64,000 bases of DNA from Bacteroidia bacterium (GTDB lineage: Bacteria > Bacteroidota > Bacteroidia > UKL13-3). The stretch is from assembly GCA_023151275.1 (NCBI GenBank), contig JAKLJI010000016.1, positions 23,596 to 87,595 on the forward strand, in the 5' to 3' direction. Both the position numbers and the translations under genes were made by a program. The notes beneath the pieces are model-generated. The model ran no database searches. It was not told the DNA's origin and worked only from the letters and a program-made list of their open reading frames with translations. Below, one piece after another: positions 1 through 64,000 of the stretch; within the stretch, counting starts at the first letter, position 1; every line of letters starts with the position of its first letter.

Positions 1-345
1 GAGGTGTTGTGGTCGATTGTAAACAATAGCAATTGCGATGTTAAGCTTACATTCACAATTACTATTGATGGTGCAAATTATCAAATTATTAAAACAATCT
101 CCTCAAACGGAGGTGAGTCCCAAATAACTGCTCAAGATGTTTTGGATTTTTTAGGGGAATTAAGTGAGCCTGTATTTATTTCTCATTCTTCTTTGGAATT
201 AAGTCATTCTACAAACAATACAACAATTGGTTATGGTTATCCAAACTTCTCTACTAGGTTGTATAGTTCACTTCCAAGCCCATGCGATTGTATTCACATG
301 AATTGGAATCAATTGACTCGCCAAATTATTTTGTCAAATTGTTAG
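1..345 (+). CDS. Hypothetical protein, 3' part only (frame open at left edge)
   Basis: ORF continues to window edge; 113 aa visible, no recognised domain; followed by hairpin. Confidence 0.5.
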   Translation, partial: EVLWSIVNNSNCDVKLTFTITIDGANYQIIKTISSNGGESQITAQDVLDFLGELSEPVFISHSSLELSHSTNNTTIGYGYPNFSTRLYSSLPSPCDCIHMNWNQLTRQIILSNC

Positions 346-348
346 ACT

Positions 349-376
349 AGAAGGGGTAATTTTACCCCTTCTTTAA
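349..376 (+). terminator. Rho-independent terminator-like hairpin
   Basis: agaaggggtaa/ttttaccccttct inverted repeat just after stop at 345. Confidence 0.6.
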
Positions 377-386
377 TTGTAAAGAA

Positions 387-1679
387 ATGAAAAGAGTATT
401 TTTTTTTCTTGGTTTCTTTTTCAAGTTTTATTTTTCATACAGTCAATGGGATATTTCTACCTACCCAACTAGTACCATAAGACTAGAGCAAGCAATAGAG
501 TTTCTCGGTCCGAATAATGTGGTTTGCTTTGGTAATTCATCAGGATTTTTATTTTCTTCTGATAAGGGACGAAATTTTGTTTTACGCTCGAATACCTCCT
601 TTCATCTTTCTCTTTTTCAATATTTAAACGATTCCTTATTGTTTTCAAGCGGACGTTTAGATGATTTTTCATCTGGATTATCTTATACCAAGGATACTGG
701 TATATCCTTTATTCCTTTTCCAATAATTGACCAAAAAGCAGATACCTTAAAAAATGGGCAGGTTCTATTATTTCATTTTTTTGAGAATGGAAAAGGCTTC
801 ATTCTGGACAAGGTAAACGAAACGTTGAGATTTCTCTTTACTGAGAATTTTGGAAAATCATGGAGGATTAAAGATTCCAGCTTTTTCAAGGGCACTAAGG
901 AAATCGATTTGGGTGTATTCAATAATAAAAAGTTTGCTTTTGATTCAACTGTTTACAGATTATTTAGGAAAGGAAATTCAACCTGGTTGGTAAAGGTTAC
1001 AAATTTTGGTGATAGTGTTCAAATAATAGATTTTGATACCTTTTCGAATCGCATAACTTGTGCTGCTTTTAAGGATGAAAAGAATGGCATTTTCCTCGCT
1101 TCAAATAGGAAAATTTACCAAACAATAGACGGTGCATTAACATTCCAAAATTTACCAGATCTGCCTACAACTTCTTTACTTTATATTGATTATGCCAAAG
1201 AGACACAGAATAGGGAGGGATTTTATATGGCAGGAGTCGCTGGGAAATTAGAAGGATCTTATTACACAAAAGATGATGGAATTAATTGGGCCTCAGTTGG
1301 AGATGTTTTTGATTATTCTACATTGCGATTTTATAATTCCGAGTTTGGGATATCAGGCTCAGGCCGACAGGGTGAAATTATTCGCTATTTCACAGGCTTA
1401 CCATTTAATTCCATTGATAAGAAAAAGCCGGGAAGTCTAGATTTAGCTATTTTCCCCAATCCAACTGCTACCCATTTCCGTATTCAAGGTGCAGATATGT
1501 TTTCCAATGTTTTTGTCTCTATTTTCAATCTGCAGGGCAAGCTTTTGTATTCGGGAGAGCACTCCTTCCAAACAGATTGGGTGGTACCGGTGAATACCTT
1601 GGGTTCGGGAGTTTATGTTGTTTCGCTTAAAGCCAACCATTCTACGTACCCGGTATTCAGACGTTTGGTAATTGAATAA
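387..1679 (+). CDS. T9SS type A sorting domain-containing secreted protein (paralogue 1)
   Basis: Signal peptide; BNR/sialidase-like 'SSDKGRNF', 'TKDDGINW' motifs; C-terminal 'LAIFPNPTATHFRI...GVYVVSLKA...RRLVIE' T9SS CTD. Confidence 0.85.
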   Translation: MKRVFFFLGFFFKFYFSYSQWDISTYPTSTIRLEQAIEFLGPNNVVCFGNSSGFLFSSDKGRNFVLRSNTSFHLSLFQYLNDSLLFSSGRLDDFSSGLSYTKDTGISFIPFPIIDQKADTLKNGQVLLFHFFENGKGFILDKVNETLRFLFTENFGKSWRIKDSSFFKGTKEIDLGVFNNKKFAFDSTVYRLFRKGNSTWLVKVTNFGDSVQIIDFDTFSNRITCAAFKDEKNGIFLASNRKIYQTIDGALTFQNLPDLPTTSLLYIDYAKETQNREGFYMAGVAGKLEGSYYTKDDGINWASVGDVFDYSTLRFYNSEFGISGSGRQGEIIRYFTGLPFNSIDKKKPGSLDLAIFPNPTATHFRIQGADMFSNVFVSIFNLQGKLLYSGEHSFQTDWVVPVNTLGSGVYVVSLKANHSTYPVFRRLVIE

Positions 1680-1746
1680 ATGGATTGTCAATCAGCCGCA
1701 ATACTAATCCGCCATCCTGTGGGGTACTGTCTCTTGCCCCTCAGGC
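1381..1746. repeat. Copy A of 366-bp near-identical direct repeat (T9SS CTD + downstream noncoding)
   Basis: Gap-free alignment to 2895..3260, offset 1514, about 16 mismatches counted by eye. Confidence 0.9.
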
Positions 1747-1894
1747 AAGTAGAGCAAATTTCAAAACGACATTCGATTGTGACCCGGTTTCAACTTGGTT
1801 TCTCCACATTATTTAAATCACTTTGAATAATTATTTTGCAAACTGTTCTGTAGTTTTTGTTGACTAACCAGATACAATTGAAACCTTATTAGTA

Positions 1895-3193
1895 ATGAAA
1901 TTTATAAAAGCAGTAACATTTATTGTTACATTTTTTCCGGGTTACCTAATGGCTCAATGGGATATTTCTAATTACCCTTCAGATGTTCATTACTTCAATC
2001 AGGCAATTGAATTTCTGGATAGTAATTCGGTCGTAGTAAACGATATAAATGGAGTTTATATCTCAAAAGATAGAGGAAAGAATTTTTTTAAGCACTCTAA
2101 CAGAATATTTTCTGGCTCAATTCTTCAATTTTTGTCCGACACTCTTCTAGTGAATAGTGCTTCAACAGATGCAAGATTAAGCGGGTTGAGCTTTTCCAAA
2201 GATACTGGCCGTACTTTTATTGATTTTCCGCTACTAAGCAGCAATGGGGATACCTTTCCTGATGGAGAGGTGTTTTTATATAATTTTTTTTCCAATGGCC
2301 GGGCATTTGTATTTGACAAGTATCAGAATAGGTACCGCTTATTTAGGTCAATAAATCATGGTTCTAGTTGGGAAGAGCTTGATACTGGCAGAATTGTTGG
2401 GCCAAGATTATTGGGAAGCTTAGGTTGGAACCATCCAGTTAATAAATTTGATTCAACGGTTCTTAGATTAGATAGATCAGGTAAGTTTCTAATGAAAGCT
2501 ACCTCCTTTGGAGATTCAATTGTAATAATTCCACTTTCACAACTTGCACCAAATTCGGCACAACCAATTTTTCATGTGGCTTTCAAATCAGAACAGGAGG
2601 GATTGGCAATTGAAACTGGAACAGGTAATGTTTACCGCACTTTGGATGGCGGTTTTTCCTATCAGGAATTAACTGCCCCTGTGGTAAGACTGTTCAGGAT
2701 TGATTTTGTAAAGGATTACTCAGTATCTAAAGGCTTTTATATTGCTGGCGCAGGTAGTGATTTCAATGGAAGTTTTGCTTCCTTTGATAATGGGTCTTCT
2801 TGGACTTCCATTGGCGATGTGTTTAACTATTTAAGCTTGCGATTTCATAGTGTAAAATTTGGAATTTCATCCTCTGCGAATAACGGGGAGCGAATTCGCT
2901 ATTTCACAGGCCTACCATTTAATTCTATTGATAATAAACAGCAGGGAAGTCTAGATTTAGCTATTTTCCCCAATCCAACTGCAACCCATTTCCGTATTCA
3001 AGGTGCGGAAATGTTTTCCACTGTTTTTGTTTCTATTTTCAACCTGCAGGGCAAGCTTTTGTATTCCGGAGAGCACTCCTTCCAAACAGATTGGGTGGTA
3101 CCTGTGAATACCTTGGGTTCGGGAGTTTATGTTGTTTCGCTTAAAGCCAACCATTCTACGTACCCGATATTCAGACGTTTGGTAATTGAGTAA
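1895..3193 (+). CDS. T9SS type A sorting domain-containing secreted protein (paralogue 2)
   Basis: Same architecture as 387..1679; near-identical C-terminus, diverged body. Confidence 0.85.
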   Translation: MKFIKAVTFIVTFFPGYLMAQWDISNYPSDVHYFNQAIEFLDSNSVVVNDINGVYISKDRGKNFFKHSNRIFSGSILQFLSDTLLVNSASTDARLSGLSFSKDTGRTFIDFPLLSSNGDTFPDGEVFLYNFFSNGRAFVFDKYQNRYRLFRSINHGSSWEELDTGRIVGPRLLGSLGWNHPVNKFDSTVLRLDRSGKFLMKATSFGDSIVIIPLSQLAPNSAQPIFHVAFKSEQEGLAIETGTGNVYRTLDGGFSYQELTAPVVRLFRIDFVKDYSVSKGFYIAGAGSDFNGSFASFDNGSSWTSIGDVFNYLSLRFHSVKFGISSSANNGERIRYFTGLPFNSIDNKQQGSLDLAIFPNPTATHFRIQGAEMFSTVFVSIFNLQGKLLYSGEHSFQTDWVVPVNTLGSGVYVVSLKANHSTYPIFRRLVIE

Positions 3194-3260
3194 ATGGATT
3201 GTCAATCAGCCGCAATACTAATCCGCCATCCTGTGGGGTACTGTCTCCTGCCCCTCAGGC
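2895..3260. repeat. Copy B of 366-bp near-identical direct repeat
   Basis: See copy A. Confidence 0.9.
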
Positions 3261-3419
3261 GGGGCGATTTAGGGTTGTAAATTTCGACTCCTTTGTTGAC
3301 GGAACCACCAAGTGGTTTGGTGAATGATTTTTTATTTTGCAGTTCAATTAAGTGTGCTGATATTCGTTCAATATCATTAACACATTGCTTTTCTTTAGAA
3401 TCTATCTCTTAGTGAAAGT

Positions 3420-4184
3420 ATGAATTTATCCTTCAATACGAAATTGGCGGAAGGCTACTCAAGTAATTCACAAATTGCAAGAATACTTACAGAGGATTGG
3501 GTGCAAAGCAATTCCTATTGTCCGGGTTGCGGTGATTTGCCCTTGGGGAGATTTAAAAACAATAGACCCGTTGCAGACTTTTACTGCAATAACTGTTCTG
3601 AAGAGTTTGAGCTGAAAAGTAAGTCTGGAAACCTTTCTAAAACCATTTCGGATGGCGCCTATTCTTCCATGATTGAACGAATTAATTCAGAAAACAATCC
3701 GAACTTCTTCTTCCTCTCCTACAATAGGGATTGGAGTGTTCAAGATTTTTTAATTATTCCCAAGCAATTTTTTACCTCAGAAATTATTATCAAACGTCCA
3801 CCACTTTCGCAAACTGCCAAACGTGCAGGCTGGATAGGGTGCAATATAGATATTTCCAAAGTAGCAGATTTTGGCAAAGTTTTTTTAGTTAAAAGGTCAA
3901 AAATTATTGACCCTGAAATGGTCAATCAGGCTTTCAAAAAAACACTTTTTTTGAGGGGCAAATCAACCGAATCAAAAGGATGGATGATTGACGTTATGAA
4001 ATGTTTGGATGAGATAAAATCCACCACTTTCAGCTTGAATGAAATCTATCAATTTGAAGCCCAATTGCAATTGAAATATCCAAATAATAATTTCATCAAA
4101 GATAAAATAAGACAGCAATTACAGATGCTTAGGGATAAGGGATTAATTGAGTTCGTTGGTCGTGGTATTTATCGAAAAATTTAG
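3420..4184 (+). CDS. dpnI: DpnI-type methyl-directed type II restriction endonuclease (Gm6ATC-cleaving family)
   Basis: 'NSQIARILTEDWV..SYCPGCG..PL..F.NNRPVADFYCNNCSEEFELKSK.G', 'RAGWIGCNID' and C-terminal winged-helix 'KDKIRQQLQMLRDKGLIEFVGRGIYRKI' closely match recalled DpnI sequence. Confidence 0.93.
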   Translation: MNLSFNTKLAEGYSSNSQIARILTEDWVQSNSYCPGCGDLPLGRFKNNRPVADFYCNNCSEEFELKSKSGNLSKTISDGAYSSMIERINSENNPNFFFLSYNRDWSVQDFLIIPKQFFTSEIIIKRPPLSQTAKRAGWIGCNIDISKVADFGKVFLVKRSKIIDPEMVNQAFKKTLFLRGKSTESKGWMIDVMKCLDEIKSTTFSLNEIYQFEAQLQLKYPNNNFIKDKIRQQLQMLRDKGLIEFVGRGIYRKI

Positions 4185-4185
4185 C

Positions 4186-4389
4186 ATGAAAAAATACATC
4201 ATAATCACACCGGAAGGAGGGACAACTGCACCCAAACCGGATTACGAATTGCATAATTTTCAAGTCCTGGGCTTTGTTGAGAATGTGAACAACGAGACTG
4301 AGGCAATTACAAAATTTTTGAAAGAAAATGATTGGATTTTTGATGCTGAATTCAATGTGGCAGAATTTATCCTTCATGAATTACTTTAG
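4186..4389 (+). CDS. Small conserved-looking protein (67 aa) directly downstream of the DpnI homologue
   Basis: ATG 4186, 1 bp after the dpnI stop; MKKYIIITPEGGTTAPKPDYELHNFQVLGFVENVNNETEAITKFLKENDWIFD...; ORF track start (4147) lies inside dpnI. Confidence 0.7.
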   Translation: MKKYIIITPEGGTTAPKPDYELHNFQVLGFVENVNNETEAITKFLKENDWIFDAEFNVAEFILHELL

Positions 4390-4860
4390 TGGAATAAACT
4401 TTCCTTCAATACCGCAATTTCTTAGTGCCTCAACATTTTGTTCTCCGTAAGCTATAAAAACACTTGGTGAACCAGGAGTTCCTACTTGCTTTCCTTCCAA
4501 ATTGAAAAACTTAATTCTTCCCTTTACAAAGAGCAAAGCATCTGCATCATTCCAAACATGGCTGAAAAACGTTTTGGTTTCTGTGCGTGCAAAAATTAAT
4601 GCGATGCCGTTACCGTGTTTTTTTAACTTCTCCAACCACTGGTCCATTCCTTTCCCGTAAGGTGGATTCATGTAAACCCTTCCGAACCATTCTTTTTCCA
4701 ACCCATTTTCGTTCAGTGTATAATTGGCTTTCGCGTGCGTAAAAGGTGGATTTACGGGAGAACAGGGGTCTAAGTCAAAATCACCCAACAATTTTACCAA
4801 ATTTGGCGGCGTTAACCATTCAACAGTTGTGTTTTCTGATTTGTCAAAAGTAACATCCAT
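4381..4860 (-). CDS. Phage-type DNA N-6-adenine methyltransferase (Dam family, PF05869-like)
   Basis: 'EWLTPPNLVKLLGDFDLDPCSP', catalytic 'NPPYGKG', 'FARTETKTFF' motifs. Confidence 0.88.
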   Translation of the reverse strand: MDVTFDKSENTTVEWLTPPNLVKLLGDFDLDPCSPVNPPFTHAKANYTLNENGLEKEWFGRVYMNPPYGKGMDQWLEKLKKHGNGIALIFARTETKTFFSHVWNDADALLFVKGRIKFFNLEGKQVGTPGSPSVFIAYGEQNVEALRNCGIEGKFIPLK

Positions 4861-5019
4861 TCTTCTTGTCTTTTGGCAAATATTAGATCAAATTCTGAAT
4901 TCTGAAAAATTACATGTGGATCATAATCAAATAGTTATGCACATTTTATGGCTGTTTAATTCCTTTGTTTTTGTCGTTTTGTTTGTAATTGTCTAATAGA
5001 ATTAACAATTATTAGAAAG

Positions 5020-5232
5020 TCATTCTATTTCCTTTGGTTTTGCACTCAGCAAACTTTCAATTGAATACTCTTCCTTATTCAAACCAACCAAGCGCAAGAC
5101 ATAGTAGGAGTGCAATTGCCGGCTTTGTTTTCTAAACCTAGGCAATATCGCTTTGCCAATCAAGAAGCTAATCCAAACCTTGCCATCAACAAGCGCATTA
5201 ACACCCGTACTTCGTTTGTTTTTTTTGTCTTA
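5020..5232 (-). pseudogene. Possible gene remnant (open frame without ATG)
   Basis: Reverse-strand frame reads ...GVNALVDGKVWISFLIGKAILPRFRKQSRQLHSYYVLRLVGLNKEEYSIESLLSAKPKEIE*, no in-frame ATG, preceded by TAA. Confidence 0.3.
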
Positions 5233-5281
5233 CCTGTAGTTAGTAGTATCTCAAAATAGGCCTTGTTGGTTAACAGCCAAC

Positions 5282-5310
5282 AAAAAAAGCGGCCGCATTG
5301 CGGCCGCTTT
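5282..5310 (-). terminator. Terminator of groESL
   Basis: aaagcggccgc-att-gcggccgcttt perfect stem followed on minus strand by T7. Confidence 0.85.
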
Positions 5311-5333
5311 CTCTATTGGATTTGCTTTTCAGC

Positions 5334-7270
<1,937 letters not shown>

Positions 7271-7462
7271 ATATTTTTTGTTTGAAATTTTTTAGTTGAC
7301 ATCTCCTTTCTGTCAAGCCTTGTGCCAAAGCAGAAAGTGTGACAGTTTTTCCTAATCTGGCAAGCAGTTGCGAAAAAATGTCGCTTTTGGCCGAAAACTT
7401 TTATTTTGCAGCAAGATACAACCCCAGCCGGGCTATGATTGACTACCCAGAAGAATCCCGTT

Positions 7463-8026
7463 ATGCCATTTGATGAAAAAGAAGTAATCCAAGGCTGCCT
7501 TGAGGGAAAGCGAAGCAGCCAGAAACAACTTTACGAGCATTTTGCCGGAAAGATGTTAGGGGTTTGCATGCGCTACGCCAAAGACAGGGCAGAGGCCGAG
7601 GATATGCTTCAAGAGGGATTTCTTAAAGTTTTTCAGGGCATTTCGAGATTCAAGGGGGAGGGGAGCTTTGAAGGTTGGATACGTAGAATTATGGTTTACA
7701 ATGCCATCAATCACTACAAACACCGGAGCCGGAAATTTCAGGAAGATTTAGACCGCGAAGATGTGGATGCTGTTTACCAGGACCATATCATGGAGCGTAT
7801 TTCTGCCAAGGAAATTCTGGCACTTGTTCAGCATTTGCCCGAAGGGTACCGGTTAATATTCAACCTTTATGCTATTGAGGGTTATACCCACAAAGAAATT
7901 TCAGAGCAGTTGGGAATTGCCATTGGCACCAGCAAATCGCAGTATGCGCGCGCTAAACAGCACATGCAAGGTTTATTGGCCAGGCACTATCAGATTTTAA
8001 ATGAGCCTTTTGAAGAAGCGAAATAG
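7463..8026 (+). CDS. RNA polymerase sigma-70 (ECF) factor
   Basis: 'AEDMLQEGFLKVFQGISRFKGEGSFEGWIRRIMVYNAINHYK' region 2 and HTH 'GYTHKEISEQLGIAIGTSKSQYARAKQHM' region 4; ATG 7463 preferred over TTG 7439. Confidence 0.95.
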   Translation: MPFDEKEVIQGCLEGKRSSQKQLYEHFAGKMLGVCMRYAKDRAEAEDMLQEGFLKVFQGISRFKGEGSFEGWIRRIMVYNAINHYKHRSRKFQEDLDREDVDAVYQDHIMERISAKEILALVQHLPEGYRLIFNLYAIEGYTHKEISEQLGIAIGTSKSQYARAKQHMQGLLARHYQILNEPFEEAK

Positions 8027-9668
8027 TTTTGAAGAATCACTTAGGGAAAAGCTGTCGGAGCAGGAATTTAAACCCTCCGATTCGCTTTGGGACCGGCTTG
8101 AAAATGAGTTGGATGGGGATTCTTTTGAACCTGCCGTGCGGGAGAAAATGGAGCAGTTGCATGTTCAACCTTCTTCCGGCACCTGGGAGAAGATTGAAGC
8201 CAAGCTGCCCCTTGAACACAAACATAAATTCATTTATTTCTGGCTGCCAGCCTTGCTGCTTTCTGCGCTTGGTCTCGGGTTTTGGTTAAACCAAACGCTG
8301 AATTCCTCACAACTTGCGCTGCAAAATCAAGCCCAAGTTTCTGCGCAGCCGCCTTCATTGGCTTATCCAATACCGGCTAAACCCAATGCTGAGGTTCAGA
8401 CCAATAATTCAACTGCCAAAAGCAGTCAGCTTAGCCCAGAACCAAATGCTAGCATTCCTGCAGTTTCTGAAAACACTTCAATTGAACCCGAATCTCGGGC
8501 AAATTCAACCAAGACAAGCACCAGCGAAAAGTTGACTAGTTCCTCGTCACCAGCTACTTTGCCTATGGAAATAACTCGGAAAACTCAAGTTTCTATATTT
8601 AATCAGGTTGAGAAAACAAAGGCAACTCAATCAAGACGAAGAACTTCAAACCGTTCAAATCAAGCCAACAATTCTGGTAATTCTGCTGCAAATGCTGCTC
8701 AAGCCGGAATTGGAATTGCTTCACATGCATTGTCAGGTCAAACTTCAAATTCGGGTTTAATTCCGGCTCCAAAGTCTTCGGAACCTGGTTCTGAAATTCT
8801 TTCCGCTACCGGAGAAGCCAATTCCCCAAAACCTAAACTGGCAGGACGCATTTTGTCGGAGGAAAAAGAGCCTATCCGCTTAGAGGATCAGCAAATCAAA
8901 TTCGATAAAGATTCAGTGGTTCATCAATCCGAGGCACATTCGGAAAATTATGAAACAGATGGGGATGTGCCGGGTAAATTTGCCATTATTGCCATGGCCG
9001 GCTTCAATTATACTGCCATGCAATTGGCAATGCCTTCTTCTTCACCCTATAATCTCGATAAATCATTTGCCTTACGTGAGGCCCTTGAAAAAGCCTCTTT
9101 TGATTGGTCGGGTGGATTTTTGCTGAGTTACCAGGTTTCATCCAAGTGGGAACTGTCAACCGGAGTTCAGATTTTAAATGTTCGCCAGTCCTTGCATTAC
9201 AACCTGGAAGATGCCAATGGCAACCCCAATCATATTCAACCCAGCAGCCTGTATTTGCATCCAAACGATTCCATTGTGGAGGGTCAGGTTAAGGTGCTCG
9301 ATAACAAGTACAGCTTCACCGAGATTCCCATTTGGATTCATTATTCCTTGGGCAAAGGCGAGGTTTGGTCGGCAGAAATTATGGCAGGCTATAGCTTTGG
9401 ATTGTTGAGTTCGGTAAACATGTACATGCCCGACCCAAGTTGCATAGGTTTGTTGAATGCCAACGATAAGAATTCCTTCCCCAAGTTTAAGTCGGTGCAT
9501 TTTGTAAATCTGGCACCCCTAATTTCCTGGAAGATGAACAATACCATTCAGCTTGGCTTGATGCCTCAGGTAAAAATTGGGTTGAATTCTATGGTGGATA
9601 ACAGCAATTGGATTAGCCAGAAACCGTATGCAGCGGGCTTGCAAGTGCTTATTCGCAAGCGTTTTTAG
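8001..9668 (+). CDS. Outer-membrane beta-barrel / anti-sigma-like membrane protein, co-transcribed with ECF sigma factor
   Basis: Overlaps sigma gene 26 bp; cytoplasmic N-terminus, one TM (FIYFWLPALLLSALGLGFWL), Ser/Asn-rich linker, C-terminal barrel ending ...LQVLIRKRF. Confidence 0.7.
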   Translation: MSLLKKRNSFEESLREKLSEQEFKPSDSLWDRLENELDGDSFEPAVREKMEQLHVQPSSGTWEKIEAKLPLEHKHKFIYFWLPALLLSALGLGFWLNQTLNSSQLALQNQAQVSAQPPSLAYPIPAKPNAEVQTNNSTAKSSQLSPEPNASIPAVSENTSIEPESRANSTKTSTSEKLTSSSSPATLPMEITRKTQVSIFNQVEKTKATQSRRRTSNRSNQANNSGNSAANAAQAGIGIASHALSGQTSNSGLIPAPKSSEPGSEILSATGEANSPKPKLAGRILSEEKEPIRLEDQQIKFDKDSVVHQSEAHSENYETDGDVPGKFAIIAMAGFNYTAMQLAMPSSSPYNLDKSFALREALEKASFDWSGGFLLSYQVSSKWELSTGVQILNVRQSLHYNLEDANGNPNHIQPSSLYLHPNDSIVEGQVKVLDNKYSFTEIPIWIHYSLGKGEVWSAEIMAGYSFGLLSSVNMYMPDPSCIGLLNANDKNSFPKFKSVHFVNLAPLISWKMNNTIQLGLMPQVKIGLNSMVDNSNWISQKPYAAGLQVLIRKRF

Positions 9669-9810
9669 TCAAAAGTGGACTTGACAAAATACTGCTTTAC
9701 TTTTTAAATTCGTTAAGCACGGATTAGACAGTTGAACTTCGTTATAAGTTACAGAGCCGTAACAGAAGGTCAAATGCTTATTCCTGGTAAAAGTTCAAAC
9801 GCAACGAATT

Positions 9811-10530
9811 ATGAAAACCCTTGAGCAAAACTGGTTTTATTCCGGTTTGGCTGATGTGGAGTACAAGAAGTACCTGTTGCTGGCCTATTTGCAGCATGTT
9901 CAGCACCATTTCAACCAAACCCGACTTTATCCTCAGCTGGCAGAATTGGTCATGCATTACCGCAACCTTTCCCGATTCAATGAACAGCGTAAATTTTGGG
10001 AAGAGCAGTTTCCAAAGGAGCTGAAGGAAGCCGATTTGAATGCATTCAAATTGTCGTATGAACAAGTCATACGCAACGATGCCTTGATGGAATGCATTGC
10101 CGAAATTGTTGAATTTGCTCTTCCGGTGGTTGGCAAACACCTAGAGGAGGGACGAGAAATTTACGAGTTTGTTGAAAAAGAAATCAGCATTCAACCCATA
10201 GGCATTTTGCCCATTTATAAAAATGAAGGGTATATTTTAATTCCGCTCGAAAAAGCCAAAGATTGGCGTGTTTTTGAATATGCCGTAAAGTTATTTGATG
10301 GGGAAGATGAAAAGTACCGTGCCATTCATATCCGTTTTCGGAAGGATTTTCCAAGAAACGCATCAAATACGCCTGAGCAGGTAAAGCTGCAATTGGTGAA
10401 AGAGTTTCCCAAATTGCCCAATCCTGCTACTTTTTCGGTTGATTATACCTTGAGTTTTCCATTTGAAGAAACCTTGCTTGAAGTAACCCGTAGGAAGTTT
10501 TCAGCCTATTTGGTTCAGCTTAGCGCATAA
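9811..10530 (+). CDS. Conserved hypothetical protein
   Basis: 239 aa ORF, no recognised domain. Confidence 0.7.
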   Translation: MKTLEQNWFYSGLADVEYKKYLLLAYLQHVQHHFNQTRLYPQLAELVMHYRNLSRFNEQRKFWEEQFPKELKEADLNAFKLSYEQVIRNDALMECIAEIVEFALPVVGKHLEEGREIYEFVEKEISIQPIGILPIYKNEGYILIPLEKAKDWRVFEYAVKLFDGEDEKYRAIHIRFRKDFPRNASNTPEQVKLQLVKEFPKLPNPATFSVDYTLSFPFEETLLEVTRRKFSAYLVQLSA

Positions 10531-10565
10531 AAAAGGCCTTTCTTCATCCGAAGAAAGGCCTTTTT
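10529..10565. terminator. Bidirectional terminator
   Basis: aaaaaggcctttctt-catccg-aagaaaggccttttt between convergent genes. Confidence 0.85.
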
Positions 10566-10581
10566 AGTATTCCGAATAAGA

Positions 10582-10929
10582 TTATTGATTTGGCTGTTGT
10601 TGCTGCTGTTGAGCGCCACCGGCTGGTGCAGCTTGCTGAGCAGGAACATTTACATTCTCAATGCTTTCTTTAATACGTGAATCATTGGTGCTTTCAGTTC
10701 CTGAACCAGAAGCTGGACGGAAGAAGTTTGAAGCCAATGAAAGAACGATTAAAACAATGGCAAATACCCAAGTTGCTTTTTCAATGACTTCGGTGCCTTT
10801 TTTTACACCCATAATTTGGCTAGGAGCAACAAAGTTTGCTGCAATACCACCTTTGGGATTCTGAATCAATACCACACCAATCAGCAGCAAAGCCGCAACG
10901 ATGATCAGGATAAGAATGAATGTTAACAT
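10582..10929 (-). CDS. secG: Preprotein translocase subunit SecG
   Basis: 'ALLLIGVVLIQNPKGGIAANFVAPSQIMGVKKGTEVIEKATW'. Confidence 0.95.
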   Translation of the reverse strand: MLTFILILIIVAALLLIGVVLIQNPKGGIAANFVAPSQIMGVKKGTEVIEKATWVFAIVLIVLSLASNFFRPASGSGTESTNDSRIKESIENVNVPAQQAAPAGGAQQQQQQPNQ

Positions 10930-10931
10930 GT

Positions 10932-13376
10932 TTATTCTAAATTATTGCTATCTCTGATTTGTTCAATCAGGGCAGCGAAATACGCTTTTTTCTCCGGATA
11001 AAGCAACTCCAATTTTTCATAAGTTTGAATTGCCTTTTTATAAAGGCCCTGTCGCACATAAATTTGTGCTAAGGTTTCACTTACCATTTCCTCACTTTCC
11101 TCGGCACTTTGCCTGGCCATATTAATTGGACTGTAGAATTCAGCTTTCGGACGAGTAATCACCGGATTTTCCCTTAGGAATTTGTCGAGAATAGATTCTA
11201 CTTCAGGTTTTACCGAAGGTTTAACAGCTGGCGTATCCAATGGAATTGCCTTACTGATATCGTAAACAGGTATCTGGCTCAGGTCCTTTTTAAGTGGAAC
11301 TTCAAACGATTTCTGTTCCTCCTTCTGAGTTTCTTGTTCTTTTTCGTAGGATTTGGGACGGAAGTTTAATCGGAAAGGTTCCGGATTTTTCTCTTCGGCA
11401 GCAGAATCTTCTTGGGTTGATTCGTTACTTTCTAATGAAGGAGCTTTTACTTCCTCATTCAACTCCTGAGTTGGCAAAATTTCGGGTTCTTCATCCCCCA
11501 AATAGATGGGTTCTGGTTCCGGAAGTTCTATTCGCTTCAGTTTTCCTTCGCCAAACAGGGAATCAAAGGCCTCATCAAAAGGTTTTTCGGAGTAATTTAA
11601 TTTTTTGTACAAGGTCCCCAAAAGCTCGTTCACCTCATAGTTGCGAAGTGACTCCAGGTAATCGTTTGGCTTGGGCCTGTTCTCAAAGGGGAAGGTAAAA
11701 TCGGGAATATGAAAACCTACCGGAACAAAATCGTCTTGAATTTTTGGTTTGCGAATAGGCGGGGCAGGAGTGTAGTTAAATTCCCAATCCGGAATCTGCG
11801 CGCTGGTTTCAAGCGGTTTCGCTTCAACTTCAACAGGTGTTTCTGTTGGTTTGGTTTCCTCAACAGCAAGCACTACTTCGGTCGGTTTTTCTTCAGCTTG
11901 AAGGCTTATTTCAGCAATTGTTTTTTCCTCTATAGGTTCAGGTTCTGTGGCCTTAAAACGTGTGGCAAGTTCCTGTTCAGCTTGTTCAAGCAGCTGTTTG
12001 ATTTGCTCCCCAATTTCGGTGTTTGCTTTTTCTGAAATGGATTGACGCAAATCTGTGAATTTGCTTTGCTCTTCAAGGCTTTCCTGGTGATGTTCCGGTT
12101 TTTGGTTTACTTCAAGTTGAGGTTTTTCATCCTCAATTAAGTTGGTAACGGATAGTTGGGTTGTTTCCGAAGTGGTTTCCTCGGTGGCACTTCTTGTTTT
12201 TAACCAGGCAAGAAAATCATCAGGTTCTGGCTCTACAGATTCAGTAGTGTCAGGCTGCGTTGAAACAATAGTATCTGGTTCTGTGTGAACAGCAGCTTCA
12301 GCTTCCTCGGTTGGAATTACCTCTGCTTCCACATTTGGAGTAGGTTCTGGTTCAATCAAAGCAGAAGTTTCCGGTTCAACCAAAGCAATAGGCTCCGGTT
12401 CAATAATAACCGGAATTTGTTCTACTGTATCTAGAGTTTCAGAGCTCAACTCAACACCAGGTTCTACCTTCTCTTCCTCAATCTCAATCTCTTTCCCTTC
12501 CTCTTTCCCTTCCTCTTTCTCTTTCTCTTGCTCTTTCTCTTTCTCCTTCCCTCCTTGTTCTTCGTAAAAAGAGTCAATATCAAACTCACTCAAAATATCA
12601 TCATCGGCTGAGCTTATTTCAAGTGCGCTTAAATTCTCTTTTTCAATAACCGTATTTGGGTTGATGAACCGAACCATAGGACCGGTACTTGGAACCAAAA
12701 CCGGATTTTCGGGAGCAAACAATTCCGGTTTTTCTTCCTCCTGTTTTGCAGGTGATTCCGGTTCTGTGATTGGACTTTTTTCGGGTTCTGGAAATATTTT
12801 CGAAGTTGTTTCTTGAGTAAATTGACCAATGGGATTGGCTTCAGTTTTAACCTCAACTTCTGGAGTGGGAAGGCTTATGCTTAGCGTGGGCAGTTCAGGA
12901 GCAACTTGAAGGGTTTCCTGAATGGATTCATTAGATGCAACTTCAAGCTTCGGCACTTCTTTTGTTCCTGAAAATTCTTGCTCTAATGATTCCTGTAGGG
13001 AAGATGCAATTTCCACCTGCGGACTTAAGGTTTCGGAGGCAAGAGGTGGAGTTGTAACTACAGGTGAGCTGTAGGATTTTGTTTCGGTTAAGCTTTGTGG
13101 AAGCGGATTTTCATCAGCCTTACCAAATTCTTTTTGAAGGTTTGGAAGTCCGTGAATGAGGTTGTACAATACACTTCTATCTCCGGCTTGCAGGGAAGCT
13201 TTTTCCAAGTATTTATCGTACTCGTAATGCCCGCAATTGTGCAGGGCTTTTACCAATAGATTATTGGCAATGGCAAAATACGGAAATTCATTCACCAGTT
13301 GTTTCAACGGCTCAACATGCTCTGCTCCCAGCTTTTCCGGGGCTTTAACCAATGTTGTGAAATCGTATTTATTCAA
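10932..13376 (-). CDS. Large hypothetical protein, Glu/Pro-rich disordered middle, TPR-like C-terminus
   Basis: 814 aa; C-term 'LAQIYVRQGLYKKAIQTYEKLELLYPEKKAYFAALIEQI'; EKEKEQEKEKEEGKEEGKE tract. Confidence 0.8.
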   Translation of the reverse strand: MNKYDFTTLVKAPEKLGAEHVEPLKQLVNEFPYFAIANNLLVKALHNCGHYEYDKYLEKASLQAGDRSVLYNLIHGLPNLQKEFGKADENPLPQSLTETKSYSSPVVTTPPLASETLSPQVEIASSLQESLEQEFSGTKEVPKLEVASNESIQETLQVAPELPTLSISLPTPEVEVKTEANPIGQFTQETTSKIFPEPEKSPITEPESPAKQEEEKPELFAPENPVLVPSTGPMVRFINPNTVIEKENLSALEISSADDDILSEFDIDSFYEEQGGKEKEKEQEKEKEEGKEEGKEIEIEEEKVEPGVELSSETLDTVEQIPVIIEPEPIALVEPETSALIEPEPTPNVEAEVIPTEEAEAAVHTEPDTIVSTQPDTTESVEPEPDDFLAWLKTRSATEETTSETTQLSVTNLIEDEKPQLEVNQKPEHHQESLEEQSKFTDLRQSISEKANTEIGEQIKQLLEQAEQELATRFKATEPEPIEEKTIAEISLQAEEKPTEVVLAVEETKPTETPVEVEAKPLETSAQIPDWEFNYTPAPPIRKPKIQDDFVPVGFHIPDFTFPFENRPKPNDYLESLRNYEVNELLGTLYKKLNYSEKPFDEAFDSLFGEGKLKRIELPEPEPIYLGDEEPEILPTQELNEEVKAPSLESNESTQEDSAAEEKNPEPFRLNFRPKSYEKEQETQKEEQKSFEVPLKKDLSQIPVYDISKAIPLDTPAVKPSVKPEVESILDKFLRENPVITRPKAEFYSPINMARQSAEESEEMVSETLAQIYVRQGLYKKAIQTYEKLELLYPEKKAYFAALIEQIRDSNNLE
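12475..12558. repeat. Low-complexity purine/pyrimidine tract coding for Glu/Lys repeat
   Basis: Repeated ctctttctctttc units in coding strand complement. Confidence 0.85.
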
Positions 13377-13421
13377 TCGTTTAAGATTTGAGGGCTAATA
13401 TACAAATTTTGAATCAGCTCT

Positions 13422-13919
13422 TTACCAGTTAATGAAGGCTTTGTTGAATACATCCTGAACCAAACCTTCAGTTACTTTTGCAATCAAATCGGATTCAATG
13501 CTGGCAAAGTTCTGGCTGGCATCAAAATCAACAAAGTTGCTAAACGATTGCTGAAAGTTTTTAGTTGGGTCCTTCTTGTTTTCAAAGTTGATTTCTATGG
13601 TAACTGTCAAGCGGTTGGTTGTTGTGGCTTGATTGCCGCCAATGGCTGCCGGTGCTGTTTTGTAGTCGGTTATTTTACCGCTGAAATGCAAATCGCCATC
13701 AATACTGCTCAGCTTTAATCCGGTTTCATTGATGAATTTTGTTTTTAAACGTTCTGTCAATACCTGACTGAGCGTAGGAGCCACAATGCTGGCGTTGTTT
13801 ACAATATAGGCCACACTAAAGGTTTTGGCATCCGGAGGTATTGAAGCTCCGGTATGTGAATAAACTCCACAACCACTAAGGGTAGCAACTAAGAGGAATA
13901 TCAATAATCTACCAATCAT
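13422..13919 (-). CDS. lptE: LptE-like LPS-assembly lipoprotein
   Basis: Lipobox 'LSGCGVYSHTGASIPPDAKTFSVAYI', typical Bacteroidota LptE pattern. Confidence 0.8.
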   Translation of the reverse strand: MIGRLLIFLLVATLSGCGVYSHTGASIPPDAKTFSVAYIVNNASIVAPTLSQVLTERLKTKFINETGLKLSSIDGDLHFSGKITDYKTAPAAIGGNQATTTNRLTVTIEINFENKKDPTKNFQQSFSNFVDFDASQNFASIESDLIAKVTEGLVQDVFNKAFINW

Positions 13920-13982
13920 ATGCCCATCTGAACGTTCAAAGGTAAGCGCTTATTTTCAAAACACTGAGGATTTACACGAAAC

Positions 13983-14018
13983 AAAAAAGCCGTCCAATTT
14001 GCATTGGGCGGCTTTTTT
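13983..14018 (-). terminator. Terminator of gltA
   Basis: aaaaaagccgtccaat...attgggcggctttttt. Confidence 0.85.
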
Positions 14019-14031
14019 GACAAATTTGGTT

Positions 14032-15348
14032 TTATATAGCCGATTTTCTTACGGCAACTGCTGTTTTAAGCCATTCGTAAGTAACAGATTTTGGACGTTC
14101 GATTGGAGAACCAAGAACGCGGTCCCACAACAAAGAAGCCATTACACCCAATGCTCTTGAAACTCCGAACAATACGGTGTAAAAATCGTACTCATTCATG
14201 CCATAATGCAACAATAATGCACCTGAATGGGCATCCACATTTGGCCAAGGATTTTTGATTTTTCCTGTATTCTCAAGAATTGGAGGTGCTACTTCATAAA
14301 TGTTCCAAACAATATTTACGAGCTCATCTTCCGGCATATACGTTTTGGCAAAATCCTGCTGAGCAAGGAAACGTGGGTCTGTTTTACGCAAAACGGCATG
14401 TCCGTATCCAGGAACAACTTTTCCAGCTTTCAAGGTATTTTGAATGTACTCAGCAATTTGTTCTTTGCTAGGATTATTGCCAATTTCAGCTCTTAAATCA
14501 AGAATCCAACGAATTACTTCTTGATTGGCCAATCCGTGCAATGGACCTGCAAGTCCGTTCATGGCAGCAGAAAATGCCAAATATGGGTCACTCAATGCAG
14601 AACCTACCAAGTGCGTGGTATGTGCAGAAACGTTACCTCCTTCATGGTCGGCATGAATGGTTAGGTACAAACGCATCAATTTGTAGAATTCATTTTCATT
14701 GAATCCAAGCATGTGAGCAAAGTTTGCTGCCCAATCCAGTTCAGGATTTGGAGCGATATGCTCCCCATTTTTATAGGTGCGGCGGTAAATATAAGCAGCA
14801 ATGCGAGGAAGACGGGCTAGCAAATCACAAACATCTTCGTAAGTTGGATCCCAATAGTCCTTTTTGTTGATTCCTTCGCGGTATGCTTTTGCAAAATGTG
14901 AGTCGGTTTGCATGGCCATAATGCCAATGCTAAACTGAGTCATTGGATGCGTAGTTACCGGAAGGGCATCAATGGCATTAAATACGTGTTGAGGAACTTC
15001 TGCACGAGCTCTCCAATTGGCTTGGATTTCAAGTACGTCGTCATAAGTTGGCATTTCGCCCATCAACATTAGGTAAAATAAACCTTCTGGAAGCGGTTCT
15101 GTTCCTCCCGGAACTTTGGGAAGGAATTTGCGAAGTTCAGGAATGGAGTAACCACGGAAACGGATACCTTCATTGGCATCCAATAGGGAAGTCTCGGTTA
15201 AAAGGCCAATAACACCTTTCATGCCGGCATAAACATCTTCAACCGTAAAGGTTCCCAATGCTACATTCCCGTTTTCTTTTACAAACTGCTTGATTTCTGC
15301 CGATAAAGGAATTGCCTTTTCAGCGAATTTCTGTTTTAGATTACCCAT
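14032..15348 (-). CDS. gltA: Citrate synthase
   Basis: 'HADHEGGNVSAHTTHLVGSALSDPYLAFSAAMNGLAGPLHGLANQEV', 'PGYGHAVLRKTDPRF'. Confidence 0.97.
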   Translation of the reverse strand: MGNLKQKFAEKAIPLSAEIKQFVKENGNVALGTFTVEDVYAGMKGVIGLLTETSLLDANEGIRFRGYSIPELRKFLPKVPGGTEPLPEGLFYLMLMGEMPTYDDVLEIQANWRARAEVPQHVFNAIDALPVTTHPMTQFSIGIMAMQTDSHFAKAYREGINKKDYWDPTYEDVCDLLARLPRIAAYIYRRTYKNGEHIAPNPELDWAANFAHMLGFNENEFYKLMRLYLTIHADHEGGNVSAHTTHLVGSALSDPYLAFSAAMNGLAGPLHGLANQEVIRWILDLRAEIGNNPSKEQIAEYIQNTLKAGKVVPGYGHAVLRKTDPRFLAQQDFAKTYMPEDELVNIVWNIYEVAPPILENTGKIKNPWPNVDAHSGALLLHYGMNEYDFYTVLFGVSRALGVMASLLWDRVLGSPIERPKSVTYEWLKTAVAVRKSAI

Positions 15349-15549
15349 TTGAAGCTATGTTTTCTTTAAGTCTCTATCAATAAACCGCGCTAAATTAGTA
15401 TTTGTTTGAAAACATCAAAAATTCATTGGGCAAGGTTTTGCTTATTAAATATAGTTTAATAAGTTTCCTCTCCTTTCTTCCAATTTTTGAAAGAAAGCAT
15501 TTAGTAGCCTTTTTGCGGATTTCCCTTATTTTTACCTTCCTGAAAGGAT

Positions 15550-17865
15550 ATGAAAAAAATCAAAACGCTACTCTTTATGATTCTAATCAGTTTGCCACCG
15601 GCAATATTGATGGCCCAACAGGTTAAGATTCGTGGAATTGTAATGGATGCGTTCAGCTTCAAGCGCTTAGCCAGAGTTTCTATTGATGCCGGCAAGTTGA
15701 AAAAGCTTCAAACCGACAGCTCGGGCTTGTTTGAATTGAATTTGAACTCAGCTGAAAAACTTACTCTCCGCTTTTCGAGGGTTGGCTTTAAAACGCAAGA
15801 ATACAAGTTAGAACCGGGCCAGGAAACGGAATTGCAGATTTTACTCGAACCTTTTTCAAACCAATTGGACCAAGTGGTTGTGGCAGCTTCCCGAAATCCA
15901 ACCCAAATTGCCCGGGAAGTAAATAGCTTAAACATCGTACAGCCTTACCTGATTAGCAATACCAATGCGGTGGATTTGTCGGATGTGCTGAACCGTGTTC
16001 CCGGTGTAACCGTTATTGATGGACAACCTGCCATACGCGGTGGAGTTGGGTATTCGTACAATACCGGAAATCGCGTTGCAGTTTTGTTGGATGATATGCC
16101 CATCATGGGCGCTGATATTGGCGATGTACGCTGGAATTTTTTACCCATTGAAACCGCAGAGCAAATTGAGGTTATCAAGGGCTCTTCTTCGGTTTTGTAC
16201 GGTTCTGCTGCCTTGAATGGAACCGTAAATGTGCAAACCGGCTGGCCAACAGATAAGCCACAAACCAAGATTACCCTTTATCAAGGTATTAACTCTAATC
16301 CACGTAGAAAGGAAACCATTTGGTGGGACGCCTTTTCAAGTCCTTTTACCACCGGTGGATTTTTTAGTCACAAGCAAAAATGGAATAAATTTGATTTGGT
16401 GGTAAGCGGTGCAACTTATGCCAACCGCAGCCATTTGATGGGTGCCGATAATTACCGCGCAAGAAGCTATGTAAAAACCAGGTATCGCTTAAGCAAGAAC
16501 TTAAGCTTTGGCTTGAATGGAAATATCTTGTTTGAGAAAGGCGGCCGTTATTTTTTGTGGAACAATGCCGATTCAGGCGCACTTAAGCCTTTTGGTAATT
16601 ATATTGTAGAAGATTTTTACCGCATTTTTTCCTTTGATCCGCATGTGGATTATACCCGTGGAAAACACAAGCATGCATTCAAGTCCAGAATGTACCAGAT
16701 TCATCGTTTTGTAGATGAACAGAAATTCCCGGGTGCCAATGATGCCATTGCCAACTTGTACGCCTTGGATTACAACTACAAAACTTACTTGCTTCCCGAT
16801 TTATTTTTCACCGCCGGAACCTACGCCACAACCCTTTGGGCCAAAGGAAATGTGTACCGGGGAACTTTCGCCGGATTTAGCGCAGCCGCCTATGCGCAGG
16901 CTGAGTATCGCTACAAAAGATGGACAGCACTTGCCGGCAGCAGGTACGAGCAAATGGGCCTTGAATCGCACAAAGAAACCACAGGATTATTAAAACGCTT
17001 TGGGTTGAATTTTGAAGCTGCCAAAAACACATTTCTGCGCATCAATTATTCTGAAGGCTATCGGTTTCCAACCATTGGCGAGAAGTATGTTGAAGACCGG
17101 GTTTCATCCATCAATATTTTCCCCAATCCCGGTTTGATTTCCGAGAGCGGATTTACTGCTGAAATTGGAGTGAAGCAAGGCATAAAAATTGGTAACTTTT
17201 CCTTGTTGGCCGATTTTGCCATTTTCAACCAGCAATTTGATAGCATGATTGAATTTCGCTTTGGCCAATGGATAAATCCCATCGAAAATCCCCAAATTGA
17301 TTTCTTCAGAACCATTGGTTTCAAGGCCTTCAATATTGGACAAACCCGCGCCGCCGGATACGAATTTTCTTTAAGTGGGGAAGGCCGAATCGGAGAAGTA
17401 TTGATTCGCACATTGGGCGGCTATACCTATTCCATGCCATTAAATTTAAGCACCCATCCTCAATACAAAAATTGGGCTGAATACAGCAAAGCATTCTTTA
17501 GCTCTATGGGCCAATTGGATTCGGCTAGTTACTATGCGCCAATTCTGCCCTACAGAAATAGAAAATTGGGCAAAATGGATATTGAGCTAAGCTACCGCAA
17601 ATGGATGCTGGGTTACAATTGGCAGTTTTATAGCGTATATGAAAAGGTTGATGAATACGTGAACCTACTTCCTGGTGTAACCGATTTTTTGAGGAGGGTA
17701 GGGGCAGGCGACCATGTACACAATATGCGCATTGCATTTACCGCCAATGAGAATGTGCGGATTGCTTTTCTGGTGAATAATATTACCAACCTGGAATATG
17801 CAACCCGACCAGCCAAAATGGATCCCCCCCGCTCGTTTAACGTTCAATTAAAAGTGAGTTTCTAA
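15550..17865 (+). CDS. TonB-dependent receptor with N-terminal carboxypeptidase-like regulatory domain
   Basis: 'LDQVVVAASRNPTQIAREVNSLNIV', plug 'VPGVTVIDGQPAIRGGVGYSY..VAVLLDDMPI', 'IEVIKGSSSVLYGSAALNG', C-terminal aromatic barrel end. Confidence 0.93.
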   Translation: MKKIKTLLFMILISLPPAILMAQQVKIRGIVMDAFSFKRLARVSIDAGKLKKLQTDSSGLFELNLNSAEKLTLRFSRVGFKTQEYKLEPGQETELQILLEPFSNQLDQVVVAASRNPTQIAREVNSLNIVQPYLISNTNAVDLSDVLNRVPGVTVIDGQPAIRGGVGYSYNTGNRVAVLLDDMPIMGADIGDVRWNFLPIETAEQIEVIKGSSSVLYGSAALNGTVNVQTGWPTDKPQTKITLYQGINSNPRRKETIWWDAFSSPFTTGGFFSHKQKWNKFDLVVSGATYANRSHLMGADNYRARSYVKTRYRLSKNLSFGLNGNILFEKGGRYFLWNNADSGALKPFGNYIVEDFYRIFSFDPHVDYTRGKHKHAFKSRMYQIHRFVDEQKFPGANDAIANLYALDYNYKTYLLPDLFFTAGTYATTLWAKGNVYRGTFAGFSAAAYAQAEYRYKRWTALAGSRYEQMGLESHKETTGLLKRFGLNFEAAKNTFLRINYSEGYRFPTIGEKYVEDRVSSINIFPNPGLISESGFTAEIGVKQGIKIGNFSLLADFAIFNQQFDSMIEFRFGQWINPIENPQIDFFRTIGFKAFNIGQTRAAGYEFSLSGEGRIGEVLIRTLGGYTYSMPLNLSTHPQYKNWAEYSKAFFSSMGQLDSASYYAPILPYRNRKLGKMDIELSYRKWMLGYNWQFYSVYEKVDEYVNLLPGVTDFLRRVGAGDHVHNMRIAFTANENVRIAFLVNNITNLEYATRPAKMDPPRSFNVQLKVSF

Positions 17866-17866
17866 A

Positions 17867-19042
17867 ATGAGTAAGCAACTTGGTGTTCTGTTTTTAACCA
17901 TATTTATCGATTTATTGGGGTTTGGAATTATCATCCCTATTTTACCCATTATCTCAACTGAACTTCAGGCAACACCTCTTCAAATTGGGTTGATTGCCGG
18001 TATTTATTCCTTGATGAATTTTCTGTTTTCTCCATTTTGGGGAACCTTGAGTGACCGCATTGGAAGAAGGCCAGTTATGTTGATTAGCATAGCAATTACC
18101 ATGCTGGCAAGTTTCTTTTTTGCATTCACCACCAATTTGTTGTTTTTGGTTTTTGCACGCGTGTTTTCCGGTATTGGTTCTGCAAATATTGGGGCAGCAC
18201 AGGCTTATATTGCTGATGTGACTCCCATCGAGAAAAGAGCTGGTAGCATGGGATTGCTGGGTGCTGCTTTTGGCTTGGGATTTATTTTTGGTCCCCCTTT
18301 GGGTGGCTACCTAAAAGCACTAAGTGGCCCAGGAAGCGTTTGGTATGTGGGCGCAGTTTCTGCGGCATTGAGTTTCCTGAATCTCATTTTGGCTTGGTTC
18401 TTTTTGAAAGAATCCATTCAGCAAAAGCAAAACCACAAGGCTTTTCGGTTTGCTCCGGTGAATGACATTTTGAGGGAAATCAAAACGCCCGTAATTCGGG
18501 AGGTGATGTGGTTAAATTTTGTTTTCATCATGGCCTTTTCCATGATGCAGATAAGTTCAACCCTGTTTTGGAAAGATGTGTTTGGCTTGGATGAAAAGCA
18601 AATTGGATGGGTGTTTATGTACATTGGCGTGGTGGGCGCATTTATTCAAGGATTTTTAGTAGGGAAATTGAATCGAATGCTGAGTGGCAGACAATTGTTG
18701 GTGTACGGAGTTGTATTAATGGCGGCAGGCTTGTTCTTAATGACTGTTTATCCAAATGGCGTTTTTTGGCCTCAGCTCCTAGCTTTAACGGTTCTTTCGT
18801 TGGGTAATGGTTTTCTTTCTCCGGCAATTTCTTCAACCATTTCGCGCTATGCAGGGCCAAATAGACAGGGCCAGGTGCTGGGTAGCAATTTATCGTTCTC
18901 TTCCTTGGCGCGGGTTGCCGGTCCGGCGCTGGGCGGATGGCTTTACGGATTTGCAGCCTTTGTACCCTTTTTAACGGGTGGCTTGTTTATGCTAGTTAGC
19001 CTCGTATTGCTAAAGTCGATACCTGATGAAAAGTCTGCCTGA
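17867..19042 (+). CDS. MFS transporter (TetA-like DHA1 family)
   Basis: 'FIDLLGFGIIIPILPI', 'GTLSDRIGRRPVMLIS', 12 TM pattern. Confidence 0.93.
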   Translation: MSKQLGVLFLTIFIDLLGFGIIIPILPIISTELQATPLQIGLIAGIYSLMNFLFSPFWGTLSDRIGRRPVMLISIAITMLASFFFAFTTNLLFLVFARVFSGIGSANIGAAQAYIADVTPIEKRAGSMGLLGAAFGLGFIFGPPLGGYLKALSGPGSVWYVGAVSAALSFLNLILAWFFLKESIQQKQNHKAFRFAPVNDILREIKTPVIREVMWLNFVFIMAFSMMQISSTLFWKDVFGLDEKQIGWVFMYIGVVGAFIQGFLVGKLNRMLSGRQLLVYGVVLMAAGLFLMTVYPNGVFWPQLLALTVLSLGNGFLSPAISSTISRYAGPNRQGQVLGSNLSFSSLARVAGPALGGWLYGFAAFVPFLTGGLFMLVSLVLLKSIPDEKSA

Positions 19043-19059
19043 ATAGCTGAATCAGAATC

Positions 19060-19950
19060 CTAATCGTTTTCCTTTTTGAATTTGCTTTTTAGCAAGGGAT
19101 AGGTGAAAACTGCAGTGAGTAAAATGGCAGCACCAATGTAAAAAGGTGCCGACATAATTTCGGTTTCCGGAAATAGCAAAACCGAAAATACCACTCCGTA
19201 AACCGGCTCCAAATTGTTGGTGATAATAACTGTGAGTGGGTCAATTTTTTTCAGAATTTCAACACTCATGCTAAAGGCAAGTGTGGTGCAGACAATGCTA
19301 AGAATCAGCAAATAAATAATATCACTCCAACCTGGAACAGCATAAGGCAATATTCCCCAGAATTGAGGTGTTTCTGCATACGAAAAAAAACTCATGGTGA
19401 TAAATGCACCTAGAAATTCGTATAAGGTGATTTGCATGGAGTCGTATCGGTTTATTAAACTTCCATTGTACACGCCAAACAAAGCGGCAAGCAAGGCCGC
19501 CAGAATGCCAAGCAAAATTCCATTCAGGTAAACACTTTCGGCAGCACTAACAATCCAAAGCCCCGTCATAATGATGAGCCCATAAATCAAATCACCCCAA
19601 AAAAACTTGCGTTTCAATAACAGTGGCTGTATAAAACTTGCGAAAACTGTTATTGAACTAAAGCCCATCATGGCAACAGAAACATTGGAAACCTTGATGG
19701 CATGGTAAAAAAAGAACCAGTGAAGTCCAACAACAGCGCCCCATGCCAAAAGGGGAAGCACTTTAGAAATGGGCAACTTCAAACCAACGCCTTTAAACCG
19801 AGCATAAGCATAAAGGCTTACTACAGAAAATAGCAATCGCCACCAAACCAATTCAAAGGCTTGCAGGCTGATGAGTTTGCCCAAAACAGGTGTAAATCCC
19901 CACAAGAGGATGATGAAATGTAAAGTGAAATAGTTCTTATCAACCCGCAC
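19060..19950 (-). CDS. DMT superfamily transporter (EamA)
   Basis: 10-TM EamA pattern, 'LEPVYGVVFSVLLFPE'. Confidence 0.92.
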   Translation of the reverse strand: MRVDKNYFTLHFIILLWGFTPVLGKLISLQAFELVWWRLLFSVVSLYAYARFKGVGLKLPISKVLPLLAWGAVVGLHWFFFYHAIKVSNVSVAMMGFSSITVFASFIQPLLLKRKFFWGDLIYGLIIMTGLWIVSAAESVYLNGILLGILAALLAALFGVYNGSLINRYDSMQITLYEFLGAFITMSFFSYAETPQFWGILPYAVPGWSDIIYLLILSIVCTTLAFSMSVEILKKIDPLTVIITNNLEPVYGVVFSVLLFPETEIMSAPFYIGAAILLTAVFTYPLLKSKFKKEND

Positions 19951-21048
19951 TTACTTGGGAGCTTTTTTTAACAAGACCAATGCAACACCAAAAAAGAAGA
20001 GGGTAGGAAACCAAACTGCCAGCCAAGGTGCCATAACACCAGTATTGCCCATGGTATTGAATACCTGCATAAACAGGAGGTAACTAAAGGTCATAAAAAT
20101 CCCGATACCTAAGTGAAAACCAGTTCCACCACGGCTTTTGCGGGATGACACTGCAACTGCCAATAGCGTGAGTACAAAGAAAGCTACCGGAACCATGGTG
20201 CGTTTGTAAAGCTCAACCTTGTATTTGCTCACCTTGGGGTTGCCTTTTTCAGTTTCTTTGCGGATGTATTCGTTCAATTCCGGATTGGTCATACTGCTTA
20301 CATAGTTTGTTCTGACCACAAATTCATCCGGCTTAATTTTTAATACCGTATCCATTTTAATGCCTCGCATAAGCTTGTCTCCTTCCTCGCTAAACAAGCG
20401 TCTGTAATAGCCGTCCAGGGTCCAGCAACCTTTTTCGCGATTCCACAACAGGCGGTTGGCAAATGTGCGTTCAACCAATTTCCCATCTCTAAATGCTTCA
20501 AGCGTAAAGTTAAACCCTACGCTGTCTTCATAATTAAATGACTCCATGTGGATGATGTTGTTTTCATCCAGCATGTTGTAAATATTATTGTTTTGGGTTT
20601 GTTTATGCTCGCGAATCCAGTCATCTTCAAACTTCAACCGGTACTTATCACAATAGGGCAATACATGCGAATTCAACAAAAGAAAGAGCGTACAAAGGAT
20701 GGCGGCTCCAATTAAATAGGGTTTGAGAAATCGCGGGTATTTAAGTCCGCTGTTTAAAATGGCAATAATTTCGGTATTCTGGGCAAGTTTTGAATTGAAG
20801 AATAATGTGCTCAGAAATACAAAAACCGAGCTAAATAGCCCCATGAAATAGGGGATGAAGAATATATAATATTCAAAAATCAGGACACTTAAGGGCGGTT
20901 TACGTTTGATGAAGTCGTCCATTTTTTCTGAGATATCGATAAAAATGGCAATCAAAGTAAAAAGCAATACAGAATAGAAGAAGGTTTGCATGTACTTCTT
21001 CAGGATGTATTTATCGAGAATTCCCAGACTAAAAATAGATTTCATCAA
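19951..21048 (-). CDS. LptF/LptG family permease (YjgP/YjgQ)
   Basis: 'LDKYILKKYMQTFFYSVLLFTLIAIFIDISEKMDDF', 'ELYKRTMVPVAFFVLTLLAVAVSSRKSRGG'. Confidence 0.9.
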   Translation of the reverse strand: MMKSIFSLGILDKYILKKYMQTFFYSVLLFTLIAIFIDISEKMDDFIKRKPPLSVLIFEYYIFFIPYFMGLFSSVFVFLSTLFFNSKLAQNTEIIAILNSGLKYPRFLKPYLIGAAILCTLFLLLNSHVLPYCDKYRLKFEDDWIREHKQTQNNNIYNMLDENNIIHMESFNYEDSVGFNFTLEAFRDGKLVERTFANRLLWNREKGCWTLDGYYRRLFSEEGDKLMRGIKMDTVLKIKPDEFVVRTNYVSSMTNPELNEYIRKETEKGNPKVSKYKVELYKRTMVPVAFFVLTLLAVAVSSRKSRGGTGFHLGIGIFMTFSYLLFMQVFNTMGNTGVMAPWLAVWFPTLFFFGVALVLLKKAPK

Positions 21049-21101
21049 AACGCTTGCAAGTATCAGCTAATTGGCTTGATTTATCAAATTCCCTGCCGAA
21101 A

Positions 21102-21662
21102 CTACTTGCCAAACCAAACTACTGCAAATTTTCCGCGAATGGCCAGACCAATATGTCGCCAATTTTCGCCCTTCCATTGGTTTTGCTCTGCAATTACGGC
21201 CAGGTGTTTTTTACTTTGCTTCCAACTGTTGAGAGCAATTTCGGCGTTAATTGAAGGTTCTGCATAGGCTGCAATTTCAAACCCAAGCAATTTTGAGCCT
21301 GAAATTTCTTCAGGTTTGCTCCACATGCATTCTGCCTTACTATGATCGTTGGTGTAGCAACATGAAATCCAATTGCCATAAGGTGACCAGCTGTGTAAGT
21401 TACAGGATTGATTGACGAGGGGATGTTCTGTTAAATCGTCAACATGGGCTTGGGCAACGCGAAGCAGTGCAGAATCTAAAGGGACAGGCCTAAGTTTTAA
21501 TGTAAGCCTGTAATCGTTAATCAGTTTGAGTAGTTTGATTTCATCCGGCTGCATGGGCCTGATTTTAATTCTGGGATTGATTGCGCCTAAGAAAAGGCTT
21601 CCCAGTAGGAAGAAAAGCAGTAGATGAAGAGGTGTTTTCTTTTTCATGGGCATTCTAATCAC
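21102..21662 (-). CDS. CAP/SCP-like domain protein
   Basis: 'LKLINDYRLTLKLRPVPLDSALLRVAQAHVDDL...NLHSWSPYG', 'HIGLAIRGKFAVVWFGK'. Confidence 0.85.
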   Translation of the reverse strand: MIRMPMKKKTPLHLLLFFLLGSLFLGAINPRIKIRPMQPDEIKLLKLINDYRLTLKLRPVPLDSALLRVAQAHVDDLTEHPLVNQSCNLHSWSPYGNWISCCYTNDHSKAECMWSKPEEISGSKLLGFEIAAYAEPSINAEIALNSWKQSKKHLAVIAEQNQWKGENWRHIGLAIRGKFAVVWFGK

Positions 21663-21680
21663 CTCACTAAGATACTAACA

Positions 21681-21713
21681 AAAAAGCCGTTAGCATGCAG
21701 CTAACGGCTTTTT
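21681..21713. terminator. Terminator downstream of 21736..23112
   Basis: aaaaagccgttagc-atgca-gctaacggcttttt. Confidence 0.85.
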
Positions 21714-21735
21714 ATTATTTGAATAGGAGTTAATC

Positions 21736-23112
21736 TTATTCAGTAACCATCAATTTTTCAGTTTGAACACTGTTTCCAGCTTTAACGCTTACAGTGTACA
21801 TGCCTGGCTTAAGGTTGCTCAGGTTCAAGCTGTAATCGTATTTACCAGAAGCAACTTTACCTAAGTTGTGGCTTTCTACTTCCTGACCAAGGATGTTGTG
21901 AACAGTTACTACTGCATCGCTGCTGTTTTTCAAAGTGAAGCGAACGTTGGTAGTGTTTCTTGCAGGGTTAGGGAACAAACCGCTCATTTCAACATTTTCT
22001 ACGTCTGAAACGCTAGCACCAATGTTGCCTATTACCGACAAGTGGAAATAAGTTTCAACGAAACGCTCGTTGTTGAAAGCTTGACCAGCAATGAAACCAT
22101 CCCATCCGTTAACTACTGCATAAGAAGAAGCTTTCAATGCCATGATAGCAGTGTTGTAAGATTTGGTATTTTCCCAACCTGTAGTTCCTTCGTTCAAGAA
22201 TAAACCATAACCGAAGTAGTTGTTACGACGAGTTCCGGCAGGTAAAGTAGAAGGATCTTGTTGGTAAACCATAACAGCAGTATCAGTTCCGATAACGGCT
22301 GGTACACCTGATTTGAAAGTCCAAGAGAAACCAGTTAACAAATCAGCAGTTGAACCATTTGGATTTGCATCAATTTGCATTCCGGCAGGAGCTGGGAATG
22401 AAGTGTATTTGCTAGTCCAAGCGTTTTCAAAACCACCGTTGTTGTTGTTGGCACGAGTTGTATCAAACACACCGTTTGCACCTGAGCTCAACAAGTATTT
22501 TTCTTCAGCAAAGAAGTTAGCAGGCATGCGACGGTTGCGGTTCCAACCATTTACAGGCATAGCATAACGAGTTCCATCTGTGAACTGTGACCGACGTAAT
22601 TGGTTACCTTTCCAGTAGTGGATATAAACGGTATCAACAACAGCTGCTTTTCCGCCCATTCCATCATCAATTGAATCAACGTTACGAACGTATAAGTAAC
22701 GGAAAAGGATAGAATCCACTTTGTAGCTTACAAAACGAGTCAATTTGTTTTGTGGTTTATCAGTCAATTCAATCAAATCATCAGCTGGGTCAAGGATTTG
22801 ACCTACTGATGTGGTTCCGCCATAACGGATTGTTCCATCATCTTCAACAAATTTGTTCAAAGAGTCATCGGTAAGAAAATCAACATAACCTTGCAGGTTT
22901 GCACCTACGTTACTTTTGCTGATGATGTCCATCACATCGTACCAATCAGAAACCATTTCGCCACCTTTACCTAGTGGTTTACGGTTGAATGGATTGGTTT
23001 TGTCTTTGATGGCGCGGTGACGAGCCTCTGAGCTGTTGTCGATTTTTTGCTGGGCCATTGCGCCTGATCCTAGGGCTACCAATGCCAAAGCGGAGAGTAA
23101 CAGTTTTCTCAT
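21736..23112 (-). CDS. T9SS type A sorting domain-containing secreted protein
   Basis: Signal peptide; C-terminal 'LFPNPARNTTNVRFTLK...GMYTVSVKAGNSVQTEKLMVTE'. Confidence 0.9.
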   Translation of the reverse strand: MRKLLLSALALVALGSGAMAQQKIDNSSEARHRAIKDKTNPFNRKPLGKGGEMVSDWYDVMDIISKSNVGANLQGYVDFLTDDSLNKFVEDDGTIRYGGTTSVGQILDPADDLIELTDKPQNKLTRFVSYKVDSILFRYLYVRNVDSIDDGMGGKAAVVDTVYIHYWKGNQLRRSQFTDGTRYAMPVNGWNRNRRMPANFFAEEKYLLSSGANGVFDTTRANNNNGGFENAWTSKYTSFPAPAGMQIDANPNGSTADLLTGFSWTFKSGVPAVIGTDTAVMVYQQDPSTLPAGTRRNNYFGYGLFLNEGTTGWENTKSYNTAIMALKASSYAVVNGWDGFIAGQAFNNERFVETYFHLSVIGNIGASVSDVENVEMSGLFPNPARNTTNVRFTLKNSSDAVVTVHNILGQEVESHNLGKVASGKYDYSLNLSNLKPGMYTVSVKAGNSVQTEKLMVTE

Positions 23113-23271
23113 TTTGTTTGGATATTTATTGTTCGATAATTAGTTCTATTAAATACAAGTTCATTTAACATCTCATTGAAAACCAGTACGGAAAAGTTTC
23201 TTTTCCAGTAAAAATTCTCTTTGAGGCGTCGAAAATAGGGATTTCCCCCAATATGACAAAGACAACTTCGT

Positions 23272-25224
23272 TCAATCTGTGGTTGCATGCACCTGCACAG
23301 GTTCTGTCCAATCGCCGTTATCTTTTATCAAATTTATCAATTCTTGAACGGCCAATTCGGTATTCACTCCTTTCTTTACTACTTCTTTACCTTTATACAG
23401 GGTAATTTTTCCAGGTCCTGAACCTACATAGCCGTAATCAGCATCAGCCATTTCTCCGGGTCCGTTTACGATACAACCCATAATTGCAATTTTCACTCCT
23501 TTCAAATGGTCAGTCACTTTCCGTATTCTAGCCGTGGTTTCTTGCAAATCAAAAAGTGTTCTTCCGCAACTTGGACAACTGATGTATTCTGTTTTGCTAA
23601 TTCGGGTTCTGGCAGCTTGCAAAATACCAAAGGAAATTTGGTTGATACGGGCATTCAAGTCCTGAGGACCATCAATCCAAATACCATCTCCAAATCCATC
23701 AATTAACAATGCCCCGGCATCTCTTGCACTTTCAAGCATCAGATTTTCAAGGTTTGATGTTGGTTTGAGATGAATAATAACCGGAACCTTTTGGTTTGAT
23801 TGCTGAAGTAGGAAAAACGCGTTTCTCAGCTCAGGCATGCAGGCCGGGTTTGAGGAATGAATCACCAAAATGGCATTGGGAACCTGTCCAATTCCTTCAA
23901 GTAATTCAGAACTTAGTTCATTGCAATTGAGCGAAATAAAATTTTGGGCTGATGAAAAGACACCTTTGCAATTTCCGAGTTCTGAAGCTGAAATGAGCGG
24001 AGAGCTATTTTGCTTATTTACCAGCTCTTTCCAAACTGAATAGGGATAAATGGCCTGTAAGCCAACAGGTAACATGAATGGAGCCGGATTTTTCAAAACA
24101 ACAAAATCAGCTCCGGTATCGCTCATGTTCCATTTGTCGTTCACTGGGTCATACGTGTAGCCAGCAGGTGCCAAATGATGCGGTACAAGATCATCGGTTT
24201 CGGTAAACGAGAGCAATACCCGCGGAACTTGGTTGCTACCAATAATTCCAACTAATTTAGTTTCTCTTTTTTTGTACGAATAAGGGTACCATTGCGTGGA
24301 TTCTGCAACACGAGGTTTTAATTCAGGATGCGAAATTCGTTCAGGAAGGCTGTATGATTTTACCAGATTTCTGGCTACAGGAACTTCAAATTCAGGGTCT
24401 TCAGTTAAGGAAACACGAACGGTATCGCCAATTCCATCTTCAAGCAAAGTGCCAATACCCAATGCCGATTTTATTCGCCCATCGTCCCCATCTCCGGCCT
24501 CTGTAACCCCCAAATGAAGGGGATAGTGCATGTTGTTAGCATCCATGGTTTGAACCAATAATCGATAGGCCTGAACCATTACTTGCGGATTGCTGGATTT
24601 CATGCTTAGCACAATCTGGTGGAAATTTTCTTCGCGTGCAATGCGCAAAAATTCCATAGCCGATTCAACCATCCCAAGCGGAGTATCACCGTAGCGGCTC
24701 ATGATACGATCGCTCAAACTACCATGGTTGGTTCCAATGCGCAAGGCAGTTCCATATTCTTTGCAGATTTTAATTAGGGGAACAAACTTTTCGCGAATGC
24801 GGTCAATTTCTTCCTGGTATTCAGCGTCTGTATATTCAAGGGTTTCAAACTTCTTTCTATCCGCGTAATTGCCCGGGTTGATTCGCACCTTTTCTACAAT
24901 CCTGGCTGCCATTTCAGCCGCGTTTGGAGTAAAATGAATATCGGCTACCAAGGGAACGCGAATGCCATCAGCCAATAAAGCCTTTTTGATGTTTTCCAGG
25001 TTTTTTGCCTCGTTAATGGATGGAGCTGTTAATCGAACCAACTCACAGCCTGCTTGCACCATTCGTTTGATTTGAGCCACAGAACCTGCAGTATCCATGG
25101 TGTCTGTGGTGGTCATGCTTTGAATGCGAATGGGGAATTCACTACCCATTGACAAGTCCCCGATGTTAACGGTTGTTGTTTTTCTTCGGCTGTAAACAGC
25201 GGGGTTGGCACAGTACATTTTCAT
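23272..25224 (-). CDS. ispG: 4-hydroxy-3-methylbut-2-en-1-yl diphosphate synthase, long form
   Basis: 'PIRIQSMTTTDTMDTAGSVAQIKRMVQAGCELVRLTAPS', Fe-S 'SCPSCGRTLFDL...IMGCIVNGPGEMADADYGYVG'; 650 aa with central insert domain. Confidence 0.96.
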   Translation of the reverse strand: MKMYCANPAVYSRRKTTTVNIGDLSMGSEFPIRIQSMTTTDTMDTAGSVAQIKRMVQAGCELVRLTAPSINEAKNLENIKKALLADGIRVPLVADIHFTPNAAEMAARIVEKVRINPGNYADRKKFETLEYTDAEYQEEIDRIREKFVPLIKICKEYGTALRIGTNHGSLSDRIMSRYGDTPLGMVESAMEFLRIAREENFHQIVLSMKSSNPQVMVQAYRLLVQTMDANNMHYPLHLGVTEAGDGDDGRIKSALGIGTLLEDGIGDTVRVSLTEDPEFEVPVARNLVKSYSLPERISHPELKPRVAESTQWYPYSYKKRETKLVGIIGSNQVPRVLLSFTETDDLVPHHLAPAGYTYDPVNDKWNMSDTGADFVVLKNPAPFMLPVGLQAIYPYSVWKELVNKQNSSPLISASELGNCKGVFSSAQNFISLNCNELSSELLEGIGQVPNAILVIHSSNPACMPELRNAFFLLQQSNQKVPVIIHLKPTSNLENLMLESARDAGALLIDGFGDGIWIDGPQDLNARINQISFGILQAARTRISKTEYISCPSCGRTLFDLQETTARIRKVTDHLKGVKIAIMGCIVNGPGEMADADYGYVGSGPGKITLYKGKEVVKKGVNTELAVQELINLIKDNGDWTEPVQVHATTD

Positions 25225-25943
25225 TAGTTAATATCTCCTTCTTGCGGACGTAATATGATTTCTTCAACAACTGTGCGAGGGGAAAGTTCACAAATGGAAT
25301 AAACCATGTGGGCAACATCTTCAACAGGCATAAAACGCGATTCAGGTAAATCGGTACCACTCCAACTATTCGTAAGCGTGGCACCCGGAATAATGGTACT
25401 TACTCGAATGCCATCTGGTTTCAGTTCTTCACGCAAAACTTTACTCATACCGCGCATGGCAAATTTGCTAATGCAATACGAACCTCCATTGGGATAGGCC
25501 GTTATGCCTGCTGTTGAACAGATGTTGATGATAATTCCTGATTTCGCTTTTTTCATCGCAGGAAGCAAGGTTCTGCTTAAATGATAAGCACTTCCTACAT
25601 TGGTTTGAAATTGTTTTTCAAGGGCACCTGGAGCCTCTTCTGCAATGCTTCCGGGCATAAAAACTCCGGCATTGTTAATCAAAACATCCAATGAACCAAA
25701 CTCCCTAAGCACATCCTGACCAAATATTTTTAGCAGTTCAGCATCTGCTGCATCGCAGGATTCAAAAAAGAATCGTTGCTTAGGATAGCGCGTGCTGAGC
25801 TCCACAAACAGGTTGGTTAAATCTTCCTTGTTTCGCGCACAGCCAGCCACATGGTATCCGTGACTTGCAAAAATATCAACCAAAGCTCTACCAATTCCTT
25901 TGGTACAACCGGTTACCAGAACGGTTTTAGGTAACATTTCCAT
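25224..25943 (-). CDS. Short-chain dehydrogenase/reductase
   Basis: 'VTGCTKGIGRALVDIFASHGY', 'NNAGVF', 'YCISKFAMRG'; TAATG overlap with ispG start. Confidence 0.92.
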   Translation of the reverse strand: MEMLPKTVLVTGCTKGIGRALVDIFASHGYHVAGCARNKEDLTNLFVELSTRYPKQRFFFESCDAADAELLKIFGQDVLREFGSLDVLINNAGVFMPGSIAEEAPGALEKQFQTNVGSAYHLSRTLLPAMKKAKSGIIINICSTAGITAYPNGGSYCISKFAMRGMSKVLREELKPDGIRVSTIIPGATLTNSWSGTDLPESRFMPVEDVAHMVYSICELSPRTVVEEIILRPQEGDIN

Positions 25944-26023
25944 GAATTAAGGCTGCTAATTTACCTCTTCGGGTTGAAAGTCTCCCAGTCAATCAAAATT
26001 TCTGTTTCTTTGTAAAGTTTGCT

Positions 26024-26767
26024 ATGAAGTACCTAAGCCAATTTGGAAGATACCTGCTTTTTCTCCGAACAAGCATTGGAAAGCCGGAAAAGTTTAAGCT
26101 TTTCTGGGAGCTGTTTATTCGTGAATTGTATAAAATGGGAAACGATTCCTTTGGCATTGTTTCAATCATTTCGGTTTTTATTGGAGCAGTAGCCGTTATT
26201 CAGATTGGATACCAGCTGGTTGGAAGCTTAGTTCCAATGTATGTTTTGGGTCGAATTGTCCGGGATTCAAATATCCTGGAGTTCTCGCCTACGGTTACTG
26301 CACTTGTGATGGCTGGAAAAATTGGAGGGAATATTGCCTCCGAAATTGGCACCATGAAGGTAAGCGAGCAGATTGATGCCCTTGAGATTATGGGCGTAAA
26401 TGCTGCAAAATATGTGGTAATGCCTAAGCTAATGGCAGCCTTGATTGCCATTCCCTCCTTGGTAGTTTACTCCATGTTTTTATCCAATGTGGGTGGTGTA
26501 TTATCGGTTAACTTCACTGGAATTGTTACAGTGGATGGCTATTTGCAAGGCTTAAGAATGGACTTTGATGGGTTTTCTGTAACCTATGCCTTAACCAAAG
26601 CTGTAACATTTGCTTTTGTAATTACTACCATCTCAGCTTCACACGGATACAATACCGAAGGTGGCGCTTTGGAAGTAGGTTGGGCAAGCACGCGCGCTGT
26701 TGTTCAAAGCTGCATTGCCATCATTTTTTTCGATTTCATCCTTACGCAAATCATGCTGTATAAATGA
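26024..26767 (+). CDS. mlaE: MlaE-like ABC transporter permease
   Basis: 'LEFSPTVTALVMAGKIGGNIASEIGTMKVSEQIDALEIMGVNAAKYVVMPK'. Confidence 0.92.
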   Translation: MKYLSQFGRYLLFLRTSIGKPEKFKLFWELFIRELYKMGNDSFGIVSIISVFIGAVAVIQIGYQLVGSLVPMYVLGRIVRDSNILEFSPTVTALVMAGKIGGNIASEIGTMKVSEQIDALEIMGVNAAKYVVMPKLMAALIAIPSLVVYSMFLSNVGGVLSVNFTGIVTVDGYLQGLRMDFDGFSVTYALTKAVTFAFVITTISASHGYNTEGGALEVGWASTRAVVQSCIAIIFFDFILTQIMLYK

Positions 26768-27492
26768 TAGAGCTGGTAAACTTGAATAAATCCTTTGATG
26801 GTAGGCAGGTGCTTTTTGATGTTTCTGCCAACTTTGAAAAGGGAAAATGCTCGTTCGTAATTGGAGCAAGTGGGGGAGGAAAGAGCGTTCTCATGAAGAC
26901 GATGGTTGGCCTAATCAAACCAGATAGCGGAAGTTTGAATTTTGATGGAAGGGATTTCTTGAGGTTAAACTACGAAGAAAAGAAGTCGCTACGTCAAGAA
27001 ATTGGCATGTTGTTTCAAGGTTCTGCTTTGTTTGATTCGCTTTCGGTTGAGGAAAACGTGGCATTCCCTTTGAGAATGTTTACCGATTGGTCGAAGGAAC
27101 AGATTTTAGAGCGGGTAAACTTTTGCTTGAATAGAGTAAAACTGGAAAACGCAAATAAACTTTATCCTTCAAATATTTCAGGGGGTATGAAAAAGCGGGT
27201 AGGCATTGCCAGAGCCATCGCCCTAAATCCCAAATACCTATTTTGCGATGAGCCCAATAGCGGATTGGACCCTGTTACTTCACGTGTTATTGATGAGCTG
27301 ATTGTTGAAATTACGCGTGAATATGATATTACAACCATTATCAATTCGCACGATATCAAAAGTGTATTTGATATGGCAGACCATATCGTTTTTATTTACA
27401 AAGGGAAAAGCTGGTGGAGTGGCACCCGCGATCAGATGCGGAGTTCAGGCAATACCGAGTTGTTGGACTTTATCAAAGCCAGCGAATTTTGA
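26764..27492 (+). CDS. mlaF: MlaF-like ABC transporter ATP-binding protein
   Basis: Walker A 'GASGGGKSVLMKT', signature 'ISGGMKKRVGIARAIALNPKYLFCDEPNSGLDPVTS'. Confidence 0.93.
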   Translation: MIELVNLNKSFDGRQVLFDVSANFEKGKCSFVIGASGGGKSVLMKTMVGLIKPDSGSLNFDGRDFLRLNYEEKKSLRQEIGMLFQGSALFDSLSVEENVAFPLRMFTDWSKEQILERVNFCLNRVKLENANKLYPSNISGGMKKRVGIARAIALNPKYLFCDEPNSGLDPVTSRVIDELIVEITREYDITTIINSHDIKSVFDMADHIVFIYKGKSWWSGTRDQMRSSGNTELLDFIKASEF

Positions 27493-27605
27493 TTATTTAT
27501 CAATAGTTTAAATTTTATTGGCAATAGCTAAAGTTATTTTGTCAACTTAGTGTAATTTTAACAAGATGTGGCGAAAATCATTAATTTTGATTGAAATTAT
27601 TTTTT

Positions 27606-28292
27606 GTGAAAACTGTTCTTAATTCTCTCTTTTTGCTACTTGTCATTGGTATGCTAATCAATGCTTGCAAGCACGAACCTGAAGTAATTCTCAATTCAGG
27701 CGGAAACGGGAATCCCAATCCAACCCCAACCAATGATTCGGTTTGTTTTTCAACGCAGGTCCTTCCGCTTATTCAAGCCAATTGCGCTACATCAGGCTGC
27801 CACGATAATATTACCCGCGAAGAAGGCTTGGCCTTAACCAGCTATTCGGGAATCATGCGTATTGTAAAACCCTTTGATACAGGTTCAGATTTAATTAAAG
27901 AAATCACCCGTACCTCAAGCAAAAGAATGCCGCCTCCCCCTATGGCTGCATTATCAACCGAATCTATTGATTTATTAAAGAAATGGATTTCTCAAGGTGC
28001 TAAAAATACAAGCTGCTCAAACTCCGATTGTGATACTTTAACCGTTTCCTATCAAGCTCAGATAACTCCCGTAATTAACACCTATTGCAAAGGTTGTCAC
28101 CAAAGCAGCAATGCCGGTGGAGGAATTTTGTTAGAAACCTACGCGCAGGTGAAAACTCAAACCGAATCGGGTAAATTGATTTGCAGCATCAAATGGGGCT
28201 CGTGCTCAGCAATGCCTAAAGGTGGAAGTAAACTCTCGTTTTGCTCCATTCGTAAATTTGAAAAATGGCAGGCAGCCGGATTCCCCCAATAA
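27606..28292 (+). CDS. Lipoprotein with two heme-c-type motifs (CX4CH, CXXCH)
   Basis: Lipobox 'LINACKHEP'; 'CATSGCHD', 'CKGCHQ'; GTG start 27606 (ORF track uses TTG 27591). Confidence 0.75.
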   Translation: MKTVLNSLFLLLVIGMLINACKHEPEVILNSGGNGNPNPTPTNDSVCFSTQVLPLIQANCATSGCHDNITREEGLALTSYSGIMRIVKPFDTGSDLIKEITRTSSKRMPPPPMAALSTESIDLLKKWISQGAKNTSCSNSDCDTLTVSYQAQITPVINTYCKGCHQSSNAGGGILLETYAQVKTQTESGKLICSIKWGSCSAMPKGGSKLSFCSIRKFEKWQAAGFPQ

Positions 28293-28298
28293 GCAAGT

Positions 28299-28757
28299 AT
28301 GAAAAGAATAAGTGTAATAGCAGTCTTGGCGCTGCTTATTAGTGCGTGCTCACACTACGAGGAATTAAAGTCAGACCCAAAAGAGAGTGCCAGCGGCGAC
28401 GATGAATCGCACAATGCCGGGCAAAATTGTTCTTCCTGCCACAACAAGAGTGGAACCGAGGCGGCAGCAGAAGGATGGTGGACCGTTGCCGGAACCGTAT
28501 TCAAATCGGATGGCCGCGCACAAGGTTCTGCAACCATTGAGCTATGGGAAAAACCTGGCAAACAAGGAAAATTAATCAAGCGATTGGTGACCGATGATTT
28601 GGGAAATTTTTATACCAATCAGGTGCTCAATTTCAATGGAGGTTGCTATCCCGTAGTGTACACTAGCTCTGGTGAAATCCAGATGACAAGTGCATTCAAT
28701 GGAGGAAGTTGCAATTCATGTCACGGCGTTACCGAATCACGTATTCAAATCAACTAG
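28299..28757 (+). CDS. Lipoprotein with two CXXCH heme-c-type motifs
   Basis: Lipobox 'LLISACSHYEE'; 'CSSCHNKSG', 'CNSCHGV'. Confidence 0.75.
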   Translation: MKRISVIAVLALLISACSHYEELKSDPKESASGDDESHNAGQNCSSCHNKSGTEAAAEGWWTVAGTVFKSDGRAQGSATIELWEKPGKQGKLIKRLVTDDLGNFYTNQVLNFNGGCYPVVYTSSGEIQMTSAFNGGSCNSCHGVTESRIQIN

Positions 28758-28758
28758 T

Positions 28759-29094
28759 ATGAAAAAATTAAGCTATACAGCAGGACTTTTGCTTCTTTTT
28801 AGTGCCTGTTATTTTGATAAAGAAGAGGAATTGTACCCCAATGATTTTGGTGCAATTGATACGGCCAACGTAACCTATTCCGGAAAAATTGCTCCAATTA
28901 TTTCATCATCTTGCGCCACTTCAGGTTGTCATCCTGATTTTTCTTCTTATTCAAACCTTAAAGTGCGCGTTGATAATGGCAATTTAGCCAATCGTGTATT
29001 GGTTAAAAAAGACATGCCACCATCTGGCCCGCTTTCAGCAAATCAATTGGCTCAAATTCAAAAATGGCTCAACCAAGGGGCTCCAAACAATTAA
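28759..29094 (+). CDS. Small lipoprotein with CX4CH motif
   Basis: Lipobox 'LLLFSACYFDKEEE'; 'CATSGCHPD'; ATG 28759. Confidence 0.75.
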   Translation: MKKLSYTAGLLLLFSACYFDKEEELYPNDFGAIDTANVTYSGKIAPIISSSCATSGCHPDFSSYSNLKVRVDNGNLANRVLVKKDMPPSGPLSANQLAQIQKWLNQGAPNN

Positions 29095-29104
29095 TGCTAA
29101 CCTC

Positions 29105-30019
29105 ATGAGAAACTTACTCCTTGCTTCAATACTCGTTGTTTTTTCTTCCTTAACTGCATTTGCCCAAGACGATTTGATGGGAATGCTTCAGGATGCAGGC
29201 CCCCAAAAGCCAACCCCGGTTTTTGCTACATTCAAAGCGCCTCGTGTAATTACCGGACAGAGTGTTGAGCACACTGCAGCCAGGCACTTGAACTTTGTAA
29301 TCCTTCACCGTTTTGGAGAAATGAACGGAGGTGCTTATACGCTTTTTGGAATTGATCAGGCGAATATTCGTCTTGCCTTTGATTATGGTTTGACAGATAG
29401 AATCCAATTGGGATTAGCTCGCTCTTCGGTGGGTAAGACCTACGATGGTAGCTTGAAAGTAAAACTTCTAGCTCAATCAAAAGGAAAAAAATCCATGCCC
29501 ATTACGTTGGGGTATTACGGAAATGTGGGTGTGAATACTGAAACCTGGGCAAATCCAAATCGCAACAATTACTTTACTTCACGCCTAAGCTTCTTCAACC
29601 AAATCAATATTGCTCGTAAATTTAATGATTGGGTAAGCTTGCAGGTTTCTCCAACACTGGTACATTATAATCTTGTTGGTCCTAAAAGCTACGATAACAT
29701 GATGTTCGCTCTGGGCCTTTCAGGAAGCATAAAACTTTCGCGAAGTGTGCGTTTTAATTTTGAAACCTATCCTCGCCTCACCGCACAAGACCAATTAAGC
29801 AGAACAGGCGATAAACTTTACAATTACCTGGCTTTGGGTTTTGATATTGAAACAGGTGGTCACGTATTCCAGTTGATGCTTTCCAATGGCAATGGAATGC
29901 TTGAACAACAGATGGTTCGCGAAACCAGAACCCAATGGGCTGATGGAGGAATCAGACTGGGATTCAATGTTTCGAGGACATTTTCTTTTGATAAAAAAGA
30001 AAAATCAAAGAAGTGGTAA
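29105..30019 (+). CDS. DUF5777-like outer-membrane beta-barrel protein
   Basis: Signal peptide 'MRNLLLASILVVFSSLTAFAQ'; 'HLNFVILHRFGEMNGGAYTLFGIDQANIRLAFDYGLTDRIQLG'; ATG 29105. Confidence 0.75.
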   Translation: MRNLLLASILVVFSSLTAFAQDDLMGMLQDAGPQKPTPVFATFKAPRVITGQSVEHTAARHLNFVILHRFGEMNGGAYTLFGIDQANIRLAFDYGLTDRIQLGLARSSVGKTYDGSLKVKLLAQSKGKKSMPITLGYYGNVGVNTETWANPNRNNYFTSRLSFFNQINIARKFNDWVSLQVSPTLVHYNLVGPKSYDNMMFALGLSGSIKLSRSVRFNFETYPRLTAQDQLSRTGDKLYNYLALGFDIETGGHVFQLMLSNGNGMLEQQMVRETRTQWADGGIRLGFNVSRTFSFDKKEKSKKW

Positions 30020-30055
30020 GGTTTTTGTTTGATTGAGTAAATACAATTTAGTAAG

Positions 30056-30595
30056 ATGAAAAAAATCTTTTTTGTGATAGCCTTAGGTTTGATGATGAGC
30101 CAGCTATCCGCCCAGGTTTACTTCACCAATGCCGGAAAAGTAAGCTTCTTTTCAAGTACTCCGGTTGAGGATATCAAGGCCGAAAATCCCAAAACACTCG
30201 TTGCCTTAAAAACAAATGGCGAACTGGCTGTGGTTATTTACAATACCGGCTTCGAGTTTGAAAACAAGTTGATGCAAGAGCATTTCAACGAAAAGTACAT
30301 GGAGAGTGAAAAATACCCTCAAAGTACCTTTCAGGGAAAGATTAACGAGAAAATAGATTTTACCAAAGATGGTGAATACAATGTAACGGCTACCGGAAAA
30401 TTGAGAATTCACGGTGTTGAACAAAATCGCACCATTAGCGGAAAGTTGATTATCAAAGGAAATACCATTCAACTTATCAGCAACTTTAAGGTAAAAACTG
30501 CCGACCACAAGATTGAAATTCCAACCCTTGTTGTTGCCAAGATTGCTGAAGAAATTGAAATTAAAGTTGATGCAATGCTTCAGCCTAAAAAGTAG
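30056..30595 (+). CDS. YceI-like lipid-binding periplasmic protein
   Basis: 'KVSFFSSTPVEDIKAENPK', 'EKYPQSTFQGKI', 'VTATGKLRIHGVEQNRTISGKL'. Confidence 0.88.
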   Translation: MKKIFFVIALGLMMSQLSAQVYFTNAGKVSFFSSTPVEDIKAENPKTLVALKTNGELAVVIYNTGFEFENKLMQEHFNEKYMESEKYPQSTFQGKINEKIDFTKDGEYNVTATGKLRIHGVEQNRTISGKLIIKGNTIQLISNFKVKTADHKIEIPTLVVAKIAEEIEIKVDAMLQPKK

Positions 30596-30612
30596 TCACT
30601 ATCAAAATGCAT

Positions 30613-30642
30613 AAAAAAGCCGGGCTAACCCGGCTTTTTTTG
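30613..30642. terminator. Terminator between convergent genes
   Basis: aaaaaagccgggctaacccggctttttttt. Confidence 0.85.
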
Positions 30643-31365
30643 TTAGTGACCTGCTAGGTAACCTACTCCAATTGCCAGAAGAATTCCAACTACCACCGCA
30701 ACAAGTTTTCCGGTTGGAAACCCATGATGCTCGCTGCTTTCAAAAAGTATGGTTGTTGAAATATGCAGGAAAGTTCCGATGATAAAGGCCATTAGATAAT
30801 CAAACAAAACCTCCGGGATATGATTTCCAATAAATTGGCTTGAGATTACCCCTGCGGGAGCCATAAATGCATAAATAACCAATAGCGTAATTAGCGTTTT
30901 TGATGGCAAATTCAATCCTTTGAAAATGGTCATCATGGTAAAGCTGGCCGGAATCTCGTGAAGGAAAATACCTACAATAAGCGCAAAAGCACTTTCTTCT
31001 GATGAAAGTAAGGCTCCAATTGGAATGCCTTCGGTAAACGAATGGAAAGAAAGACTAACAAAGATTCCCAAAGGAATAACTTTCTTTTTCAAATGGTGAT
31101 GAATATGCATGTGGCCATGCTCAATCCCTTCTGAATAGCGTTCAAGAAAAACCTGAAACAAGAATCCACTCAAAACAAAAAGCCCTTTGTAAGCATTGAA
31201 TTCCTGGAATACTTCCGGAATAAGTTGAGTAAGTGTAACCGATAATAAATAGGCTCCTGCAAAAGATAAAAAGAGCTTTAATTGGCGTTCATAGATTTTT
31301 GAACTGAAAAAAGCCAGCAATCCGCCAATTAGCGGCCCCATAATCAATAGAAGTGCACTACTCAT
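30643..31365 (-). CDS. ZIP family metal transporter
   Basis: His-rich 'GIEHGHMHIHHHLKKK', 'SFHSFTEGIPIGALLSS', 'FLHEIPASF'. Confidence 0.9.
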   Translation of the reverse strand: MSSALLLIMGPLIGGLLAFFSSKIYERQLKLFLSFAGAYLLSVTLTQLIPEVFQEFNAYKGLFVLSGFLFQVFLERYSEGIEHGHMHIHHHLKKKVIPLGIFVSLSFHSFTEGIPIGALLSSEESAFALIVGIFLHEIPASFTMMTIFKGLNLPSKTLITLLVIYAFMAPAGVISSQFIGNHIPEVLFDYLMAFIIGTFLHISTTILFESSEHHGFPTGKLVAVVVGILLAIGVGYLAGH

Positions 31366-31939
31366 GATTTGTGCTTACAAACTTACGGGTATACCTACCA
31401 AAAGCCAGTCCAAATAAACTTCCAACCCAGGCTCCAACAATTACATCCATGGGGTAATGAACGCCAACATAAACTTGCGAAAAGGCGATTGAAGATGCCC
31501 AGAAAATCAAAACTGGCCAACGCCAAAACCATTTTTCGGGAAGTAGTAAGCTAAAAAAAATGGCTAAAGCAAAATGGTTAGTCGCATGAGCGGATATAAA
31601 GCTGTAGCCATTGCAGGATGAAATCAGGTGGCGAACCATCCCTTCCAATAAGGGTTCATTGCATGGCCGTATGCGTTGAAATGTATTTTTTACCAGATTG
31701 GCGCTGAATTGGTCGGAAAGGGCAATGAGCAAAGCTGCGCCTACAACTGGAATCCATGCTTTTTTGCCATATTGTTTAATCCAAAAACCAATTACAAGCA
31801 GGTATTGCAAATACCAAGTGGATTGCTCCCGTAAAATAGGGGCAAGCCAATCAAGGAAAGGATTGGCCAAATCGCGGTTCAGGATTAGGAAAAAATCCCT
31901 GTCGAGTTGTAAGAGGGTTTCAAGCATTTCGTTCTGCAA
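31358..31939 (-). CDS. PAP2-family phosphatase
   Basis: 'KNTFQRIRPC', 'YSFISAHATNHFA', 'SQVYVGVHYPMDVIVGAWVG' motifs. Confidence 0.92.
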   Translation of the reverse strand: MQNEMLETLLQLDRDFFLILNRDLANPFLDWLAPILREQSTWYLQYLLVIGFWIKQYGKKAWIPVVGAALLIALSDQFSANLVKNTFQRIRPCNEPLLEGMVRHLISSCNGYSFISAHATNHFALAIFFSLLLPEKWFWRWPVLIFWASSIAFSQVYVGVHYPMDVIVGAWVGSLFGLAFGRYTRKFVSTNHE

Positions 31940-32669
31940 GTAAAATATAACGCTCCGATTTTTCCGGATTAAATGCTCCCAATTGGTAATCGCCCCACTC
32001 GTTCAAGAGTTTAAATCCTGCGGCACTTAGCAATTCGTGGAAATCTGTTTGGCTGAGCAATTGAACTTTTTCCTGAAAATGAAATTCCCCTTTGTCGGTT
32101 TCAAACTCAATGTCTTTTACCACTTTTCCATCGCAAATGCTTTTGCTTATCCTAAAAACTATCCCCGATTCCGTTTTTTCATGGTAAGGGACAAGAACTT
32201 GCTTAACCCATTCTGCATTCAGAAAGTCAATCAACAATCTGCCACCCGGCTTTAAACAAGTTTTGATAGATTGCAAGCATTGCAAGTTCACATCCATTGA
32301 ATCAAAATACCCAAAACTGGTAAATAGGTTCAGCGCCAAATCAAAGCGGGAGGGGAAATTTAATCCACGTAAATCCCCAACAAAGAATTGCAGGCGTTCA
32401 TTTTCGAACTTGCTGGCATGAGCAATGCTCTCCGGAGATAGATCAATTCCGGTTAATTTATGTCCAAGGCTGTTTAAATAAATGGAATGCCTTCCTTTAC
32501 CGCAGGCTAAATCTGCAATTTCATCTTCAAGTCCGGGCTTAAGGGTTGCTACAAGATTGTCTAAAAATGCAGCAGCTTCTGAATAATCCCTGTTTTTATA
32601 AAGAATATGGTAGTATTCAGAATTGAACCAATCTGCAAACCACTCTTTTTTCTGATTTTCCACGTTCAT
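31920..32669 (-). CDS. Class I SAM-dependent methyltransferase
   Basis: 'IADLACGKGRHSIYLNSLGHKLTGIDLSPESI'. Confidence 0.92.
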   Translation of the reverse strand: MNVENQKKEWFADWFNSEYYHILYKNRDYSEAAAFLDNLVATLKPGLEDEIADLACGKGRHSIYLNSLGHKLTGIDLSPESIAHASKFENERLQFFVGDLRGLNFPSRFDLALNLFTSFGYFDSMDVNLQCLQSIKTCLKPGGRLLIDFLNAEWVKQVLVPYHEKTESGIVFRISKSICDGKVVKDIEFETDKGEFHFQEKVQLLSQTDFHELLSAAGFKLLNEWGDYQLGAFNPEKSERYILLAERNA

Positions 32670-32685
32670 TTTCCCTTCTAAAAAT

Positions 32686-32720
32686 AGGAAAGGCCGTTTA
32701 CTCGGTAAACGGCCTTTCCT
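32686..32720. terminator. Terminator-like hairpin
   Basis: aggaaaggccgttta-ctcgg-taaacggcctttcct. Confidence 0.75.
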
Positions 32721-32743
32721 AAATCAAATGTATTAACCCTTAT

Positions 32744-35254
32744 TTAGTGGTGCTTTGCACAAGCATCGCCACAGTTTTTCTCACAGGTTTCTTTGCTATC
32801 GCATTTTTTATCACAACCTTCCATGCAGCCGGATTTTTCTTGCTTATCGTCGCATGATTTTTCACAGCCGGCATGTGCATCTTTTAGCTTTGCCATGCAA
32901 GCTTCTTTCTGCTCTGGAGTGCATTTCATGCTATCGCAATAAGCAGCACATTCTTCTTGAGTCATGTTCATGCATTTTTCCATGTCACATGCACCCATAT
33001 CCATTTTTCCACCTTCGCAGCATTCCATTTTTTCTTTAGGCGCACCAGCAACATTGGCGTGTCCATTTGCATTTTGGTGTCCCAACATTGGAGCCAGGGT
33101 TAAACCTACCAAACAAGAAAGCTTAATCAGGATATTCATAGATGGACCAGATGTATCCTTGAATGGATCACCAACAGTATCACCTACAACCGCAGCTTTG
33201 TGTGGTTCAGATTTTTTGTAGAAGATTTCTTTCTTACCGTTTACTTCAATTTCAACACCTTTTTCAAATGATTTCTTGGCGTTATCCCAAGCACCACCGG
33301 CATTGTTTTGGAAAATAGCCCAAAGTACACCACTTACAGTTACACCAGCCATATAAGCACCAAGCGCTTCAGCACCCATAACCAAACCAACAATAATTGG
33401 AGTAACAATGGTGATGATACCAGGAGCCATCATTTCACGCAAAGCTGCTGAAGTAGAAATTTCAACGCATTTGCCGTATTCAGGTTTTCCGGTTCCTTCC
33501 ATAATTCCAGGAATCTCACGGAACTGACGACGTACTTCATTTACCATATCCATTGCAGCTTTACCTACAGAGTTCATGGCCAATGCCGAGAATACTACAG
33601 GAATCATACCGCCAATAAACAAAGCAGCAAGTACTTTCGCATCAAAAATGTTAATTCCTTTGATACCAGTGAAGGTTACATAGGCTGCAAACAATGCCAA
33701 TGCTGTCAATGCAGCAGAAGCAATTGCAAATCCTTTACCAATTGCAGCAGTTGTATTTCCTACAGAGTCAAGAATATCAGTTTTTTCACGAACATCAGCT
33801 GGTAGTTCGCTCATTTCAGCAACACCACCTGCGTTATCCGCAATTGGACCAAAGGCATCAATTGCAAGTTGCATCGCTGTATTGGCCATCATAGCTGAAG
33901 CTGCAATACCTACACCGTAGAAACCAGCAAGTGCATAAGCACCCCAGATTGCTCCGGCAAACAAAATCACAGGAAGTGCAGTAGAAAGCATACCTGTGCC
34001 TAAGCCGGCAATAATATTGGTTGCAGCACCGGTTGCAGATTTTTGTACAATACCCAAAACCGGTTTTTTACCAAGTCCGGTGTAGAATTCAGTAATATAA
34101 GAAATAGCACCACCTACAAACATACCAATGATTACGGCATAGAATACATTCATAGAAGTTGTAGTAGCCATTGAAAACTCACCAGCATTAAATACGCTCA
34201 TGGTGATTGTTTCTGGCAACATCATTTTAATTAAGAAGAAGGATGCAATCAATGAAAGGATGATTGATGCCCAGTTACCGCGGTTCAAAGCAGATTGAAC
34301 GGTGTTTGTATCTGCTTTTGCATTATCACTAACATTTACAAAATAGCTTGAAACGATAGAGGCTAATAGTCCAAAACCGGCAATGCTCAATGGCAACAAA
34401 ATCGGACCAAGACCATTGTAAGGAATACCTTCAAAGCTTCCGTTTGCTCCTACATAATCACGAATCAGGTAATTACCCAATACCATAGAAGCAAGCACTG
34501 TCGCAACATACGAACCGAACAAGTCGGCACCCATACCTGCAACGTCACCTACGTTATCACCTACGTTGTCGGCAATAGTTGCTGGGTTACGTGGATCATC
34601 TTCAGGGATCCCTGCTTCTACTTTTCCTACCAAGTCAGCTCCTACGTCGGCAGCTTTGGTATAAATACCTCCACCAACACGGGCAAACAAAGCAATACTT
34701 TCAGCACCAACCGAGAAACCGGCCAATACTTCAAGTACGCGGGTCATTGTTTCGTAACCGCCATTTTCCAAGGTTCCATTCATGAAGAATTGGAAGAAAA
34801 GGATAAACAGCATGCTCAATCCAAGAATTGCTAAGCTGGCAACACCTAAGCCCATTACTGTACCACCAGTAAAAGAAACCTTAAGGGCTTTGCTCAAGGA
34901 AGTACGAGCAGCTTGTGTGGTACGAACGTTTGCTTTGGTAGCGATACGCATTCCGAAGAATCCGGCAAGAGCACTAAAAACAGCACCAATAACAAAGGCT
35001 GCTACAATTAAAATATGTGAGGTCTCTACAACCTGACTTAACCAACCCAAAGCTGCACCGGCTATGACAACATAAATAGCCAGAATTTTGTATTCTGCTT
35101 TCAAAAATGCCATCGCGCCTTCGGCAACGTAACCCGCGATTTCTTTCATCCGGTCGTTACCGGCATCTTGCTTGCTAACCCAGGCGCTCTTTACGGCCAT
35201 TACCACCAAGCCTAAAACGGCCAGCAGGGGGATCAGGTAAATAAAACTAGTCAT
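32744..35254 (-). CDS. hppA: Membrane-bound ion-translocating pyrophosphatase with Cys-rich C-terminal extension
   Basis: '[47 protein letters not shown]', '[13 protein letters not shown]', '[23 protein letters not shown]'. Confidence 0.97.
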
Positions 35255-35421
35255 ATGTTTTTCTTGTGTGTGTTCTTTTTACAGGTTTTTCAAAGACTGC
35301 AAAAATAAGGGCAATAACCGAACTTTTGTATTACTAAATATTTGCTTTTTTAAGTGCCTGATAATCAAATCGGGATACTTGCTAAAATGATATGCTTGCA
35401 CTTGAATACTAGCTTGTTAGT

Positions 35422-36216
35422 ATGAAACACCTACTTTTTACCCTGTTTGTCCTATCCTTTTTCGGGGCAAATGCTCAGGTTTTTTCGGCTTTTCAAGCTC
35501 CTTTAAATCCGTTTTTTCCCTTTGCTCCTCCCAATTTTAATTCCTTGGAAGATGGAATTCACCCCTCCAATTTTGAAAGACCTTCTTTAATGCTAAGTTC
35601 CGGTTTGGGTTTGCAAAGTCCGAACCTGCCGTATCAAGCAGCCGACCTGCGTTTCCGGCTTAGTAAGGCCCCATTTCGTCTTGGCGTTTTTCGGGAGGGA
35701 ATACCTCAGTTTCGTTCTATTGGCGGCATAATTGGTACCGGCTTTTCAGGTGGACCTGAATTTTTTGGGGCAATCGACTACAGCTACCGAAATTTAGGTA
35801 TTCCTGAATACGAACTTGCCCATTTTCATTTGATTCGACTTAGTTGGATTTGGAAACCCAAAATTCCTTTTTCTTTCCGTTGCCAAACAGCCCTCGAAGC
35901 TGCCCCAAATGCCAAACGGAACTTCCTGGTTCAAGCTGCCCTAAATTATGCCATCTCGCCAAATCATTCGCTGGGTTTTGGCTTTCGTAATTATTCTGCC
36001 GACCTCTCGCCTCAAACTTCTTTGCAGTTTTCCGGTATGAGTAGCCAACAGCTTCAATATGTGTTTTCTGTGCCGCTCCATCAAACTGGAATTTCTGCTG
36101 GATTTGCTTTGCCTTTGAAGGAAATGAAATTGGGTTTTTCTGCCGAATGGACTTCCTGGCGTGGTTCGTATCTGCATGTTCAACTGCTGCTTCCCTTGAA
36201 AGGATTGGATTCATGA
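35422..36216 (+). CDS. Hypothetical secreted protein, probable beta-barrel
   Basis: Signal peptide 'MKHLLFTLFVLSFFGANAQ'; alternating hydrophobic/Gly pattern; ATGA overlap with next gene. Confidence 0.7.
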   Translation: MKHLLFTLFVLSFFGANAQVFSAFQAPLNPFFPFAPPNFNSLEDGIHPSNFERPSLMLSSGLGLQSPNLPYQAADLRFRLSKAPFRLGVFREGIPQFRSIGGIIGTGFSGGPEFFGAIDYSYRNLGIPEYELAHFHLIRLSWIWKPKIPFSFRCQTALEAAPNAKRNFLVQAALNYAISPNHSLGFGFRNYSADLSPQTSLQFSGMSSQQLQYVFSVPLHQTGISAGFALPLKEMKLGFSAEWTSWRGSYLHVQLLLPLKGLDS

Positions 36217-38147
36217 GCCCGCGAGTTTTGTGCTGCTTGTTGCTTTGCTTGCCGAGTATGCTTTTGGCCCAACGCATCCAATCGCAAGAAGATTTGCTTG
36301 CATTTATCCAAACTTTGGAGCCCACGGATGAAGACGAAGGAATTAGGCAGGAGCTCTTCCTAAAATTGGATTTTCTAATCAATAATCCCCTTTCACTCAA
36401 TTACGCATCCGAAACGCAATTGGCCCAAATTCCCGGAATCCGACCCTCAGAAATTCAAGCTATTCTTGCACATCGCCAAAAGTATGGCTCCTTTCTGCAT
36501 CTAGCTGAACTGGCTTCAGTTCAGGGCTTAGCTCGCCCACGTGCAGCTTTGCTTTCTTCTTTTTTTGAAGCCAATATTCAGAAAAATTCTTTTATCCAAT
36601 TTCAGCCAGTCCCCAAACAAAGCCTGAAAATTCGCTTTCAATCAAAAACCAGTTCTTCTTACCAAAACGATTCACGACGCATTCAGCCCTGGCTGCAAGC
36701 CCTTCGGCTGGAGTGGAAACCTGCTCCAAATTGGAACGCGATTATTCAAGCCGAGCAAGATCCCGGAGAGTCTTGGCAAGGCAAGCCCAATTTCAGTTCA
36801 GGCTCCTTATCCAGAACCGGAAAAGGGATTTGTAAAACCGCTATTATCGGAGATTTTCAGTCCAGTTTTTCACAAGGACTCTGGCTGGGGCCAGGTTTTC
36901 AAAATCAAGCGGGCATTTCCTTGTTGCAGCAAATGCGCTTTTCTGATGGTTTTAAGCCCTACAAAAGTCGCGATGAAAATCGATACTTAAGAGGGATAGC
37001 CCTGGATTTTGGATGGAGAAACTGGAACCTACAAACCTTGGCTTCGTTTAAAACAAAAAATCAATTAGGCGCTTCTTTCGATTCACTGAATGGATTCTTT
37101 TCCGAAAATCAATTTCAATCGGATTTCAACACAAACAGCGTAAACCAGGTTCAGAATGAACGATTGTTTGGAATACGTTTAAACCGAAAAATTTCCGGCT
37201 GGAACTTGGCTCTTGCTTCATCCTGGATAAAGTATTCTCCACCCATACTCACACGTGAAAGGTATCCTTATCAATGGGGTAGCCGTAGCCTCGAAAACTA
37301 CAAAACGCTTAGTTTTCAATTTCGCAAGACGCTTCAAAATGGATTGGTTTCAGGAGAAGCCCTAATCGACAATTTTGGCGATTTGCCCATCAGCTTGCAA
37401 TGGATGCAAAGTTTATCGGCAAACCTGGATGCCATGCTTGCTTTCCGGTATTTTCCCATACGCTATTCAAATCCGTACAGTAGGGCTTTTTCACGCTGGA
37501 ATCAACAAGATGAAAACGGACTATTTGCCAACTTAATTTGGCAAGTTTCAAGAAACCAACAACTGCGAACATATCTCGATGTATTTGATAGCGATTGGAT
37601 TCGTTACCGAAAACCATTTCCAGTTTCAGGCTCTGAACAGGCTCTTGAATGGCGATACCAAACGCGATCAGGTGAATTGCTTGCATGCAAACTACAAAAT
37701 AAAGTAGAGGCCAATCAGGTAAACGAACAACGCATTACCCAACGCCAAAATCAACTCATTCTGGTATTGACCATGCCGGTTGGCGATTCCATCAAGCTGC
37801 AATCCCGCTACCAGCAGGCCTTTTTAAACGCAAATGAGCAAGGTCAAAGCTATTTACTTTGGTCTCAAATGACCTGTAAAGTCAAACCATTTCAATTCAG
37901 TTTTCGTTTTAGTATTTGGAATTGCTACTCTTCTCAATTGCCACTTTTTAGCAGCGATTTAAACTTACCAGGTATGTTTTCAATGGCCGCTTTTTATGGT
38001 AAGGGTCATGAATTTACAACACGTTTCGACTGGAAAAAGAAAGCCCTAAAAACAGGTGTGCGATTGGCTTGGCGTCCCCAAAGCTTGAACCAAGTTGAGA
38101 CTTGGAGCCTTTCTTTTCAGCTCAATTTGGAGTTGAATGGAAGTTGA
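36213..38147 (+). CDS. Helix-hairpin-helix (ComEA-like) domain protein with large C-terminal barrel-like region
   Basis: 'NPLSLNYASETQLAQIPGIRPSEIQAILAHRQKYGSFLHLAELASVQGL' followed by ~550 aa beta-rich region. Confidence 0.75.
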   Translation: MSPRVLCCLLLCLPSMLLAQRIQSQEDLLAFIQTLEPTDEDEGIRQELFLKLDFLINNPLSLNYASETQLAQIPGIRPSEIQAILAHRQKYGSFLHLAELASVQGLARPRAALLSSFFEANIQKNSFIQFQPVPKQSLKIRFQSKTSSSYQNDSRRIQPWLQALRLEWKPAPNWNAIIQAEQDPGESWQGKPNFSSGSLSRTGKGICKTAIIGDFQSSFSQGLWLGPGFQNQAGISLLQQMRFSDGFKPYKSRDENRYLRGIALDFGWRNWNLQTLASFKTKNQLGASFDSLNGFFSENQFQSDFNTNSVNQVQNERLFGIRLNRKISGWNLALASSWIKYSPPILTRERYPYQWGSRSLENYKTLSFQFRKTLQNGLVSGEALIDNFGDLPISLQWMQSLSANLDAMLAFRYFPIRYSNPYSRAFSRWNQQDENGLFANLIWQVSRNQQLRTYLDVFDSDWIRYRKPFPVSGSEQALEWRYQTRSGELLACKLQNKVEANQVNEQRITQRQNQLILVLTMPVGDSIKLQSRYQQAFLNANEQGQSYLLWSQMTCKVKPFQFSFRFSIWNCYSSQLPLFSSDLNLPGMFSMAAFYGKGHEFTTRFDWKKKALKTGVRLAWRPQSLNQVETWSLSFQLNLELNGS

Positions 38148-38266
38148 TATAGTTTAAAGCTTTGTTTATCAGCCTGTTGTTATTTTGTTGAGTCCGAATT
38201 AAAACTCCTAACTGCCTTTAGGGATTACCAATTCATAAAGTTATTTTCGCGCCATATATTTTTACT

Positions 38267-39523
38267 ATGGATTTGTTCGATAAGTTGCAGAAAAAAGCCG
38301 GCCCTCTGGGACAGTATGCCGACGATGCCTATGGTTATTACATGTTTCCTCGCCTTGAAGGTGAAATTGGACCAATGATGAATTTCCGCGGTAAGGAAAT
38401 GCTGAATTGGAGTTTGAACAATTACCTCGGACTTGCCAACCATCCTGAAGTGCGAAAGGCAGATACCGAAGCTACTGAGAAATTTGGTTTGGCTTATCCA
38501 ATGGGTGCTCGCATGATGAGTGGTAATTCGGTTTACCACGAACAACTCGACCGCGAATTGGCTGCCTTCGAAATGAAAGAGGATGCAGTATTGCTAAATT
38601 ACGGTTACCAAGGTATGGTTTCTGCAATTGATGCACTTGTCGACCGCCACGATGTGATTGTGTATGATGCGGAATCGCATGCTTGTATCGTAGATGGCGT
38701 TCGCCTGCACATGGGTAAACGCTTTGTTTACGAACACAACAACATGGAAAGCCTGGAAAAACAATTGCAGCGTGCTCAGAAAATTACCGAAGAAACAGGT
38801 GGCGCCATTCTGGTAATCACCGAAGGTGTATTTGGTATGACAGGTGCTCAAGGACGTTTGGCTGATATCGTTGCTCTGAAATCGAAATACTCGTTCCGCC
38901 TTTTTGTGGATGATGCGCACGGATTCGGTACACTGGGCAAAACTGGTGCCGGTACTGGCGAAGAGCAAAATTGCCAGGATGGAATTGATATTTACTTTGG
39001 AACCTTCGCCAAATCCATGGCGCTAATTGGCGGATTCATTGCTTCGGATAAAAACATTGTAAAATTCCTGCGCTATAACCTGCGTTCCCAAATTTATGCC
39101 AAGTCGGTTCCAATGCCCATTGTTTGGGGCGCTTTAAAACGTCTCGATTTGATTCGCAAACATCCTGAATACAAAGAAAACCTTTGGAAAATTGTAGATG
39201 CACTTCAAAAAGGATTGCGCGATGTTGGCTTTGATTTGGGTAGAACAAATTCATGCGTAACTCCGGTTATGATGCATGGAACAGTAGGGGAGTCTACGGC
39301 GGTAGTGCACGACTTGCGCGAGAACTATGGAATTTTCTGCTCGGTGGTGGTTTATCCGGTAATTCCAAAAGGCATGATTCTTTTGCGTTTAATTCCTACC
39401 GCCGTTCATACCCTCGATCAGGTTGAACGTACCATTAAGGCATTCGTAGAAATTCGCGAAAAATTGGCCAACGGAACCTACAGCGAAGTGGGCCGTATTG
39501 TATCCATGGCCGAAAATGCTTAA
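38267..39523 (+). CDS. Alpha-oxoamine synthase family PLP enzyme (KBL/SPT/AONS-like)
   Basis: 'NWSLNNYLGLANHPEV', 'DAESHACIVDGVRL', 'LFVDDAHGFGTLGKTGAGTGE', 'FGTFAKSMALIGGFIA'. Confidence 0.92.
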   Translation: MDLFDKLQKKAGPLGQYADDAYGYYMFPRLEGEIGPMMNFRGKEMLNWSLNNYLGLANHPEVRKADTEATEKFGLAYPMGARMMSGNSVYHEQLDRELAAFEMKEDAVLLNYGYQGMVSAIDALVDRHDVIVYDAESHACIVDGVRLHMGKRFVYEHNNMESLEKQLQRAQKITEETGGAILVITEGVFGMTGAQGRLADIVALKSKYSFRLFVDDAHGFGTLGKTGAGTGEEQNCQDGIDIYFGTFAKSMALIGGFIASDKNIVKFLRYNLRSQIYAKSVPMPIVWGALKRLDLIRKHPEYKENLWKIVDALQKGLRDVGFDLGRTNSCVTPVMMHGTVGESTAVVHDLRENYGIFCSVVVYPVIPKGMILLRLIPTAVHTLDQVERTIKAFVEIREKLANGTYSEVGRIVSMAENA

Positions 39524-39591
39524 GAAGGATTTTAGAAATTTCAACCCTATACTTGTATAAAGTTGGCATCAACTTTGTTAGTTAATTCCTT

Positions 39592-40050
39592 ATGCAAAAA
39601 ATGAAAGTAATTTTGGTAGCCGTTCTCGCTTTGGTGGCTACATCCATGAAACCATCCGAAGAAATTAAATGGATGGATTTTAATGCCGGTTATAGCTTGG
39701 CCAAGAAAAAAGGCAAAATTATGCTGGTTGATGTGTACACCGAATGGTGTGGCTGGTGCAAACGTATGGACCGCGATGCCTATGCCAAACCTGAAATTGC
39801 AGAAATTGTAGGTAAAGATTTTATCGCCATTAAATTCAATCCCGAAATTGAAGGCGTAACCTACACCTTTGAAGGTAAAAACTATACAGGAGCTCAGTTG
39901 GCAGGTGTAATTTCAAACAATCAACTTAGCGGTTATCCTACAACTATTTTCATCAATCCAAAAGTGAAGAAAACCGAAATTGTAGTAGGCTATAAAAATG
40001 CCGAGCAATTGCGTCCAATCCTTGAAGATTTGAAAGTCAAACTAAAATAA
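39592..40050 (+). CDS. Thioredoxin-fold protein
   Basis: 'KIMLVDVYTEWCGWCKRMDRD'. Confidence 0.92.
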   Translation: MQKMKVILVAVLALVATSMKPSEEIKWMDFNAGYSLAKKKGKIMLVDVYTEWCGWCKRMDRDAYAKPEIAEIVGKDFIAIKFNPEIEGVTYTFEGKNYTGAQLAGVISNNQLSGYPTTIFINPKVKKTEIVVGYKNAEQLRPILEDLKVKLK

Positions 40051-40069
40051 ACCTACGCGGAATGCGTAC

Positions 40070-40098
40070 GAGAACTGTCCTTTCGAGGGCAGTTTTTT
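40070..40098 (+). terminator. Terminator after thioredoxin gene
   Basis: aactgtcc-tttcg-agggcagtttttttt. Confidence 0.7.
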
Positions 40099-40139
40099 TT
40101 TGGCCTTGCCCCAACCTAAATTTCGTTTCGGGAATCCAA

Positions 40140-40363
40140 ATTCGTTTTCAGGGGCCCGGGTCATCCGCCTGTACTCCTCTGGCATAAGCCTCGTGGCTGT
40201 ATTGGCTTTGGCGGGCTTCCTGCGGTCGCCTCCAAACCCAAACATCCACGGTCCTCTGCCTTCCGGGGTACTGTCTCCTGCCCCTAAGGAATCTAAACTC
40301 TCACCCAAACCAAACTTCTTCTCCTTCTCTATCTCTTCCTCTTTCTCTTTCTCTTTCTCCTTC
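40140..40363. repeat. GC-rich noncoding segment plus (TTTCTC)n-like tract; carries third copy of ggggtactgtctcctgcccct
   Basis: 21-bp exact match at 40265..40285 to 3235..3255; low-complexity tract ~40318..40363. Confidence 0.6.
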
Positions 40364-41620
40364 TTACTCCAAATCGTATTGCTTAATCTTCCTGTATAAG
40401 GTACGTTCAGAAATTCCCAATTCTTGGGCAGCGCGCTTGCGTTTTCCCTGATGCTTTTGCAGCGATTTCCGAATCAGTTCAATTTCCTTTTGTTCCAAGG
40501 AAAGCGATTCCGGCTCGGGTTCGCTCACATCAATAAAATCATTTTCAATTACCACCGGATGCGATAAGTTGGAAGTAGGCATTTGAACTACCGGTTGGTT
40601 TTGCTGCACCACCGGAATATTCATTCCCGAGTTCTGGAAATCCATGGTATTAATTACCTGAGAATTAAAATTCTGCGGCATTTGCACTTGTCCGGGATTG
40701 CCCTGCATCATATCATACACAACCGATTTTAAATCAGATAGGTCTTTGCGCAAATCAAGCAGAAACTTGTACATAATATCCCGCTCGCTAAACTGCATTT
40801 CCTGATTTCCTGTCCCAATTACCATGGGTAATCCCGGTTTTTCAGGAGGTAAAATTCGCATCAATTCGGTACTGTTTACCACTTTGTCTTCATCCAATAC
40901 AGATAATTGTTCGGCAATGTTTTTCAATTGACGGATATTGCCCGGCCAGCGGTAATTCACCAAAATTTGTAAGGCATCTGGTTCAAGAATCACCGGTTTT
41001 GAATGGTACTTTTCTGCAAAATCAGCCGAGAATTTTCTGAACAACAAACCAATATCTTCTTTCCGTTCACGCAAAGGTGGAACCTTAATGGGCACAGTTG
41101 ATAATCTGTAGTACAAATCTTCTCTAAATTTACCGTGTGCCGCCAGTTCCAATAAGTCTTTGTTGGTGGCAGCAACCACACGCACATCCGTTTTTTGCAC
41201 CTTCGATGAACCTACCTTCAAAAATTCTCCGCTTTCCAGCACGCGAAGCAATCTGGCCTGCGTTTCCAAAGGAAGTTCGCCAACTTCATCTAAAAAGATG
41301 GTGCCTCCATTTACGGTTTCAAAGTATCCTTTACGCGTATCATGGGCGCCCGTAAACGAACCTTTTTCGTGGCCAAACAATTCCGAATCAATGGTTCCTT
41401 CCGGAATGGCGCCGCAGTTTACCGCAATAAAATTGCCGTGTTTGCGGTGACTTAAGCCATGAATAATTTTTGAAAAGGCTTCTTTTCCAACGCCACTTTC
41501 CCCATTAATTAAAACAGTAATATCGGTAATTGATACTTTTACCGCAGTTTCCAATGCAATATTCAACAAAGGCGAATTGCCAATGATTTCAAAGCGTTGT
41601 TTAATATCCTGAATGTTCAT
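40364..41620 (-). CDS. Sigma-54-dependent transcriptional activator (AAA+ / Fis-type HTH, no receiver domain)
   Basis: 'INGESGVGKEAFSKIIH', 'GSFTGAHDTRKGYFETVNGGTIFLDEVGELPLETQARLLRVL', C-terminal 'GKRKRAAQELGISERTLYRKIKQYDL'. Confidence 0.96.
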   Translation of the reverse strand: MNIQDIKQRFEIIGNSPLLNIALETAVKVSITDITVLINGESGVGKEAFSKIIHGLSHRKHGNFIAVNCGAIPEGTIDSELFGHEKGSFTGAHDTRKGYFETVNGGTIFLDEVGELPLETQARLLRVLESGEFLKVGSSKVQKTDVRVVAATNKDLLELAAHGKFREDLYYRLSTVPIKVPPLRERKEDIGLLFRKFSADFAEKYHSKPVILEPDALQILVNYRWPGNIRQLKNIAEQLSVLDEDKVVNSTELMRILPPEKPGLPMVIGTGNQEMQFSERDIMYKFLLDLRKDLSDLKSVVYDMMQGNPGQVQMPQNFNSQVINTMDFQNSGMNIPVVQQNQPVVQMPTSNLSHPVVIENDFIDVSEPEPESLSLEQKEIELIRKSLQKHQGKRKRAAQELGISERTLYRKIKQYDLE

Positions 41621-42923
41621 GATTGTTTATTAATCGTTTGTTTACAATAACCCGATAGCCTAAAAAACTTCGGGCAATATTAAATTCAAATGCAGGGTTC
41701 TCCGGCATGCCGGTTTCCGGAAATTGTTCCCTGAAAAAACTGCGCGCCATCGGATAATCCTCCAAAAAATGATCCTCTAGTAGAAACTCCGTCGACTTCG
41801 CATAGGTTAATCGCTCTCCTCCTCGTGAGGTTGAATGACTGTAATATTGAATAAGGTCTGCAATTTTATGCTTGCTCGTCTCTATTGGGCCATGGGCAAA
41901 AAGGCTAGCCCAATGCAACAAAAACATCAAATTGGGTGTCAATCCAAAAATCAACTGAAAAAGAAAAATGGCTTCTGTTTTGAAAAGGCCCCTGCCAACA
42001 AAAAATCGCTTTCCTCCAACATACAAAATGCCTGCAAGTGCTAGCCAAAATGCACCAATTTCGAGTGGTGTTAAAAGCAGATTTGGAAAGATATAATAAT
42101 AATAGAAAATAGGGAGTACCAATACCCCAAAAAAGGGAAGGTTCATCACCCAATGTGACTGGTAAAATGTGTACTTCTTTTTAATCTTAGAAGGAAGTTT
42201 GCTAACTCCTTTTTGCCCTTCAAACTTTTCGCGATTGAGCCGGTAATCGTTATCAAACTCAGTGGGATCCAAATTTAACATCAAACACAAGTGGGCATAG
42301 GTGTTTGGTAAACTTTGTCTCAGTTCAATGGGCTTTTCAAAAAACCATTCAATCACCAACGGATACAAGGAATCAGCATCTCCTGTTCTTACCCGCGATG
42401 GGTTGGATTGATAGAAAATATGTTCCTGTTTTTTTTGAAGTTCTGCAAGAAGTATAGATGACCAATCGGAATAATACGAAGCCAATCGCTCATCTGCCGA
42501 ATTTCCGTTTCGCAAGGAGCGAATTTGTGCTTGTGCAAAATGATACATGCCCAAATTTTCGCCATCTTCTGGCTGCCCATGTGATTGGGTAAAATGCTTC
42601 CAGGAAATGGCAATTATCCGGTCGGAAAAGGTAATTCCGGCATGCGATTCCTGGCTTTTCTGCATTTGAAACTCGCCCGGGTAAACCCAAATCTGCTCGT
42701 ATTTTCCAATGGTAAAATTCCGAAATCCAAAGGTTAATTGAACCGGGTAGGAGAGGATAAGTGTGCTCATTTCCTCGCTTATTTCCAGGTCCCGCCCAAT
42801 TACGTTGAATTGCTTTTTTACCTCATACAGCCGATCCAAAAAGCGTTCCTTTCCCTGTCGGGATAAATCCCGGTAGAAAAGTTGGTACTTCTCCAGAAAA
42901 TCGGCTGTTTGCTGGTAGTCCAA
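41601..42923 (-). CDS. MtfA-like (zinc peptidase family) protein with degenerate active site and C-terminal TM region
   Basis: 'YEQIWVYPGEFQ', 'ISWKHFTQSHGQPEDGENLGMYHFAQAQ', 'LYPLVIEWFFEKPIELRQSLPNTYAHLCLMLNLDP' follow the MtfA layout; HExxH absent. Confidence 0.65.
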   Translation of the reverse strand: MDYQQTADFLEKYQLFYRDLSRQGKERFLDRLYEVKKQFNVIGRDLEISEEMSTLILSYPVQLTFGFRNFTIGKYEQIWVYPGEFQMQKSQESHAGITFSDRIIAISWKHFTQSHGQPEDGENLGMYHFAQAQIRSLRNGNSADERLASYYSDWSSILLAELQKKQEHIFYQSNPSRVRTGDADSLYPLVIEWFFEKPIELRQSLPNTYAHLCLMLNLDPTEFDNDYRLNREKFEGQKGVSKLPSKIKKKYTFYQSHWVMNLPFFGVLVLPIFYYYYIFPNLLLTPLEIGAFWLALAGILYVGGKRFFVGRGLFKTEAIFLFQLIFGLTPNLMFLLHWASLFAHGPIETSKHKIADLIQYYSHSTSRGGERLTYAKSTEFLLEDHFLEDYPMARSFFREQFPETGMPENPAFEFNIARSFLGYRVIVNKRLINNHEHSGY

Positions 42924-42925
42924 TA

Positions 42926-44305
42926 TCAGAACTTAATTTCTTCGATTACGCGTCCAATCAAACTGGTTTGTGTGGCTCGTTCAACCAGTACTTTTACATA
43001 CTGGCCTTTTTGGTAGTGCTCTTTCGGAAAAATAACCACGGTATTTTGGTCGTTTCTGCCGCGCAATTCCTGGTCCGATTTTTTTGAAAATCCTTCAATC
43101 AAAACCGTTTGCACTTTCCCAACCTCAGCCTGATTCAATTCTAAACTTACCTGGTGCTGAATGGCAATGATTTCTTGGAGCCTGCGATTTTTTACATCGG
43201 CAGGAATATCATCGGCATACCTTCTGGCTGCCAAGGTTCCCGGACGCTCGCTGTATTGGTACATGAAGGCAAAATTGAAACGTCCATACCTAAACATTTC
43301 CAACGTGTCTTGATGTTCTTCTTCAGTTTCCGTGCAAAAACCTGCAATCACATCGGTAGATATTCCACAATCGGGCAATACTTCACGTATTTTGTCCAAG
43401 CGCATTTTAAACCATTCCCTGTCGTAGGTGCGGTTCATCAATTTCAATACTCTGCTATTTCCAGATTGAAGCGGGAAGTGAATGTAGTTGCAGATATTGG
43501 GGTACTTTTTCATGGTATACAGTACCTCATCTGTAATGTCTTTGGGGTGCGAGCTCGAGAATCGTATGCGCAAATCCGGACCTAGCAATGCTACCTTTTC
43601 CAGCAACTGGGCAAAATTGCAAACTACCTCTCCTGCTTCGTTTTCTTCTTTGTATGAATCTACATTTTGTCCCAGCAGGGTAATTTCTTTGTATCCTTGT
43701 TGATAGAGAATTTCAGCTTCTCTCACAATCGAATCCGATGGGCGACTACGTTCGCGGCCTCTGGTAAAGGGAACAACGCAAAAAGAACACATGTTGTCGC
43801 AACCACGCATGATGCTAATAAATGAAGTTACTCCATTCGAACTCAATCGAACCGGCGTAATTTCTGCGTAGGTTTCCTCTCGCGATAGCAAGACATTTAC
43901 TGCTTTTTGGCCTTCTTCGACCTGTGTAATCAATTGAGGAATATCGCGGTAGGCATCAGGTCCAACCACAATATCAATGATTTGCTCCTTTTCAAGCAAT
44001 TGGGTCTTTAACCGCTCGGCCATGCATCCCAAAACCCCCACAATCATTCCGGGCTTTTGCTTTTTCTGATGCTTGATTTCGCGTAAACGTCCCCAAACCG
44101 TAGCCTCTGCATTGTCGCGAATAGAACAGGTGTTCACAAAAACAACGTCAGCTTCGTCAATTTTAGAGGTGGTTTTAAATCCTTTATCGGCCATTATCGA
44201 GGCTACAACTTCACTATCGGCAACATTCATCGCACAGCCATAAGTCTCTATGTACAAATTTCGTGTGGCGTTTTCAGGAGCTTTTTCTGCAACAATTCCT
44301 TTCAT
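42926..44305 (-). CDS. miaB: tRNA-2-methylthio-N6-dimethylallyladenosine synthase MiaB
   Basis: '[13 protein letters not shown]', radical SAM '[24 protein letters not shown]', C-terminal TRAM. Confidence 0.97.
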
Positions 44306-44694
44306 TTATTTTGCGTTTGAACCTGCAAATATAGCGAATTGCTGCCATCTTGGCAGAAGATTGTTTTTGTTCCAATTTCGCACCTTTTGCCTAACAGATA
44401 GATAAACAGGTGTTTAGTATTCGTTTTTCTTGAAAGTCTTTGTTGAGCGGTAGAATTTCAGGGATTTTTTACACGAATGCGACTGCGCCGAATAGGCTCT
44501 TCTCAATCCTGAATGGGTAGTAATTTTCCTAAATCATTTGTTTTCTGATGTTTGTGATTCTGAAACTGGAATTTGAATATTTTAAGAATCTCCACAGGAA
44601 TTGCAGACCATGGATTCATAACGCATTCCAATCTCAGGTCAGGAATGAGATTTCAGCTTAACCGCTTAACTTTGGACCATTAAGTTTTTAGATA

Positions 44695-45603
44695 ATGAAA
44701 GTATTGGTTACCGGAAGTAATGGTTTGCTAGGCCAAAAACTTACTGATTTGTACCGTGGTCTTCAGGATGTTCAATTAATTGCAACAGCCCGTGGTGCAG
44801 ATCGTTATCCTGAGCAAAATGGTTATTCCTATGTTTCCTTGGATATAACAGACAAGAATCAGGTAGATGAGGTTATCAATACTCAAAGGCCTGATGTGGT
44901 TATCAATACCGCGGCCATGACCAATGTAGATGCCTGCGAATCGGAACGTGAGGCTTGCGATGCATTGAATGTGCATGCTGTAGAATACCTGGTTGAGGCT
45001 TGCAATCGAAACAAGGTGCATTTGGTGCATGTATCAACCGATTTCATTTTCGATGGAACGCATGGTCCGCTTCGGGAGGATGAAAAACCTGCTCCCCTAA
45101 GTTACTACGGAGAGTCGAAATGGAAGGCCGAACAAATAGTTCAAAACAAATGCAACAGCTGGGCCATAGCCAGAACCGTTTTGGTATTTGGCATTGTGAG
45201 CGATATGAGCAGAAGCAATATCGTACTTTGGGCCAAAGGTGCGCTTGAATCAGGCAAGTCAATTAACGTTGTAGCCGACCAGTTCAGAACGCCAACACTT
45301 GCTGAAGATTTAGCAGAGGGTTGCCATTTGATTGCCCAAAAAAGAGCACAAGGTATCTTCAATATCTCAGGAAAAAACTTCATGAGTGTTTATGATTTGG
45401 TGGTGCAAGTGGCCGATTTCTGGAAATTGGATAAATCGCTTCTCAATTTGTCAAGCAGCGAAGGCATTAAGCAACCGGCTAAACGTCCGCCTATAACCGG
45501 GTTCATTTTAGATAAAGCCATGAACGAATTGGGATATAACCCCAAATCATTTCAGGAAGGCCTTAAATTGCTCGATTCTCAACTAAAATTAAGGAACGCA
45601 TGA
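44695..45603 (+). CDS. SDR family oxidoreductase, dTDP-4-dehydrorhamnose reductase-like
   Basis: 'MKVLVTGSNGLLGQKL', 'VINTAAMTNVDACE', 'STDFIFDGTHGPLREDEKPAPLSYYGESK'. Confidence 0.9.
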   Translation: MKVLVTGSNGLLGQKLTDLYRGLQDVQLIATARGADRYPEQNGYSYVSLDITDKNQVDEVINTQRPDVVINTAAMTNVDACESEREACDALNVHAVEYLVEACNRNKVHLVHVSTDFIFDGTHGPLREDEKPAPLSYYGESKWKAEQIVQNKCNSWAIARTVLVFGIVSDMSRSNIVLWAKGALESGKSINVVADQFRTPTLAEDLAEGCHLIAQKRAQGIFNISGKNFMSVYDLVVQVADFWKLDKSLLNLSSSEGIKQPAKRPPITGFILDKAMNELGYNPKSFQEGLKLLDSQLKLRNA

Positions 45604-45782
45604 AAAATTTACTATTCCTTCTTAAGCAGGCAGAGCCTGCAAGTTTCACATTTTGGTTCCTTACCGAATTGTTCTTTGGGCTGTTTGTTGCTGCTCTTCT
45701 TTATTTTTTCATCGTAAAAAATCCGAAGATCAACAAACGCTATTATGAACGGAATCAAGATTCAGATAAGGAAATGGATTGA
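45600..45782 (+). CDS. Small single-TM hypothetical protein
   Basis: 60 aa, ATGA overlap with upstream gene; one TM helix. Confidence 0.55.
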   Translation: MKNLLFLLKQAEPASFTFWFLTELFFGLFVAALLYFFIVKNPKINKRYYERNQDSDKEMD

Positions 45783-46437
45783 GTCCTATTTCTACTTCAG
45801 CCGTCTCGAGAAGAGCGGAATTCTGGTTTTACTTATTCTTATTTTTATCATTCAAGCCGCTCGTTTAGGGGTGGCTTTTTTTTATCAACCCAACCCAATT
45901 CCAATTTCCATTACGATCATTCAAAATCCAACAATTTCATCAATCCCCTTCAGGGAAAAGAAAATGGCTCCTTCCTTTTCCGATTCAACCCAAAAACAAC
46001 TTAATCAAAAACCAAAAGTGCAGCGCTTTGCTGTGCTGGAGTTGAATTCGGCCGACAGTCAAGAACTCGTGGCCTTGTACCGTATTGGACCGGGATTGGC
46101 TTCAAAAATCATTAAATACCGCAAGCAGTTGGGTGGGTTTTACAGCCTCGAACAGCTTCCTGAAATTTATGGCTTTCAGGAAGATATTCTATTCGATTTG
46201 GAGGGGAAAATTCGGGTAGATGCTTCGTTGGTTCGCAAAATTGCTATTAACAAGGCCGAATTTGATGAGTTGAAAACCCATCCTTATTTGAAATTCAGTC
46301 TTTCTCGCCAACTCATAGCTTACCGCAAACAACACGGTCCCTATTCAAGCCGAAACGATTTGCTGAAATTGAAAAATCTGAACGACTCCATCATCCGGAA
46401 AATTGAACCTTACCTGAGTTTTGAGATTCAACCATAA
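45745..46437 (+). CDS. Membrane-anchored helix-hairpin-helix (ComEA-like) protein
   Basis: N-terminal TM; 'LNSADSQELVALYRIGPGLASKIIKYRKQLGGFYSLEQLPEIYG' plus second HHH. Confidence 0.85.
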   Translation: MNGIKIQIRKWIESYFYFSRLEKSGILVLLILIFIIQAARLGVAFFYQPNPIPISITIIQNPTISSIPFREKKMAPSFSDSTQKQLNQKPKVQRFAVLELNSADSQELVALYRIGPGLASKIIKYRKQLGGFYSLEQLPEIYGFQEDILFDLEGKIRVDASLVRKIAINKAEFDELKTHPYLKFSLSRQLIAYRKQHGPYSSRNDLLKLKNLNDSIIRKIEPYLSFEIQP

Positions 46438-46525
46438 ATTGACATTGCCATTTAAAAATTGGGGCCAATTCTGTATCGTTTTTTAAGAATGAAAGTGGAT
46501 ATTGCGACTCAAACCTTAACCAGTT

Positions 46526-47668
46526 ATGATGAATTTTGACCAAACAGAGAACCAGAAAATGGTTGCTCAAATGGTGCGTGATTTTGCCGAAAAGCATATC
46601 CGTCCTTACGTTATGGAATGGGACGAAGCCCAGCATTTCCCAAGAGAAATGTTTAGGGAAATGGGAAAACTCGGACTCTTGGGTGTTTTGGTACCTGAGG
46701 AATATGGAGGTGCCGGCTTTGGATATTTTGAATACGTAACAGCTATTTCAGAACTTGCAAAGGTTTGTGGTTCTGTGGGTTTAAGTATGGCTGCGCACAA
46801 TTCATTGTGCACAGGTCATATCATGACATTTGGTAACGAAGAACAAAAGAAGAAATGGTTACCCAAATTGGCTACCGGCGAATGGATGGGTGCTTGGGGA
46901 CTAACCGAAGCTAATACCGGAAGTGATGCCATGCGTATGCAATGCGTTGCTAAAAAAGATGGTGACCATTGGGTATTGAATGGTACCAAAAACTGGATTA
47001 CTCATGGTATTTCAGGTGAAGTAGCCGTTGTGCTTGCGCGTACCGGCGAATTGTTAGATTCCAATGGAATTACCGCTTTTGTTGTTGAGCGTGGAACGCC
47101 TGGTTTCCGAGGTGGTAAAAAGGAAAATAAATTGGGAATGCGTGCTTCAGAAACTGCTGAGCTGATTTTTGAAGATTGCCGTATTCCGGATGCCAATGTC
47201 TTAGGAAATGTAGGTGATGGGTTTAAGCAAGCCATGAAGATTCTGGATGGAGGGCGTATTTCAATTGCTTCTCTTTCATTGGGGATTGCAAAAGGTGCTT
47301 ATGATGCGGCCTTGAAGTATTCAAAAGAGCGTCATCAATTTGGACAGCCTATTTCCAATTTCCAAGGTATTGCCTTCAAATTGGCAGATATGGCTACTCG
47401 CATTGAAGCATCTGAATTGCTAACCTTGCAAGCTGCCGACCGCAAAAACAAAGGCATGAGCGTGAATAAAGAAGGAGCTTTTGCCAAATATTATGCTTCT
47501 GAAGTTGCAGTTTGGGCATCAACCGAAGCCGTTCAAATTTTCGGAGGTTATGGTTATACCAAAGATTTCCCGGTTGAGAAATTCTACCGCGATTCTAAAT
47601 TGTGTACCATTGGTGAGGGAACCAGTGAGATTCAAAAACTGGTTATCTCAAGAGCCATTTTGAAATAA
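46526..47668 (+). CDS. Acyl-CoA dehydrogenase
   Basis: '[16 protein letters not shown]', '[51 protein letters not shown]'. Confidence 0.96.
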
Positions 47669-47669
47669 G

Positions 47670-47700
47670 AAAAAGGCCCCGGCTTGCCGGGGCCTTTTTT
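47670..47700. terminator. Bidirectional terminator
   Basis: aaaaaggccccggc-ttg-ccggggcctttttt. Confidence 0.88.
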
Positions 47701-48406
47701 AGGCTTCAATTTCGGTAATTTCAAATGCTTTGAGAATTTTTTCCATCAGCACTTTTTTTACTTCTTCATAGTGCTGCGGTGCTCCTAGCTCCCTTTGCAT
47801 GGAAGTCACATCTTTATCATCTATTCCGCAGGGAATGATGTTTTTAAAATATGCTAAATCTGTATTCACATTAAAGGCAATGCCGTGCATAGTTACCCAC
47901 CTGCTGCATCTAACCCCCATTGCACAAATTTTGCGCGCTTTTTCATTGTCGGCATCAAGCCAAACTCCGGTATAACCTTCGTAGCGGCCTGATTCTATTC
48001 CATAGCTTGCAAGTGTTTCAATAACAGCTCCTTCAAGTGTACGTAAATACCGATGGATGTCGGTAAAAAACTGCTCCAAATCAAAGATGGGATATACAAC
48101 AATTTGTCCGGGCCCGTGATAGGTAATATCCCCTCCACGATTAATGGGATAATAACTCGCTTCCGCCTGCTTTAAGCCTTGTTCATCCAATAACAAATTT
48201 GCAGGGTCGCCGCTTTTTCCTAAGGTGTACACATGCGGATGCTCTACAAAAATCAGGTGATTCAGTAGGGGAGTTTTCTGTTCCGGAGCAAGCTCGCGTT
48301 CGGCAAACTTGGCATCTACCATAGCCTTGAATAAGACCTCTTGCCTGTCCCAAGCCTCCTTATAATTCAGAAGGCCCCAGTCGCTTATCTTAACTTTACC
48401 AGGCAC
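47699..48406 (-). CDS. lipB: Lipoyl(octanoyl) transferase LipB
   Basis: 'HPHVYTLGKSGDPANLL', 'NRGGDITYHGPGQIVVYPI', 'GVRCSRWVTMHGIAFNVN'. Confidence 0.96.
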   Translation of the reverse strand: MPGKVKISDWGLLNYKEAWDRQEVLFKAMVDAKFAERELAPEQKTPLLNHLIFVEHPHVYTLGKSGDPANLLLDEQGLKQAEASYYPINRGGDITYHGPGQIVVYPIFDLEQFFTDIHRYLRTLEGAVIETLASYGIESGRYEGYTGVWLDADNEKARKICAMGVRCSRWVTMHGIAFNVNTDLAYFKNIIPCGIDDKDVTSMQRELGAPQHYEEVKKVLMEKILKAFEITEIEA

Positions 48407-48407
48407 T

Positions 48408-49166
48408 TTATTTGTAGATATCGTTTAGTTCAACAGGCTTCGATGACTTCTTGCGCATTTTCATGTTCAAAAGTTCAACGCCAATTGAGAACGCCATGGC
48501 AAAATACACATAGGCTTTCAGGTTGTATTCTTCTGCAATTTTGTGATTCCATCCTTCAATAACGAGCATCAAACCTATCACCAACAAAAATGCAAGGGCC
48601 AATAACTTGATACTTGGGTGTTTGTTGATGAATTCGGCAATCATACCAGAGAAAAACAGCATAATAATCATCGAAATTACAACCGCTAAGATCATAACAG
48701 GTAGTTCCTGCGCCAATCCTACCGCGGTAATTATGGAGTCGAATGAAAAAACAATATCTATCACAATTACTTGCATTACCACATTCCAAAAAGATGCAGT
48801 AATCTTTTTACTTTCCTCGTCGGCTTCTGCTTCAAGTAGTTCAAAGATTTCAATGGTACTTTTATAAAGTAGGAACAAACCTCCACCTAACAATACCAAC
48901 GAGCGCATGCTAATCGGGTGGCCGGCAATGGAGAATAAATCTTTACTTGGTCCATGTACAAGATGAGTAAGGAAACTTAATAACAAGATTCGAATAAACA
49001 AGGCCAGAAAGATTCCAAGTCTTCTTGCTCCCTGCTGTTTTTCTTTGGGGAGTTTTCCAGTGACAAGTGAAATGAAAATTACGTTGTCAATCCCCAACAC
49101 AATTTCCATCACCGTTAAGGTTACAAGAGATAGCCAAACCTCGGGCTTACTAAACAATTCTAACAT
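48408..49166 (-). CDS. TerC family integral membrane protein
   Basis: 'MEIVLGIDNVIFISL', 'VIDIVFSFDSIITAVGLAQ'. Confidence 0.95.
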   Translation of the reverse strand: MLELFSKPEVWLSLVTLTVMEIVLGIDNVIFISLVTGKLPKEKQQGARRLGIFLALFIRILLLSFLTHLVHGPSKDLFSIAGHPISMRSLVLLGGGLFLLYKSTIEIFELLEAEADEESKKITASFWNVVMQVIVIDIVFSFDSIITAVGLAQELPVMILAVVISMIIMLFFSGMIAEFINKHPSIKLLALAFLLVIGLMLVIEGWNHKIAEEYNLKAYVYFAMAFSIGVELLNMKMRKKSSKPVELNDIYK

Positions 49167-49209
49167 GGCAATTTTTCAGGCTGCAAATGTACAAAATTTA
49201 CAACGGTAA

Positions 49210-50133
49210 TTATTGAGCTGCTTTTTCCTCAATAACTGCAAGCAATTCTTCAATCGAATCCCCTCCAATCCAGCGAATTCCATTGATTTTTCTAAACCAG
49301 GTCATTTGTCGTTTAGCATAATTTCGGGTATGTTGTTTGATTTTATCAATGGCCTCATTCAGGTTCCACTCGCCATCAAAATAGCTGAATAGTTCATTGT
49401 AACCAACGGTTTGAAGTGAATTGAGATTGCGAAATGGATAGAGTTTCCGTGCTTCTTCTACCAATCCTGACTGGATCATGTGGTTTACCCGCTCATTGAT
49501 TCGGGCATAGAGTTCCTCACGTGGACGATCAATTCCAACTACCAGTATTTCAAAATTGCGTTTTGCGGGAATTCGTTCTTTGCGTTCAATACCTAAGGCT
49601 TGCATTTCCAAGGCCCGCATCAGACGCTGCGGATTTCGCATGTCCGTGTTTTCAAAACCAATGGGATTCTTCAAGCGAAAAAGTTCCTGCAAGCCTTCCA
49701 AGCCCTTTTCCTTAAAAAGCAACTCCAGTTCTGTTCGGTAATTTAAGTCAGCAGCGGGCATTTCATCAAGGCCAAATAACAGGGCATTCAAGTACAAACC
49801 TGAGCCTCCGCAAACAATCACAAAATCTTTCTCAAGAAACAATTCATCCAACACCTTCAGCGCCGCACGTTCAAAATCTCCAGCTGAGAAATAGTCAGCC
49901 GGATTCAGGAAGTCAATAAAATGATGCTTGATTCCTTGCATTTCTTCCAAATCAGGCTTAGCAGTCCCAATTTTCATTTCCTTATAAAATTGACGCGAAT
50001 CGCAGGAAATGATTTCAGTTTTCAGGTGGCGTGCCAATTCAATTGAAAGTGCTGTTTTTCCCGATGCCGTAGGTCCTACCAAACAAATCAAAAGTTTCTG
50101 CTTTCCTCCCATGCTGCAAATATGCAAAACCAA
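49210..50133 (-). CDS. miaA: tRNA dimethylallyltransferase MiaA
   Basis: 'LVGPTASGKTALSIELA', 'ISCDSRQFYKEMKIGTAKP', 'KRQMTWFRK'. Confidence 0.97.
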   Translation of the reverse strand: MVLHICSMGGKQKLLICLVGPTASGKTALSIELARHLKTEIISCDSRQFYKEMKIGTAKPDLEEMQGIKHHFIDFLNPADYFSAGDFERAALKVLDELFLEKDFVIVCGGSGLYLNALLFGLDEMPAADLNYRTELELLFKEKGLEGLQELFRLKNPIGFENTDMRNPQRLMRALEMQALGIERKERIPAKRNFEILVVGIDRPREELYARINERVNHMIQSGLVEEARKLYPFRNLNSLQTVGYNELFSYFDGEWNLNEAIDKIKQHTRNYAKRQMTWFRKINGIRWIGGDSIEELLAVIEEKAAQ

Positions 50134-50149
50134 TCCGGCCTTAACTAAA

Positions 50150-50185
50150 AAACAAAAGGCCCTCCGCTGGGAGAGCCTTTTGTTT
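50150..50185. terminator. Terminator downstream of the PKD/T9SS gene
   Basis: aaacaaaaggccctc-cgctg-ggagagccttttgttt. Confidence 0.8.
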
Positions 50186-50204
50186 TAGAATTATTCTGAC
50201 CGGT

Positions 50205-53200
50205 TTATTTGCTGTAAACCGCAAAGTTTGATCGGCCAATTACCTTAGTTCCTTCTGCAATAATTACATGGTACTTGCCAGGTTCAACACTCAAGTTGCG
50301 AATTTCAATCTCGTTGCTCATGCGAACATCTGAGTTTTGTTCGTAAACTACACGGCCTAGCATATCCACAATACTAACCTGCACAGGTTTCTGAGTAGTG
50401 ATTCCGCTTAAGTCGATGTTGAAATTGCCAGTATTTGGATTTGGATACAAAGTCAGGCTTGCAACTTCAGTTTCTCTGCTTGAAAGTCCAGTTGCTGATT
50501 TTCCAACTTCCTTAAATCCATCAAGTCCAGTTTTGTTTCCTGGTAAATCATTTTTAGCAACTACCGATAAGCCACTGCATGGCAAATCAACAACTGTAAC
50601 AACCATGCTGTATGATCCAGTACAACCCATGTTTGAAACGGCATTCAAGGTAACTGTGTAAGTTCCAGGTGTTGCGTAAACTTTTCCGTTCGGGAATGTG
50701 TGAGTTGAACCGGTTCCATCTCCAAAGTCCCAAGTATAACCGTCATTCACCCAACCCCAACCTGTAAAGTAGGTAGTATTGAAGAAATCAAAACGGTTGG
50801 TACTAATACACTGTGCCGCATTGGTGGTAGTAAATCCTACAATTGGATTGTTATTTCCATTGCTTGCGTTTACAACAGAGGAATAAGTGCTGCTGCAAGT
50901 TCCATCATCAACAGTTAAGCTTACAGTATAAGAGCCGCTTGAATTATAAGTATGGGTTGGATTTGCAGTTGTTGAGGTACTTCCATCTCCAAAATTCCAG
51001 CTGTAGCTTGGTGTTCCCGATGATGTTGATGTATTGGTGAAAGTAAACTGGTTACTGCATGAACTAAATGAACCGCTGCTGGTAAATGAAGCATTTGGAG
51101 CTGGTTGACCAGCAGGTGCATTCACAACCTGACTGCTGCTATGTGAGCAATTACCTCCATTGTAAACTGTCAAAGTAACTGTGTAGCTGCCTGCAAGTGC
51201 ATAAGCCTTAACCGGATTTTCAAGCGTTGATGTTGTTCCATCTCCAAAATCCCATGAATAGGTAAGGTTTCCATAGTCAACTGTAGAGTTATTGTCAAAT
51301 GCAATATTACTTGCACAACTTGAAGCTCCATAGGTAAATGAAGAAACCGGTGTAGATGCAACAGATACGGTTTTAGTTATGCTGCTACTGCAACCCAAGT
51401 TGTCAACGGTAAGGGTTACGTTGTAATTTCCGGTTGAAGCATAACTTGTGCTTGGCTGCATCTGGGTTGAAGTTGTTCCGTTGCCCAAATTCCAAGAATA
51501 AGTAATTCCGGAACCGCTGGTAGAGGTATTGGTGAAACTTACATTTTTAGTACAACCGTCATAAACTGGGGTGAAGTCCGCAGTTGGACTTGTTCCTACA
51601 CGCAATTTGCGACTGAAAGTTGATGTGCAACCCGTTTGATTCGTAACAGTTAAGGTAACAGTATAATCACCGGTGCTTGCAAAGGTTTTTCCGAATACAA
51701 AAGTTTGTGTTGAAGTAGTTCCATCTCCAAAATTCCAAAGGCTAGATGGAATCCAACCTGCTCCTGAATGATCAGCTCTGTTCAAGAAACTGAAGTTAGC
51801 TCCAACTCCGCAACTTCCTGCGTTTTCAATTTCAAAGTAGGCCATTGGACCATAGTTGTCATTGCCAATGGTAACGGTTTGTGAACTGCTCGAGCTGCAT
51901 CCGTTTACATCTGTTGCTGTTAATGTAACGGTATAAGTAGCACCGGCTCCAAATGATTTAACCGCATCCTGGGTATTGGTGGTTTTGCCATCACCAAAGT
52001 TCCACAAATAGGTTACCGGACTTCCTGTGCTTGTATTGGTAAAGGTATAAGTGTTACCGCAAGTTCCGCTGAGTGCTTTTGTAAATGAAGCTGATGGACC
52101 ACTGGCCGAAAGACTTCCAACAACTGCTTGTTTGGTAAGCTCTTTTGAACAACCATGCGTGTTGGTTACCGTTAATGTTACATCAAATGTATTGATAGAT
52201 GCATAAGTATGGCTTGGGCTGGCTGAGGTGGATGAATTTCCATCTCCAAAATCCCAACTGTATGTCAATGTACCAGTTCCGGTAGATGAATTGCTGAATT
52301 GAATTGCAGGATTGCAAGCTGATTGAGTGCCAACAGAAAAATCAACATTCACATCATTATTAACTGTAAAGGTTTTTGTTTTTGTGCTGGTGCAACCGCC
52401 ATCAATTGCTTTTAATATTAGGCTATGGCTTCCATTGCTAAGTCCGCTTAAGCTTAATGGGAAAGAAGATACACTTGCAAAGGCGGCATTGTCTAATGAA
52501 TATTCATAAGTTGTTGCCACTCCTGCATTGTTGGTGGTGTTTGCAATGCTTACTGTGTTTACACACAAATCTGCTTGAGTTACAGTGAAGTCGGCATCCA
52601 AGCCGCTAGAATTAAAGGCAGTTGCGCTAATTGATGTTGTTAGACTTGTGTTACAGCCGGTTGATGAGGTTGCTGTTAACTCAACATCGTAAGTTCCATC
52701 AGCTGCATAATTGTGGGTTGGGGTGGCTGATGTAGATGTGTTTCCATCTCCAAAATCCCAACTGTATGTTAGGGCTCCAACCGGTGCTGTTGAAGTATTG
52801 GTAAAACTGATAGCATTGTTGCAGCTATTAACGGTTTCAGAGAATGCAACAACGGGTTCATTACCTGGAACCACTGTCTGACTCAAGGTTAATGGTCCTG
52901 TTGAGCAGCTTCCACCGGTTGTTGTAGTAAGAGTAACTGTATACGAACCTCCAGTGCTGTAGGTATGTGTTGGGTTGGCTGAAGTTGATGTGTTTCCATC
53001 TCCAAAATTCCAGCTGTATCCGGTTACTCCTGTACTTGCAGAACTATTGAAGTTAACTGTCTTAGAGCAGGCCGCATCATGGGTAAACGAAATAACAGGT
53101 GCTGGGTTAACAGTTAAATCAATGTAGGCGGTATCTGTACATCCAGAACCTGCATACATAATCAAATGAGTTCTGAAGGTTCCGGTTTGAGTGAATACTT

Positions 53201-56144
53201 TTGGTTCAATGCTGGTGGCCGTATTTGTTGTTCCATCTCCATGGTCCCAAAGGGCATGGGTGGTGAATGATGGCCAATGATTTTGACTGTGGTTGTTCAA
53301 TTCAAAACTGTTACCTGTTAAACACTGAGTTTGATCGCTGGTTAGGTTGACAATAGCTTCAGGTCCATTTTTAATTGCACGTGTAAATGTGGTGTTTGTA
53401 ATACAACCTCTATCTGAAGTTGATCTAACATGAATTGCATAATTAGTATTTGGATAACCCGGAGTAAACCATTGCAAATCCGAGTTAAACGGAAACTCGT
53501 GTTTCAGAATATCAGTTGATGCGGTATTTACCACAGGACTTCCATCTCCAAAATCCCAACGGTAATTCACAATGCTTCCTTCACTAATTGTAGAGGCATT
53601 CGTGAAAACTACAGCACCGTTACAAAGCAACTGACCACCGTTAACACCAGGGTCTCCACTTAGTGTAGAACTTGTGCCTACAACGTTATTTGGCATTGGC
53701 CAAACATCAATATAGGATGTTCTTGTAAGTTCTCCCAAGCAACCATTAACTGTTGTTGCTTGCATGTATACTGTATAGTGTCCTTCAGTTGAATAGGTTT
53801 TAGTAGGACTTGTTTGGGTTGATGAACTTCCATCGCCAAATGTCCAAGCATAGGTTGTGCCTCCAACTGGTGCACCATTACTAAGTGTAGTTGAATTGGT
53901 GAATGGGAAGCTGTTTCCGGTTAAACATTTTTGTTGAACTGCCGTTGCAAAATCAACTACAGGTTTTGGATACACCGATACAGATAGGTTGGTGGATGAT
54001 TGACAGCCATTGTTATCGGTTAGCTGAAGGTTAACTGAATAATTTCCTTCAGAACCATAAACATAATTGGTAATACTGCTAATGCTTGCACCGCTAAATG
54101 TTCCAACGCCATCTCCCATGTTCCATGCATAGTTTGCAATGTTGGTGGTGTTGGTGCTGGTGAAGTCAAATGAATTGCTTCCATTAACTGTATTTCCATT
54201 GATACATTGTGTTGCATCGTTTGCTGTGATGCCAATGCCAGGAAGTGTAAATACCGTCAAGGTTTGAGTTGCGGTAGTTTGAGTACATCCCAAATTGTCT
54301 GTTACTACTAAATGATAATCACCTGCAGTTGAGAAGCTCGTGCTTGCTCCTGTTCCGGCGGCACTTGAGTTTCTAAACCACTGATAACTGCTGATTAATG
54401 ATGCGTCTCCAACACTCGCTGTAGCATCAAAGTCCGCACTTGCATCTGAGCAAATCATTGCATCATTTGCTACAACTGAATTTTCAGTTATACTAAAGCT
54501 TGCACTTGGTTTCAAATAAACAGTTACAGTTGTAGTGCTTGAAGCCGAGCAGCCATTTGCATCTTCAATAGCTAATGTATAAACGCCATCATTTGCATTA
54601 ACTGGATTTGAAATAGTAGCGTCTTCAGTTGTTGCTGAGAAACCGTTTGAGCCAGTCCAACTGAATGTGCTAATTGCTCCATCACCAACTGCTGTAGTTG
54701 CAGTTAAATCAATAGCAACTCCTTCACAAGCAGCACCACTGTTAGCAATAGCTGTAATTGCAGGCTTTTTATAAACAGTAACAGTTGTAGTGCTTGAAGC
54801 AGAACAACCATTAGCATCTTCAATCGTCAAGGTATAATCACCATCGTTAGCATTCACTGGATTTGAAATCGAAGCATCCTCAGTGCTAGCAGCAAAACCA
54901 TTTGCACCAGTCCAGCTGAATGTACTAATAGAAGCATCACCAACTGCTGTAGTTGCAGTTAAATCAATAGCAACTCCTTCACAAGCAGCACCGCTATTAG
55001 CAATAGCTGTAATTGCAGGCTTTTTGTAAACGGTAACAGTTGTGGTGCTTGAAGCAGAACAACCGTTTGCATCTTCAATCGTCAAAGTATAATCACCATC
55101 GTTTGCGTTCACTGGACTTGAAATCGAAGCATCTTCGGTGCTAGCAACAAAACCATTTGCACCAGCCCAGCTGAATGTACTAATTGCTGCATCACCAACT
55201 GCTGTAGTTGCAGTTAAATCAATAGCAACTCCTTCACAAGCAGCACCACTGTTAGCAATAGCTGTAATTGCAGGCTTTTTGTAAACAGTAACAGTTGTAG
55301 TGCTTGAAGCAGAACAACCATTTGCATCTTCAATCGTCAAGGTATAATCACCATCGTTAGCGTTCACTGGACTTGAAATCGAAGCATCTTCGGTGCTAGC
55401 AGCAAAACCATTTGCACCAGTCCAGCTGAATGTACTAATTGCTGCATCACCAACTGCTGTAGTTGCAGTTAAATCAATAGCAACTCCTTCACAAGCAGCA
55501 CCGCTGTTAGCAATAGCTGTGATTGAAGGCTTTTTATAAACAGTAACGGTTGTAGTGCTTGAAGCAGAACAACCGTTTGCATCTTCAATCGTCAAGGTAT
55601 ATACACCATCATGTGCATTTTCCGGATTTGAAATTGTAGCATCCTCTGTATTGGCCGAAAAACCATTTGATCCAGTCCAAGCGTAACTGTTAATTGCAGC
55701 GCTGCCCACAGCAGTTGTTGCAGTTAAATCAATTGCCACGCCTTCGCAAGCTGCACCACTATTTGAGATAGCTGTAATGGCTGGGAGTGTATATACAGAA
55801 ATAATTATTGGTCCGCTTGAATTACTGCTATTGTCGCCATCATCCTCTACAGTTACACTAAGTTGTACCGAACCGTTGGAGATATCATTAGGTCCGGGAG
55901 TGTAGGTAGGATTTGAGGAAGTGGTGCTTGAGAATGTACCATCTCCTAAGCTGCTCCAGGAATACGTGAGGTTTCCAACAGCAGCTCCGGTGAGAGAGGA
56001 ACTCAAGTTCTCTGTGCTTGCTCCGCAGAATTTGGCAGGGGGGGAGACTGAAATACTCGAAATTTGGGAGAAGCCAAGCTGCGTCCCAAGTAGTAAGAAG
56101 ATTCCAGCTAAGAAACTTTTTACATGGAGTAATTTTTTATTCAT
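50205..56144 (-). CDS. Giant (1979 aa) secreted PKD/Ig-like repeat protein with T9SS sorting domain
   Basis: Many 'YSWDFGDGNSSTSASPSHTYA' PKD motifs; five Ig-like repeats; C-terminal 'LYPNPNTGNFNIDLSG...'. Confidence 0.95.
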   Translation of the reverse strand: MNKKLLHVKSFLAGIFLLLGTQLGFSQISSISVSPPAKFCGASTENLSSSLTGAAVGNLTYSWSSLGDGTFSSTTSSNPTYTPGPNDISNGSVQLSVTVEDDGDNSSNSSGPIIISVYTLPAITAISNSGAACEGVAIDLTATTAVGSAAINSYAWTGSNGFSANTEDATISNPENAHDGVYTLTIEDANGCSASSTTTVTVYKKPSITAIANSGAACEGVAIDLTATTAVGDAAISTFSWTGANGFAASTEDASISSPVNANDGDYTLTIEDANGCSASSTTTVTVYKKPAITAIANSGAACEGVAIDLTATTAVGDAAISTFSWAGANGFVASTEDASISSPVNANDGDYTLTIEDANGCSASSTTTVTVYKKPAITAIANSGAACEGVAIDLTATTAVGDASISTFSWTGANGFAASTEDASISNPVNANDGDYTLTIEDANGCSASSTTTVTVYKKPAITAIANSGAACEGVAIDLTATTAVGDGAISTFSWTGSNGFSATTEDATISNPVNANDGVYTLAIEDANGCSASSTTTVTVYLKPSASFSITENSVVANDAMICSDASADFDATASVGDASLISSYQWFRNSSAAGTGASTSFSTAGDYHLVVTDNLGCTQTTATQTLTVFTLPGIGITANDATQCINGNTVNGSNSFDFTSTNTTNIANYAWNMGDGVGTFSGASISSITNYVYGSEGNYSVNLQLTDNNGCQSSTNLSVSVYPKPVVDFATAVQQKCLTGNSFPFTNSTTLSNGAPVGGTTYAWTFGDGSSSTQTSPTKTYSTEGHYTVYMQATTVNGCLGELTRTSYIDVWPMPNNVVGTSSTLSGDPGVNGGQLLCNGAVVFTNASTISEGSIVNYRWDFGDGSPVVNTASTDILKHEFPFNSDLQWFTPGYPNTNYAIHVRSTSDRGCITNTTFTRAIKNGPEAIVNLTSDQTQCLTGNSFELNNHSQNHWPSFTTHALWDHGDGTTNTATSIEPKVFTQTGTFRTHLIMYAGSGCTDTAYIDLTVNPAPVISFTHDAACSKTVNFNSSASTGVTGYSWNFGDGNTSTSANPTHTYSTGGSYTVTLTTTTGGSCSTGPLTLSQTVVPGNEPVVAFSETVNSCNNAISFTNTSTAPVGALTYSWDFGDGNTSTSATPTHNYAADGTYDVELTATSSTGCNTSLTTSISATAFNSSGLDADFTVTQADLCVNTVSIANTTNNAGVATTYEYSLDNAAFASVSSFPLSLSGLSNGSHSLILKAIDGGCTSTKTKTFTVNNDVNVDFSVGTQSACNPAIQFSNSSTGTGTLTYSWDFGDGNSSTSASPSHTYASINTFDVTLTVTNTHGCSKELTKQAVVGSLSASGPSASFTKALSGTCGNTYTFTNTSTGSPVTYLWNFGDGKTTNTQDAVKSFGAGATYTVTLTATDVNGCSSSSSQTVTIGNDNYGPMAYFEIENAGSCGVGANFSFLNRADHSGAGWIPSSLWNFGDGTTSTQTFVFGKTFASTGDYTVTLTVTNQTGCTSTFSRKLRVGTSPTADFTPVYDGCTKNVSFTNTSTSGSGITYSWNLGNGTTSTQMQPSTSYASTGNYNVTLTVDNLGCSSSITKTVSVASTPVSSFTYGASSCASNIAFDNNSTVDYGNLTYSWDFGDGTTSTLENPVKAYALAGSYTVTLTVYNGGNCSHSSSQVVNAPAGQPAPNASFTSSGSFSSCSNQFTFTNTSTSSGTPSYSWNFGDGSTSTTANPTHTYNSSGSYTVSLTVDDGTCSSTYSSVVNASNGNNNPIVGFTTTNAAQCISTNRFDFFNTTYFTGWGWVNDGYTWDFGDGTGSTHTFPNGKVYATPGTYTVTLNAVSNMGCTGSYSMVVTVVDLPCSGLSVVAKNDLPGNKTGLDGFKEVGKSATGLSSRETEVASLTLYPNPNTGNFNIDLSGITTQKPVQVSIVDMLGRVVYEQNSDVRMSNEIEIRNLSVEPGKYHVIIAEGTKVIGRSNFAVYSK
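54514..55788. repeat. Five tandem 255-bp (85-aa) coding repeats
   Basis: KKPAITAIANSGAACEGVAIDLTATTAVGDAAISTFSWTG... units at 255-bp spacing (boundary motifs at ~54765, 55020, 55275, 55530). Confidence 0.9.
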
Positions 56145-56389
56145 AGTTAATAGTTTGTTTTCGGCTTAAGTGCACACTTTTGATTAAATTAAGATATTTT
56201 AAACCGTCTGAGATAGGTCAAAAATTATCTGAATGGCCGTAATGCGTGAATTTTAGATTTAATGACTATTTGAGTTGCGGCATGTGTGCCTCGGTCACTG
56301 ATTCCAATTTGGGAACGAATGTCGCAATTCTTCCTATTTTGGGACGTTTGAGATTTTGTAAGTAGCTGAAAATTATTGATGAATGGCGA

Positions 56390-57526
56390 TTAATTGCCCA
56401 TTAGCATCAGCGATTTTAACTTCTCATATTGGCTTTCCCAATTGAACTTTTGGTGCGCCTGATTCAAACAGTTTGAAGCTAATTTTTCATAAACTGATTT
56501 ATCTGCCAATAATCCTTTAATTCCTTCCGAAATGGACCTTGGATCATCTAGTGAACATGAAATACCGATTTCTAACTCCTCATTCAATGCTCGATAAATG
56601 GCATTATCGCAAAACAGACTTGGCAACCCCAATCCAATGTATTCAAACAGTTTTCGTTCGTGGGAGTAGGTTAGCTTGTCTGGCTGATTTTTCAGGCAAA
56701 GCCCAATTCGTGCTTTTCGTGAAAGTTCAAAAAATTGCTGCTGTGGAATGTATCCGTGGAATACCAGGTTTGATTTGATTTTATCCCAATAATCTAGCCT
56801 TGTATAGCTTTCAAATTGATTTTGGTCAAGCTTGCCAGCAACATCAAGCTGAACGATAATGCCTTCTTTTTGCAGCAGGTAAATTGCTTCAAGAATCTTA
56901 CTGAAATGATAATAATGGTCTTCAAGTAATCCTGCATAGATTAACCTTGCTTCGGTTTGTTCCCAGCGGTTTTCTATTCGGAAAGGGATGAGTTCATGCA
57001 GTGGCGCATAATTTAAAACTTTCGTGAAATGGCCAGGTCTGAGTCCGGAATTGTATGCCATTTCATCTTTTTCAACCACGGCAAGTGTATGAAAGTGCAA
57101 GTTTCCGTAGCTTAAAATGTTTTTGTAGATTTTGGCGATTGCATTCCGCATCCACTTGGGTATCCAACCCCGATAGGCAATATCGCCCATCGTATTTTCA
57201 TGCATATCATAAAATACCCTAGCCCCTGTAAATGAAAGTAAAATCCCGTAAGGAATCAATTCAGGGTCGTGAAAATGATAAACATGGGCGTCCTGTTTTA
57301 ATGCTTTTTGATAGACGAGAGGTCCTCCAACCAGCATCCGTAAAATGGGGTTTGAAATCCTGGGTAAAGGAATCATCTTTACTCCATCTAGTAAGCCTTC
57401 TTTTTCTCCAACTGCAATTAAGGTTACATCGAAATCTTTGGCCAAACTTTTGCATTCCCTTGCAAAAACTCGGCTATCCGTTTGGGCGTGTACAATGGAA
57501 AATTGGCAGATTTTTTTTCTCACCAC
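56390..57526 (-). CDS. Glycosyltransferase (GT4-like)
   Basis: 'VYHFHDPELIPYGILLSFTGARVFYDMHE', 'RKLFEYIGLGLPSLFCDN'. Confidence 0.85.
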   Translation of the reverse strand: MVRKKICQFSIVHAQTDSRVFARECKSLAKDFDVTLIAVGEKEGLLDGVKMIPLPRISNPILRMLVGGPLVYQKALKQDAHVYHFHDPELIPYGILLSFTGARVFYDMHENTMGDIAYRGWIPKWMRNAIAKIYKNILSYGNLHFHTLAVVEKDEMAYNSGLRPGHFTKVLNYAPLHELIPFRIENRWEQTEARLIYAGLLEDHYYHFSKILEAIYLLQKEGIIVQLDVAGKLDQNQFESYTRLDYWDKIKSNLVFHGYIPQQQFFELSRKARIGLCLKNQPDKLTYSHERKLFEYIGLGLPSLFCDNAIYRALNEELEIGISCSLDDPRSISEGIKGLLADKSVYEKLASNCLNQAHQKFNWESQYEKLKSLMLMGN

Positions 57527-57566
57527 AGGGTTTCTTGTGGCACAATATTCGCCTTTTTAATAAAAT

Positions 57567-59138
57567 TTAGTCCACCTTCATGAGTTTCTCAGTCCAACGA
57601 CGCCTTCCTTGTTGCAGATGAATGGCATAGTTTCCTGCCGGCAGATGAGATAAATCTAATCGGAAAATTCCATTGTCTGAATTGTTTTGAAGAGATCCGA
57701 GCTCCTGTTTCCTTCCTTGCATGTCGAAAATTTCAAGTGAAATAGGCTCTCCGCTGATTTGATTTTCAAATTGAATGGTTACTACACCGGTAGTCGGATT
57801 CGGAAATACAATCAACTTTTTACTCAAACTCTTTTCATAATAGCCGGTTGCAGAGCCGTCTATTAAATCCAGGGTTGGAAAATCTTTTAGTAAAATCTCA
57901 GTTCTTTCGGTATCGCTTATTTCAAACCATTCTTTAAGGATACTTCCGTAAATCGAGCGGAAGTCAAATTCCATGGGTACATTGTCGTTAACGCTTGCAT
58001 TTTGAGGTATCACCGGATTCTTTCCATAAATACCTCCTTTAATATGCTTGCCAAATAAAAACAAGGGAGCAGATGTTCCATGGTCAGTTCCTAAGCTGGC
58101 ATTCGATTTTATTCTCCTTCCAAATTCTGAAAAAGTCATGCCCAAAACCCGGTCGTCAACCCCAAGCAATTTTAAATCATCTTGAAATGCGTTTACCGCC
58201 TGTGAGATTTTTTGCAATAAAGTCGCATGGCTTCCATTTTCTTTTGCACTTACATCCACTTGTGCCGAATGGGTGTCAAATCCGCCTAGGCTTACCATAT
58301 AAACCTGTGTACTCAAACCTCCTGATATCAATTGGGCTACAATTTTTAACTGGTCTGCCAATGAATTTGTACCTGCCGCCGGATACTTGGAACTCAGGTT
58401 CCTTCCTTTGTCGGCAGCCGTTTTCACCGAACCGGAATACTGCTGGGTTTGTTGCGCAACCAATCTCAAAAAGCTGAGCTCATGTCCGGCAGGTGTGTTG
58501 GGTGCCGGATCAACTGTGCCGTTCACAAATTGATAAAAACTACTCGGATTGGTTATACTCATGCCTAAACTGGCATGTTGTCCCTGCAATGCCGGACTAA
58601 TCATCGCACCAATTTGAATTGCCGGTGGATCCGGGTATTCTTCATTGGGATAGCCTGTTGGAAAGCCTGCGAATTGCAAATCCAAATACCTTCCCATCCA
58701 GCCGGTTTCAACAAATTGATTGCTGTCGCTTCCCGTAAGCCAAATATCTGTCGCTCTGAAATGCGAGAAATCCGGATTGGGGTAACCAACATTTTGAACA
58801 ATGCTTAGTCTTCCTTCATCATACAGGCTTCTTAATTCATTCATTGCTGGATGAAGTCCAGTTTTGGTTGTTCCGGTGAGCGCTAGAACTTTGGCTTCAG
58901 GAATCAAAATATTACTTCTTGCATTGCTTAGAAATGAATATTGGTCGATTGGAATGACAGTGTTCAGTCCATCATTACCTCCATTGAGTTGTAACAAAAC
59001 CGCGATTCGATTTTTATTCGATTTTCCAAGAAATTGCAATAGGGGACTTTCGGCAAAGGCGTTAACGGATAACCCATTTAAAACCAGTGGAGCCAAGCCA
59101 GAACCAATACTTGTTCGTAAAAATTTTCTTCTGTCCAT
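57567..59138 (-). CDS. DUF1501 protein with Tat-like signal and T9SS sorting domain
   Basis: 'MDRRKFLRTSIGSGLAPLVLNG', 'LQLNGGNDGLNTVIP', 'SEFGRRIKSNASLGTDHGTSAPLFLFG'; C-term 'VFPNPTTGVVTIQFE'. Confidence 0.92.
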   Translation of the reverse strand: MDRRKFLRTSIGSGLAPLVLNGLSVNAFAESPLLQFLGKSNKNRIAVLLQLNGGNDGLNTVIPIDQYSFLSNARSNILIPEAKVLALTGTTKTGLHPAMNELRSLYDEGRLSIVQNVGYPNPDFSHFRATDIWLTGSDSNQFVETGWMGRYLDLQFAGFPTGYPNEEYPDPPAIQIGAMISPALQGQHASLGMSITNPSSFYQFVNGTVDPAPNTPAGHELSFLRLVAQQTQQYSGSVKTAADKGRNLSSKYPAAGTNSLADQLKIVAQLISGGLSTQVYMVSLGGFDTHSAQVDVSAKENGSHATLLQKISQAVNAFQDDLKLLGVDDRVLGMTFSEFGRRIKSNASLGTDHGTSAPLFLFGKHIKGGIYGKNPVIPQNASVNDNVPMEFDFRSIYGSILKEWFEISDTERTEILLKDFPTLDLIDGSATGYYEKSLSKKLIVFPNPTTGVVTIQFENQISGEPISLEIFDMQGRKQELGSLQNNSDNGIFRLDLSHLPAGNYAIHLQQGRRRWTEKLMKVD

Positions 59139-59144
59139 CGTTAT

Positions 59145-60890
59145 TTAGCAAAGCTGGTATTCGGCCAGTCCGGTTAAGTACTTGAATAAATCTTTGAGTT
59201 TGCTTTCTACTGCATTTTTGAGAATAACATTTCCTGGATTGCCTTGCCATGCAGCCCAGGCATCTGTCCAATAATGATCTTCTTCTTGCCCTCCAAGTAG
59301 GAAGCTTTTTTTTACGGTTTGAATATGACTTGCACTTAAGGGCATTTGAAACAATATCTTCAGAGCATCATTCAACAACTCATTGGGGTTTGATGGATTG
59401 GAAAATCCGCTAACCAGCTGAAGTGTATCTATTTTAAGTAAGAAGTTTTGTCGATTAAAACCAGTGTAAAGAAGCCCTTCTGCTGATTGGTTTCGTTTGG
59501 GTAGCGTGTCCGAATTTATCCAAAGCTCATAAAACTGTGGGTCTTCATAATATGAAGGCCATCCTGCCACACTTGGTGGATCGCCCAAGTCCTGACCAAT
59601 GGCTGCCATTACCTGCTGCGCGTATATAAAGTGAGTGTACTGTTGTTGAATATTGCCCGAACCCGGAAGTGCCAATTGGAAGTTTCGCGCCAATCCCACC
59701 AAATAATCACTTGGAGATTTAATCATACAAGCTCTATTCAGAGGGTCGAAAAAGTGTTCGCTTTTGAGCAGTGTTTCCAGCACCGGTTTAATTTGGTAAT
59801 TGTTGTTTCTAAAAACAGTTGCCAAGGGCTCTATCACATTTTTCTCAACCGATTCATCAATCACATAGTAAACAAAATACCGATAGAGTTTCCTACAGAT
59901 GTATTTGGATACTTCTTGTTGATTGAACAACATCGTCATCAAGTCGTTCAGCTCATCAGTACCAGCCGTTGAGCCACTTCTTCCTTGAATTACGGTATTG
60001 TTGTAAAAAGCAGAAAATTGCTTGTTTCCTGTATCATGAGCATTGGGGTCGAAGCTGCTCGAAATACCGTTTCGGTTAATGCGCCATCCGGTTAAAACTT
60101 TCGCTGCTGCTCGAACATCCTCCTCCGTGTAATGGTTAGGCAAATCCTTACCCACAGTGAACAACTCCTGAAGTTCACGGGCAAAATTTTCATCCGGTGC
60201 TGTTTTCGTATTGTCTTTTCCATTCAAATAAACCAACATCGCCGGATCAATGCAGACCTGCCTCACCAATTCTTTAAAATTGCCTAAACAATTTTGCCTT
60301 AACAGGCTATGATGCTTGTAAACAAAGCGGGAGTCTAAAACGATGGCAGATTCGGTAGCAAAATGGTTGTGCCAAAACAGTGTCATCTTTTCCCGAATAT
60401 TTGGCTGCCTGTTAAACTGCAGTCCGGCCCACCAACCTTTGAAAGAAACTCTCCTTTGGCCTTCAAGTGTTGGACTAACCGGTGCATTCACCCAAGTACT
60501 GCCTGCCGGAACATCAGGGTCAGGCAAAGCAGGATTGTAACTGTAATGATTGAGGGGAGGCTCGGGAAGATTATCCGGAATGGTTAATAAGGAATTGAGG
60601 ACTTCAGTTAAGCTTTTATTCTTAAAATAAGTCAGGTCTGAATAGCTTATTCCAAAAAGCGTTCTCTTTAGCAAATGCCTGAGTTCTTCCTCTCCAAAAG
60701 TTCCTGAATAGGGAGCTATTCCTGTGCTCGTCTTCAATAAATGGCGAGGCAACTGGGTGTTTGAGGGATCTTTGTATGCAGCCTTGATTGTTGAATGTTC
60801 ATTCAGCTTTTTAAGGGCTATTGATTCCTCAAAAAATTTCCTTCTGCTTAGCTGTTTCATCGTTCGGGTTAGACCTGGCAATTGGTGCAA
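59145..60890 (-). CDS. DUF1800 family protein
   Basis: 'LLKRTLFGISYSDL', 'REKMTLFWHNHFATES', 'NFARELQELFTVGK', 'ICRKLYRYFVYYVID'. Confidence 0.92.
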   Translation of the reverse strand: MHQLPGLTRTMKQLSRRKFFEESIALKKLNEHSTIKAAYKDPSNTQLPRHLLKTSTGIAPYSGTFGEEELRHLLKRTLFGISYSDLTYFKNKSLTEVLNSLLTIPDNLPEPPLNHYSYNPALPDPDVPAGSTWVNAPVSPTLEGQRRVSFKGWWAGLQFNRQPNIREKMTLFWHNHFATESAIVLDSRFVYKHHSLLRQNCLGNFKELVRQVCIDPAMLVYLNGKDNTKTAPDENFARELQELFTVGKDLPNHYTEEDVRAAAKVLTGWRINRNGISSSFDPNAHDTGNKQFSAFYNNTVIQGRSGSTAGTDELNDLMTMLFNQQEVSKYICRKLYRYFVYYVIDESVEKNVIEPLATVFRNNNYQIKPVLETLLKSEHFFDPLNRACMIKSPSDYLVGLARNFQLALPGSGNIQQQYTHFIYAQQVMAAIGQDLGDPPSVAGWPSYYEDPQFYELWINSDTLPKRNQSAEGLLYTGFNRQNFLLKIDTLQLVSGFSNPSNPNELLNDALKILFQMPLSASHIQTVKKSFLLGGQEEDHYWTDAWAAWQGNPGNVILKNAVESKLKDLFKYLTGLAEYQLC

Positions 60891-60998
60891 GGTTTAATTT
60901 TAAACCAAATTAGGAATAAGTGCCTGTATTTCAATTGTAATAAATCGTCTTGCTGGCCTTCCGTACGATTCTTTTTCGGATTATTTACCTTCGTCCCC

Positions 60999-62441
60999 AT
61001 GCAGAAAATACTGAACTACATCAATGGCGAACTGATTGAACCTGTTTCAGGGAACTTCCTTCAGAATATCAATCCGGCAACCGGAGCTTGTTATTCGCTT
61101 TGTCCGGATAGCGATGATAAGGATGTAAACCTTGCAGTAGATGCTGCTTCCAAGGCTTTTCCAGGTTGGAGCAATACCTCTGCCTCGGAGAGAAGTCGAA
61201 TCATGCTCAAGCTTGCTGCTTTAATTGAAGAAAATAACGACAGGCTGGCAAAAGCTGAAAGCATGGATCAGGGAAAACCTTTTTGGCTCGCTCAAAAGGG
61301 CGAAATTCCTCGTGCTAAAGCCAATATTCATTTCTTTGCTACAGCGATAGAGCATTTTGCATCTGAAGCCCATCCCATGGGTGATCATGCTCTGAATTAT
61401 ACCTTGAAAACTCCGCTTGGAGTGGTAGTTTGTATTAGTCCTTGGAACCTGCCTTTGTATTTATTTACCTGGAAAATTGCACCTGCAATTGCTGCCGGTA
61501 ATTGCGTTGTTGCAAAGCCTTCGGAGGTTACACCCATGACAGCGTTCCTACTTGCTGAATTGTGCATTCAGGCTGGTCTTCCTCCGGGTGTACTGAACAT
61601 TGTTCACGGACTTGGCCCTAAAGTGGGTCCTGCCATGAATACGCACCCGGTTGTGAAAGCAATTTCGTTTACCGGTGGAACAAAAACCGGTGCAGAAATT
61701 GCAAGAACCGCTGCTCCATTGTTCAAAAAGCTTTCTTTAGAATTGGGTGGTAAAAATCCAAATGTGGTTTTTGCTGATTGTGATTTTGATAAAACCGTTT
61801 CCGAAAGTGTTCGCGCTGCGTTTACCAATCAAGGTGAAATCTGCCTTTGTGGCTCTCGTATTTTGATTGAACGCTCCATTTATGAGAAGTTCAAAGAAGC
61901 ATTTGTAGCCAAAGTGAAAAAGTTGAAAGTGGGCGATCCGCTTGCTGCCGACACCATGGTGGGTGCCATTGCTTCAGAGTTGCATTTCAATAAAATTTTA
62001 TCCTATATTCAACTTGCTAAAGAGGAGGGTGGAACAATTTTAACCGGTGGAAGTGCAGTTACCCCAGGGCCTGGCTTTGAAAACGGTTACTTTATTGAAC
62101 CAACTGTTATCGAGGGATTATCTCAATATTGCCGCACCAACCAAGAAGAAATTTTTGGTCCCGTTGTAACACTTACTCCTTTTGATTCCGAAGAAGAGGC
62201 CTTACAATTTGCAAACTCAAATGAGTACGGATTAGCCTCCACAATTTGGACAGAGAATCTTACAAAAGCCCATCGTTTTGCTGCTGGCATTAAAACGGGT
62301 ATTGTATGGATTAACTGCTGGTTACTTCGTGACTTAAGAACGCCTTTTGGTGGAATGAATCAAAGTGGAGTGGGTAGGGAAGGTGGCTGGGAAGCACTTC
62401 GTTTCTTCACCGAACAAAAGAATGTTTGCATAAAGCTCTAA
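60999..62441 (+). CDS. Aldehyde dehydrogenase
   Basis: 'NYINGELIEPVSG', 'KAISFTGGTKTGAEIARTAAPLFKKLSLELGGKNPNVVFADCDFD', 'FTNQGEICLCGSRI'; ATG 60999 preferred over ORF-track start. Confidence 0.95.
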   Translation: MQKILNYINGELIEPVSGNFLQNINPATGACYSLCPDSDDKDVNLAVDAASKAFPGWSNTSASERSRIMLKLAALIEENNDRLAKAESMDQGKPFWLAQKGEIPRAKANIHFFATAIEHFASEAHPMGDHALNYTLKTPLGVVVCISPWNLPLYLFTWKIAPAIAAGNCVVAKPSEVTPMTAFLLAELCIQAGLPPGVLNIVHGLGPKVGPAMNTHPVVKAISFTGGTKTGAEIARTAAPLFKKLSLELGGKNPNVVFADCDFDKTVSESVRAAFTNQGEICLCGSRILIERSIYEKFKEAFVAKVKKLKVGDPLAADTMVGAIASELHFNKILSYIQLAKEEGGTILTGGSAVTPGPGFENGYFIEPTVIEGLSQYCRTNQEEIFGPVVTLTPFDSEEEALQFANSNEYGLASTIWTENLTKAHRFAAGIKTGIVWINCWLLRDLRTPFGGMNQSGVGREGGWEALRFFTEQKNVCIKL

Positions 62442-63565
62442 TCCAGTTCAAACAAATCAGAAGCGATGCCATCGGCGAAGAATCGTCCGGTAGCAGTTAG
62501 CTGAATTCGATCTCCGTTTTGGATAAGTTTGCCTTCACTTTCCCATCCTTTCAGTTTGCTATTGAATGCCTCGGTTTGAATTCCTCCCAATTCCACATGC
62601 CGCTTTAACGATAAACCCTCACGGGTCCTTAATGAGGTCATAATGTATTCATTCAATACATCCTTTTCGCCTAGTTCTTCAGATTGGCAAGGGATTCTAC
62701 CTGATTCAATAGCTTGAATATATCCGGAATTGGATGAGATATTCCAAAAGCGTTTTCCAGAGTGATATTCATGTGCTCCGGGGCCAAATCCCCAATAGAT
62801 TTTGCCTTGCCAATATGAACTATTATGTTTTGATTCAAAACCAGGTTTAGCAAAGTTTGAAATTTCATATTGCTCTAAACCAGCTTCCGCTAAGTTTTCA
62901 ATCAGGAGTTGAAACTGTTGGGCAGAAATTTCATCATCCGTATCAGACCAATTTTTTTTTCGAATAAAATGATGCAAAGCTGTTCCTTCTTCAACCGTTA
63001 AACAGTAACTTGATACATGTGGAATGCCAAGTGAAATGGCTTGTTGAATATGTCTTGTCCAATCCACATTGCTTAGCCCTGGAATGCCATAAATTAGGTC
63101 GATACTAATATTGTCGAAGCCAGATTCCTGAAGGATTTTAATGCTTTCAATGGATTGGTTAGCTGTATGAGCCCGATTCATTTGCTTGAGGTCGGAATCC
63201 CTAAAACTCTGAACGCCTAAACTCACTCGGTTAATGCCTAAACTTTTCCAGCTTAAGGCCAATTCTTTTTCAATATCATCCGGATTCGCTTCAATGGTTA
63301 TCTCTTGAACTTCATGGCAATCGAAATTTCTTCTGAGGGCATCAAAAATGAATTTCAATTCTTGATGCGTCAACAGGCTTGGTGTTCCTCCTCCAAAATA
63401 AATGGTTTCAATGGCTTCAAATTCAGATAAGCCGCGTTTGAGTTCAATTTCTTTCACCAAGGCTTCTACCAGCGCAGATTTTTTGCTGAGGTTGGTGCTG
63501 AAATGAAAATTGCAGTAATGGCAGGCTTGTTTGCAAAATGGAATATGAAGATAGATGCCAGCCAT
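62438..63565 (-). CDS. hemW: Radical SAM heme chaperone HemW (HemN-like)
   Basis: 'GIYLHIPFCKQACHYCNFHFS', 'IYFGGGTPSLL', 'VSLGVQSF'. Confidence 0.95.
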   Translation of the reverse strand: MAGIYLHIPFCKQACHYCNFHFSTNLSKKSALVEALVKEIELKRGLSEFEAIETIYFGGGTPSLLTHQELKFIFDALRRNFDCHEVQEITIEANPDDIEKELALSWKSLGINRVSLGVQSFRDSDLKQMNRAHTANQSIESIKILQESGFDNISIDLIYGIPGLSNVDWTRHIQQAISLGIPHVSSYCLTVEEGTALHHFIRKKNWSDTDDEISAQQFQLLIENLAEAGLEQYEISNFAKPGFESKHNSSYWQGKIYWGFGPGAHEYHSGKRFWNISSNSGYIQAIESGRIPCQSEELGEKDVLNEYIMTSLRTREGLSLKRHVELGGIQTEAFNSKLKGWESEGKLIQNGDRIQLTATGRFFADGIASDLFELD

Positions 63566-63604
63566 ACGTTAGAATTGGTTTATTTCGCAAATCTATCATT
63601 CTCA

Positions 63605-64000
63605 ATGCGGCTGAAGAATATTCTTTTTTTATGCTTCTTGTTTTGCTGTGTCCAACTTCAGGCGCAAGTGCAGTTAACCGTATTGAAATCAGGCTCAACT
63701 GAAGAAGTATTGCTTGTAAAATCAATTCCGGATTCTTCTAGTTGCCAAGCTGAAATCACTCAATTTTGGTTGCAATCCGGGTTTCTTGCCGCGAGAATAG
63801 ATTCCATAAAATCCAGTGCTAACGCTGATTCACTGCGTATTTGGATAAGCCCCGGTAGAAATTGGAACACGCTGAGGCTTAAAATCAATCCTTCCGAATC
63901 AGATTTGCGCGAATGGTTTTGGCCCCATATTCAAGCCGATTCCTCCTTTTTACTCGATAGGCAAAGTTGGCACACTTTACGAAATGCATATCTTTTAGAG
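63605..64000 (+). CDS. Secreted hypothetical protein, truncated by window end
   Basis: ATG 63605, signal peptide MRLKNILFLCFLFCCVQLQAQ; frame open to 64000 by manual translation. Confidence 0.65.
   Translation, partial: MRLKNILFLCFLFCCVQLQAQVQLTVLKSGSTEEVLLVKSIPDSSSCQAEITQFWLQSGFLAARIDSIKSSANADSLRIWISPGRNWNTLRLKINPSESDLREWFWPHIQADSSFLLDRQSWHTLRNAYLLE

Follow-up and report, generated by a model that had tools for sequence, protein, structure and literature searches.

A conserved Bacteroidota module of a DpnI-type endonuclease, a small acidic protein and a convergent phage Dam-type methyltransferase

A DpnI-type endonuclease gene, a small acidic ORF (ORF2) and a convergent phage Dam-type adenine methyltransferase (MTase) gene form a conserved, selected and linked module in Bacteroidota, with intact active sites, an exchanged nuclease, a pair of GATC sites in the MTase promoter and an acidic ORF2. 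DpnI cuts GATC solely when its adenine is methylated. A sequence-only reading of the window, the whole stretch of 64,000 nucleotides that was analysed, had described the nuclease and the MTase as a paradoxical pair, and the pair is real: it is conserved across four Bacteroidota class-type groups, with selection on all three genes. The best explanation overall, which is offered tentatively, is a silent GATC MTase whose release would make the DNA of the cell a target of the resident nuclease. The three ORFs and the 9-bp overlap of ORF2 with the MTase gene (4381-4389) lie where that reading had placed them, and the features of the locus are as follows.

3420..4184, + strand: DpnI-type endonuclease, PD-(D/E)XK plus winged helix, 254 aa (PF06044 and PF17726, PDB 4esj)
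4186..4389, + strand: ORF2, 67-aa acidic protein (homologues in the same position in 37 of 38 loci of the MTase clade)
4381..4860, - strand: PF05869 (phage Dam type) adenine methyltransferase, 159 aa, convergent (profile matches, NPPY)
4876..4930, - strand: putative promoter of the MTase, in which a TAATATTTG box resembling the Bacteroidota -7 element follows closely on the 3' side of a GATC (pattern match)
4886..4889, no strand: GATC site, 29 bp upstream of the MTase start (promoter alignment)
4919..4922, no strand: GATC site, 62 bp upstream of the MTase start (promoter alignment)

The genome that carries the window is 3.9 Mb in 76 contigs. The trio is flanked by two T9SS-type paralogous genes and by the groES-groEL operon. 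On the groEL side (window 5334 onward) synteny is retained in one same-genus and one same-family genome, while left of groEL it is gone in the same-genus and same-family genomes compared, so that the trio lies in a variable region. The same-family genome G1047 has a related trio on a different contig. The adjoining T9SS-type paralogues (window 387-1679 and 1895-3193) have nearly identical C-terminal ends, and a 3' flanking repeat is common to both.

The window nuclease matches its family profiles over the whole protein (PF06044, 3e-78; PF17726, 2e-34) and aligns with DpnI (PDB 4esj, 9e-104) over residues 1-254 without a gap. The known functional residues of R.DpnI (N48, D53, E64, K66, D78, R126, L129, R135, W138, G140, K229 and R231) all occur in it, among them D53, E64 and K66, which we take to be the catalytic triad; the ORF is full-length and DpnI-like, as had been proposed. 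The catalytic and Gm6ATC-reading columns are invariant across 31 trio DpnIs, with the single exception of an R126G. The residues by which R.DpnI reads GATC and its two methyl groups have been described (PMC4117772), and an altered DpnI specificity was rejected because all reading residues are retained. FcyTI of Flavobacterium cyanobacteriorum, which is the DpnI of locus L005 and is about 76% identical to the window DpnI, cuts fully methylated Gm6ATC and does not cut unmethylated oligonucleotides (PMC11037411). The residues, together with this nearest tested relative, suggest that the window nuclease would need methylation, whereas the nuclease of a classical type II restriction-modification (R-M) system attacks unmodified sites that its MTase would otherwise protect. 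Judged from these relatives, methyl-dependence, and with it the nuclease side of the paradox, appears firm. The DpnIs of the trio set have a mean pI of 9.1.

The window METHYLTRANSFERASE is a member of PF05869/phrog_111 with DPCSP and NPPYG. Its PF05869 score is 43.8 bits against a gathering cut-off of 28.1, and it also matches phrog_111 (5e-31) and the PADLOC orphan MTase profile (8e-14); these matches and the NPPY motif bear out its placement in the Dam family. For the TIGR01712 equivalog it scores 32.4 bits, below the curated cut-off of 97.05. NPPY and D29/D31-P32 are invariant in all 35 trio MTases, and a dead MTase was rejected because the motifs are invariant and dN/dS is 0.13. The AF2 model of the MTase has a pLDDT of 89, and its PDB matches are weak. 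GATC specificity of the window MTase is plausible and rather probable, because the enzyme belongs to the same family as M.Phi93DAM, a 140-aa lactococcal phage enzyme that makes Gm6ATC (PMC4190342), is 37% identical to it over 119 columns and has the motif blocks in common with it. The paired promoter GATC sites and an exchangeable partner that retains the Gm6ATC reader also suggest this specificity, indirectly, and at the family level it rests on a single distant tested relative. Family and motifs are thus common to the trio MTase and the phage Dam MTases, but the trio clade adjoins nucleases, and its closest phage relatives are about 55% identical among named phages and about 63% in viral contigs. 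A scan of the viral contigs with a single MTase sequence gave no match; a search with the MTase alignment gave hundreds of relatives. In a tree with few outgroups and long branches, the trio MTases group as a clade of their own, apart from the phage sequences and the other rows used. A recent prophage origin of the module was rejected, since the trio MTases are a single clade and ORF2 has no relative in the viral contigs.

Profile searches with ORF2 gave no significant family match. The protein is strongly acidic, with a pI of about 4.2 (4.05-4.91 over the set), and its alignment has 13 invariant residues. The AF2 model (pLDDT 90) has a beta-beta-alpha-beta order, with the last strand after the helix, and no significant match in the PDB. 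Comparison with DpnD/PcfM (PF14207) gave no Pfam match and an hhalign probability of 2.2%, and the identification of ORF2 as DpnD was rejected for want of profile support; the likeness lies in size, place, acidity and strand/helix order alone. The genetics of ORF2 and the MTase is one-sided: ORF2 is present in 35 of 35 loci with an intact MTase, so that an intact MTase is never found without it, whereas at least five loci (L035/L178, L041, L072, L121 and L183) have ORF2 but lack an intact MTase. The MTase of locus L112, which has neither nuclease nor ORF2, has lost its own ATG and the second GATC. This one-sidedness and the decay in L112 are consistent with, rather than proof of, ORF2 as an inhibitor of the MTase, and our guess, from charge and genetics, is that it may be one. 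The same two features hint at an abortive or toxin-antitoxin-like system, in which ORF2 would be the neutraliser of a conditional self-killing.

Conservation of the trio was followed through close relatives of the window MTase. Such a close MTase is convergent to the nuclease, with ORF2 between them, in 22 of 80 DpnI loci from named genomes. In 396 Bacteroidota genomes drawn evenly over the phylum, DpnI occurs in 8 and the close MTase (E below 1e-70) in 4, and all four close MTases adjoin a DpnI, one of which is a pseudogene. When the window genome is left out, all three remaining close MTases coincide with DpnI, which is carried by 7 of the other 395 genomes; the hypergeometric probability is about 3e-6, uncorrected for kinship. 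Within the genus Flavobacterium (the genus of G218) the close MTase is found in 18 of 350 genomes, in one of them truncated, and ORF2 accompanies 17 of the 18. Wider sampling gives 38 distinct loci of the close-MTase clade, with a convergent ORF2 in 37 and an intact MTase in 35. The trio spans genomes of Flavobacteriia, Sphingobacteriia, Chitinophagia and Cytophagia type, including Flavobacterium, Polaribacter, Pedobacter and Chitinophaga-like genomes, with Flavobacterium dankookense DSM 25687 and Pedobacter glucosidilyticus DSM 23534 among the cultured carriers, and among the genomes searched an MTase of this clade is seen solely in this nuclease setting. Median pairwise dN/dS is 0.13 for the MTase, 0.17 for DpnI and 0.16 for ORF2, which indicates purifying selection on all three genes. 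The divergence of the MTase correlates with that of ORF2 at r = 0.71 and with that of DpnI at 0.34, the tighter correlation being due in part to the close overlap of the two genes. The co-occurrence check that had been suggested for the three genes thus excludes chance adjacency, since the trio is conserved in 37 loci and all three genes are under selection.

The upstream nuclease is the exchangeable member of the trio. Thirty-two loci have DpnI (two of them as a pseudogene), 3 have a PLD-wH protein and 2 an HTH-REase ('N3'). The MTase tree implies at least 5 changes of nuclease type, while ORF2 and the MTase stay. The PLD-wH partners retain the DpnI winged helix, which is the Gm6ATC-reader domain, and Dam-dependent toxicity in E. 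coli is reported for the PLD-wH fusion class (PMC11037411). In L103 (G340) and L124/L038 the DpnI is a pseudogene while ORF2 and the MTase are intact, and the intact MTase beside a pseudogene (L103, L124) may therefore have a role of its own. The HTH-REase partner of L107 and L126 may be an ordinary REase. Relatives of N3 also lie codirectional with a Phi93DAM-like MTase (L089:1381-2752, L090:641-2001 and L092:1507-2654), an arrangement that would be another paradoxical pair unless it is simply an ordinary R-M system for GATC. Other N3 relatives, on Halobacterium, Caulobacter and Listeria plasmids, have no annotated neighbouring MTase, and one on a Streptomyces plasmid has a methyltransferase-domain gene about 2 kb away.

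The MTase has a characteristic promoter region. In 24 loci, which were selected for having the GATC pair, two GATC sites lie 31-33 bp apart upstream of the MTase, the nearer one directly before the TAATATTTG box, which we take to resemble the Bacteroidota -7 element. The upstream regions of all 38 MTases hold 62 GATC sites against 8.5 expected and a maximum of 16 in 200 resamplings. Per 120 bp, there are 1.63 GATC sites upstream of the trio MTases; the figure is 0.38 for the MTase relatives of phages, of which 80 were used, and 0.06 for the region upstream of dpnI. The coding cassette is itself GATC-poor (O/E 0.20). In about one third of the loci the promoter GATC is absent or otherwise placed: L022, L126 and L127 have two GATC sites 12 bp apart, and other promoters have no GATC at the usual places but a palindrome-like CACACTTATTGTGTG. 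This CACACTTATTGTGTG occurs upstream of the MTase in L019, L026, L028, L045, L049, L104, L106 and L118, where the GATC pair may be present or absent. The columns beside GATC are as conserved as GATC itself, the whole block being conserved, and because of this and because the 24 loci were chosen for the pair, GATC is to be regarded as part of a conserved promoter and not as an isolated signal; as the loci are related, none of these counts is independent. With hardly any GATC upstream of dpnI, the data give no support to a silencing of this gene through methylation of its promoter. Mean GATC O/E in Flavobacterium segments is 0.42 with the trio and 0.63 without it, and 0.28 in the window; GATC avoidance as proof of self-cutting was dropped, because other DpnI genomes are equally low and the segments are not independent. 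GATC is scarce around DpnI genes in many lineages (O/E often 0.1-0.5, flanks of L002-L081), although no selection against unmethylated GATC is to be expected from a methyl-dependent enzyme.

Remnants of a DpnII-type GATC restriction operon, with genes for a D12 GATC-type MTase and for a DpnA-like one, surround about half of the trios and many cassettes with DpnI and DpnD; the D12 gene is cut near its end or down to its first residues. This location repeats in Bacteroidota the dam-replacing pattern of Neisseria (PMC516771, PMC4269198). The window locus has no D12 or DpnA remnant, and no D12 Dam was found in the window genome. DpnI-DpnD cassettes (L002-L008, L016, L020, L024, L054, L066 and others) are preceded by a gene for a D12 GATC-type MTase, in which a shared leader sequence has taken the place of the usual C-terminal end, and are followed by a DpnA-like MTase. 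At several loci (L022, L038, L045 and L112) genes for RAYT-like (REP-associated tyrosine) transposases stand no more than about 2 kb away and are a possible vehicle for trios.

Cells in which both enzymes are intact could not tolerate a GATC MTase with unrestrained activity. The dedicated promoter, the constant acidic companion and the exchange among candidate methyl-reading nucleases point to a conditional mark-maker with a resident cutter, and among the options of the sequence-only reading (another specificity, a silent or conditional MTase, a regulated or abortive system) the promoter and ORF2 data favour conditional expression. The trio would then be one functional, horizontally moving module, in which DpnI would be present and active on Gm6ATC, host GATC would normally be unmethylated, and the PF05869 enzyme would be a GATC adenine MTase that is silent in growing cells. 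Silencing could be brought about by the dedicated promoter with its paired GATC, by ORF2 as an inhibitor made from the nuclease operon, or by both. If this control were removed, as might happen when host expression is shut down by a phage, the released MTase would mark GATC in all DNA of the cell, the resident nuclease would cut it, and infection and cell would end. That the trio is immunity of this kind, with infection releasing a GATC MTase silenced by ORF2 and promoter and the resident nuclease then cutting all DNA, is by itself rather unlikely; its promoter would be methylation-sensing, and the DpnI-type enzyme would thereby attack phages without methylation.

It is somewhat unlikely that the MTase makes no DpnI substrate in double-stranded DNA, acting instead on another, longer or asymmetric site or on single-stranded or transient DNA, so that the two enzymes coexist peacefully and complement each other in defence or regulation. 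Purifying selection acts on both genes, although a cell with active DpnI would not survive an active GATC MTase; MTases linked to McrBC have been argued to be non-conflicting (PMC2614495), and MTase neighbours of winged-helix (wH) nucleases were mostly non-conflicting or frameshifted (PMC11037411). The MTase is also far under the TIGR01712 cut-off (32 against 97 bits), and its relative in phage 8P adjoins an SSB gene. However, such a specificity leaves unexplained the paired promoter GATC, the Gm6ATC reader common to the exchanged partners and the restriction of the MTase clade to this setting. A two-state or anti-addiction arrangement we regard as unlikely. One state, or the phase of establishment, would combine an active MTase and methylated GATC with an inactive nuclease, and the MTase would be switched off once DpnI is expressed; it might, for example, shield the cell from a displaced GATC restriction enzyme, with the promoter GATC pair sensing methylation. 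The wrecked DpnII-type operons, with D12 dam and/or DpnA-like remnants in about half of the trio loci and likewise in many DpnI-DpnD loci, speak for it, as do the suppression of R-M host killing by a solitary MTase (cited in PMC2614495) and the methylation-controlled promoters that resolve the conflict in PcaRCI/PcaRCII (PMC8989522). The region upstream of dpnI is almost free of GATC, however, and the PcaRC way of silencing the nuclease by promoter methylation is therefore unavailable, and the window locus itself lacks the D12 or DpnA remnant. Neutral hitch-hiking, by which three genes without joint function are co-inherited through overlap and joint movement, would suit the mobility of the cassettes, with synteny left of groEL gone in two relatives and RAYT-type transposases near several trios, but is very improbable in view of a dN/dS of 0.13-0.17 for all three genes, of at least 5 exchanges of the nuclease while ORF2 and the MTase stay, and of the L112 MTase, which lost its start codon and second GATC where ORF2 and the nuclease are missing.

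Each known system resembles part of the trio. The dpnC-dpnD cassette of Streptococcus pneumoniae, which encodes DpnI, and drg of Neisseria share with the trio the nuclease family, every reading residue, a small acidic ORF immediately behind the nuclease gene and a GATC dam locus entered or replaced, but the ORF2 of the trio is not recognisably DpnD, and the trio has a convergent PF05869 MTase. The PLD-wH partners fit the architecture described for FcyTI and other wH-fusion Gm6ATC-dependent endonucleases, but the survey of these enzymes describes adjacent MTases as frameshifted or non-conflicting (PMC11037411), whereas the trio has an intact, conserved PF05869 partner and ORF2. McrBC kills the host upon genome methylation, and mcrBC is often linked to MTase genes (PMC2614495); as in the trio, a methyl-dependent nuclease can kill the cell once an MTase acts, but with McrBC the lethal MTase comes from outside, the linked one being considered harmless, whereas the linked MTase of the trio may make the lethal mark. 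PcaRCI/PcaRCII likewise combine a co-resident MTase and a nuclease that attacks its mark with control at the promoter; there the nuclease promoter is silenced by methylation, whereas in the trio GATC lies in the MTase promoter and is nearly absent at dpnI. No description of the trio was found in the literature searched, outside which most subscription journals lie.

The known kind is methyl-dependent restriction linked to an MTase, to which the trio adds an intact convergent PF05869 MTase and ORF2. Modification-dependent nucleases are thought to need a host free of their mark, and the trio breaks this rule of thumb, since nucleases of up to three unrelated kinds are paired, under selection, with an intact Dam-type MTase. 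This raises the question of how a cell tolerates a mark-maker and a mark-cutter together, and whether the conflict is used deliberately. If the released MTase does mark the DNA that the resident nuclease then cuts, DpnI-type enzymes would also defend against unmethylated phages.
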